A DNA stretch of 36,964 nucleotides from Candidatus Brocadia sp. WS118 (lineage in GTDB: Bacteria > Planctomycetota > Brocadiia > Brocadiales > Brocadiaceae), in assembly GCA_007618135.1 (NCBI GenBank), contig PHFX01000018.1, forward strand, positions 1-36,964. Direction: 5' to 3'. The notes below the pieces were generated by a model, which was given only the letters and a program-made list of their open reading frames with translations, made no database searches and was not told the origin of the DNA. Positions 1 through 36,964 of the stretch are shown here, one piece after another. A program made the translations under genes and the position numbers. Position 1 is the stretch's first letter; every line of letters begins with the position of its first letter.

Positions 1-324
1 AATACGTATAATATTCTCGGGGTTAGCTGCGGTAATCCAGCTACAACCGTGGCAACATTGTCCCAGGATGCATGTATTACGGAAATCTTCACCTATCACT
101 GGTGCGATGGAGGCCAGCCCGCCGGAACCCATGCTTTGTATAATATCGACACAGGGGTTACGTATGGGCCATTTTCAGGAACGATCGACTATCGCAACTG
201 GATATCGTATCCCAATACCTATGTACCCGCTGGAAGCTATGAAGTCATCGATTCTGAACCAGACACCTGGTCACACACGTATAGCGGTGGATTTGTGCTC
301 ATCAAGGGAATATTGCATTACTAG
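1..324 (+). CDS. 3' end of an unknown, probably secreted protein (5' truncated by window)
   Basis: The frame is open from base 1 to a TAG at 322-324, so this is the last 107 residues of a longer protein. A GTG at 49 lies inside the open frame and I do not regard it as the real start. The fragment is rich in Gly, Thr, Tyr and Asp with short hydrophobic strands. It ends in a stretch (PAGSYEVIDSEPDTWSHTYS) of the kind seen in small beta-sandwich domains of extracellular proteins. It contains three Cys, which would fit an exported protein. I do not recognise a named family. The next gene starts about 50 bases downstream on the same strand. No terminator is seen between them, so they may be co-transcribed. 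Confidence 0.55.
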   Translation, partial: NTYNILGVSCGNPATTVATLSQDACITEIFTYHWCDGGQPAGTHALYNIDTGVTYGPFSGTIDYRNWISYPNTYVPAGSYEVIDSEPDTWSHTYSGGFVLIKGILHY

Positions 325-374
325 CGTACCTTCATTGCCCGTTTTTATTAACCACCATGATGAGGAGTTTGTTT

Positions 375-908
375 ATGCGCACCGTCAAAGGTAGTCTCGT
401 TGTTCTTTTGTTTTACAGCCTGGTTGTATTTGTATCTACGGGTCTTGCACAGGGGGAAAATAATCGAGGTTTTGTGCTCCCACCTGATCCCGGGAAGGCA
501 GGAAAGGAAACCCTGCTTGGGATAGATAGAGATGGCGATGGTGTCCGCGACGACATTCAACGGTACATCTATTTTACCTATCCCGATGACAAGAAGCTCC
601 GATTAGGGCTTACGTACTATGCCAGAGAGTTCCAGGGTGTGCTCAAGTATGCAAACGACCGTGAGGCCGCTTACGATCATGCAATAAAGATGGATCGCCA
701 TAGTGAGTGTCTTTGGTACCTTAAGGGTGAAGAAGCCATAGACATTTGTCGTGCATTACGCGCCAAGATACTGAATACTAAAGAACGCAGCATGGCATAC
801 ATTAAGTACAGTGACAATCTGGGTGGTAGAATCATAATGGGCTCTCCACAGAAGGAATGGAAGGACAGTTGTTCCTTTGATGCAGACGATACGGAAGGTG
901 GTCAATGA
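375..908 (+). CDS. Small secreted hypothetical protein with Asp-rich calcium-loop-like motif
   Basis: About 177 residues from ATG 375; in-frame ATGs at 357 and 360 are alternatives. The N-terminus is a typical signal peptide: Arg/Lys, then a long Leu/Val/Phe core, ending LAQ before GENNRG. Shortly after comes LGIDRDGDGVRDDIQRYI, an Asp-rich loop like the calcium-binding repeats of thrombospondin type 3 or dockerin/EF-hand proteins. The same phrase recurs in many small exported proteins of unknown function. The rest is alpha-helical looking, with two Cys in the middle (ECLWYL and IDICRA) and a third near the end that could form disulphides. The function is unknown. An exported location is well supported and calcium binding is inferred from the motif only. 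Confidence 0.7.
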   Translation: MRTVKGSLVVLLFYSLVVFVSTGLAQGENNRGFVLPPDPGKAGKETLLGIDRDGDGVRDDIQRYIYFTYPDDKKLRLGLTYYAREFQGVLKYANDREAAYDHAIKMDRHSECLWYLKGEEAIDICRALRAKILNTKERSMAYIKYSDNLGGRIIMGSPQKEWKDSCSFDADDTEGGQ

Positions 909-1071
909 AAAGGCAAAAAGGTGTGATATGCCGAAAAATCTCAGCCACCTCCAAACGGTTGCACCCGCAATCATGAGATCGCCTATTTCCTGCGTCCTAT
1001 CCAGTGGATGATAAATTTGACATTATGGTAAATCCGAATTCCAATTCTTTCAAAGGAACGGAATATGACAA
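909..1071. other. Short intergenic stretch between convergent genes
   Basis: This lies between the plus-strand secreted protein and the minus-strand glycosyltransferase. A 24-codon frame (905-976) overlaps the previous stop as ATGA, but it has no recognisable content and I do not call it. I see no clear terminator hairpin. Confidence 0.4.
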
Positions 1072-1863
1072 TTATCGATATATCCGCTTGTGCCATAGAC
1101 GTCTTCTGAAGATTGACAGGATTTTTTTCCCAAAAACTCTTGCCAGAAGCTGTCTTGCCACATGTCGCGCAAAACCGGTTGCACAGGTAATAATTTCGGT
1201 GGCAGGTGACGAAAGTTTGTGTGACCGGCGAATTCGCCAGTCATCCCTACTAAAAGTCGAACCGCCTTTCCCGCCTGCCCGCATGCGAACCAGGATATCG
1301 GCGAGTATCATCCACGGGATATTTGCCTTTAAACATCTCAGCACAAAATCATAGTCAGCTCCTATACGATACCGGGTATTGAAGAGACCGACACGTTCAT
1401 ACACACTCCGTCGTACAAAGGTAGCCGGATGTTGAACGGTCATACCTCTGTGCAGGTGGAGTAGGCTTGATCTTAACACCACATTAGCGCCACCGGGCAA
1501 ATCTTCCCATACCTCTATAGAGCCGGAAACCACTCCAATGTCAGGATTACGTGAAAATACCCAAGCAACCAGTTCCAGGGTATTCGGCATCCAGACATCG
1601 TCACTATTGAGAATAGCAACAATCTCACCGGTTGCACGGCTGATACCCTTGTTCATGGCGTCATAAAGGCCATGATCCGGTTCTGATTGCCAGCCCGACA
1701 GGGCAATTGGGTATTTTTCCACAATGACCTTGGTATCGTCTCTGGAACCACCATCTTGTACGATAATTTCAAGATCAGGCCACTGCTGGCTCACGATGCT
1801 TCTCAAGGTATCGTCAATCGTCTGCGCGCTGTTAAAGGTAGGAATAATTACGGTAATTTTCAT
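1072..1863 (-). CDS. Family 2 glycosyltransferase (GT-A fold)
   Basis: 263 residues, the usual size for a single-domain GT2. It transfers a sugar from a nucleotide-sugar donor to a growing glycan at the cytoplasmic face of the membrane. Visible landmarks are the N-terminal strand TVIIPTFNSAQTI (residues 4-16), DGGS at 37-40, the EPDHGLYDAMNKGI segment at 61-74 that packs near the donor, and NSDD at 86-89 as the metal-binding DXD-type motif. A GADYDF motif further on probably carries the catalytic acidic residue. The EPD-GLYDAMNKG signature resembles WcaA/colanic-acid type transferases. Sugar and linkage cannot be read from the sequence. It is the last gene of the minus-strand run, separated from the next gene upstream by a family A repeat. 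Confidence 0.88.
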   Translation of the reverse strand: MKITVIIPTFNSAQTIDDTLRSIVSQQWPDLEIIVQDGGSRDDTKVIVEKYPIALSGWQSEPDHGLYDAMNKGISRATGEIVAILNSDDVWMPNTLELVAWVFSRNPDIGVVSGSIEVWEDLPGGANVVLRSSLLHLHRGMTVQHPATFVRRSVYERVGLFNTRYRIGADYDFVLRCLKANIPWMILADILVRMRAGGKGGSTFSRDDWRIRRSHKLSSPATEIITCATGFARHVARQLLARVFGKKILSIFRRRLWHKRIYR

Positions 1864-1876
1864 CGTTTCTCAAAAT

Positions 1877-2014
1877 GTAACAATTTAGTTTTTCGAAAAA
1901 GTAGGGGCGAAGCATTTGCCAGTTTGGGTATGAACGCATGTATGCCAATGATAGCAAATGCTTCGCCCCTACACTATGCAGTAAGATATCGTTATTATTG
2001 GAGTTTTTCAAAAA
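1877..2014 (+). repeat. Family A palindromic repeat, copy A1
   Basis: The core is an inverted repeat: GTAGGGGCGAAGCATTTGCC at 1901-1920 against its near-complement ending in CGCCCCTAC at 1954-1972. The outer arm GTAACAATTTAGTTTTT (1877 on) and a degenerate counterpart near 2003-2014 frame it. The same layout occurs at 4872-5008 (reverse orientation) and 9812-9944. It is probably a non-autonomous MITE or REP-like element. Confidence 0.8.
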
Positions 2015-2034
2015 GCCACATGATTACCTCAAAA

Positions 2035-3741
2035 CTAATTCCATCCCCTTTTTTTGAATAAAAAGATACCATCTTCTTCCTTAACCAGTTCCCAGTTCTT
2101 TGTATCTTTTTCTACCATATCATAGTACTGTTGCGGGTTTTTTCTCGCCTCTATGGGGTCCACCCCGATGGTGCCAAATTTAACGGGGTGGGTTTTGTCA
2201 ATGAGTACGTAGTCTGCCCCTTCAAAAATAGGAAATTGCATCAAGGCCTTTTTTTTATACAGATACGGTAAAAAGAAATGTTCAGCTGAAACGGTTGCAT
2301 CGTCGGGAATTAAGGGAAAGAATTGAATTGCCTTTCCATGATGCCCTGTTGGTAGATATTGAGAATAATGGAAATTATGGGTTTTATAGGGTGCTAACAG
2401 GTAGTTTTTATTCCAAAACTGGATAGATAAAGGTGACGGGCCAAAAAAGATATTTGACACTACACAGGCAATAAAAATGCAAGATACAAGGGCATACGCA
2501 ACTCTTTTGTCATCGAGCCGGTTTAATAAAATATGCCTGCCTTTCAGGAGAGGGACATATCTCTCGCTGACGTTTTTTGCTCCTTGAATCGCAGACAAAA
2601 AGAAAAAAGGAATGCTGGGAGAAAGATAGTAGAGTATATACGAATAATGAGAGATGGAAGCGCTTAAAAAATTGAGCAACAGGTTGCCGGTAGCAATGAA
2701 GAAAACCGACGGCGAAAAAAAAGGCAGAAAAACCAGCGGTACGACATACATCAGAAGATTCGCAATCTTTATTTTATCCAATAAGTTTGAAACAATAGCG
2801 ATGGGATGTGAAATAATATACAACAGGATCTGAGAGGGCGAATTCCCTAAATAGGAAAAGTTGCCTGACGCAACATGATAGTGCAGGCTGCTCGAATTGC
2901 CTGCAAAATATGGCATCAGGCCTTTCGTAACCATCAAAAAATAGAAAAGTGAAATACCGGAAGTCATTATTCCGTGTTTCTTTTCTTTCATGATGAAAAA
3001 AATATACACTCCAAGAATAAAGGTGGTTAAGCCAATCTCCTCTCTCACCAGGAGGGCTAACATAAGGAAGAGGTAATAAATACGATATCTCCTTTTATAC
3101 AAAAAATAGAAACTGAACAAAAGGAGTGGAATAGACATCCGTAAAAACTCAAAATCATAAAGATTGATATATTGAATCGTTGGAAAGAACAAAAAGGATG
3201 ATGCGAACAAATATCCTGCATTCTTTTCACGGAAGGTGTCTCTTGCAAAAAGATAGATGGGAATTATGGAGGAAACCATGATGACGGTCTGTAGCACGAT
3301 AAGGTATATAGAGTAGTTTTTCATAACGTAAAGGGGCAGCGCAATGATATATATCAAAGGCACAAAATGCAATGCCAGGTAATTTCTTGTGTCGCCAAAC
3401 CCAAGTGACGTTTGATGTAACGTAGAAATAATCCCATGTCCATCGATGATGCGGGAAACCAGTTCGAGCCAAACCGCAAAATCGCTGTAGTATTTAAAGG
3501 TATATAATTTCAATACCTGAAAGATGAGGATATAGACGCTGTAAAAGACGAGGGAAAAGACGAAAACTCCCCTGGCCCGGTTTATAAGGAACGGTCTTCT
3601 TAAAAAAAAGAAAAAACAGAGCCCGGCAATCAGCAGCGTAGCTACGATTCCCGCACTGTAGATCTGCGCAAAGGATGTATAGTTATATTCCGTCATGTTA
3701 GAAAGGGGGTGAAAAAGGCGAACACCGGCTTTCCCGCACAC
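2035..3741 (-). CDS. DUF2079-family polytopic membrane protein
   Basis: 568 residues from a GTG at 3741; an in-frame ATG at 3696 (553 residues) is equally possible, and neither has a clear ribosome-binding site. About ten hydrophobic segments fill the first 430 residues, followed by a soluble C-terminal part that looks extracytoplasmic. The segments KYYSDFAVWLE, LALHFVPLIY, the QYINLYDFEFLRMSIPLLLFS region and LLVREEIGLTTF match my memory of DUF2079 (PF09852), a family related in topology to lipid-linked-sugar GT-C glycosyltransferases. Acidic residues at the first periplasmic loop (SDFAVW) and in REEIGL would fit such a role. In this cluster a transferase using a polyprenyl-phosphate sugar is plausible but unproven. 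The GT2 at 7228-7953 could supply such a donor. Confidence 0.75.
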   Translation of the reverse strand: MCGKAGVRLFHPLSNMTEYNYTSFAQIYSAGIVATLLIAGLCFFFFLRRPFLINRARGVFVFSLVFYSVYILIFQVLKLYTFKYYSDFAVWLELVSRIIDGHGIISTLHQTSLGFGDTRNYLALHFVPLIYIIALPLYVMKNYSIYLIVLQTVIMVSSIIPIYLFARDTFREKNAGYLFASSFLFFPTIQYINLYDFEFLRMSIPLLLFSFYFLYKRRYRIYYLFLMLALLVREEIGLTTFILGVYIFFIMKEKKHGIMTSGISLFYFLMVTKGLMPYFAGNSSSLHYHVASGNFSYLGNSPSQILLYIISHPIAIVSNLLDKIKIANLLMYVVPLVFLPFFSPSVFFIATGNLLLNFLSASISHYSYILYYLSPSIPFFFLSAIQGAKNVSERYVPLLKGRHILLNRLDDKRVAYALVSCIFIACVVSNIFFGPSPLSIQFWNKNYLLAPYKTHNFHYSQYLPTGHHGKAIQFFPLIPDDATVSAEHFFLPYLYKKKALMQFPIFEGADYVLIDKTHPVKFGTIGVDPIEARKNPQQYYDMVEKDTKNWELVKEEDGIFLFKKRGWN

Positions 3742-3790
3742 TCATCTGTTGCTGATAATCATTATTGCGATTTAAAAAGGTATATCATCA

Positions 3791-4810
3791 TCAATCGTCA
3801 CGATGCCTTCTCTGCTCCATATGTTTAACCGTATTCCATATTACATTCAAGTGCCCTGCTATAAAGAGATTCAATTCAATATACGCATTGCAAAAACATC
3901 CCTTGCACCTTGGGGTACGTATGCTTTCAAAGGCGTTTCTGAATCCCAGTCGCCTTCCATCCGCCCCACACGGAGAACCAACAAAGAAATGACAGGGATA
4001 TACCATCCCGTCGGAACCCACGGCGCAGAAATTCATACCTGCCCTGCAGTGAAGATGATTCGTATCAGGCCAATTTTGCAGGATATATTGAAAATAACTC
4101 ACGGAGTTAACGATAGGAGCCCCTTTCTTTTTTTGAACCATCAGATTATTGATAGCCCCTTTAAAAGACGCTTCGTCTGCGCTAAGGTGAGCAATGGTAT
4201 CTTTTGCTGCGCTTAAGGTATGGTCGAAAACCGGCATGAACATCACCTTCACCTGGTTATCTACAGCAAAATCGAGCAGGAAGGGAAGGTAGCTGACATT
4301 TCCTTTTGTTATTACGGCATTGATCCACACCGGAAGCTGAGCTTCATGGGCGGCATGAATGGCATTCTGCACGTGGTTAAAGGAACCCTTCAGCCCCCTC
4401 ACGGTATCATGAATTTCCGGAGGGCCATCCAAACTGAGCAAAAGCAGGTCGAGGTGTTTAAGGCCGTCGATCTTTTTTGGAACCAGCGCCCCGTTGGAAA
4501 ACAAGGTGGTCGTTATCCCTTTATGATGCGCATGGGAAACAATACTCCCCATGTCTTCCCGTAACAGTGGTTCTCCTCCGGTAAACCCAATGCGCCTGAT
4601 TCCCAGGCCAGAAAATTCATCGATCATCTGAAAAATTTCCCGGGTAGTCATTTCTTCCGAAGGGGTATTATAGGTATTACAATAACCGCATCGTGAGTTA
4701 CAGCGGTTGGTAATGACAAAGCTGGCCGATAACAGGAATTTTTTACCGGTAAATTTCGATAACAATAGCCTTCCAAAGGTCTTTAACTGTTTATATACAG
4801 TGAAATTCAT
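3791..4810 (-). CDS. Radical SAM protein with SPASM/twitch-like C-terminal cysteines
   Basis: 339 residues from ATG 4810, preceded by a purine-rich GAAAGAAGAAAG that fits a ribosome-binding site. The frame stays open to 4948, but that extension is translated from a family A repeat and should be discarded. The radical SAM cluster motif CxxxCxxC is C37, C41, C44 (CNSRCGYC), followed by GFTGGEP at 75-81 for SAM binding. The C-terminal third has further Cys groups (HCRAGMNFCAVGSDGMVYPC, then CKGCFC), the pattern of a SPASM or twitch domain that binds extra Fe-S clusters. Members modify peptides or small molecules and are often peptide or cofactor maturases. The substrate is unknown. No small precursor peptide is visible next to it, and the glycan neighbours suggest a role in envelope biosynthesis. 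Confidence 0.88.
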   Translation of the reverse strand: MNFTVYKQLKTFGRLLLSKFTGKKFLLSASFVITNRCNSRCGYCNTYNTPSEEMTTREIFQMIDEFSGLGIRRIGFTGGEPLLREDMGSIVSHAHHKGITTTLFSNGALVPKKIDGLKHLDLLLLSLDGPPEIHDTVRGLKGSFNHVQNAIHAAHEAQLPVWINAVITKGNVSYLPFLLDFAVDNQVKVMFMPVFDHTLSAAKDTIAHLSADEASFKGAINNLMVQKKKGAPIVNSVSYFQYILQNWPDTNHLHCRAGMNFCAVGSDGMVYPCHFFVGSPCGADGRRLGFRNAFESIRTPRCKGCFCNAYIELNLFIAGHLNVIWNTVKHMEQRRHRDD

Positions 4811-4871
4811 CGTCTTTCTTCTTTCATCATCCTGAAAGAACGTGCTATAAGAAAAGGAACAATTGAATTTT

Positions 4872-5008
4872 ATTCGAAAAATTCCAATAACGCCGATGTA
4901 TGCCGCACCGTGTAGGGGCGAAGCATTTGCCATAATTGGCAGAAACACACTCCATACTTAAACGGGCAAATGCTTCGCCCCTACTTTTACAAAAAACCAA
5001 ATTGTTAC
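4872..5008 (-). repeat. Family A palindromic repeat, copy A2 (reverse orientation)
   Basis: Same core as at 1901-1972: GTAGGGGCGAAGCATTTGCC near 4912 and GGGCAAATGCTTCGCCCCTAC near 4965. The GTAACAATTT arm lies here on the right as its complement, ending at 5008. It sits between the radical SAM gene and the methyltransferase, so it may have split an older transcription unit. It also creates a false N-terminal extension of the radical SAM reading frame. Confidence 0.8.
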
Positions 5009-5045
5009 AAATAAATAATTTTCGAAAATTATGAAGATGTATGGC

Positions 5046-5801
5046 TCATTTCATGCCAAATACCGAGTATAAACCCCCCAGGGGAATTTTCGCCAAAAAT
5101 CTTTCAAGGGGTAAAAGAAAAGAAAGAAATTGTGGGAAGAAAATCAAATATTCCTGCCTCCGTATCCTGAAACCGGCCTGCAGGAGAATAGACCTGGCCT
5201 CCCATGAATAAAAGGTGGTTGGATAGAGGGATTTTTTGTATCCGTCAAGGTTTACCGCGCGATCAATTTCATTGGTGTTAACCACGTGCCGGGTAAGAGG
5301 GTTAAGGGGATTCATCTCATAGATGGCAATTATGCCTTCATTTTTTAATATCCGGTACACCTCACGCAACGTTTGCATCAATTGATCTTCACTGCCGATA
5401 TGATGCAACATATTGAACAAGACTGCGACCGTAACACTGCTGTCTTTCAATGGCAGCACTTCGGAAATGGAATTGACAAAAGAGGTGCGCTTGAGGTGCT
5501 TTTGGGCAGCAAACTGAATCATTCCAAACGAATAATCACACCCAATCGTATAGGCGAATTTGTCCTGAAAGTACTCTGTTGTTTCTGCCGTACCACATCC
5601 CAAATCGATACAGACAGCATCCCCGTAGCCATGAAAGAGGTTTTTGGTCATCCTTAAAAAATGAAGCGATTTCACCCTGACAAAGTATTTATGATCCTTA
5701 ACGGCCATCTGTTCATATGCCTGGCCGATATCCGAAGACGCATCCGGCCGGGAAAACCAATCCTTGCCTGAATCGTCTTTCATGTCCATGGAGTTCTGCA
5801 T
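5046..5801 (-). CDS. Class I SAM-dependent methyltransferase
   Basis: 251 residues. The glycine-rich SAM loop is VCIDLGCGTAET (residues 63-74), followed by an acidic residue after the next strand (IGCDYSFGMI) and the later NMLHHI segment, as in Methyltransf_11/25 type enzymes. The start at 5801 lies two bases after the stop of the B12 radical SAM gene (5804), so the two are almost certainly translated from one message. The C-terminus is hydrophobic and basic (FLLPLERFLAKIPLGG), which suggests membrane association. Methylation of a lipid-linked or glycan intermediate fits the context, but the acceptor is unknown. Confidence 0.85.
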   Translation of the reverse strand: MQNSMDMKDDSGKDWFSRPDASSDIGQAYEQMAVKDHKYFVRVKSLHFLRMTKNLFHGYGDAVCIDLGCGTAETTEYFQDKFAYTIGCDYSFGMIQFAAQKHLKRTSFVNSISEVLPLKDSSVTVAVLFNMLHHIGSEDQLMQTLREVYRILKNEGIIAIYEMNPLNPLTRHVVNTNEIDRAVNLDGYKKSLYPTTFYSWEARSILLQAGFRIRRQEYLIFFPQFLSFLLPLERFLAKIPLGGLYSVFGMK

Positions 5802-5803
5802 TT

Positions 5804-7231
5804 TCAGGATTTTAAGAGAAATTTTAAACCGTATTTTACGGAACCGGATAAAAAAGGTATTATACCGATATTCTTTATATGCCGGAAAATAAACCGTGGT
5901 CTTAGATAAAACCTGCGATAGGCGCGGGAAATAGCCTTTTTGACGGTCTTTTCATTCAGCTCTTGTGTTTTAATAACATAGTACGAATATTCCATCTTAT
6001 CCCATGAATTGTACTGAAGCAAACCATCTCTCACGCAGGTATCGTAAAAGGCCGTTCCGGGATAGGGCACGGCAGGATAAAAATTGGCATAATCTAGCGG
6101 CAGGGAAAGGGCAAATCGCGTCGTTTCGGCCATATCCTCTTCGGTTTCACCCGGATATCCGTAAATAAAAAAACCAAACGACACAATCCCGGTTTTTCTG
6201 AGGAGGCTGATTGCCCGGGTTATTTTATCGGTTTCAAGTTTTTTTTGCATAGCATTGCGGGTTTTTTCGCTGAATGATTCGATACCAATCGACAACATCC
6301 AGCAACCCGATTCCTTCATCTTTTTCACCAAATCCTGATCATAAAGCGTATCGGCCCTTGTATTGGCCAGCCACCGGATTGAAAGCCGCCTTCCGATCAA
6401 TTCATCGCAAAAAGTTTCAACAAACTTCTTATTGAGTGTTACGGTGTCCCCGAACAGGTTAAAGGTTTTTATCTGAAATTTTTCCTTTAACCGTTCAATT
6501 TCGTCAACCACAGTTTCTGCCTTTTTTTCACGGAATTTCTTCCCATGATTCAGCGTGGCCACGCAAAAATCACAGGCGAAGGGACATCCCCTGCTCGTTT
6601 CGACCATAAGGTATCGTTCGTGGCTGAAGGGTAACACGTATTTCTCCAGAGGGAATAAATCCCATGCAGGCTGTGGAAGCCGGTCCAAATCCGCTATCCA
6701 CGGTCTCCTTTTTGTTGTAACGATTTCTCTGCCATTTCTCCAAACAATACCTTCCACTTTATCGAGGTTTTCCAGGGCATCATTGCTTAAAAGATCCAGT
6801 ATCGTGTATTCAGGTTCACCGATGATACCGATATCAATGTCAGGCACCTTTTCCAGGGTCTCTTGAGGGACACCGGACACATGGGCACCGAAGGCGATAA
6901 GTTTGGCGTGAAACTTTTCTTTGAGCGGGGAAAGAGATGCCGTATCGGCTGCTATGGTCGCGGTTGTCGTACCATAGATAATAACATCGGGGTGGAAATT
7001 GAGCTGCATCAGCCGTTGATAAATTTCATTACCGTTAAGGCCAAGGGCGATTGCGTCGAGCAATTGAAAGTTAATGTTATTGTCCCGCAAAAGGGCGGCA
7101 ATTAATGCGAGCGAAAGCGGGGGTTTCACGGTGCCTAACGTATCCTCTTTTTCCTGGCATCGTCCTTCTCTCGTCCACGCAAACCCTTGTATGCGTGGTG
7201 GGTTTGTGAGTAAAACGGCGTGCGCATTCAT
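5804..7231 (-). CDS. B12-binding-domain radical SAM protein
   Basis: 475 residues in the usual order: a cobalamin-binding Rossmann-type domain (roughly residues 1-150) and then a radical SAM core. The cluster motif is C216, C220, C223 (SRGCPFACDFC), followed by the typical EIERL and FGDTVTLNKKF segments. The N-terminal domain has LLDAIALGL where some families carry DxHxxG, so cobalamin would be bound without the lower His ligand, as in many class B methylases. Relatives include BchE, hopanoid methylases and P- or C-methyltransferases. The substrate here is unknown. The start overlaps the stop of the upstream GT2 by four bases and the methyltransferase follows after two bases, so these three genes form one operon. 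Confidence 0.9.
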   Translation of the reverse strand: MNAHAVLLTNPPRIQGFAWTREGRCQEKEDTLGTVKPPLSLALIAALLRDNNINFQLLDAIALGLNGNEIYQRLMQLNFHPDVIIYGTTTATIAADTASLSPLKEKFHAKLIAFGAHVSGVPQETLEKVPDIDIGIIGEPEYTILDLLSNDALENLDKVEGIVWRNGREIVTTKRRPWIADLDRLPQPAWDLFPLEKYVLPFSHERYLMVETSRGCPFACDFCVATLNHGKKFREKKAETVVDEIERLKEKFQIKTFNLFGDTVTLNKKFVETFCDELIGRRLSIRWLANTRADTLYDQDLVKKMKESGCWMLSIGIESFSEKTRNAMQKKLETDKITRAISLLRKTGIVSFGFFIYGYPGETEEDMAETTRFALSLPLDYANFYPAVPYPGTAFYDTCVRDGLLQYNSWDKMEYSYYVIKTQELNEKTVKKAISRAYRRFYLRPRFIFRHIKNIGIIPFLSGSVKYGLKFLLKS

Positions 7232-7953
7232 ACCGGTTGCACGTGCTTCTTCTTTAATGCCCTCTTAAAGGTATAGAGTTTGTATAAATGCTTTAGGTAA
7301 AAGAGGATTTCTTTTGTTCCCATTTTGCTTTTTCCGGTAACCCGGTCATTAAAGGTATAAGGCACTTCGATAATCGTCTGGTAGTCACCTTTTACTAAGA
7401 TTTCCAGGCAGATCTTAAACCCGACGGGGTCAAGGATCTTATTGCTGATTACCTCTCTCCTGAAAAAAAAGTAACCGGACGTCACGTCTTTAATTGAGGT
7501 AAGTAAAGAACCTAAAAAGCAGGCGGTTCTTGATATTACATGTCTTCGTACCGGCCAGTTAAGAATCCTTCCTCCATGAATATACCTGCTACCCACCGTA
7601 ATATCACAAAGATGGTGTAAGAGAGGATTAACTAAATAGGGTAATGCATCGGGCGCATGGCTGAAATCAGAATCCATGACTCCAAGAATAGGGCTGTCTG
7701 CATGGCCGAAACCATAAATACAGGCGGACGCCAATCCCATTTTTTCGCGTCTGTTGAGTAAAATAATATTGGGGTGTGTTTTCCTGAAGTTATCGATCAG
7801 GTTTGCCGTCCCATCCGGGGAGCCATCATCGACAACAATAACCTCGGCATTAAAATTATGCCTCGAAATTTGATGAGTTACCTTCTCCAAAAAGCTGATA
7901 ATGGTCTCTTTCTCATTATAGGTAGGGACAATGATAGATATTTTATTCTTCAT
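7228..7953 (-). CDS. Dolichol-phosphate-mannose-synthase-like GT2
   Basis: 241 residues, single domain. IIVPTYNEKETI at 8-19, DDGSPDGT at 42-49 and DSDFSH at 94-99 are the standard landmarks of polyprenol-phosphate sugar synthases, and GSRYIHGG further on is also typical. The enzyme would transfer a sugar from a nucleotide donor onto polyprenyl phosphate. It lacks the C-terminal membrane helices found in some DPM1/GtrB relatives. It is the first gene of the minus-strand operon. The product could serve as donor for the DUF2079 protein in the same run, an inference from context. Start ATG 7953. Confidence 0.88.
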   Translation of the reverse strand: MKNKISIIVPTYNEKETIISFLEKVTHQISRHNFNAEVIVVDDGSPDGTANLIDNFRKTHPNIILLNRREKMGLASACIYGFGHADSPILGVMDSDFSHAPDALPYLVNPLLHHLCDITVGSRYIHGGRILNWPVRRHVISRTACFLGSLLTSIKDVTSGYFFFRREVISNKILDPVGFKICLEILVKGDYQTIIEVPYTFNDRVTGKSKMGTKEILFYLKHLYKLYTFKRALKKKHVQPV

Positions 7954-7992
7954 ATTGAGTAAATTTTTTCACAAACTCCCTAAAACCCCTGG

Positions 7993-8060
7993 GGTAGGTC
8001 AACCGTCCCGGTTGACCTAATCATGACAAGTGGAGAGGCTTGTCCTACCGATAAGAGGGA
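7993..8060. repeat. Family B double-hairpin repeat, copy B1
   Basis: Two adjacent small palindromes: GTCAACCG/CGGTTGAC and then ACAAG/CTTGT, ending in CCTACCGATA. The same arrangement recurs at 13867-13934 with minor differences. It is a REP-like element, here between divergent genes. Confidence 0.75.
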
Positions 8061-8382
8061 TTTTGTTGCGGCTTAGTCGCTCCAGGTAATCCAGTATAAA
8101 GGATTGAAATATTCTGTCAATCATTTTTCATGTTATTCCATGGATAAAAATTGAGTAACTATTTAGCCAACTGAACTCATTTGTAAAATGCCAACACTTC
8201 TTTGGAAATTTGTCGCACATCTATTTTAATGGTTGAAGGCTCCGGCAAACCGCAGGACTTCCCTCCTCGCCACTTCAGTTTTTTCTAAAATATCCGAAAA
8301 TAGAGTGTAATAATATGTATCCTGTGTTTTTTAGAGACATATGGTAATACGCCTCTTACGGAAAAAACATTATGGAGAGCGA
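8061..8382. other. Leader region of the sigma-54 activator gene
   Basis: About 320 bases of AT-rich DNA between the repeat and the regulator start. It must hold promoters for the regulator and possibly part of those for the divergent operon. I see AT-rich tracts (around 8310-8325) but no convincing -35/-10 pair, and no GG-N10-GC element on either strand. Confidence 0.4.
8374..8382 (+). promoter_or_regulatory. Ribosome-binding site deciding the start of the sigma-54 activator
   Basis: GGAGAG lies four bases before ATG 8383. No comparable site precedes the in-frame ATG at 8341. I therefore place the start at 8383, which also puts the first receiver-like beta strand at the N-terminus. Confidence 0.6.
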
Positions 8383-9789
8383 ATGACCCCTTACCACATT
8401 TTGTTTGTCGATCTTGAATCAGATACCAGCCAGGAAGACAACTGCAGACAGCTTTTCCGCCTTATTAATAGCGCCTTTTCTGAGAGTGAGGTATCTTCTG
8501 AAACGATTGCCTTTTACCCACCCTGGCCGGTAAACGCCCCACCCGATCTCATATTTGTCCGCCCTTCGATGAAAATACCTTTGTTAGATATTACTCATCA
8601 CCTCAAAAAACATTGGAACCAGGCGCTCATTTACGGTTTCTTTTGTGCAAAGAACTATGATGCCACAGAAATTTTTCAATCTCTCGCCAGCGGTATGGAC
8701 GACTTTTTCCTGTGTACTATTACACAGGAAGAATTTCTTCTGCGGGTACAACGTCTTATTCATTGGACAACACAGACTGCACCTACTTCCCCCCTGGAAA
8801 CTGCTAAGAAGATATTCAACCACAAACAACTCATCGGGAAATCCCCGTGTTTTTTGAATGCAATTGAGAAAATACCGCATCTGGCGCTTTCAGATGCACC
8901 GGTTCTGGTTTTGGGAGAGACAGGGACAGGGAAGGAGCTTTTCACAAGGGCAATCCATTACAACAGCCAGCGGCACGGCAGGCCGTTTATTCCCGTAAAT
9001 TGCGGCGCATTGCCGGATCAACTCTTTGAAAGTGAGGTCTTTGGGCATGTAAAAGGGGCATTTACCGATGCCTCGTCTGAAAAAAAAGGGCTCATTGCCG
9101 AAGCGGAAGGAGGGACAATTTTTCTGGATGAAGTTGATACGTTAAGCCCGTCTGCTCAAATCAAGTTGCTTCGTTTTATACAAGAATTTGAATACCGCCC
9201 CCTCGGTTCCTCGAAAAGCAAAGTTGCCAATGTCCGGTTGATTGCAGCCACGAATGCAGATCTGAGAGAAAAGGTGAAAGCAAAAATGTTCCGTGATGAT
9301 CTTTACTATCGTCTGAACATCCTGAAACTTCACATACCTCCCCTTCGTGAACGAATGGAAGACATCCCTCTCATGGCAGATTTTTTCCTTGAACATTATG
9401 CACTGCAATATCGGCGGATAAAACCTCGTATTTCTCCATCTGCCATTCAAAAACTTTTGACCTACTCCTGGCCGGGAAACGTACGGGAGTTAGAAGGGAT
9501 AATCCAGCAATCTATGGTGCTCTGCCATAGCCCTGTCCTGCAACCGGACAATATTAATCTTTCCTTGTCTGTGCAGAAAGATGATTTGGGAAATCATACC
9601 TTCCAGGGAGCCAAGAAGCAGATTGTTGTGCAATTCGAACGAAGCTATTTGATTGACCTTCTGGCAAAACAGGAAGGAAACATTACGAAGGCCGCAAAAG
9701 TTGCCGGACTAGACCGCAGGGCATTTCAGCGTCTGATTAAGAAATATGGAATTGAACGGAATATGTTTTCGGTCAGAACAACATCATAA
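8383..9789 (+). CDS. Sigma-54-dependent transcriptional activator with degenerate receiver domain
   Basis: 468 residues from ATG 8383. Residues 1-125 look like a CheY-type receiver: HILFVD at the first strand, and GMDDFFLCTITQEEFLLRV resembling the last helix region. The phosphoacceptor position in PDLIFVRP is Arg60 instead of Asp, so phosphorylation is unlikely. The AAA+ domain is complete: Walker A GETGTGKE at 178-185, the sigma-54 contact loop as GAFTDA at 225-230, Walker B TIFLDEVD at 245-252, and the RLNIL..PPLRER segment. A Fis-type helix-turn-helix closes the protein (NITKAAKVAGLDRRAFQRLI). It should activate RpoN promoters in the cytoplasm. Targets are not identifiable here. The position between two glycan clusters suggests envelope or polysaccharide control, as for PrsR-type regulators of exopolysaccharide loci. 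Confidence 0.92.
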   Translation: MTPYHILFVDLESDTSQEDNCRQLFRLINSAFSESEVSSETIAFYPPWPVNAPPDLIFVRPSMKIPLLDITHHLKKHWNQALIYGFFCAKNYDATEIFQSLASGMDDFFLCTITQEEFLLRVQRLIHWTTQTAPTSPLETAKKIFNHKQLIGKSPCFLNAIEKIPHLALSDAPVLVLGETGTGKELFTRAIHYNSQRHGRPFIPVNCGALPDQLFESEVFGHVKGAFTDASSEKKGLIAEAEGGTIFLDEVDTLSPSAQIKLLRFIQEFEYRPLGSSKSKVANVRLIAATNADLREKVKAKMFRDDLYYRLNILKLHIPPLRERMEDIPLMADFFLEHYALQYRRIKPRISPSAIQKLLTYSWPGNVRELEGIIQQSMVLCHSPVLQPDNINLSLSVQKDDLGNHTFQGAKKQIVVQFERSYLIDLLAKQEGNITKAAKVAGLDRRAFQRLIKKYGIERNMFSVRTTS

Positions 9790-9811
9790 TATCAAAAAGA
9801 TAAAAAATGCC

Positions 9812-9944
9812 GTAACAATTTAGTTTTTTGAAAAAGTAGGGACGAAGCATTTGCTATAATTGTCATGAACGCATTCATACCAGAACGGGCACATGCTTCG
9901 CCCCTGCCCTGCATGACAAAATCGCAATTATTTGAAATTTTCAT
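9812..9944 (+). repeat. Family A palindromic repeat, copy A3
   Basis: GTAACAATTTAGTTTTTTG at the left, then GTAGGGACGAAGCATTTGC and the complementary GCACATGCTTCGCCCCTG arm. It is more diverged than copies at 1877 and 4872. It lies directly behind the sigma-54 activator gene. Confidence 0.75.
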
Positions 9945-10019
9945 TATGCATGTCACCTATCCCCCCTCCATCCCATTTTCTCAGAGAAACCACACTCAAG
10001 TTGTTTACAAAGTGTGAAT

Positions 10020-10202
10020 TTTATACCGGGTGGCATGGACAAGCTCCGTTTGTCCGTGTTGAACTTGCGCAACGTTGTTTATAGATTGTTCATTCTGAAA
10101 CGGGGATATACAAACAAGTGTACCTGTCGGAAGTATAAAACAATATGCAATATTGCAGAATCACGGACAAGCTCAGCATGTCCGTGCCACCCGGAGTATC
10201 AC
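10020..10202. repeat. Pair of inverted hairpin units (BIME- or MITE-like)
   Basis: At the left, CCGGGTGGCATGGACA is followed by a small hairpin ending in TGTCCGTG. At the right, CACGGACAAGCTCAGCATGTCCGTG leads into CCACCCGG. Each end folds on itself, and the two ends are also inverted copies of each other, giving an element of about 180 bases. No coding content is visible inside. Confidence 0.65.
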
Positions 10203-10460
10203 ACGGCTTTGGCGTGAGCTAAAACAATCACACGGGATGCGATGTTTAAACCGCATTTCTTATCTATTTATCATTAAAGTAGTTATTTAAAAATTTGATG
10301 TACCCTGGGTGCGGCAGGGATGTCACATATTCTTGCCTGCTTTACCTGAGAACCAAGGAAAATCAAGGGTTAAAAGACTATTTTTCTTTTGGCATCACCA
10401 TTGCTGCTAAGAAAACCAGAAATAATCAAAAGATTATTATGATGGAAAAGGGATTAGGCT
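10203..10460. other. Intergenic region before the small 93-residue gene
   Basis: No repeat, hairpin or recognisable gene. A frame from 10295 has no homology that I recognise and runs into the real gene out of frame. The promoter of the 10461 gene is presumably here. Confidence 0.3.
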
Positions 10461-10742
10461 ATGGTGCTCGATCTTATACAGTACATATACAAACACCGAA
10501 ATGCGAAAGATACCCTTGAGGGTATCATTCAATGGTGGATTTCAAATGAGCCACGGTTTAAGTGGAGAAAAAAGGAGGTTCAGGCAACTATCGATTTTCT
10601 GGTCGCAAAGGGATGGTTAATCGTCCGGTATGACCTGGTATCTCCCCAAAAGATTTATGCCGTCAATAGAGAACGGATGGAAGAAATGGAGGCATTTTTG
10701 GCTAAGTACGAAGGTGGAGAAATCAAGGAGACAACCACATAA
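10461..10742 (+). CDS. Small hypothetical protein, winged-helix-like
   Basis: 93 residues from ATG 10461, with AAAAGGGA about ten bases upstream. The sequence alternates helices with a final beta hairpin: an N-terminal helix (LDLIQYIYKHRN), a middle helix containing GIIQWWIS, then VQATIDFLVAKGWLIVRYDL.....IYAVNRE. The pattern helix, helix, recognition-type helix and beta wing suggests a winged helix-turn-helix, and the charge is overall basic. I do not recognise a named family. It lies directly upstream of the riboswitch and pilin gene, and the riboswitch begins within 50 bases of its stop, so read-through from its promoter into the switch is likely. A regulatory role is inferred only from fold and place. 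Confidence 0.65.
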   Translation: MVLDLIQYIYKHRNAKDTLEGIIQWWISNEPRFKWRKKEVQATIDFLVAKGWLIVRYDLVSPQKIYAVNRERMEEMEAFLAKYEGGEIKETTT

Positions 10743-10773
10743 AAAAGATTTCATCTCTCTAATTTACAAAACA

Positions 10774-10888
10774 TTCGATAAGGGCAAACCCTGAGTGATC
10801 AGGGGACGCAAAGTAACAGGGTCTTTTGTAGGGGCGCAGAGCAATACACCCCTACACCTGACAAAAAGACAGCCTTACTGCCGAAGAT
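10774..10888 (+). ncRNA. Cyclic-di-GMP-I (GEMM) riboswitch aptamer
   Basis: The hallmark segments are present in order. GGGCAAACC lies at 10782-10790. A stem CCCTGA/TCAGGG is capped by the GNRA tetraloop GTGA (10789-10804). GGGACGCAAAG follows at 10803-10813, then an AGGGTCTTTTGT/ACAAAAAGAC P3 stem carrying an extra hairpin (GTAGGGG/CCCCTAC, 10828-10855), and finally GACAGCC....GCCGAAG at 10868-10886. This matches the GEMM-I consensus as I remember it. The aptamer binds cyclic di-GMP, the attachment signal. The downstream gene is an Flp pilin, a classic target. Confidence 0.85.
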
Positions 10889-10925
10889 AGGTTACATCAA
10901 TCTTTGCAGTAAGGCTTTTTTGTTT
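10871..10925 (+). terminator. Intrinsic terminator overlapping the riboswitch 3' strand
   Basis: AGCCTTACTGC (10871-10881) pairs perfectly with GCAGTAAGGCT (10906-10916), followed by a T-rich run. The left arm is also the 3' part of the aptamer, so aptamer and terminator would exclude each other. That architecture predicts that ligand binding allows read-through (an ON switch). This is inferred from the overlap and not demonstrated. Confidence 0.8.
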
Positions 10926-10984
10926 TCAAAATAATTTATATTTTATTTTCCAGAAATTTTCATAAATGAATGGGGGTAAATTAC

Positions 10985-11128
10985 GTGAAAAATCACATAC
11001 ATTTTTTAAAGGGTGAGGAAGGGGCAACCACGCTTGAGTATGGGTTGATGGCTGCTGCAATAACCGGTGTAATTATTACTATCATCATCGCTATCGTAGC
11101 TACGTTCAATACCAAATTCCTGACATGA
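10985..11128 (+). CDS. Flp-type (type IVb) pilin
   Basis: 47 residues from GTG 10985, with GGGGG eight bases upstream. A short leader (MKNHIHFLKGEEG) precedes the processing site: Gly, then ATTLEYGLMAA, with Glu at +5 and Tyr at +6. This is the signature of Flp/Fap pilins (PF04964) cleaved by a TadV-type prepilin peptidase. The mature chain of 34 residues is one hydrophobic helix (AAITGVIITIIIAIVATF) with a short tail. Such pilins assemble through a Tad machine into adhesive fibres for surface attachment. No tad assembly genes are in this window, so they must lie elsewhere. The c-di-GMP riboswitch immediately upstream should control it. A large stem-loop follows the gene. Confidence 0.9.
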   Translation: MKNHIHFLKGEEGATTLEYGLMAAAITGVIITIIIAIVATFNTKFLT

Positions 11129-11168
11129 ACAAAAAGCTAGAAACCTTTCCGTAATGTAATGGACGGGC

Positions 11169-11250
11169 ATAGGTGTTATCTGAATCAGTCTATATATCCC
11201 CTTTTTAAGAAAATATTTATGAATATCGTTGAGATAGCACCTATTTCATT
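11169..11250 (+). terminator. Large stem-loop behind the pilin gene
   Basis: ATAGGTGTTATCT (11169-11181) and AGATAGCACCTAT (11232-11244) form a 13-pair stem with one G-U, enclosing an AT-rich loop of about 50 bases and followed by TTCATTTTT. It may end or stabilise the pilin transcript. The loop is longer than in a standard terminator. Confidence 0.5.
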
Positions 11251-11751
11251 TTTAACTGGCTACCCTTTCCTTCCATGCTTCTAAGGATTGGTTACCATAC
11301 CTGTATGCAAGATTTCATGGACTCATTTTAGTATGTCGGGCTTATTCTTGGGTATTGCCCTTTTCATCCCTTTTTATTTCACGGTTTCAGGTTTGTACCT
11401 TAAACCCTCTGTTTGGCAAGTCCTTTTAAAATTCTTATTGAAGGAAAAGGGATATTTCGATGGTAAAAAAAGGCGCATCCTCATGTTGCTTAGGTATTGT
11501 AAAGGGTCAGTAAACAACCCTAAGCCTTTTTGGATGCGCCCTGAATAATTTACTTTATTGTACATTATAATCAATATTTCCGCAAAACGCAAATTGCTAG
11601 CTTTCTTATATTTTTTATACCCCCTAGAATAACGAAGTTTAAAGTATATCTGGGCTCAAAATGGCAATGGGTTTCACGAAACGATTATCATAAACATTTC
11701 AGGTTATCAGCAATTATTTATGTCGTTGTATTGAGAAAGGGGGAGAAATAG
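11251..11751. other. Intergenic region with nested inverted repeat
   Basis: It contains GGCGCATCC (11471-11479) and its complement GGATGCGCC (11531-11539), with an inner pair GCTTAGG/CCTAAGC (about 11489-11524), so a branched structured RNA is possible. A reading frame of 86 codons (11288-11548) spans it but ends inside the repeat arm and is not credible. AAAGGGGGAG at 11736-11745 is the strong ribosome-binding site of the next gene. Confidence 0.5.
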
Positions 11752-13590
11752 ATGTTGAAGAGGCAAATAGGGATCTTGGTATGTGCGATGTTTCTCGGCT
11801 TTATTGTCATGATTTCCCATGCCAGCGCGTGGACAAACAACACCCTGGACAGTGCAGGTGATGTAGGTGAGTTTGGGGCTATAACAACGGGAACGTCCGG
11901 CGCCGCGTATATCAGTTATTATGATGGCACAAACGGTGACCTCAAGTATGCCACCAACGCCTCCGGCACATGGACGACCACCACACTGGAGAGTACGGGC
12001 GATCTAGGCAGGTGGACTTCCATAGACGTGGACACCTCAGGCGCTGCGTATATCAGCTATTACGACTTAACAAACCTGGACCTCAAGTACGCCACGAATG
12101 TCTCCGGTTCGTGGATATTCAATACCCTGGACAGCGCTGGCGCTGTCGGCCGGTTTACCAGCATAAAGGTAGCGCCAACCGGCGCTTCCCATATTAGTTA
12201 TTATGACACGACAAACGGCAACCTCAAGTATGCCACCAACGTCTCCGGCACATGGACAGTCACCACAATAGACAGTCCTGATGACAGGGGCCAGTATACC
12301 TCCATAGATGTAAGTACTTCAGGCGCTGCTTATATCAGTTATTATGCTGTTTTAAACGGCAATCTCAAGTATGCTACTAATGTCTCCGGTACATGGGTAG
12401 ACACCGTACTGGACAGTACGGGTGATGTAGGCCAGCACACCTCCATAGAGGTGGATACGACTGGCGCCGTTTATATCAGTTATTATGACGTTACAAACGG
12501 CGACCTCAAGTATGCCACCAACGTCTCCGGTTCCTGGATATACAATACCCTGGACAGTACGGGTGACGTAGGTCAGTATGCCGACATAGAGGTGGGTACG
12601 TCGGGCTCTGTTTATATCAGTTATTACGACCTCACAAACGGTGACCTCAAGTATGCCACCAACGCCTCCGGCACATGGACGACCACCACGGTAGATAGTA
12701 GTCCGGATGATGTAGGAGCTGACAGCACCATTTCCGTGGGGCTGTCGGGCGCTACCCATATCAATTATTATGATCGCACGAACCTGAACCTCAAATACAC
12801 CCTCAACCCCACCCATATAGCAGTGACGGGAGATGCATCAGACATAACGGCAAGTGATGCGACATTCAATGGAACGGTAAATGCCAGCGGACTTGCCACG
12901 ACGGCATTTTTTCAATATGGCACAGTAAGCAGTTCCTATACCGGCACGTCGACTTCGCAGGCAGTGAGCGGCATAAGCGACACAGCGGTAGGCATCGCAA
13001 TTGGCGGCTTAAGCCCATCCACGATTTACTATTACCGTATCGTAGCGCAGAATTTTGTTGCTACGCTTAACGGGAGTGAGTTGTCATTCACCACATCCGA
13101 AGACGGTGGAGGCACACCAACGCCAACGCTTACGTCTACGCCTGGCACTCCGACACCAACCCCCACACCGGATACGCCTACACCAACGCCAACACCGACA
13201 CCTTGCGAAGTAGCCGAAGTTGATGCAGTGCCAAAATATTTGAAATTGCGGACGAAGGCAAGCTCAAAAGAAACTGTAACGGTGACGTGCGAGGATGGCA
13301 CTCCAAAGTCTGGGGTATCAGTATCAGCCGCGGTTAGTCATGGTAAGGAACAGGTGTCTGTTTCACCTGAACAAGCAGTTACGGGCCCAAGCGGTCAGGC
13401 GGTATTCACAATCACAGCGACGAAGAAGACCGGCAACGCAAAACTAATATTTGAAGCTGAAGGTTTGAGGGATAAAGTATCAGTAAAGGTAGAAAAGAAT
13501 AAAGGAAAGGGTAAGGACCATGACCATGACGACCATGACGACCATGACGACGATGATGACCATGACCATGGGAAAAACCGTCGTCATTGA
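11752..13590 (+). CDS. Secreted seven-repeat (propeller-like) protein with FN3-like and Ig-like domains and His/Asp tail
   Basis: 612 residues. A signal peptide ends at SHASA before WTNN. Seven repeats of about 46 residues follow (about 30-345), each built around YISYYDxTNxDLKYAT. Seven such four-strand units would fit a beta-propeller. Next come a fibronectin-III-like domain (about 360-445), a Thr-Pro linker (TPTPTPTP, about 455-485) and an Ig-like domain resembling Big_1 (VSVSAAVSHGKEQVSVSPEQ region, about 490-575). The C-terminus is a basic Lys/Gly stretch and then about 20 residues of almost only Asp and His, a likely metal-binding tail. It should be extracellular and may bind surfaces or ligands. 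It does not carry the GPEKVxVKK module of the right-hand proteins. The repeats are conserved at DNA level, so copy number may vary between strains. Confidence 0.85.
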   Translation: MLKRQIGILVCAMFLGFIVMISHASAWTNNTLDSAGDVGEFGAITTGTSGAAYISYYDGTNGDLKYATNASGTWTTTTLESTGDLGRWTSIDVDTSGAAYISYYDLTNLDLKYATNVSGSWIFNTLDSAGAVGRFTSIKVAPTGASHISYYDTTNGNLKYATNVSGTWTVTTIDSPDDRGQYTSIDVSTSGAAYISYYAVLNGNLKYATNVSGTWVDTVLDSTGDVGQHTSIEVDTTGAVYISYYDVTNGDLKYATNVSGSWIYNTLDSTGDVGQYADIEVGTSGSVYISYYDLTNGDLKYATNASGTWTTTTVDSSPDDVGADSTISVGLSGATHINYYDRTNLNLKYTLNPTHIAVTGDASDITASDATFNGTVNASGLATTAFFQYGTVSSSYTGTSTSQAVSGISDTAVGIAIGGLSPSTIYYYRIVAQNFVATLNGSELSFTTSEDGGGTPTPTLTSTPGTPTPTPTPDTPTPTPTPTPCEVAEVDAVPKYLKLRTKASSKETVTVTCEDGTPKSGVSVSAAVSHGKEQVSVSPEQAVTGPSGQAVFTITATKKTGNAKLIFEAEGLRDKVSVKVEKNKGKGKDHDHDDHDDHDDDDDHDHGKNRRH

Positions 13591-13605
13591 GCAAACCGTT
13601 TTTTA

Positions 13606-13645
13606 CATAAAAAGGGAGGCAGAGAAAGCCCCCCTTTTTTATTTC
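13606..13645 (+). terminator. Intrinsic terminator of the propeller-like protein gene
   Basis: AAAAAGGGAGGC is followed by a short loop and GCCCCCCTTTTTTAT, a G/C-rich stem ending in a T run about 20 bases after the stop codon. Confidence 0.7.
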
Positions 13646-13694
13646 TCTTTGCTACCAGTATGCTCGGTAAAAAAATGAATTATGCCTTCGGTGA

Positions 13695-13830
13695 ATTTCC
13701 TCCCCTGTCCCCCCCCCAGTAAACTGGAGGATTATGGGGGGGGGGGATAATTGAAATTCCTTTACATTAAATTAGGCTGCCTTCGGCAGCGACTTTAAAT
13801 CTCCCCTCTAAAAAGAGGGGCCGGGGGTGT
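13695..13830. repeat. Family C repeat with C9 and G11 homopolymers
   Basis: CCCCCCCCC near 13709-13717, GGAGGATTATG and a run of 11 G at 13736-13746 lead into ATAATTGAAATTCCTTTACATTAAATTAGGC and CTGCCTTCGGCAG. The complement of 25965-26090 carries the same order of segments. A short CCCCTCT/AGAGGGG hairpin follows. Confidence 0.6.
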
Positions 13831-13866
13831 GTTACGACATCATGTACACACCCCTTAATCCCATAA

Positions 13867-13934
13867 GGTAGGTCAACCGTCCTCGGTTGACATCATAATG
13901 ACAAGCGGGGACGCTTGTCCTACCGATAGAGGGA
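13867..13934. repeat. Family B double-hairpin repeat, copy B2
   Basis: GGTAGGTCAACCG, CGGTTGAC, ACAAGC and GCTTGTCCTACCGATA occur in the same order and spacing as at 7993-8060. Confidence 0.75.
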
Positions 13935-13968
13935 ATTACAAAAGTTTGAAATCCTGTACATGAACGAT

Positions 13969-14000
13969 AGCCTGATAGGCCAGTTCAGGCCTATCAGGCT
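13969..14000. other. Perfect 13-bp hairpin with six-base loop
   Basis: AGCCTGATAGGCC and GGCCTATCAGGCT are exact complements separated by AGTTCA. There is no T run directly behind it (GCCTTTCTAAC follows), so it may be a weak terminator, a transcript-stabilising stem or a protein site. It lies between the 11752 gene and the glycan operon. Confidence 0.6.
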
Positions 14001-14172
14001 GCCTTTCTAACTTCCTCATCACGCCCCCCTTGGGGACCCTTTCTCTTTTTTCATCAGGCTAAGGAAGCCGTATCATGAATGGCAACATTCAAAGCGCTGG
14101 TACCTTTCATTGAACATACTCTTTCCCGACACATGTCTATTTCAAACGTTACCAATATTTTAAAAGAATTGT

Positions 14173-14199
14173 TTGCAGTGGTTTGTTTTATGGTATTAT
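14173..14199 (+). promoter_or_regulatory. Candidate promoter of the plus-strand glycan locus
   Basis: TTGCAG at 14173-14178 and an extended -10 TGGTATTAT at 14191-14199 have a 15-base gap. The spacing is short, but the extended -10 could compensate. It lies about 50 bases before ATG 14249. Confidence 0.35.
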
Positions 14200-14248
14200 A
14201 GTAAAATTTTGTAAAAATTATATTCGAAAATACCCATGTCGTTATACG

Positions 14249-15403
14249 ATGAAGATTGCCTTGGTGGTATATCAATTTATCAAGGAAAAGGGGGGGGTGG
14301 AGAGTTATGTGTGTAACGCATCCAAACAACTCCTTGATTACGGCTTTGACGTGCATATCTTTGCCCATAGATTTAGTCAAAATCAGGACAAGAGATTATG
14401 GTTTCATTATGTCCCGGCATTCACACTCTGGTCTCCATTAAAATACTGGACATTTGCCTTAAATGCCCCTAAGATTATTAAAAAATCCGGGATCGCATTC
14501 GATCTCATCCATGGATTCACCCAGACATTGTCTCAGGATATTTACCGTGTCGGCGGAGGATGCCACTGGGACTATATGATGCATACCTACCCCTTGATGC
14601 AATCAAGGCTTGGTAAGCTCCTCATGTGCCTGAATCCAAGGCATTTTTCCCTGTTGCTTTTAGAGAAAATTATTTTCAGGAAGAAATGTTATAAACAAAT
14701 CACCTGCATCTCGGAACAATGCAAGAGAGAACTGATACACCATTACCAAGTGTCTCCCGGCGATGTTGACGTTATTTACAATGGCGTAGACATCGATGTA
14801 TTTACTCCACAAAACAGAATAACCTACCGGGAGACGATAAGGGCTAAATATGCAATTGCGCCAGATGATGTGCTCTTGTTGTTTGTTGGTTCCGGATTTA
14901 AGAGAAAGGGGCTGAGACATGTTATCAATGCCTTATCCCTGATAAACACCTCTCAAAAAATGAAATTGCTCGTCGTGGGGAAAGGAAACGTCCGGGAATA
15001 CCAGAGATTTGCCGGGAAAAAAGGCGTGTCTGACAAACTGGTCTTCGCCGGTGTATGCAAGAACATTCATGAAATATATGCAGGGGGAGACATTTTTATT
15101 TTCCCCAGTGAGTATGATGCCTTTGGCACAGCTTGTCTTGAAGCAATGGCGTCGGGACTTCCGGTCATTGTCAGTAAAGCAAGTGGCGCATCAGAAATTA
15201 TTGTACACGGAGAAGATGGTTTCATCGTTAGCCATCCCATCGATGCAAAAGAAATAGCACAGTATATGCAGGCGCTTTTAAAAAAAGAAACGAGAGACCA
15301 CATGGGTTCCGTTGCAAGGCAAAAAGCAGAAAGGTATTCCTTTCGGGCAAATATTGAAAAAACGCTTCAGATTTACCGAAAGGTAGCGGATAGTCATTCA
15401 TAA
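14249..15403 (+). CDS. Family 4 glycosyltransferase, WaaG/RfaG-like
   Basis: 384 residues from ATG 14249. The frame is open from 14183, but the first 22 residues do not fit the GT-B fold, which begins MKIALVVYQF. The donor/acceptor loop is KGGVESYV at 14-21. The mid-protein VGGGCHWDYM segment resembles that of the LPS core glucosyltransferase WaaG. The C-terminal donor site shows EYDAFGTACLEAMASGLPVI, the E-x7-E pattern of GT4. It should add a hexose in LPS-core or similar outer-membrane glycan assembly at the inner membrane face. It is the first gene of the ten-gene plus-strand locus. The following 236-base gap holds a hairpin and a repeat fragment. Confidence 0.88.
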   Translation: MKIALVVYQFIKEKGGVESYVCNASKQLLDYGFDVHIFAHRFSQNQDKRLWFHYVPAFTLWSPLKYWTFALNAPKIIKKSGIAFDLIHGFTQTLSQDIYRVGGGCHWDYMMHTYPLMQSRLGKLLMCLNPRHFSLLLLEKIIFRKKCYKQITCISEQCKRELIHHYQVSPGDVDVIYNGVDIDVFTPQNRITYRETIRAKYAIAPDDVLLLFVGSGFKRKGLRHVINALSLINTSQKMKLLVVGKGNVREYQRFAGKKGVSDKLVFAGVCKNIHEIYAGGDIFIFPSEYDAFGTACLEAMASGLPVIVSKASGASEIIVHGEDGFIVSHPIDAKEIAQYMQALLKKETRDHMGSVARQKAERYSFRANIEKTLQIYRKVADSHS

Positions 15404-15416
15404 CCCGGGAATATAT

Positions 15417-15495
15417 CAGAGTGCGTAGCACGGGTGGTTTAACCCCCGCCTGAGTCAGCCCTGTCAGGGTTTTAAACCCAGACAGGGTTAATTGC
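15417..15495. repeat. Repeat fragment with CCCTGTC hairpin
   Basis: GCGTAGCACGGGTGGTTTAACCCCCGCC resembles the core of family D. Directly behind it CCCTGTCAGGGTTT and AAACCCAGACAGGG form a stem-loop, which could act as a terminator or processing site between the first two glycan genes. AACCCAGACAGGGTT also occurs near 35981. Confidence 0.5.
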
Positions 15496-15639
15496 TCAAA
15501 ATGGTAAAGAACCAACAGGGAAAACGGGCAAACGGAAAAATCCCAAAGGGATGACATGATTATAGAAAAAAACACGTAATGGTTGTTGGCAAAAGTACGC
15601 TGAATAGTTACAAATTATCTTAAGAAGACACTAATTCTC

Positions 15640-17283
15640 ATGGTGTGTACCCGTTATAGAAGAAATGGCATTCGATGGTTGGTAAACAGCATATCGCCGG
15701 ATGTACTCAGAGAGATATTTGATGCTATTCACAAAAATAACCATGGTGAGGTCGTACACATGGGGTATAATAAAAAAGTATTACGATACACCCATCATGG
15801 AGAGTCTTTTTACATAAAGCAATACACGACAAAGAATTATCTGGAAGGCGTTAAATCATGGTTTTCATTATCAAAGGCACACAAGGAATGGACTTATAGT
15901 CACCGGTTGCAGAAGAGTCAGTTGCTTACCGCAGAACCGGTTGCCATTGGAGAAAAGAGGCGCTTTGGAATGCTGAAGGATTGTTATATTATCTCAAAGG
16001 CAATACCAAACAGCATGACGGTAAAGGAATCATTAATTGCCATCCAACAATCACCCGCATACGCATTACCAAAGAGGAGGTTCCTGAACCATCTTATCTC
16101 TTATGTCAAAACGGTGCATGATCTCGGTGTTTTCCACGGAGAACTCCATGCTGAAAATATACTCGTAGATACCGATAATCCTGCATCCTTTTATTTATTA
16201 GATGTCGGACGTGCCGTATTTAAGAAGAGGCCGCCCTTATCTTTCAGGATCCATGAGCTATCAAGATTATTGTATTCCATCATAGATACCTGTGCCAATG
16301 ATGAAATAACAGAACAGATAGATACCTATGCAGACCAACTGCTGCCTTACAAAGACAAGGGAATTTTTCGCAAGATTGTCTTGAAAGAAATGTATAACAT
16401 TAAACACCGGCTTTGGCAGAGCAGGACCAGGAAATGTTTAAAGACAAATACTATCTTCAAGGTCACTGCCTATCACAAGTATACCGTAAACATGCGGAAT
16501 GAATGGGATGTTGGCACGCTGGCGGACTTGATCGGCAAACATATGATTTCCTTTCAGGCACCATCCGATACGATGGTAAAATCATCTGCAAAAACAGGCA
16601 TTACGCGTATCCCGGTATCTCACGAAGGCATCACAAGTGTATGCATCAAAGAGTACCGGTATCCATCCGCCTTGAAAAGATTTTTCTGTTCCTTCCGCAA
16701 TTCCCCTGCACGCAGGGCATGGCTCGCTGCGCATGGTTTGATGGCATTACATTTCCGAACCCCAAAACCGATTGCATTACTCGAGGAAAAACGATTCACA
16801 AGGATCAAAAAAAGCTTTATCATCATGGAAGATATTTCCCATTGCCTGCCATGCAACAAATATGTCAGTGAAAATTTTAGTGCTCCTTATGATAAAACTA
16901 TTCCGGGAAAGAAAAAAAGGTTTATTTCCCGTTTTGCAATGTCCTTTAAGCATCTGCACGACTCAGGCACCTATCATAGTGATTTAAAGGCTAATAATAT
17001 CATGATAATGGAATTGCCGGATGCCTGGGATTTTTTTTACTTGGATCTGGATCGGGTATCCTTTCAAAAAAAAATACCCATGAAAAAAAAGGTGAAAAAT
17101 TTATCGCAATTAAATGCATCTATTCCTCATTGTATTACCTACACCGACAGATTAAGATTTTATCAGGCATATGCAGGCATTAAAGATTTTACCACGGCAG
17201 ACAAACAGATATTACGAGCAATTGTCCGGTTAAGCATACGGCGAAGACATGTATGGAACCCGAATCCACCCATTTCACAATGA
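15640..17283 (+). CDS. Tandem WaaP/InaA-like lipopolysaccharide kinase
   Basis: 547 residues, about twice the usual length of a WaaP/KdkA-type kinase, with two kinase-like halves. The first half (about 40-240) has a candidate ATP lysine in FYIKQY, the catalytic loop HGELHAEN at 166-173 and LLDVGR at 186-191. The second half (about 305-520) has VCIKEY, HSDLKANN at 446-453 and YLDLDR at 467-472. The second loop keeps the catalytic Asp (448) and Asn. In the first loop the Asp position is Glu168, so this half may be weak or regulatory. WaaP-family enzymes phosphorylate heptose or Kdo in LPS core on the cytoplasmic side. The GT9 downstream supports such a role. Both halves are similar in layout, pointing to an internal duplication. 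The start at 15640 has only a weak upstream AGAAG. Confidence 0.82.
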   Translation: MVCTRYRRNGIRWLVNSISPDVLREIFDAIHKNNHGEVVHMGYNKKVLRYTHHGESFYIKQYTTKNYLEGVKSWFSLSKAHKEWTYSHRLQKSQLLTAEPVAIGEKRRFGMLKDCYIISKAIPNSMTVKESLIAIQQSPAYALPKRRFLNHLISYVKTVHDLGVFHGELHAENILVDTDNPASFYLLDVGRAVFKKRPPLSFRIHELSRLLYSIIDTCANDEITEQIDTYADQLLPYKDKGIFRKIVLKEMYNIKHRLWQSRTRKCLKTNTIFKVTAYHKYTVNMRNEWDVGTLADLIGKHMISFQAPSDTMVKSSAKTGITRIPVSHEGITSVCIKEYRYPSALKRFFCSFRNSPARRAWLAAHGLMALHFRTPKPIALLEEKRFTRIKKSFIIMEDISHCLPCNKYVSENFSAPYDKTIPGKKKRFISRFAMSFKHLHDSGTYHSDLKANNIMIMELPDAWDFFYLDLDRVSFQKKIPMKKKVKNLSQLNASIPHCITYTDRLRFYQAYAGIKDFTTADKQILRAIVRLSIRRRHVWNPNPPISQ

Positions 17284-17290
17284 TATTTTT

Positions 17291-17323
17291 TTGCAGCATG
17301 GGGATAATGACTTGTGGTATAGT
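17291..17323 (+). promoter_or_regulatory. Possible internal promoter before the methyltransferase
   Basis: TGTGGTATAGT at 17313-17323 looks like an extended -10 and resembles the element at 14191. The upstream TTGCAG is too far (21 bases) for a normal -35. Confidence 0.25.
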
Positions 17324-17386
17324 GTTCGTAATTTTTCCTGTTTTTCGTCATCGTGCATCTTTCGTTAGTAAGAAAGGACCTTCAGT

Positions 17387-18097
17387 ATGGGCTTAAAGAC
17401 GTTGCTCGGAATTAAGAAATACCAATGGGAAAAATCGGCGAAGAAATTTATTGCCAAGGCAAAAAAGACTTTCCCCCAATATCCCTGGGAAAATTTCTTG
17501 CGAATTTCCGAGCATTTCCGGGGAAGAGAATTATCCTCATTGCCGGAACGTGCTTTCTTATTTCGTTTGTCTCACGATCTTCCCTTGGACGCAAAAGTTG
17601 TAGAAATTGGCAGTTGGATAGGCGCATCGTCCTGCCTCCTGGCATCAGGATTGAAAGGCACAAAGGCGAAGATGTATGCAATTGACAATTTCAAGGGAAA
17701 TGCCAGCGACTGTTCCGCCAGCATCAGGTACCGGGAGAGAATGACGAAGTTGAAAACCGACACGACAAAAGCAATCTTTGATAAGAATATTGCTTACTTT
17801 AACTTAGAAAACCGGGTTACCGCCATCGTTCATGATTCTCTTCAGGCTGCAAAGAGTTTTTGTGAACCGCTTCATTCTGTAGACCTTGTGTTTATTGACG
17901 GCGACCACTCGGAAGAAGCTACAAAAAACGATATCACCCTGTGGTTCCCTTTTGTTAAACCTGGCGGGATTATGGTATTCCATGATTTTACATCAAATCA
18001 CGGCGTACCACAGGCAATCTGGTGGGCAGTAAAGCAATCGTATTTCTCTGAACTCGTCGGAATTTATGGATCAACCATTGCGTTTAGGGTTTGCTGA
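17387..18097 (+). CDS. Class I SAM methyltransferase (Methyltransf_24 type)
   Basis: 236 residues. AAAGGA lies eight bases before ATG 17387. The SAM loop is VVEIGSWIGASS at 71-82. The acidic residue after the next strand is in AIDNFKG. The VDLVFIDGDHSEEA segment near 158 and PGGIMVFHDF are typical of the cephalosporin-hydroxylase/Methyltransf_24 group, where the DGDH residues can bind a metal. Such enzymes often act on sugars in O-antigen or capsule loci. The acceptor is unknown. The next gene follows about 100 bases later. Confidence 0.85.
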   Translation: MGLKTLLGIKKYQWEKSAKKFIAKAKKTFPQYPWENFLRISEHFRGRELSSLPERAFLFRLSHDLPLDAKVVEIGSWIGASSCLLASGLKGTKAKMYAIDNFKGNASDCSASIRYRERMTKLKTDTTKAIFDKNIAYFNLENRVTAIVHDSLQAAKSFCEPLHSVDLVFIDGDHSEEATKNDITLWFPFVKPGGIMVFHDFTSNHGVPQAIWWAVKQSYFSELVGIYGSTIAFRVC

Positions 18098-18198
18098 TCT
18101 GCCTTTCACCGTACGGTTATAACCGGAAAGAGGCCGTATTGCCCGCGGAAAGGATATTCCCGAACAAGACAGATCAATACAATTCATTGTTTCAACCA

Positions 18199-19191
18199 AT
18201 GGAAATGAAAAAGGTTTATTTTCTTATACAGGAATGGAACCACCCTGCCAGCAGATACAGGGTATTACAATACGTTCCTTATCTAAAAGAATCGCACATC
18301 GACACCAGGGTTGCACTCTTTCCGGGTTCTTTCTGCCAGTGGATGAAACTCTTTTCTGAACTCAAAGGGTATGATACGGTGTTTGTCCAGAAGAAACGGT
18401 TGTGGCGCTGGCAACTCTGGTATCTGAAAAGGAAGCACATCAGGATTATCTATGACTTCGATGACGCTATTATGTTTAAAAGTCCCGTAGATGGCGGTGG
18501 CCGGTCGTTTAAACGGCAAAGGACATTTGCGAGAATGGTACGGTACAGTGATCGGGTTATCGCTGGAAATCAGTATCTGAAATCACAAGCGTTACCCTAT
18601 AATAAAAATGTCGCTATCCTGCCAACGGCAATCGATACAACCAGGTATACAACAAAAGATTATCGCAAAAACAAAGAGAAAATTACCGTTGGATGGATAG
18701 GAAGCAGGTCTTCGCTCCCATTCTTAAAGGAGTTAACCCCGGCCTTTGATCAATTAGCAAGTCAATATACCTCTGTGGAGCTAAAGATTATCTGTAACGA
18801 TTTTTTTGAGTGCAGGAAAATGCCCGTTATGAAAAAAATGTGGGCGCTGGAGGATGAGAATGCCGACCTGCAGGATATTGACATTGGTCTTGCGCCTTTG
18901 CCAAATCACGAATGGACAAAAGGCAAATGTGCAACAAAGTTGCTGCAATATCTCTCTGTGGGAATTCCTGTTGTCTGTTCTCCCGTGGGGGTGCATAATG
19001 AGATGATAAAAGAAGGGGTGAACGGCTTGTTTGCAGCCTCCACACAAGAATGGATCGAAAAGTTGGACCTTCTCATAAAGGACAAGGCCCTTCGGGAACG
19101 AATCGGAGCGGAAGGGAAGAAAACGGTGGAATCTTCATATTCCCTGAAAGCAAACCTGCCGAAATTTATCAATATCATACAAGGGCTTTGA
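18199..19191 (+). CDS. Glycosyltransferase, GT4-like (GT-B fold)
   Basis: 330 residues from ATG 18199; ATG 18205 is an alternative. The frame is open from 18091, but the first 36 residues overlap the preceding gene and do not look like protein before MKKVYFLIQE. ASRYRVLQYVPYL and IIYDFDDAIMF are conserved phrases of a GT4-like group common in polysaccharide loci. The donor half shows VGWIGSRSSLPFL and the GLAPLPNHEWTKGKCATKLLQYLSVGIPVVCSPVG block, in which KCATKLLQ replaces the usual ExxxxxxxE. It probably adds one sugar to the lipid-linked glycan. It is separated by only 30 bases from the following GT2. Confidence 0.85.
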   Translation: MEMKKVYFLIQEWNHPASRYRVLQYVPYLKESHIDTRVALFPGSFCQWMKLFSELKGYDTVFVQKKRLWRWQLWYLKRKHIRIIYDFDDAIMFKSPVDGGGRSFKRQRTFARMVRYSDRVIAGNQYLKSQALPYNKNVAILPTAIDTTRYTTKDYRKNKEKITVGWIGSRSSLPFLKELTPAFDQLASQYTSVELKIICNDFFECRKMPVMKKMWALEDENADLQDIDIGLAPLPNHEWTKGKCATKLLQYLSVGIPVVCSPVGVHNEMIKEGVNGLFAASTQEWIEKLDLLIKDKALRERIGAEGKKTVESSYSLKANLPKFINIIQGL

Positions 19192-19221
19192 CCGTAAATC
19201 AGTGCTTCTCAAGGTATAACC

Positions 19222-20109
19222 ATGAATAGCAATTATCCCTTAGTTAGTGTAATATTACCCACCTATAACTGTGCCCGTTTCTTGCCGGAATCCGTGGGAT
19301 CAGTCTTATCACAGACTTATCACCCGTACGAGATTATGGTAATCGATGATGGATCAACAGATAATACAAAAGAAGTCTTACAACCGTTTATGTCACGGCT
19401 AAAGTATCTTCCTTTAGAACAAAATAAGGGATTGCCTACGGCAAGAAATACCGGCATCCAGGCAGCTCAAGGAGCGTATATAGCCTTTATCGATGCGGAC
19501 GACCTTTGGTTTCCGGAAAAACTACAGGCAGATATTGAGTATTTCTCCCAGCACCCCGACACCAGCATGGTATATTCAAAGCATCTCAATATCGATGAAA
19601 AGGGGGGGGTATTCGATGGAGCCGTGAAGAAACGATTGCCATCCGGCAACATCTTTGTTCAACTTTTTTCTGAACAGAATTTTATCATTTCGTCATCCGT
19701 AGTGGTGCGAAAAGAGGTATTTGAAACAACGGGTTTATTCGATGAACAACTTTTTAATTGCCAGGACTGGGATATGTGGTTACGGATTGCCTTCTCTTTT
19801 AAGGTTGCAGGAATCAATAAACCGCTGGTGAAATACCGGCACAATCCACGTTCGCTGAGCAAGAACCGGGAAAACGTCTTGAAATATCAAAAACAGGTTA
19901 TCGACAAAACCTACGCAGCATTCAAAGACACGATGGGTGGAATAAGTGAAAAACTTTACCAAAGGCGGCTTGCTTCACATTATGCGAAGGCTGGTCGATA
20001 TTATTTGCGAATAGGAAATAAACGCCTGGCAAATGAAAATTTCCGTCTGTCTTTGAAACATGAGCCATTCAATTTTAGAACTCTACGATACTATTTTAAA
20101 TTCTGGTGA
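19222..20109 (+). CDS. Family 2 glycosyltransferase
   Basis: 295 residues with AAGGT seven bases before ATG 19222. The GT-A core shows VSVILPTYNCARF at 8-20, DDGSTDNT at 42-49, the TARNTGI segment at 73-79 and DADD at 91-94 as the metal-binding motif. NCQDWDMWLRI further on supplies the likely catalytic acidic residue. A C-terminal extension of about 80 residues is helical and basic (QRRLASHYAKAGRYYLRIGNKRLA), like TPR-type tails in related enzymes, and could anchor the protein to partners. Donor sugar and linkage are unknown. Confidence 0.88.
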   Translation: MNSNYPLVSVILPTYNCARFLPESVGSVLSQTYHPYEIMVIDDGSTDNTKEVLQPFMSRLKYLPLEQNKGLPTARNTGIQAAQGAYIAFIDADDLWFPEKLQADIEYFSQHPDTSMVYSKHLNIDEKGGVFDGAVKKRLPSGNIFVQLFSEQNFIISSSVVVRKEVFETTGLFDEQLFNCQDWDMWLRIAFSFKVAGINKPLVKYRHNPRSLSKNRENVLKYQKQVIDKTYAAFKDTMGGISEKLYQRRLASHYAKAGRYYLRIGNKRLANENFRLSLKHEPFNFRTLRYYFKFW

Positions 20110-20181
20110 CCTCCTGTAGCACAGATATTCCAGGTATGACAAATTATCATTTTCCCCGCATTTGCAGCAAGAAAATACAGA

Positions 20182-21297
20182 ATGGTTAAAACAGATAAAA
20201 AAAGGGGAGGGGGGTGGCGGAAACATCCTCTCCCTTATTTTTTGAATAAGAAAATCCGCGGCCTCATTATGAGGACGATAAACTTGTTCCTGTGTGAGGT
20301 AAGGAAGGAACAAGGCGCTCTTCCAAAAGAGCAAATAAAAAAGATCTTGTTGGTGCGTGCTAACTTTCGTATGGGCAATGTCATCCTTGCTACACCATCC
20401 ATATTTATATTCCGGGAAAATTTTCCTCATGCTATTATTGACTTTGCAGGGTATCCTGTATCGGGATTGCTTTATAAATATCTGCCAGTTGATCACCACT
20501 ATAGCATAACCCGTAGTTTCCCCGGTATTTTATGGGCATATTTCTCTCTCTTATACAAAATGAGATCTATGAAATATGATCTGGCGGTTGATGTGAGCTG
20601 TTCACAGTCAATGACGAGTTCATTTATTGTGGGATTTTCCGGGGCGCGCTTTCGCGCCGGTGCTCGGGGAAAATGGGACCGCTGGTTTAACATTTCCATT
20701 CCACGGCCGTCGGAAATCAACAAATATAAGGTACTCCCCCTGTTTTTACATGACATGGGAATGGAAACCCATCAGGTAGTTCCGCAACTGACACTGTCTC
20801 CCGAAGAAAAAGAAGATGGGAGAAGGAGAATACATGCCCTGACGGGAGTGAATCAGGCTCCTGTTATTGGGGTTTTTATCGGAGGCAGGAAATCAAAAGG
20901 GAAAAAATGGCCTGCGGAAAATTTCCTGAAACTGATTACCGCTCTTCGCGCTCAGGAAATAAACATCATCGTTTTTTTTGGGCCCGACGAGAAAAGATTG
21001 ATGGGATTTTTTGAACAATCACTGGGGAAAGGTATTCCCCTCGTCTTTGAGCCTTCCTTGAGGGCATTTGCTTCCATGGTTTCACATTGTAAGCTCTTTA
21101 TTGCCTGCGATAGCGGCCCAATGCACCTTTCCTGTGCATTAGGCGTACGTACGATTGCACTTTTTTTTAAACGTAATTTTAATCGCTGGGGCCCTCCGCC
21201 TGATATGGCACGCATCATTTACCATCCCGAAGGAATCCTGGTGGAAGATGTTTTGAATGTGACTGTTGCAGAATTATGTAACGTCCCGTCATCTTAA
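20182..21297 (+). CDS. Family 9 glycosyltransferase (heptosyltransferase-like)
   Basis: 371 residues from ATG 20182, or 342 from ATG 20269; neither has a clear ribosome-binding site. The GT9 N-terminal phrase is KILLVRANFRMGNVILATPSIF, which has N where most members have Asp (GD). The donor half has GVFIGGRKSKGKKWPAENF and the hallmark CDSGPMHLSCALGVRTIALF near the C-terminus. GT9 enzymes such as WaaC and WaaF transfer ADP-heptose to the LPS core. Together with the WaaP-like kinase, which in known systems phosphorylates heptose, this argues for an LPS-core-type product. The exact sugar is not certain. Confidence 0.85.
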   Translation: MVKTDKKRGGGWRKHPLPYFLNKKIRGLIMRTINLFLCEVRKEQGALPKEQIKKILLVRANFRMGNVILATPSIFIFRENFPHAIIDFAGYPVSGLLYKYLPVDHHYSITRSFPGILWAYFSLLYKMRSMKYDLAVDVSCSQSMTSSFIVGFSGARFRAGARGKWDRWFNISIPRPSEINKYKVLPLFLHDMGMETHQVVPQLTLSPEEKEDGRRRIHALTGVNQAPVIGVFIGGRKSKGKKWPAENFLKLITALRAQEINIIVFFGPDEKRLMGFFEQSLGKGIPLVFEPSLRAFASMVSHCKLFIACDSGPMHLSCALGVRTIALFFKRNFNRWGPPPDMARIIYHPEGILVEDVLNVTVAELCNVPSS

Positions 21298-21320
21298 TTT
21301 CTCTTTTTTATCCTTTTGTT

Positions 21321-22316
21321 ATGATTGCCCTGAATTTTATCATTGTAAACTGGAATACCAGACAATTATTACTCGACTGCATACGTTCCATTTATGCGAC
21401 CGTCATTGACCTGAATTACCAAATATACGTCGTCGACAATGGTTCTCAGGATGACAGTGTGAAGGCGGTGCGTGAGCAATTTCCTCAGGTGCTTGTGATA
21501 GAAAACCGGGAAAACAGGGGGTTCGCTGCTGCCGTGAACCAGGCATTGGAAAACAATATTACCACCTGTAGGTATAGCATATTACTCAATACCGATACGC
21601 TCTTAGAGAAAGATGCCATATCGGTAATGTATTCATTCATGGAACAGCATAAAGACGCTGGAATTGCTGGCGCACAATTGCAAAAACCTGACGGCACAAG
21701 GCAGCATAGTTATGACAATCATCCTACCCTGGCAACGGAGCTTTTTAACAAAAGTTTATTGCGATGGCTCTTTCCCAAAAAATATCCCAGTAAAAAGATA
21801 CTGGCGGCACAACCTATCGAGGTAGAATCAGTTATTGGGGCGTGCATGATGATAAAGAACAAGGCAATAGAGGATGTTGGGACCTTGGATGAAGATTACT
21901 TCTTTTTTCTTGAGGAAACCGATTGGTGCTATCGCATGCAAAAGGCAGGCTGGAAGGTGTATCATATACCGGACGCCAGGGTCGTTCACCTGGGAGGGCA
22001 AAGCAAGAAAAAGGCGCCCTGGCAATCTCAGGTGGAGTATTGCCGCTCCCTGTATACCTTTTTTAAAAAACACAGAACCACCCTTTCGTATGTCACGCTC
22101 AGGATAGTATATGTAGTAAAGATTATTTTCAATGTAACGGTAAACCTTATAGGTAATGCACTCGTATTGTTTCTCAATCATAAATTACGTTACCGGCTAT
22201 CAATCTACCTCAGGCTTTTTTTGTGGCACCTTGTATTATGCCCTGACCGGATGGGTCTGAAACCGGTAAAAAAAGAGAAGACAGGAGAACCTTTCTCGAT
22301 AATTCATCATGCATAA
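21321..22316 (+). CDS. Family 2 glycosyltransferase (rhamnosyltransferase-like)
   Basis: 331 residues. LNFIIVNWNTRQLL at 4-17, DNGSQDDS at 39-46 and LLNTDTLLE near 87 are typical of the WbbL/RfbF-type subgroup that often uses dTDP-rhamnose. EETDWCYRMQKAGWKVYHIP followed by ARVVHLGGQS gives the acceptor-side motif. The C-terminus has hydrophobic helices (VVKIIFNVTVNLIGNALVLFL and YLRLFLWHLVLC) that would attach it to the inner membrane. Its end overlaps the start of the next gene by eight bases, so the two are translationally coupled. The rhamnose assignment is inference from subgroup likeness. Confidence 0.88.
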   Translation: MIALNFIIVNWNTRQLLLDCIRSIYATVIDLNYQIYVVDNGSQDDSVKAVREQFPQVLVIENRENRGFAAAVNQALENNITTCRYSILLNTDTLLEKDAISVMYSFMEQHKDAGIAGAQLQKPDGTRQHSYDNHPTLATELFNKSLLRWLFPKKYPSKKILAAQPIEVESVIGACMMIKNKAIEDVGTLDEDYFFFLEETDWCYRMQKAGWKVYHIPDARVVHLGGQSKKKAPWQSQVEYCRSLYTFFKKHRTTLSYVTLRIVYVVKIIFNVTVNLIGNALVLFLNHKLRYRLSIYLRLFLWHLVLCPDRMGLKPVKKEKTGEPFSIIHHA

Positions 22317-23619
22317 ACATATTACCCCTTACACAAGCCTCATCTCAGAATACGCCTTCATTGCCTATTTCTTTGTTCTCTCTTTTTTCCCCTTCAGTGC
22401 AGATATCATCAAACTCCTGTGCCTTTTGACGATGATCGGGTGCTGGATAGCAAGCATGTTCCAGGAAAAAAAGATGCTGTTTACAAAAACGGCGCTCACG
22501 TTTCCTATCCTTTCATTCCTCCTATGTTCCTTGCTATCGTCATTCCATTCGGCACAGATCGTAAATTGCCTCGGAACAATCATGCATGATTATCTTGCAT
22601 ACGGTACGATCTTTTTTTGTATGGTGAACACTATTCATAGCCAGGAACAGGTACAGCGCATCGTGAAAGCCATGCTTATTACCTGTGGTTTCGTATGTTT
22701 ATATGGGTTGTATGGGTATTATGCCGGAATTGCTGTCCGCGACGGGCGGCTTGTGGCCACCTTTGAATATCATTCCCGCATCGCAAAATATATTGCGCTC
22801 TTCCTGCCGGTTGCACTCTGCTTATTTTTCTCTTGCAAAAACAGGGCAGCCCGTTTCTACCTGGCCTGCCTCATGCTTGTGTGCAGTTTTTCCCTCATCT
22901 TAACCATGAACAGAACGAGCTGGGTATCCATTTTCGTTGCCATTGCTATTCTTGGTTTTGCCCTGCAAAAGAAGTATCTGTTGTTTCTGCTGATTGGCGT
23001 CTGCACACTCCTTTTCTTCCTTCTGCCGGCAAAATTTATCACGCAAGCAAAAACCATCACCCAGGTTAATCAATTTTTTACCTCTGAAAAAATCCTGGGA
23101 GAGCGGCTGCTCTGCTGGAAGGCGGCAATTGCCATAATTCAGGACCATCCATGGTTAGGCATCGGTCCCGGCAAAAAGAATTTCCGGAGCACCTATCAGC
23201 AATATGCCGAAGCGGTAAGGAATAAAGAAACACCCCGGGAAAAAGAACCTGTCCACGAACAGGATCAAAACAGAAAACGCAAGAGAAAGATTCACACAGA
23301 GGATATTGAAAGGCTATCCCATGCCCATAATATCTTTTTGCATATATGGGTGGAAAGTGGCATATTCGGGTTGTTGTCATTCCTCTGGATGTTCACAACG
23401 GTATTTTATGCGGCAATACAATCGTGGCGGCTTTCAAAAGCAGGATATGAAAAGGGACTTTTGCTGGGTATTGTTGCTGGTCTCGTTTCCATCTTCTCAC
23501 ACGGCTTGACGGACAGCTTCTGGAAAAAACCAGACGCATTATTTCTTTGGTATCTCATAGGGATATTATTTGTTATTCGTACATCAAAACTGCAGCCAAA
23601 CGATCTCCCGCTCAAATGA
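22309..23619 (+). CDS. O-antigen polymerase/ligase family membrane protein (Wzy/WaaL)
   Basis: 436 residues with about eleven hydrophobic segments and one large periplasmic loop between the last clusters. MNRTSW at 200-205 and, in the loop, ERLLCWKAAIAIIQDHPWLGIGPG and HAHNIFLHIWVESG (His338 and His340) match the Wzy_C/O-antigen ligase domain (PF04932). The family either polymerises lipid-linked repeat units or ligates the finished chain to lipid A core in the periplasm, and sequence alone rarely separates the two. It is the only such protein here and no Wzx flippase or chain-length protein is visible, so a ligase role is slightly favoured. The loop contains an unusual charged insert rich in Glu, Lys and Arg (about 300-330). 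Confidence 0.88.
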   Translation: MHKHITPYTSLISEYAFIAYFFVLSFFPFSADIIKLLCLLTMIGCWIASMFQEKKMLFTKTALTFPILSFLLCSLLSSFHSAQIVNCLGTIMHDYLAYGTIFFCMVNTIHSQEQVQRIVKAMLITCGFVCLYGLYGYYAGIAVRDGRLVATFEYHSRIAKYIALFLPVALCLFFSCKNRAARFYLACLMLVCSFSLILTMNRTSWVSIFVAIAILGFALQKKYLLFLLIGVCTLLFFLLPAKFITQAKTITQVNQFFTSEKILGERLLCWKAAIAIIQDHPWLGIGPGKKNFRSTYQQYAEAVRNKETPREKEPVHEQDQNRKRKRKIHTEDIERLSHAHNIFLHIWVESGIFGLLSFLWMFTTVFYAAIQSWRLSKAGYEKGLLLGIVAGLVSIFSHGLTDSFWKKPDALFLWYLIGILFVIRTSKLQPNDLPLK

Positions 23620-24440
23620 AGGTATCCATTATCCTGGTAAATTACAATTCCGCTGCCCTGATCCGGCAATGCCTGAGATCGGTTTGCGAACACACAAAGG
23701 AAATTCCCTTCGAGGTCATTGTTGTTGATAATGCCTCTACCGACAACAGCAGGCAGATCGTCAGTTCAGAATTTTCCACCGTACGCCTTATCGAAAGTCC
23801 GGTAAATCTTGGATTTAGCCGTGGAAATAATCTTGGCGCCAGCGGAGCAAAAGGCAGGTATCTCTTATTCCTCAACACAGACACCCTTCTCATTGAAAAT
23901 TCAATCAGGATGTTAGCGGAATATCTTGACGAACATCCGGGGGTTGGCGCAATTGGCCCCAGGCTCCTTTTTGAGGACAGATATTTTCAACTTTCAGCAG
24001 GACGGCTTCCCAATCTTTTGAGAGAAGGTATTGATAAAATCGTGCATTCCCTTGCCCGGAAGTGGCGTAAGGGAGTATGTCCTCTCCTGGAACTCAGGCA
24101 TAACACCACGAAGGCGGTTGGCTGGTTAACCGGTGCATGCCTGATGGTTCGCCAAAACGCTTTTTCACAGGTTAATGGCTTTGATGAAAATATTTTCATG
24201 TACTTCGAAGACAAAGACCTCTGCAAACGGATCAATGCATCCGGATGGCAAATCATCTACTATCCGTCAACATCCGTTATCCACTTACTCGCGGGAAGCT
24301 CCGTGAATGTTGATAAACAAAAAATCAATGAACTTTATCGCACCAGCCAGATTTACTACTATCGTAAACACAAAGGGAAATTACAGGCTGAAATGGTCCG
24401 ATGGTATCTCCGCATAACGGGAAAACTGCGATGCCGGTAA
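23616..24440 (+). CDS. Family 2 glycosyltransferase
   Basis: 274 residues from ATG 23616, which overlaps the preceding stop as ATGA, a classic translational coupling. The frame is open from 23547, but that extension lies inside the polymerase gene. KVSIILVNYNSAALI at 2-16, DNASTDNS, NLGFSRGNNLG and LLFLNTDTLL are standard for the WbbL-like subgroup. MYFEDKDLCKRI and IIYYPSTSVIHLLAGSS give the acceptor-side acidic pair and the conserved His. It probably adds one sugar to the chain handled by the neighbouring polymerase/ligase. A closely similar subgroup member lies at 21321. Confidence 0.88.
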   Translation: MKVSIILVNYNSAALIRQCLRSVCEHTKEIPFEVIVVDNASTDNSRQIVSSEFSTVRLIESPVNLGFSRGNNLGASGAKGRYLLFLNTDTLLIENSIRMLAEYLDEHPGVGAIGPRLLFEDRYFQLSAGRLPNLLREGIDKIVHSLARKWRKGVCPLLELRHNTTKAVGWLTGACLMVRQNAFSQVNGFDENIFMYFEDKDLCKRINASGWQIIYYPSTSVIHLLAGSSVNVDKQKINELYRTSQIYYYRKHKGKLQAEMVRWYLRITGKLRCR

Positions 24441-25591
24441 AGAAGATCCGCGTTTTAGAGATGATTGATGATGCCAGTATCGGGGGCGGTCAGGTCCATG
24501 TGTTGATGCTCGCAAAACATCTTAGCCGCGAAACATTCGAGGTCAGTATCGCATGCGCGGGACAGGGTTTCCTGGCAGATGAAGCCAGGGAATTGGGCAT
24601 TGAAGTGATCCCCGTCTCCATGGATAATCGTATCCGGTTCAAAACCTTCCGCGATGTCATCCGGATATTTCGCACGTCAGATTTTGATATCGTCCACACC
24701 CATGGCGGTACCGCCGGTTTTTGGGGACGCATCGGGTCACTTTTCGCCGGTAAACCCATCGGTCGTATCCATAGCTACCATGGCATGCATTACCTGACGA
24801 AAAATTATTCATTCCCCCGACGGTTGCGCATGATGGATCAACTCCTGCTTTCCCTGACAGACAAGGTCATTTGCGTCTGCCTGTCCGATTACCGGAAAGG
24901 ATTGGCTGCAGGTATCGTAAGTAAAAAGAAGGGTGTTATCATCCACTATGGTATTGAAAAAGAAAGGTTCCAGACCTCCGGACACAGGGAGGCACTGAGA
25001 AACAAATACGGACTGGACGAATCTGACTTGATATTTGGAAACGTCGGGCGTCTCCACGTGCAAAAGGGTCAACGCTACCTCCTTGAGGCATTTCAATTAG
25101 TTAAAAATAGGCACTCACACACCCGGTTATGGATTATCGGGGAGGGAGAACTGAAGGATGAGTTAGAGAAGCTGTCGCAAGACTTAGGGATCCATGAATC
25201 GGTTCACTTTTTGGGTGCAAGGACGGATGTCCATGAGCTTTTGTCCGCCATTGATATCTTTATTTTACCCTCTCTGTGGGAGGGGCAACCCATATCAATT
25301 ATGGAGGCAGGCGCTGCCGGAAAACCCGTAATTGCCACAAACATTGATGGCATTGCAGACCTTTTGGATAACGAAAAAAACGCACTCTTGGTGCCGGTAA
25401 AAGACGCCCATAGCCTCGCAATGGCCATGATGAGGCTCATCGAAGATGCCGGATTGCGAAACCGCCTCTCTGCGGCAATACAAGCTACCATATCCGAAAG
25501 TTTTACCGTTGAAAACATGGCGAAGAACATGGGAGACCTTTATCGGGAGACCCTCCATCCCGGCTTCGGAAAGGGTAGCAGTCAATTTTAA
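24431..25591 (+). CDS. Family 4 glycosyltransferase
   Basis: 386 residues from ATG 24431, overlapping the previous gene by ten bases; the in-frame start at 24401 would add ten residues of no clear meaning. The acceptor half has ASIGGGQVHVLMLAKHL (residues 15-31) and FDIVHTHGGTAGFWGRI. The donor half has IFGNVGRLHVQKGQRYLLEAF and LPSLWEGQPISIMEAGAAGKPVIATNIDG with the E-x7-E pair. The closest pattern is the general capsule/O-antigen GT4 group. It is the last gene of the plus-strand run. A family A repeat follows seven bases after the stop, and no separate terminator is evident. Confidence 0.9.
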   Translation: MPVKKIRVLEMIDDASIGGGQVHVLMLAKHLSRETFEVSIACAGQGFLADEARELGIEVIPVSMDNRIRFKTFRDVIRIFRTSDFDIVHTHGGTAGFWGRIGSLFAGKPIGRIHSYHGMHYLTKNYSFPRRLRMMDQLLLSLTDKVICVCLSDYRKGLAAGIVSKKKGVIIHYGIEKERFQTSGHREALRNKYGLDESDLIFGNVGRLHVQKGQRYLLEAFQLVKNRHSHTRLWIIGEGELKDELEKLSQDLGIHESVHFLGARTDVHELLSAIDIFILPSLWEGQPISIMEAGAAGKPVIATNIDGIADLLDNEKNALLVPVKDAHSLAMAMMRLIEDAGLRNRLSAAIQATISESFTVENMAKNMGDLYRETLHPGFGKGSSQF

Positions 25592-25597
25592 AAATTA

Positions 25598-25790
25598 GTA
25601 ACAATTTAACTTTTTGAAAAACCCGTACATTTAAGTGTAATAAACACAGAACAAAATGCGTAGCGCGTGTGTTGTCCCCCGCTGGCGGGGGTTAGGGGGT
25701 GGATTTCCCCCGCCAAATGCCGACCACGCTTGTCCTCGACTACGATCGGGGAAGGGATCGGCGCTACATTTTTCAAAAAACTAAATTGTA
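25598..25790. repeat. Family A element A4 with terminal inverted repeats
   Basis: GTAACAATTTAACTTTTTGAAAAA at the left and TTTTTCAAAAAACTAAATTGTA at the right (25769-25790) are inverted copies of about 22 bases. The inside differs from the other A copies: it holds GCGTAGCGCG...GCGCTAC and GC-rich palindromes (CCCCCGCTGGCGGGGG) related to family D. This is the copy where the MITE-like ends are clearest. Confidence 0.75.
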
Positions 25791-26176
25791 GGTTTAGGAA
25801 TTTCAAAATTGCGGTTGTAGAGCGACGAGCCTCGTCGCTTTACATTGAAAAGCAGTACGCCGAATATCGAATATCGAACAAGGAATGTTGAATGATGAAG
25901 CAGGGACACGGAGCACCGTGTCCCTGCTAAATTCCTTGTTCTGCGGTTCGATGTTCTCTTTAAATAAGTCGCCGGAGACCTGATTAAATGTACAGGAATT
26001 TCAATTACCCCCCATAATCCCCCCGTAAACGGGGGGACACAGGGGGGTGGCCACAAACAAAGTCGCCGAAGGCCTAATTTAATCGTGTAGGAGCTCACCG
26101 ATACAAAGCCACGAAGAGCCCTGCGAAAAATATCATCGCTTCCTCCGGTTAATACGCCGCTCTCCGGCTATAATTT
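25791..26176. repeat. Intergenic region with family C repeat (reverse) and small hairpins
   Basis: 25815-25845 holds AGCGACGAGCCTCGTCGCT, a perfect small hairpin. 25900-25930 has GACACGGAGCACCGTGTC, another hairpin. 25965-26090 is the reverse copy of the 13695 repeat, with CCCCCCGTAAACGGGGGG and CGCCGAAGGCCTAATTTAA. No credible gene is present. Confidence 0.6.
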
Positions 26177-26749
26177 TCATCGGGAAAAAAACAGATGCAA
26201 ACTTTTGCGCACGGCCAGGGAAAAAACCCGTATTCCCCTGGAGAGAAAAGACATTCGTTGCTTGAAACAAAGCCCAAAACACCTTTGTTTGAGATGTCTC
26301 GCAGTGCCATGTATTTTGGCGAAAGACAACGCACCCACCGCAATCAACCACCCCAACACCTGCCACACGAGAGTATCGAAACGCACATGCCGATCCCCCC
26401 TTTTCACGGCAAGCACCCTGCCAACAATCTGGTTATCGCTCAGGGGATCGTCAAAATAAGGGACGTTATCTCCTTTCGTGACGAGGCGGTATCCGGCATC
26501 AGTTCTCCCGATACTCAGCACCCGATGGGCAATCAGCACGCCTTCAAGCCGGAAGACAATCACGTCACCACGGCGTATACCCGCGCATCCGAGTGACACT
26601 AACACCTGGTCACCTTCACGGATGATGGGATACATACTTCTGCCGGTAACAGAAACATAGTGCTGTCCTTTTGCCTTACGCCACAGGTCAAGCACCGCTT
26701 CCATGACAGGAGGTTGCATATTCTTCTGACCGGTATTCTGCATAAGCAT
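26177..26749 (-). CDS. S26-family signal peptidase (SipW/S24-like)
   Basis: 190 residues. GRSMYPIIREGD holds the nucleophile Ser38, and the general base is probably His75 in GVLIAHRVLSI, the Ser-His arrangement of archaeal, ER and SipW-type signal peptidases rather than the Ser-Lys of LepB. RGDVIVFR (60-67) and TKGDNVPYFDDPL (91-103) are the further conserved boxes. A hydrophobic segment (LVWQVLGWLIAVGALSFA) follows at about 127-144, so the catalytic part would precede one C-terminal membrane anchor. Stand-alone peptidases of this kind accompany many exopolysaccharide and surface-protein loci. Their substrates are usually a few dedicated exported proteins. The start is uncertain between 26749 and 26719. 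Confidence 0.82.
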   Translation of the reverse strand: MLMQNTGQKNMQPPVMEAVLDLWRKAKGQHYVSVTGRSMYPIIREGDQVLVSLGCAGIRRGDVIVFRLEGVLIAHRVLSIGRTDAGYRLVTKGDNVPYFDDPLSDNQIVGRVLAVKRGDRHVRFDTLVWQVLGWLIAVGALSFAKIHGTARHLKQRCFGLCFKQRMSFLSRGIRVFSLAVRKSLHLFFSR

Positions 26750-26802
26750 CGTAAAGATATCGTTCTCTTATTTTGTTTGTAACCATGTAATACCTTAAAA
26801 AA

Positions 26803-27044
26803 GGTAGCGCCGATCCTTTATGGTCGGCCAACCATCCAACAAACACGACACAACACCCATCCCTCGTGATTATTCCGGCGGGGTAATGCCAGGCTCAAAT
26901 TGTCGCACACGCCAGGCGGGGGACAAGCCGCCCGCGCTACGATATGCCTTCGCAAATCCGAAATCCGACATACGAAATCCGAAATCTGTGATGAGCGGAA
27001 TCAAACCATCTGTCATCTGACAACTGGCAACTGGCAACTGGTAT
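26803..27044. repeat. Family D repeat block D1 behind the delta-60 gene
   Basis: GTAGCGCCGATCCTTTATGGTCGGCC, then GGCGGGGGACAAGCCGCCCGCGCTACGATATGCC, then a tandem of 9-base-like units (AAATCCGAAATCCGAC...), GTGATGAGCGGA, and a final stutter of CAACTGG units that runs up to the stop codon at 27045. The same order of parts is found at 28821, 33783 and 36077. Confidence 0.8.
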
Positions 27045-28463
27045 CTATTTTTTCACCTTCACCTTTTCCGGCCCGTGCATCGTGCTTACGCCATGTGTGT
27101 CCACGTCTTCCAGATTGTAATAATACGTACCTCTGGCCGGCGGCGTATCCTCATAGTGGTAACTGGCACCGGCAGTGGCATCTCCTTGAGCCGGAATGAG
27201 CGTGTCGTTGATCTTTTTATAGTTGCCATCCCTGAGCCTGGAACGGTAGAGGTTGAAGCCGCCATTATCCACCTCCGTGGCCGTTTCCCATGCAAGGGTC
27301 ACCGTGCCGTCTTCATTTGCCTCACCTGTAAAAGATAGCAGTTCTACATATGTGGGATTGCCAGACTGATACCGCACTACGGCAAAATCATAATTGCCGC
27401 TAATATTGCTATATCCTGCGACCACGATCTTGCCGTCCGACTGGATCGCCACGCCATTCGCCTGATCCTCACCACTTCCGATAGCCGTGGTAACCTTGCC
27501 GTCGGTGTCAAAGGTCGTATCGAGCGAGCCGTTCGTATTGTAACGCACTACGGCAAAATCAAAGTTGACGCCATTCGAGCTATGCCCTGCGACCACGATC
27601 TTGCCGTCCGACTGGATCGCCACGCCATTCGCATAATCAGAACTGCTGATATCCGTGGTAACCTTGCCGTCTGTGTCAAAGCCCGTATCGGGCGAGCCGT
27701 CCGTATTGTAACGCACTACGGCAACATCATAATTGCCGCTAATAATGCTATATCCAGCGACCACGATCTTGCCGTCCGACTGGATCGCCACGCCATACGC
27801 AAAATCATGACTGCTTCCGATATCCGTGGTAACCTTGCCGTCTGTGTCAAAGGTCGTATCGAGCGAGCCGTCCGTATTGTAACGCACTACGGCAAAATCA
27901 TAAGTGGCGCCATTCAAGCTCCTTCCTGCGACCACGATCTTGCCGTCCGACTGGATCGCCACGCCATACGCAAAATCATTACCACTTCCGATAGCCGTGG
28001 TAACCTTGCCGTCTGTGTCAAAGCTCGCATCGGGCGTTCCATCCGTATTGTAACGCACTACGGCAAAATCATAATTGTCGTTAATAATCCTATATCCTGC
28101 GACCACGATCTTGCCGTCCGACTGGATCGCCACGCCATTCGCCCGATCCTCACCACTTCCGATAGCCGTGGTAACCTTCCCGTCGGTGTCAAAGCTCGCA
28201 TCGGGCGTTCCATCCGTATTGTAACGCACTATGGCAAAATCATCATTGACGCCATTCCAGCTCCTTCCAGCGACCACGATCTTGCCGTCCGACTGGATCG
28301 CCACGCCATACGCCTGATCCTCACCACTTCCGATAGCCGTGGTAACCTTGCCGTCTCCGTCAAAGGTTGTATCCAGGTCACCATCCGCTGCAAATGTTGT
28401 CGCTTGCGATATAAAACCCATCACTGCAAAACAAAATGTACATATAATCCTTCTTAGTGTCAT
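27045..28463 (-). CDS. Secreted delta-60-repeat protein with shared C-terminal module
   Basis: 472 residues from ATG 28463, with GAAAGGGGGG seven bases upstream. A signal peptide ends near TTFA before ADGDLD. Six units of about 58 residues follow, each with GVAIQSDGKIVVAG and FAVVRYNTDGSxDTTFDTDGKVTT, matching the delta-60 repeat domain (TIGR02608), which is thought to form a beta-propeller in exported proteins. From about residue 375 comes the module shared with the proteins at 33998 and 36230: VELLSFTGEANEDG, LAWETATEVDN, NLYRSRLRDG, YHYEDTPP and finally STMHGPEKVKVKK. There is no membrane helix or PEP-CTERM motif at the end. Function: an extracellular surface protein, ligand unknown. The repeats are nearly identical in DNA (174-base period), so expansion or contraction is likely. 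Confidence 0.88.
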   Translation of the reverse strand: MTLRRIICTFCFAVMGFISQATTFAADGDLDTTFDGDGKVTTAIGSGEDQAYGVAIQSDGKIVVAGRSWNGVNDDFAIVRYNTDGTPDASFDTDGKVTTAIGSGEDRANGVAIQSDGKIVVAGYRIINDNYDFAVVRYNTDGTPDASFDTDGKVTTAIGSGNDFAYGVAIQSDGKIVVAGRSLNGATYDFAVVRYNTDGSLDTTFDTDGKVTTDIGSSHDFAYGVAIQSDGKIVVAGYSIISGNYDVAVVRYNTDGSPDTGFDTDGKVTTDISSSDYANGVAIQSDGKIVVAGHSSNGVNFDFAVVRYNTNGSLDTTFDTDGKVTTAIGSGEDQANGVAIQSDGKIVVAGYSNISGNYDFAVVRYQSGNPTYVELLSFTGEANEDGTVTLAWETATEVDNGGFNLYRSRLRDGNYKKINDTLIPAQGDATAGASYHYEDTPPARGTYYYNLEDVDTHGVSTMHGPEKVKVKK

Positions 28464-28820
28464 CTCGTTACCCCCCTTTCTTAAAGTTAATTCATACTAT
28501 TATCCATCAACTTCTTGTTTTTGTAACAATTTAGCTTTTTGAAAAGCCCGTACATTTATGTGTGATCAATACAAAACGGAATACGTAGCGCGGGTGGTTC
28601 ATCCCCCGCCCAATGCCGACCGCGCTACGATATGCCTTCTCAAATCCGACATCCGAAATCCGAAATCTGTGATGAGCGAAGCCGAACCACCTGATATCTG
28701 GCATCTGTCCCCTGGCCTCTGTCATTGCGAGGGCGATAGCCCGAAGCAATCTCTATGGTCTGGATTGCTTCGCTTCGCTCGCAATGACAACGTTCTTTTT
28801 ATGTTTACTATAATAATTAA
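28464..28820. repeat. Family A end (A5), family D block D2 and a TCATTGCGAG hairpin
   Basis: 28523 on: GTAACAATTTAGCTTTTTG and the CCCGTACATTTATGTG segment shared with 25598. 28578-28718: a D block (CGTAGCGCGGGTGG...GCGCTACGATATGCC and ATCCGAAATCCGAAA stutter). 28721-28788: GTCATTGCGAG paired with CTCGCAATGAC, and an inner CGAAGCAATC/GATTGCTTCG pair, a palindromic element of a type found in many genomes. No gene. Confidence 0.7.
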
Positions 28821-29049
28821 TAACGTAGCGCCGATCCTTCATGGTCGGCCAACCATGCACACAACACCCGCAAGGCAACCCCAATCCCCCGTTGTCGCCC
28901 CAAATGGCGGGGGATGAACCGCCCGCGCTACGATATGCCTTCTCAAATCCGAAATCCGACATCCGAAATCCGAAATCTGTGGTAAGCGAAGCTGAACCAT
29001 CGGGCATCTGACACCTGGCAACTGACAACTAACAACTGGTATCTGTCAT
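28821..29049. repeat. Family D repeat block D3
   Basis: The first 129 bases (28821-28949) match 33783-33911 with only about two differences that I can see. The ATCCGAAATCCGAC stutter, GTAAGCGAAGC and the CAACTGACAACTAACAACTGG stutter then lead straight into the remnant at 29050. A complete gene with the shared module is absent here. Confidence 0.85.
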
Positions 29050-29088
29050 CTACTTCCTCACCCTTACCTTCTCCGGCCCGTGCATCGC
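29050..29088 (-). pseudogene. Remnant of the shared C-terminal module (last 13 codons of a lost gene)
   Basis: Read on the minus strand, this encodes AMHGPEKVRVRK and a TAG, the exact ending of the surface-protein module found at 27045, 33998 and 36230. Upstream the likeness stops abruptly and an in-frame TAA follows at 29103-29101. The remnant sits in the same position relative to a family D block as the intact genes do. It is most simply a deletion scar of a fourth module-bearing gene. Confidence 0.75.
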
Positions 29089-29186
29089 GGGTTCACTTTG
29101 TTACTCGATTCTATGTTATTGTGCTTGACTTCTCAAAAAACCGACCATAGAATTACTTTTATATAAAATTCCTTACCCGATTGGGC

Positions 29187-29215
29187 TTGACAAAGGACGG
29201 TATTTACACTAAAAG
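29187..29215 (+). promoter_or_regulatory. Candidate sigma-70-type promoter of the toxin-antitoxin pair
   Basis: TTGACA at 29187-29192 and TAAAAG at 29210-29215 are separated by 17 bases. The -10 box is imperfect. It lies about 57 bases before the antitoxin start. Confidence 0.45.
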
Positions 29216-29271
29216 TAAATTCATGCAAAAATTAGTATTTAATATAATTTTTTCAAAAAGGGACAATTCCC

Positions 29272-29487
29272 ATGAAGCCGACAGTTTTACATGGCACTAT
29301 TGATATGCTCCATAAGATTGAAACTATTGAGAAAGAGATTATGGATTTAAAGTTAACCGTTCTCAAGGAACTTACTCCAACTGGCAAAAAAGTTATATCG
29401 CTCAAGGGTATTCTCAAAGGGGTGGATATTACCGATGGAGAGGTAACTTTCGCGAAGAAGTCCTTGTATAGCAAAATAGAAATATAA
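29272..29487 (+). CDS. Putative antitoxin of a VapBC-like pair
   Basis: 71 residues from ATG 29272 with AAAAGGGA ten bases upstream. The N-terminal half is a charged amphipathic helix (LHKIETIEKEIMDLKLTVLKEL) that could form a coiled-coil dimer. The C-terminal half is GKKVISLKGILKGVDITDGEVTFAKKSLY, with an SLKGILKG phrase seen in small antitoxins where it can dock on a PIN toxin. It lacks an obvious ribbon-helix-helix or AbrB motif. The call rests mainly on position: its stop is only seven bases before the PIN-domain gene. It would neutralise the toxin and probably repress the pair. Confidence 0.7.
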   Translation: MKPTVLHGTIDMLHKIETIEKEIMDLKLTVLKELTPTGKKVISLKGILKGVDITDGEVTFAKKSLYSKIEI

Positions 29488-29494
29488 AGGTTTT

Positions 29495-29884
29495 ATGAAC
29501 TTTATAACGGATACACACGCCCTTCTCTGGTGGTTTACAGACAGTCCTAAAATAAGTCCAAAGGCATCAGCGGCCTTTGAAAAATGTGAAAAAGGTGAGA
29601 ATGTAATCTTTGTGCCTTCAATTGTCATTGCAGAGGCATTGAGCATCTTTGAAAAAAAACGCATCTCTTTTAACTTTAAGAAACTCTTTAAAGAAATACA
29701 TGATAGTGAAAATTTTACGCTCATAGCGCTTGATTATCCCATTCTCCAGAAGATGATTACTCTGGAAGACATCACTGAACTTCACGATAAAATAATCGTC
29801 TCAACCGCAAAATATCTCAGCCTTCCCATAATCACCAAAGACGAAACTCTTCACAAGCTCCCCAATATAAAAACCATCTGGTAA
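29495..29884 (+). CDS. PIN-domain ribonuclease toxin (VapC-like)
   Basis: 129 residues, the usual VapC length. The acidic active-site residues are visible: Asp6 (ITDTHALLWW), Glu47 (IVIAEAL), Asp98 (LHDKIIVSTAKYL) and Asp116 (IITKDETL). They coordinate Mg or Mn for RNA cleavage in the cytoplasm. TDTHALLWWF at the start marks the subgroup that resembles proteins annotated as type II VapC. It forms a two-gene unit with the preceding antitoxin. Placed in a repeat-rich stretch next to a deleted surface gene, the pair may stabilise the region or have arrived with it. Confidence 0.9.
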   Translation: MNFITDTHALLWWFTDSPKISPKASAAFEKCEKGENVIFVPSIVIAEALSIFEKKRISFNFKKLFKEIHDSENFTLIALDYPILQKMITLEDITELHDKIIVSTAKYLSLPIITKDETLHKLPNIKTIW

Positions 29885-30134
29885 TAAATACTTTGTTGCC
29901 CACCAATAATTTTACTCTACGCATCCTCATGCGGTTTTAGGTTTTTAACCATGACTCAGGTGTTTTACAATGGTAACGCCGCAATAAAAATACAAATTAT
30001 CGTAAATCCCGAATCGTAAATTCTACATCTTGTGGGGGACAAGCCACCCGCGCTACGCGATGCCTTCTCAAATCCGACATCCGACATCCGACATCCGAAT
30101 TCCGAATTCCGAAATCCAAACTCCGAACCCTATC
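29885..30134. repeat. Intergenic stretch with family D fragment D4
   Basis: 30033-30055 has GGGGGACAAGCCACCCGCGCTACGCG, followed by GATGCCTTCTCAAATCCGACATCCG and a stutter of ATCCGAC/AATTCCG units to about 30125. It sits immediately behind the stop of the C25 peptidase gene at 30135. No terminator is recognised for the toxin gene. Confidence 0.7.
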
Positions 30135-33100
30135 TCACGGTGCCGCTTCTATGGTAAACGGGGCGTCCGAAGTATCCTTGCCCTTTTTCCTGCCGGAGGC
30201 ATCATATCCTATCACCTGGATGAGGCACTTATTCTTATCTTTTGTCAGGACGGGCACCTTCCAGTCGTAACTCGTACCTTCCACGTTTTTCGCTATCTTT
30301 TTCCACGAATTTCCCTTATTCAGAGAATATTTTACGGTAAATTTCACCATATCCTGTGGTGCCGTCCACTGAATGGTATACGTGGACCCTGCGGTTACTA
30401 TTTCACCCCCGTTCGGCACGTTCACCGATAATGATGCCTCGTCAGAAACGCCAAGCCGCGTAAGCGGATCGCCAAAAAGCACAAAGGTTTCCACCAATTC
30501 ACCCCAGGTTTTGCTCTTGGCATAGGTGGAAATCTTGGCATTGGTCGTGGCAGCGCCAAGACCGTACAGGTTATACTGGAAGAAATCTTCATACAATTCG
30601 CCGATGAGTATCCGGTGACCGGACGTGTAACTCAGGGCGGTAGGCGCCCAGACGGCTATCGCCCCATCTTCTTTCAGCAGTTGAAACTGCTCGGCAACGG
30701 ATATTTGAGGGTTTGTGCCCGTAAAAAACCCATTGAGGCAATTCGCCGTCGTCACCATGGTCAGCTTGTTCGTGTTGTTTAATGATGTGATGTCGGAAGT
30801 GCCAAAAATACTTTTATCATTATTGTCCCATAATCCCCACCGGTTCACAGCGCCATGACCCGTATAGTTCGTGAGCAGGCTTCCCTTATCGATGTAACCG
30901 ATAATATCCTTTGTCGGATTCCCTGAGGAATAGGCGCTTACGTATACCTTATTTGCCGTGTAGTCATCGGGCAATAAACCGGCAAGCTGCTCCGACATCT
31001 CTTCAAATGAAGCATCGTCATCGTCTGCCACCAGCAGTGCATTCCTGTTCCATGGCGCCTTTGGGGGATTCTTTTCATATGAAATAATCTTGTCGACAAC
31101 GTCCGCAGCCTCTGATTTTGTCTGCACACTGAGCCGGCCAAGATACATATCGGGAAGGATATCATCTCCGCTCACCAGGACAAACCAGTTATCTGATGGC
31201 GTTTCTCCCAGGATGTCCGTCTCAATATTCTGGGATGGCACATAGTTTAACGTGCCGGTTTTATAAAGATCCCGAAAATCCTGACAGGCGTCGCCCACCA
31301 ACAGGACATATGCGGGCGTCGGTGTAATCCAGTTGTTGTACGTGTAGGTCAAAAAGTCCCGGATAGCCTGTGGATGGAAGATGCCATCGTTAAATTCGTC
31401 ATAAATATCCCCAACCTTGACCACAGCCACGTTCCAGCCGGCTTCACTCCGGTAGTCAGCAAGCTTCTGAGCGCTGCTATAAAAATCCTCGTGGGTAATG
31501 ATGAGATAATCCGCCCTGTTGCCTGCAGATTTCCAGGATGAAGGCTCATCGCTTTCGATGCTGGCTGCCGATTTATACCGTGAAGACGTCAGCGCCAGAT
31601 ACTGCGTTCCTGTCTGGGCATCGTCCTCGAATTGCAGCGTATAGGTATTCCCTTTGGACAAGACATTGGTATTGGCAACGAGCGCCACGCTGGTGGGATC
31701 CGTCACGTCGAAGACCGCTATAGCATTACTGCCGAAACCGGCAACCTCAAATTGAAACGTGCCTTGTGCCGGCGCGCCGAACAGCAGTTCGTCATCCTCT
31801 GCCACATAGGTATCCAGATAGTCGATTTCGATCCAATTCATAAAAACCTGTTCCACCGTAGCGCCGGTATCGCCTGGCAGCTCCAGGCGCACCGCATTCG
31901 TTCCCTCATGCAGCGCCGGATGTAACACCGTTGTTGTGTGGTCATGGATAATCTGACCATCCCACGTCTGGTCATCCACTTCCGCGCCATTCAGATATAT
32001 TTTTGTATGGTGGTCGGGATTTACGTCCTGAATCCCGGTACGCCCCTTTAATCTCACCCTTACGGTTGCCGTACCGGCCGCCTTTGAGATATGATTCAGA
32101 CTCAGGGAATAGTCCACTGAAGCCGGCGCAGTAAGCTGATAGTCCCAGAACCAATGGTCCTCACTCCCGCCGTTAGGCATCGTTTGCCAATATTCACTGT
32201 CTCTCTCCGCATGCACGGTCGCAGGAAAGTATTCCGGAATAACGGCCTTTCCCGAAAGTGCGCCATCCACGGTACCCATGCGCTTGCCGGCGCCGCTACC
32301 GGCGGTCAGCCAGTAAATATTTTTCGTTGTGTAAATATCCTTGTTTGCGATGCCATAAAACAGGATGAAATCGTCCGTATTGAATACACCGTCATCCTCG
32401 CCGGATACAAGAATGGGAATTTCAGCGCCGCGGTTGCTTATTTTAATTGTCCGGGGGTCTGTATTTTTAAGATTCAGCCCGGCACCGGAAAGATCATGAT
32501 AGTCAAGCCGGTAGATACCGTCTTCGGTAACACCAATTTTAATAGCCGTTCCGTCGCTGCTTTTCTCAATAACGTCTTTACCTTCAGCCGCCGGATCCGT
32601 GTGCGGTATTTCAGGAGCAGATACCGGACGCTTCAGGACGTCGTAATTTAAAAGAAGGCTTTTTAACATCTCTTCGTAGGCAGGACTGGTTCCTGGCGTC
32701 TTACGGGACGACGACACCTGCCGGGCATCCCATGCAATCTTTACCAGGATACGCCGGTAAAAACGCACCGTGCCTTCAACCGGATTATACTGCACCGGAT
32801 AAAATTGCACCTGAGCCACAGCCTGATCGCGCAGGTATCCCCTGTAACCGATACCCGCAATTGCTTCGGGATAAAAGGCATTGGTCTGGTAAATATCCCC
32901 GTCTGTGAGAAAGGTTTTCTCTATACCCCCTTCATGGAAATCGTTCAGATTATTTCCCATAACCTTCCACCCCGGCGCCGGTGGCAGGCGATACCCGTAC
33001 ACCGACTCAAAGCTGGCGTCTATAACGTGCAGGGAAACGCCGTCAATGGCCGGAATCCCTATCAATGCGCCGCTCACAGGCACCTGGGGTTTGCCCGGTC

Positions 33101-33320
33101 TGTCACTCTGCACCAGATCCGGCACGATGATCCTTTGATATGATTGACCTTCGTGTTCTATCGTCTCTGTCTGAAAACCGCTCAATCGCAGTTCGACGAC
33201 GACACCCTCGGTGTCAGAGCGTACTACCCTGATCTTACTCCCGGACGAAGACTCTGCGCGACTCAAAGACAGACAAATACCAGACAATACGATACACGTA
33301 ATGATAAGAATGTTTTTCAT
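30135..33320 (-). CDS. Secreted C25 (gingipain-family) cysteine peptidase
   Basis: 1061 residues from ATG 33320 (GGAATTGCTC upstream). The frame is open to 33401, but that part is repeat-derived; ATG 33332 is another option. A signal peptide ends near SRA (about residue 22). A propeptide-like N-terminal region follows (VPDLVQSDRPGKPQVPVSG, as in gingipain propeptides), then beta-rich parts. The C25 domain (about 600-960) carries NYTGHGAVNRWG with His822 and TTANCLNGFF with Cys861, the catalytic dyad. The last 95 residues are an Ig-like domain (PNGGEIVTAGSTYTIQWTAP). The enzyme should act outside the cell. C25 members are either proteases (gingipain) or the T9SS sortase PorU; the NCLNG context is closer to the former. 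It lacks the GPEKVxVKK module of its neighbours. Confidence 0.9.
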   Translation of the reverse strand: MKNILIITCIVLSGICLSLSRAESSSGSKIRVVRSDTEGVVVELRLSGFQTETIEHEGQSYQRIIVPDLVQSDRPGKPQVPVSGALIGIPAIDGVSLHVIDASFESVYGYRLPPAPGWKVMGNNLNDFHEGGIEKTFLTDGDIYQTNAFYPEAIAGIGYRGYLRDQAVAQVQFYPVQYNPVEGTVRFYRRILVKIAWDARQVSSSRKTPGTSPAYEEMLKSLLLNYDVLKRPVSAPEIPHTDPAAEGKDVIEKSSDGTAIKIGVTEDGIYRLDYHDLSGAGLNLKNTDPRTIKISNRGAEIPILVSGEDDGVFNTDDFILFYGIANKDIYTTKNIYWLTAGSGAGKRMGTVDGALSGKAVIPEYFPATVHAERDSEYWQTMPNGGSEDHWFWDYQLTAPASVDYSLSLNHISKAAGTATVRVRLKGRTGIQDVNPDHHTKIYLNGAEVDDQTWDGQIIHDHTTTVLHPALHEGTNAVRLELPGDTGATVEQVFMNWIEIDYLDTYVAEDDELLFGAPAQGTFQFEVAGFGSNAIAVFDVTDPTSVALVANTNVLSKGNTYTLQFEDDAQTGTQYLALTSSRYKSAASIESDEPSSWKSAGNRADYLIITHEDFYSSAQKLADYRSEAGWNVAVVKVGDIYDEFNDGIFHPQAIRDFLTYTYNNWITPTPAYVLLVGDACQDFRDLYKTGTLNYVPSQNIETDILGETPSDNWFVLVSGDDILPDMYLGRLSVQTKSEAADVVDKIISYEKNPPKAPWNRNALLVADDDDASFEEMSEQLAGLLPDDYTANKVYVSAYSSGNPTKDIIGYIDKGSLLTNYTGHGAVNRWGLWDNNDKSIFGTSDITSLNNTNKLTMVTTANCLNGFFTGTNPQISVAEQFQLLKEDGAIAVWAPTALSYTSGHRILIGELYEDFFQYNLYGLGAATTNAKISTYAKSKTWGELVETFVLFGDPLTRLGVSDEASLSVNVPNGGEIVTAGSTYTIQWTAPQDMVKFTVKYSLNKGNSWKKIAKNVEGTSYDWKVPVLTKDKNKCLIQVIGYDASGRKKGKDTSDAPFTIEAAP

Positions 33321-33534
33321 GAGCAATTCCATTACAAAAGTTGTTTTGAAAGTAAAGAAACATCGGATAGCGGGGGACAAGCCACCCGCGCTACCATTCA
33401 CACAAAATCAATGTCATAGCGCAGCGCCGCCGCAACCAAAGCCGCTGTGACTGCCAGGCAACAACAGAAACCACAGATTTCACAGATTGCACAGAAAAAA
33501 CTTACAAAAAAAAGAAGTTTTTACAGGGTAATAC
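33321..33534. repeat. Upstream region of the C25 gene with D fragment and CACAGATT stutter
   Basis: 33365-33402 has AGCGGGGGACAAGCCACCCGCGCTACC. 33465-33495 has ACCACAGATTTCACAGATTGCACAG, a short imperfect tandem. The promoter of the peptidase gene should be here, but I see no convincing pair of boxes. Confidence 0.5.
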
Positions 33535-33997
33535 TATAGCGCCGATCCCTTCCCCGATACTATTCGAGGACAAGCCAGCGGGGGATAAACCACCCGCGCT
33601 ACGCTATGGTATTTTCCATCAATAACGTAGCGCCGATCCTTTATGGTCGGCCCCCATCCAACGCACACGACACAACACCCATCCCTCGTGATTATTCCGG
33701 TGGACTAATGCCTGACCCAAATTTGTTGCACATGCCAGCGGGGGACAAGCCACCCGCCCTACGATATGGTGTTTTCAATCAATAACGTAGCGCCGATCCT
33801 TCATGGTCGGCCAACCATGCACACAACACCCGCAAGGCAACCCCAATCCCCCGTTGTCGCCCCAAATGGCGGGGGATGAACCACCCGCGCTACGCTATGC
33901 CTTCTCAAATCTGAATTCCGAAACCTGTGATGAGCGAAGCCGGACCACCTGTCATCTGACAACTGACAACTGACAACTAAAAACTAACAACTGTCAT
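33535..33997. repeat. Three successive family D blocks (D6-D8) behind the beta-helix gene
   Basis: 33535-33620, 33621-33782 and 33783-33997 each begin with GTAGCGCCGATCC and reach a GGGGGA-AA-CCACCCGC-CTACG core. The second resembles the block at 26803 (CCATCCCTCGTGATTATTCCGG). The third matches 28821-28949 almost perfectly. The last one ends in a CTGACAACTGACAACTAAAAACTAACAACTG stutter running up to the stop codon at 33998. Confidence 0.8.
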
Positions 33998-35809
33998 CTA
34001 TTTTTTTACCCTTACCTTCTCCGGCCCGTGCATCGTGCTTATGCCGCTTGTATCCACGTCCTCCAGTTTATAGTAGAACGTACCTCGACCCGGTTTGTCC
34101 TCAAAACTATAGCTAGCGCCTGCAACCTCATTACCTTGAGAAGGAATTGGTGCATTGTTAAGCCCTGTATAGGTGCCATTCTCACGCCTTGAACGATAGA
34201 TGTTAAAACCGGCATTATCCACCTCCGTAGCCGTTTCCCAGGTCAATGTTACGGTGCCGTCATCTTCCGCATCTGCTGTAAATGACACAAGCTCAATTGC
34301 CGTTGCAACACACGTGGCGGGCGACCCCAGCCATGGTGTATAATCCACATAGTTGCTTACCTTATCTCCGGAACCTGGACCAACGGTACCAGGACCGCTG
34401 GCGTGTCCCCACCAGTTGTTCTCTACGGTTAAAGTCGGAGTAGCACTTTTTTGAACTCCATACACAGTATTCCCTGTAATATTACAATCACTTATGGATG
34501 GATTGCCACCTGCGACATATACCCCCACATTGTTATAGCTTATTGCAGAGCAGACGATGGAAGGGCTGCCACCTGCGGTATATATCCCGTAATTAAGGGA
34601 ATTGCTTATGGTGCAATGCTGGATGGCAGGGGAGGAGTTACTGCAATAAATATTATAAGTACTGCCGCGTCCTCCATATCGTATGGTGCAGTAGGCTAGT
34701 GTCGTGCCTGTGTCATCCGTGGTATCCAAAAAACGTATACCATTCCAATCTCCCGGCGCCGGACTGGATTCATTGGAGGTAAAGGTAATGGGGCTACCAC
34801 TGTTTCCCGCGGCATAGAGTGCGCCTTGACCACCACTGCTACTGCCAATTTGCAGATATGTGCCAGGATTAAACTTTACCTCACAACCCGGCTCTATGGT
34901 CAATGTCGCAAGCCCTGAACCGGAACCCTGCACGATTACATTGCCAAAAAATACATAGGACGCATTCATGTTCCTCCACGTGAAATCAGTCTGAATCGTA
35001 CCGCTATTCAATTCTATGATATTGTTGGTATTCCCCGACACCGTGCTCCCTGCGAGGTTTGTATATGGCATCACCCTCAAGGCTGTGCCATTGCCGGTAA
35101 TACTGCAATTCGTAACCGTATCCACCGTACCGCCAGCACAATAAACTCCATATAGGGTATTTCCCGTCATATTACCATTGGTTATGGATGGTTTGCCACT
35201 TCCGACATATACACCTTGATTATTGTTACTTATTGTGGAGTAACTGATGGAAGGGTTGCCACCTGCGGTATATATCCCGTAATTAGCGGAATTGCTTATG
35301 GTGCAATGCTGGATGGCAGGGGAGGAGTTACTGCAATAAATATTATAAGTATTGCTGCGCCCTCCATATCGTATGGTGCAGTAGTCTAGTGTCGTGCCAG
35401 CGTCATCCGTGGTATCATGAAAACGTATACTACCCCAATCTCCCGGCGCCGGAATGGATGCATTGGAGGTAAAGGTAATGGGGCTGCCACTGTTTCCCAC
35501 AGCATAGAGTGCGCCTTGACCACCACTGCTACTGCCAATTTGCAGATATGTGCCAATATTAAACTTTACCTCACAACCAGGTTCTATGGTCAATGTCGCA
35601 AGCCCTGAACCGGAACCCTGCACGATTACATTGCCGGTTATAATGTGGGGGCTACCTGCGTAAGACCATGTCTCATCGGCAGAGATTGTGCCGCTGTGAT
35701 TTGTTGACGCCCAGGTAACACCCGGTGTAAACTGAGCAAAAAAAGTTAGAGCAATAATCATCGCTATGACGTACGCAAAATATCCTATGTATAATTTTCT
35801 CCCATCCAT
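33998..35809 (-). CDS. Secreted parallel beta-helix protein with shared C-terminal module
   Basis: 603 residues from ATG 35809, which has a strong GGAGAGGAGG upstream; the open frame to 35887 is not needed. A signal peptide ends near TWAS before TNHSG. Two similar halves of about 230 residues follow, each with TLTIEPGCEVKFN, GSPITFTSN, CTIRYGGR, SSPAIQHCTISNS and NYGIYTAGG, typical of right-handed parallel beta-helix (PbH1) repeats. NNWWGHASGPG closes the helix. The final 95 residues are the shared module (VSFTADAEDDG, LTWETATEVDN, NIYRSRRENG, STMHGPEKVRVKK). Such helices bind or cleave polysaccharides, but no catalytic residues can be assigned here. It is extracellular, possibly acting on or attached to the surface glycan. 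Confidence 0.88.
   Translation of the reverse strand: MDGRKLYIGYFAYVIAMIIALTFFAQFTPGVTWASTNHSGTISADETWSYAGSPHIITGNVIVQGSGSGLATLTIEPGCEVKFNIGTYLQIGSSSGGQGALYAVGNSGSPITFTSNASIPAPGDWGSIRFHDTTDDAGTTLDYCTIRYGGRSNTYNIYCSNSSPAIQHCTISNSANYGIYTAGGNPSISYSTISNNNQGVYVGSGKPSITNGNMTGNTLYGVYCAGGTVDTVTNCSITGNGTALRVMPYTNLAGSTVSGNTNNIIELNSGTIQTDFTWRNMNASYVFFGNVIVQGSGSGLATLTIEPGCEVKFNPGTYLQIGSSSGGQGALYAAGNSGSPITFTSNESSPAPGDWNGIRFLDTTDDTGTTLAYCTIRYGGRGSTYNIYCSNSSPAIQHCTISNSLNYGIYTAGGSPSIVCSAISYNNVGVYVAGGNPSISDCNITGNTVYGVQKSATPTLTVENNWWGHASGPGTVGPGSGDKVSNYVDYTPWLGSPATCVATAIELVSFTADAEDDGTVTLTWETATEVDNAGFNIYRSRRENGTYTGLNNAPIPSQGNEVAGASYSFEDKPGRGTFYYKLEDVDTSGISTMHGPEKVRVKK
34551..35635 (-). repeat. Internal DNA duplication in the beta-helix gene
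   Basis: 34551-34945 corresponds to 35241-35635 at an offset of exactly 690 bases (230 codons), with long identical stretches, for example around GGATGGCAGGGGAGGAGTTA at 34621 and 35311. The duplication is in frame and recent enough for slippage or recombination between copies. Confidence 0.85.
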
Positions 35810-36229
35810 TAAAATATTTCCTCCTCTCCTAATGATTACTAAATTCAAATTGCACAAAGGCGATATGCGAGGGATAAACCCCGCCAAATATTTTGTCGTA
35901 GGGGTGGCATTCCCAATTTTTTGTAACTATCGCACCTGTCTGTCGGCTGACATATTGTATCGCAAATATCTTGCATGATTAACCCAGACAGGGTTGTTTT
36001 CTCCAGATCCCATTACGGCTGTAAAAAACGGGACTGCTCCAATTGCGGGAGATAATTCCACCCCCCCTTATTGTTTGTATTACCAGGCGGGGGACAAGCC
36101 ACCCGCGCTACGCGATGCCTTCTCAAATCCGAAATCCGAAACCTGTGATGAGCGAAGCCGGACCACCTGTCATCTGACACCTGACAACTAACAACTGACA
36201 ACTGACAACTAAAAACTAACAACTGTCAT
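35810..36229. repeat. Intergenic region with family D block D9
   Basis: 36077-36229 contains CAGGCGGGGGACAAGCCACCCGCGCTACGCG, GATGCCTTCTCAAATCCG, TGTGATGAGCGAAGCCGG and a long CTGACAACTAACAACTG stutter directly before the stop of the SBBP gene. 35981-35996 has AACCCAGACAGGGTT, as at 15475. Nothing else is recognised. Confidence 0.75.
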
Positions 36230-36964
36230 CTATTTTTTTACCCTCACCTTCTCCGGCCCGTGCATCGTGCTTACGCCGTTGGTGTCCACGTCTTCCATCT
36301 TATAAAAATATGTCCCTTTCGCCGGAGGCGTATCATCATAGCGGTAACTCGCCCCGGACGTGGCATCGCCTTTCGCCGGAATGAGTGTATCATTGATCTT
36401 TTTATACTCGCCATCCCTGAGCCGGGAACGGTAGATATTGAATCCGGCATTATCGGTCTCTGTAGCTGTTTGCCAGGCGAGGGTAACGATTCCACCTTCT
36501 GTTGCCTCTCCTTCGAAAGAAATCAAGGTAACGACAGTAGGTAAATAGGAAAGGTCGCTGTTAAACTTCGAGACAAATACATCATAACCGCCATTATGCG
36601 TGGTATCATAGGCGCCGAATGTCGTGGGCAGGTCTGTTGTATAATCATGCGTATACCCCGTCACAAAGACATTTTTGGACGTATCCACGGCTATACCATA
36701 GCCTTCATCATAACTACTCCCCCCCAGGAACGTAGAGGCGAGCAGGGTCGTCAGGTCGTTGCTGAATTTGGAGACAAATACATCCCAAGTGCCATTATGC
36801 GTGGTATCATAGGCGCCGCCTGTCGTGGGCAGGTCTGTTGTAGCATCAATCGTAACCCCCGTCACAAAGACATTGTTGGACGTATCCACGGCTATACCTT
36901 TGCCAGAATCATCACTATCCCCCCCCAGGAACGTAGAGGCGCTCAGGGTCGCCAGGTCGTTGCT
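36230..36964 (-). CDS. SBBP-repeat surface protein with shared C-terminal module (5' end beyond window)
   Basis: The frame is open through the right edge, so at least 244 residues are the C-terminal part of a larger protein. A GTG at 36889 falls inside a repeat and is not the start. The visible repeats have GIAVDTSNNVFVTG, TTDLPTTxGAYDTTHNG and DVFVSKFxxDLxxLxxSTFLGG, the SBBP (beta-propeller related) repeat, PF06739. The module follows from about 36530: VTLISFEGEATEGG, LAWQTATETDN, NIYRSRLRDG, YRYDDTPPAKGTYFYKMEDVDT and STMHGPEKVRVKK. The role is probably that of an exported surface protein, like its two neighbours. Confidence 0.88.
   Translation of the reverse strand, partial: SNDLATLSASTFLGGDSDDSGKGIAVDTSNNVFVTGVTIDATTDLPTTGGAYDTTHNGTWDVFVSKFSNDLTTLLASTFLGGSSYDEGYGIAVDTSKNVFVTGYTHDYTTDLPTTFGAYDTTHNGGYDVFVSKFNSDLSYLPTVVTLISFEGEATEGGIVTLAWQTATETDNAGFNIYRSRLRDGEYKKINDTLIPAKGDATSGASYRYDDTPPAKGTYFYKMEDVDTNGVSTMHGPEKVRVKK

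Follow-up and report, generated by a model that had tools for sequence, protein, structure and literature searches.

A predicted default-off, c-di-GMP-on riboswitch ahead of a small Flp-type pilin gene in an anammox planctomycete

Introduction

In wastewater plants anammox bacteria form granules and biofilms, and their genetic manipulation is hard. A contig of Candidatus Brocadia sp. WS118 (hereafter the window, the whole 36,964-nt stretch of DNA analysed here) carries a riboswitch-like element upstream of a very short open reading frame, which raises the question of what the RNA senses, which gene it serves, and whether it turns that gene on or off. Our reading is that the element is a default-OFF, c-di-GMP-ON switch acting on the transcription of a small Flp-type pilin gene; we put the probability of this reading at about 0.75. 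The ligand, the sign of control, the transcription start and the pilin role are what we infer from the features described below. In the open-access literature we found nothing relevant on riboswitches of anammox bacteria, Brocadia or Kuenenia, or on a Flp pilin combined with a riboswitch. Coordinates are on the forward strand of the window except where a minus sign is given.

Results and Discussion

Aptamer

A cmscan of the whole 37-kb window returned a single Rfam match, to RF03167 (c-di-GMP-I-GGC), at 10774-10886 (59.8 bits, E 7.8e-12, gathering score 59, full model length). In the whole-genome search the same aptamer scored 59.5 bits with RF01051 (c-di-GMP-I, GEMM-I), for which the gathering score is 35. 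The GEMM-I covariance search that the sequence-only reading had called for is thus positive with both models, and the motifs it had named were all located at the positions and in the order claimed: GGGCAAACC at 10782, the GNRA stem-loop at 10789-10804 (loop GUGA, 10795-10798), GGGACGCAAAG at 10803, and GCCGAAG at 10880. P1 consists of four pairs, 10774-10777 with 10882-10885. The predicted ligand-contact bases are G10783, A10810 and C10881, which we take to be G20, A47 and C92 in Vc2 numbering. These contacts were placed by alignment to Vc2 and to the 3',3'-cGAMP riboswitch (PMC6274999). The GNRA stem, the conserved junction and the pocket bases (10782-10813 and 10878-10886) are those of the c-di-GMP-I class; the three-way junction, GNRA loop and pocket bases are common to the window aptamer and the two families, and the full-length match lies above gathering. 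At the level of sequence, the element is confirmed as a class I c-di-GMP riboswitch aptamer.

The aptamer is 33 nt longer than the 80-position RF03167 model because a palindromic hairpin, GTAGGGG...CCCCTAC (10828-10855), sits in the terminal loop of its second hairpin. The same hairpin occupies the corresponding loop of four other riboswitches of the genome (five in all), and the palindrome occurs at 4 further sites outside riboswitches; a reversed-pattern control gave 0. In folding, the insert forms independently and the aptamer is undisturbed. Copies of this dispersed palindrome (GTAGGGGCGTATTGCAATACGCCCCTAC) were recorded at 10828-10855 of the window and at C58:41068, C3:24817, C3:46621, C256:96270 and C14:57281 of the genome. 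In two other genomic aptamers (C158:18605-18731 and C62:883-1011) the strand AAAGATAGCCTTACTGC recurs within the loop.

Terminator and direction of control

An intrinsic terminator (10871-10926) overlaps the aptamer. Its 5' arm (AGCCTTACTGC, 10871-10881) is the aptamer 3' strand, its 3' arm (GCAGTAAGGCT) lies at 10906-10916, and a T-run (T6-G-T4) occupies 10916-10921 and 10923-10926. The perfect 11-bp hairpin proposed earlier is present (11 perfect pairs, -23.6 kcal/mol for the bare hairpin), and the stem is longer than had been described, with six further pairs and a small tip stem stacked inward of it on folding. C10881, the predicted ligand-contact C, pairs with G10906 inside the terminator. 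Forced-fold energies indicate that the terminator and the aptamer are mutually exclusive via their common 3' strand, the contact C included. The energy of the aptamer-forced fold minus that of the free fold is 0.1 kcal/mol at nt 10886, 1.2 at 10895, 9.2 at 10911 and 21 at 10926; that is, the two are nearly equal up to about nt 10895, after which the terminator is favoured, by about 21 kcal/mol at the end. Since the aptamer loses once the terminator has been transcribed, the choice must fall during transcription, within some 20-25 nt, an interval estimated from equilibrium folding and not from kinetics.

In the proposed mechanism, RNA polymerase would make the aptamer before the terminator. Bound c-di-GMP would clamp the aptamer 3' strand with its C10881 and so keep it from serving as the terminator 5' arm. 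Transcription would then run on into the pilin gene; read-through may extend past it to a secreted-protein gene at 11752. Without ligand, 10906-10916 would capture the aptamer 3' strand and transcription would end at the T-run. It has been shown that in the pilM RNA of Geobacter metallireducens, a proven ON switch, aptamer and terminator are mutually exclusive and the ligand-pairing residue C75 is sequestered by the terminator (PMC9262584). The strand logic of the window element is the same as in this cGAMP riboswitch, with the aptamer 3' strand serving as the terminator 5' arm and the contact C sequestered; it differs in its pocket base (G, the c-di-GMP type, against A in pilM), in its downstream gene, a Flp pilin, and in its planctomycete host. 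The earlier proposal that the ligand blocks the terminator and switches the pilin on agrees with the mutual exclusivity, the pilM-like layout and the energetics, while its sign of control is something we infer; the riboswitch probably turns the pilin gene on.

No promoter-like site was found near the aptamer. A 93-aa open reading frame (10461-10742), which gave no match in Pfam or NCBIfam, ends 31 nt before the aptamer and may be co-transcribed with the riboswitch.

Pilin gene

The gene after the terminator, flp, runs from a GTG start at 10985 to a stop at 11126-11128 and is preceded by a Shine-Dalgarno-like GGGGGT (10972-10977), with 7 nt from the end of this site to the GTG. The GTG-started frame of 47 codons that had been read as a Flp pilin is present; its match to PF04964 (Flp_Fap) has an E-value of 2.3e-7 and 30.9 bits, just below the curated cut-off of 32.2. 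The predicted cleavage site is KGEEG^ATTLEY (KGEEG^ATTLEYGLMAAAITGVIITIIIAIVATF), a G^xxxxEY motif followed by a hydrophobic helix. A short prepilin, the G^xxxxEY motif and one hydrophobic helix are shared with the Flp/Fap pilins of Tad loci (PF04964), whereas the window pilin ends about 10 residues early, scores below the Pfam cut-off and is encoded in a genome with no detected TadE or TadA-like ATPase. A frameshift behind the short C-terminus was unsupported on inspection by eye.

No Flp match beside the flp product was obtained in the genome, and a search of the ten other genomes of the genus gave none. We rejected a place for flp within a Tad locus, as the window has no recognisable tad gene and a search of the genome for TadE was negative; the genome is 96% complete, so that missing Tad parts are no proof of absence. 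None of the six T2SSE proteins in the genome was read as TadA-like; by eye they look PilB-, PilT- and TrbB-like. One prepilin peptidase is encoded. With neither TadE nor a TadA-like ATPase found, the window pilin appears to be an orphan, without a dedicated assembly system here, and the machinery for type IV pili might serve it instead.

A pairing of riboswitch and flp was also detected in two genomes of another genus of the same family (G015 and G022), where an RF03167 aptamer is followed on the same strand, after about 390 nt, by a Flp open reading frame. The GGGGGT...GTG layout ahead of flp is repeated in both (L166 and L167), and the G015 protein matches PF04964 with 49.7 bits. Their aptamer strand is present twice, and the second copy builds a perfect terminator hairpin apart from the aptamer; the sign of control may for this reason differ from that of the window switch. 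Comparison of flp between G015 and G022 gave 5 non-synonymous and 0 synonymous codon differences, a count that does not demonstrate purifying selection. The claim that the riboswitch controls a pilin gains from the Flp_Fap match and from this pairing in the two other-genus genomes, with the caveat that Tad machinery was not found.

A second type of platform was observed in sister genera (L166 1009-1195, L167, L182, L193 and L198). Here the aptamer 3' strand recurs about 50 nt further downstream, where it folds into a terminator of its own. Until that terminator has been completed, the copy is able to pair with the 5' strand of the aptamer, and the arrangement could make an OFF switch.

Alternative target

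The chief target could instead be a 612-aa secreted repeat protein encoded at 11752-13590, with the small open reading frame a passenger in a long leader. The C-terminal region of this protein weakly resembles that of the anammox S-layer glycoprotein Kustd1514 (NF052345, E 2e-5, 22.2 bits, far below cut-off). Secreted proteins are abundant in the riboswitch regulon, and in Brocadia BIN37 a similar protein (open reading frame 5746-7698 of locus L061) directly follows a riboswitch aptamer at about 5350-5476, with no Flp match there. We consider this unlikely: more than 600 nt separate flp from 11752, at least one weak hairpin resembling a terminator lies between them (11489-11526, then CTTTTT), Flp follows a riboswitch in the two genomes of another genus, and the Flp open reading frame has a good ribosome site. 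The 612-aa protein is kept as a possible second target beside flp. Farther along the window, on the minus strand (30135-33401), a 1088-aa protein with a gingipain-type Peptidase_C25 domain is encoded; it is related to the type IX sortase PorU, below the curated cut-off.

Ligand

Sequence is an unsafe guide to ligand identity in these RNAs. Many GEMM-I RNAs of Geobacter sense cGAMP (PMC9262584, PMC8835794), and the cGAMP switch of pilM has the identical terminator layout (PMC9262584), so the window aptamer might sense another cyclic dinucleotide, e.g., 3',3'-cGAMP, and not c-di-GMP. The 3',3'-cGAMP riboswitch has A14 at the position equivalent to Vc2 G20 (PMC6274999). Every one of the 38 genomic copies has G at this position (G10783 in the window), which argues for c-di-GMP, and the c-di-GMP-I models are the best fit to the aptamer. 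The A at the discriminating pocket position that marks cGAMP (GEMM-Ib) RNAs is absent from the window aptamer; with G as its pocket base a cGAMP reading is disfavoured, and we regard another ligand as distinctly unlikely. Of the other features, a GNRA loop is found in 37 of the 38 copies and CC ahead of the 3' P1 strand in 36. The genome encodes 20 GGDEF proteins. Judged from its pocket, the window riboswitch most likely has c-di-GMP as its ligand.

Copies in the genome and lineage

The window element is one of 38 RF03167 matches in the genome, 19 of them above the family gathering score; 36 genomic aptamers exceed the RF01051 cut-off. Aptamer numbers are 22-57 per genome in the 11 genomes of the genus (that of the window included), 1-28 in other genera of the family and 0-11 in the rest of the order, and none was found in 14 control genomes. 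Searching public genomes with the pattern GAYAGCCTTACTGCCGAAGAT gave planctomycete records alone among the matches listed; those that bear a genus name are from Brocadia, Jettenia, Kuenenia, Scalindua and Loosdrechtia. An overlapping terminator is present in 33/38 genomic copies, against 1.8 expected when the downstream sequence is shuffled. From public anammox contigs 106 distinct sites were taken, with the 5' arm and not the 3' arm as the criterion; 82 of them have the exact 3' arm, against 0.05 expected. Because the copies are related, both figures show conservation and not independent origins. Few paired changes occur between the terminator arms listed (e.g., CCTTCCTG/CAGGAAGG), and the stem is so nearly invariant among copies that covariation support is thin.

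It is very unlikely that the window element is a non-functional leftover of cassette spread, in effect a constitutive terminator: many near-identical copies exist, some truncated (C221:118602) or with inserts, and the hairpin insert in the window aptamer is itself a dispersed palindrome, yet at this site the core positions, P1, loop and terminator are all intact and the insert folds by itself with the aptamer structure kept.

Two genomic aptamers (C241:424-506 and C87:242-326) lack an overlapping terminator and are followed by a repeated GCCAGGTTGCC-like strand. Given this repeated strand, and a type IV pilin-like gene after one of the two, control there may be of another kind.

Regulon

Taking as target the first plausible gene after each copy, picked by position and ribosome site, we found genes for subtilases, a caspase-like protease, RCC1, NHL, beta-helix, DUF11, DUF7948 and Lcl_C proteins, cytochrome c', OmpH-like protein, a polysaccharide synthesis enzyme, an amidase, CobS and a type IV pilin-like protein. 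Most of the predicted targets encode secreted or surface proteins. The same cassette stands ahead of about 30 other genes, mostly of this kind, and the pilin would accordingly belong to a wider c-di-GMP surface regulon. An 89-aa protein (MSVQQKEKSKRK...) follows a riboswitch both in Brocadia pituitae (L088 686-1180) and in the genome studied here (C14:112797), which indicates that some riboswitch-gene pairs are conserved. After the aptamer at C229:516-609 the next gene encodes a 58-aa peptide (MSEKISAEHIGHEV...) that looks like a modified-peptide precursor.

Seventeen GEMM-I riboswitches have been reported in G. sulfurreducens (PMC8835794) and 16 c-di-GMP riboswitches in Clostridioides difficile, a total described in 2018 as above that of any sequenced genome except a few deltaproteobacteria (PMC6200980). 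As is predicted for the Brocadia genome, several of the C. difficile riboswitches control genes for surface proteins, and a pilin is among the targets (pilA1, class II, ON); its class I riboswitches are OFF switches, in contrast to the 38 class I aptamers here, mostly of ON-type layout (PMC6200980 for C. difficile). We lean, by a modest degree, towards the view that the c-di-GMP riboswitch regulons of Brocadia-type anammox bacteria are among the largest of any bacteria, one aptamer-plus-terminator cassette having spread to 22-57 places per genome and keeping dozens of secreted and surface proteins, pilins included, off by default and on with c-di-GMP. The element type is already known; the genus-wide expansion of one cassette may be unfamiliar to specialists, and our search of the open-access literature turned up no account of it, though one may exist elsewhere. 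With about 38 switches of the same design, the genome offers a readable list of genes expected to be on at high c-di-GMP, and these anammox switches are open to in vitro testing without culture of the host.
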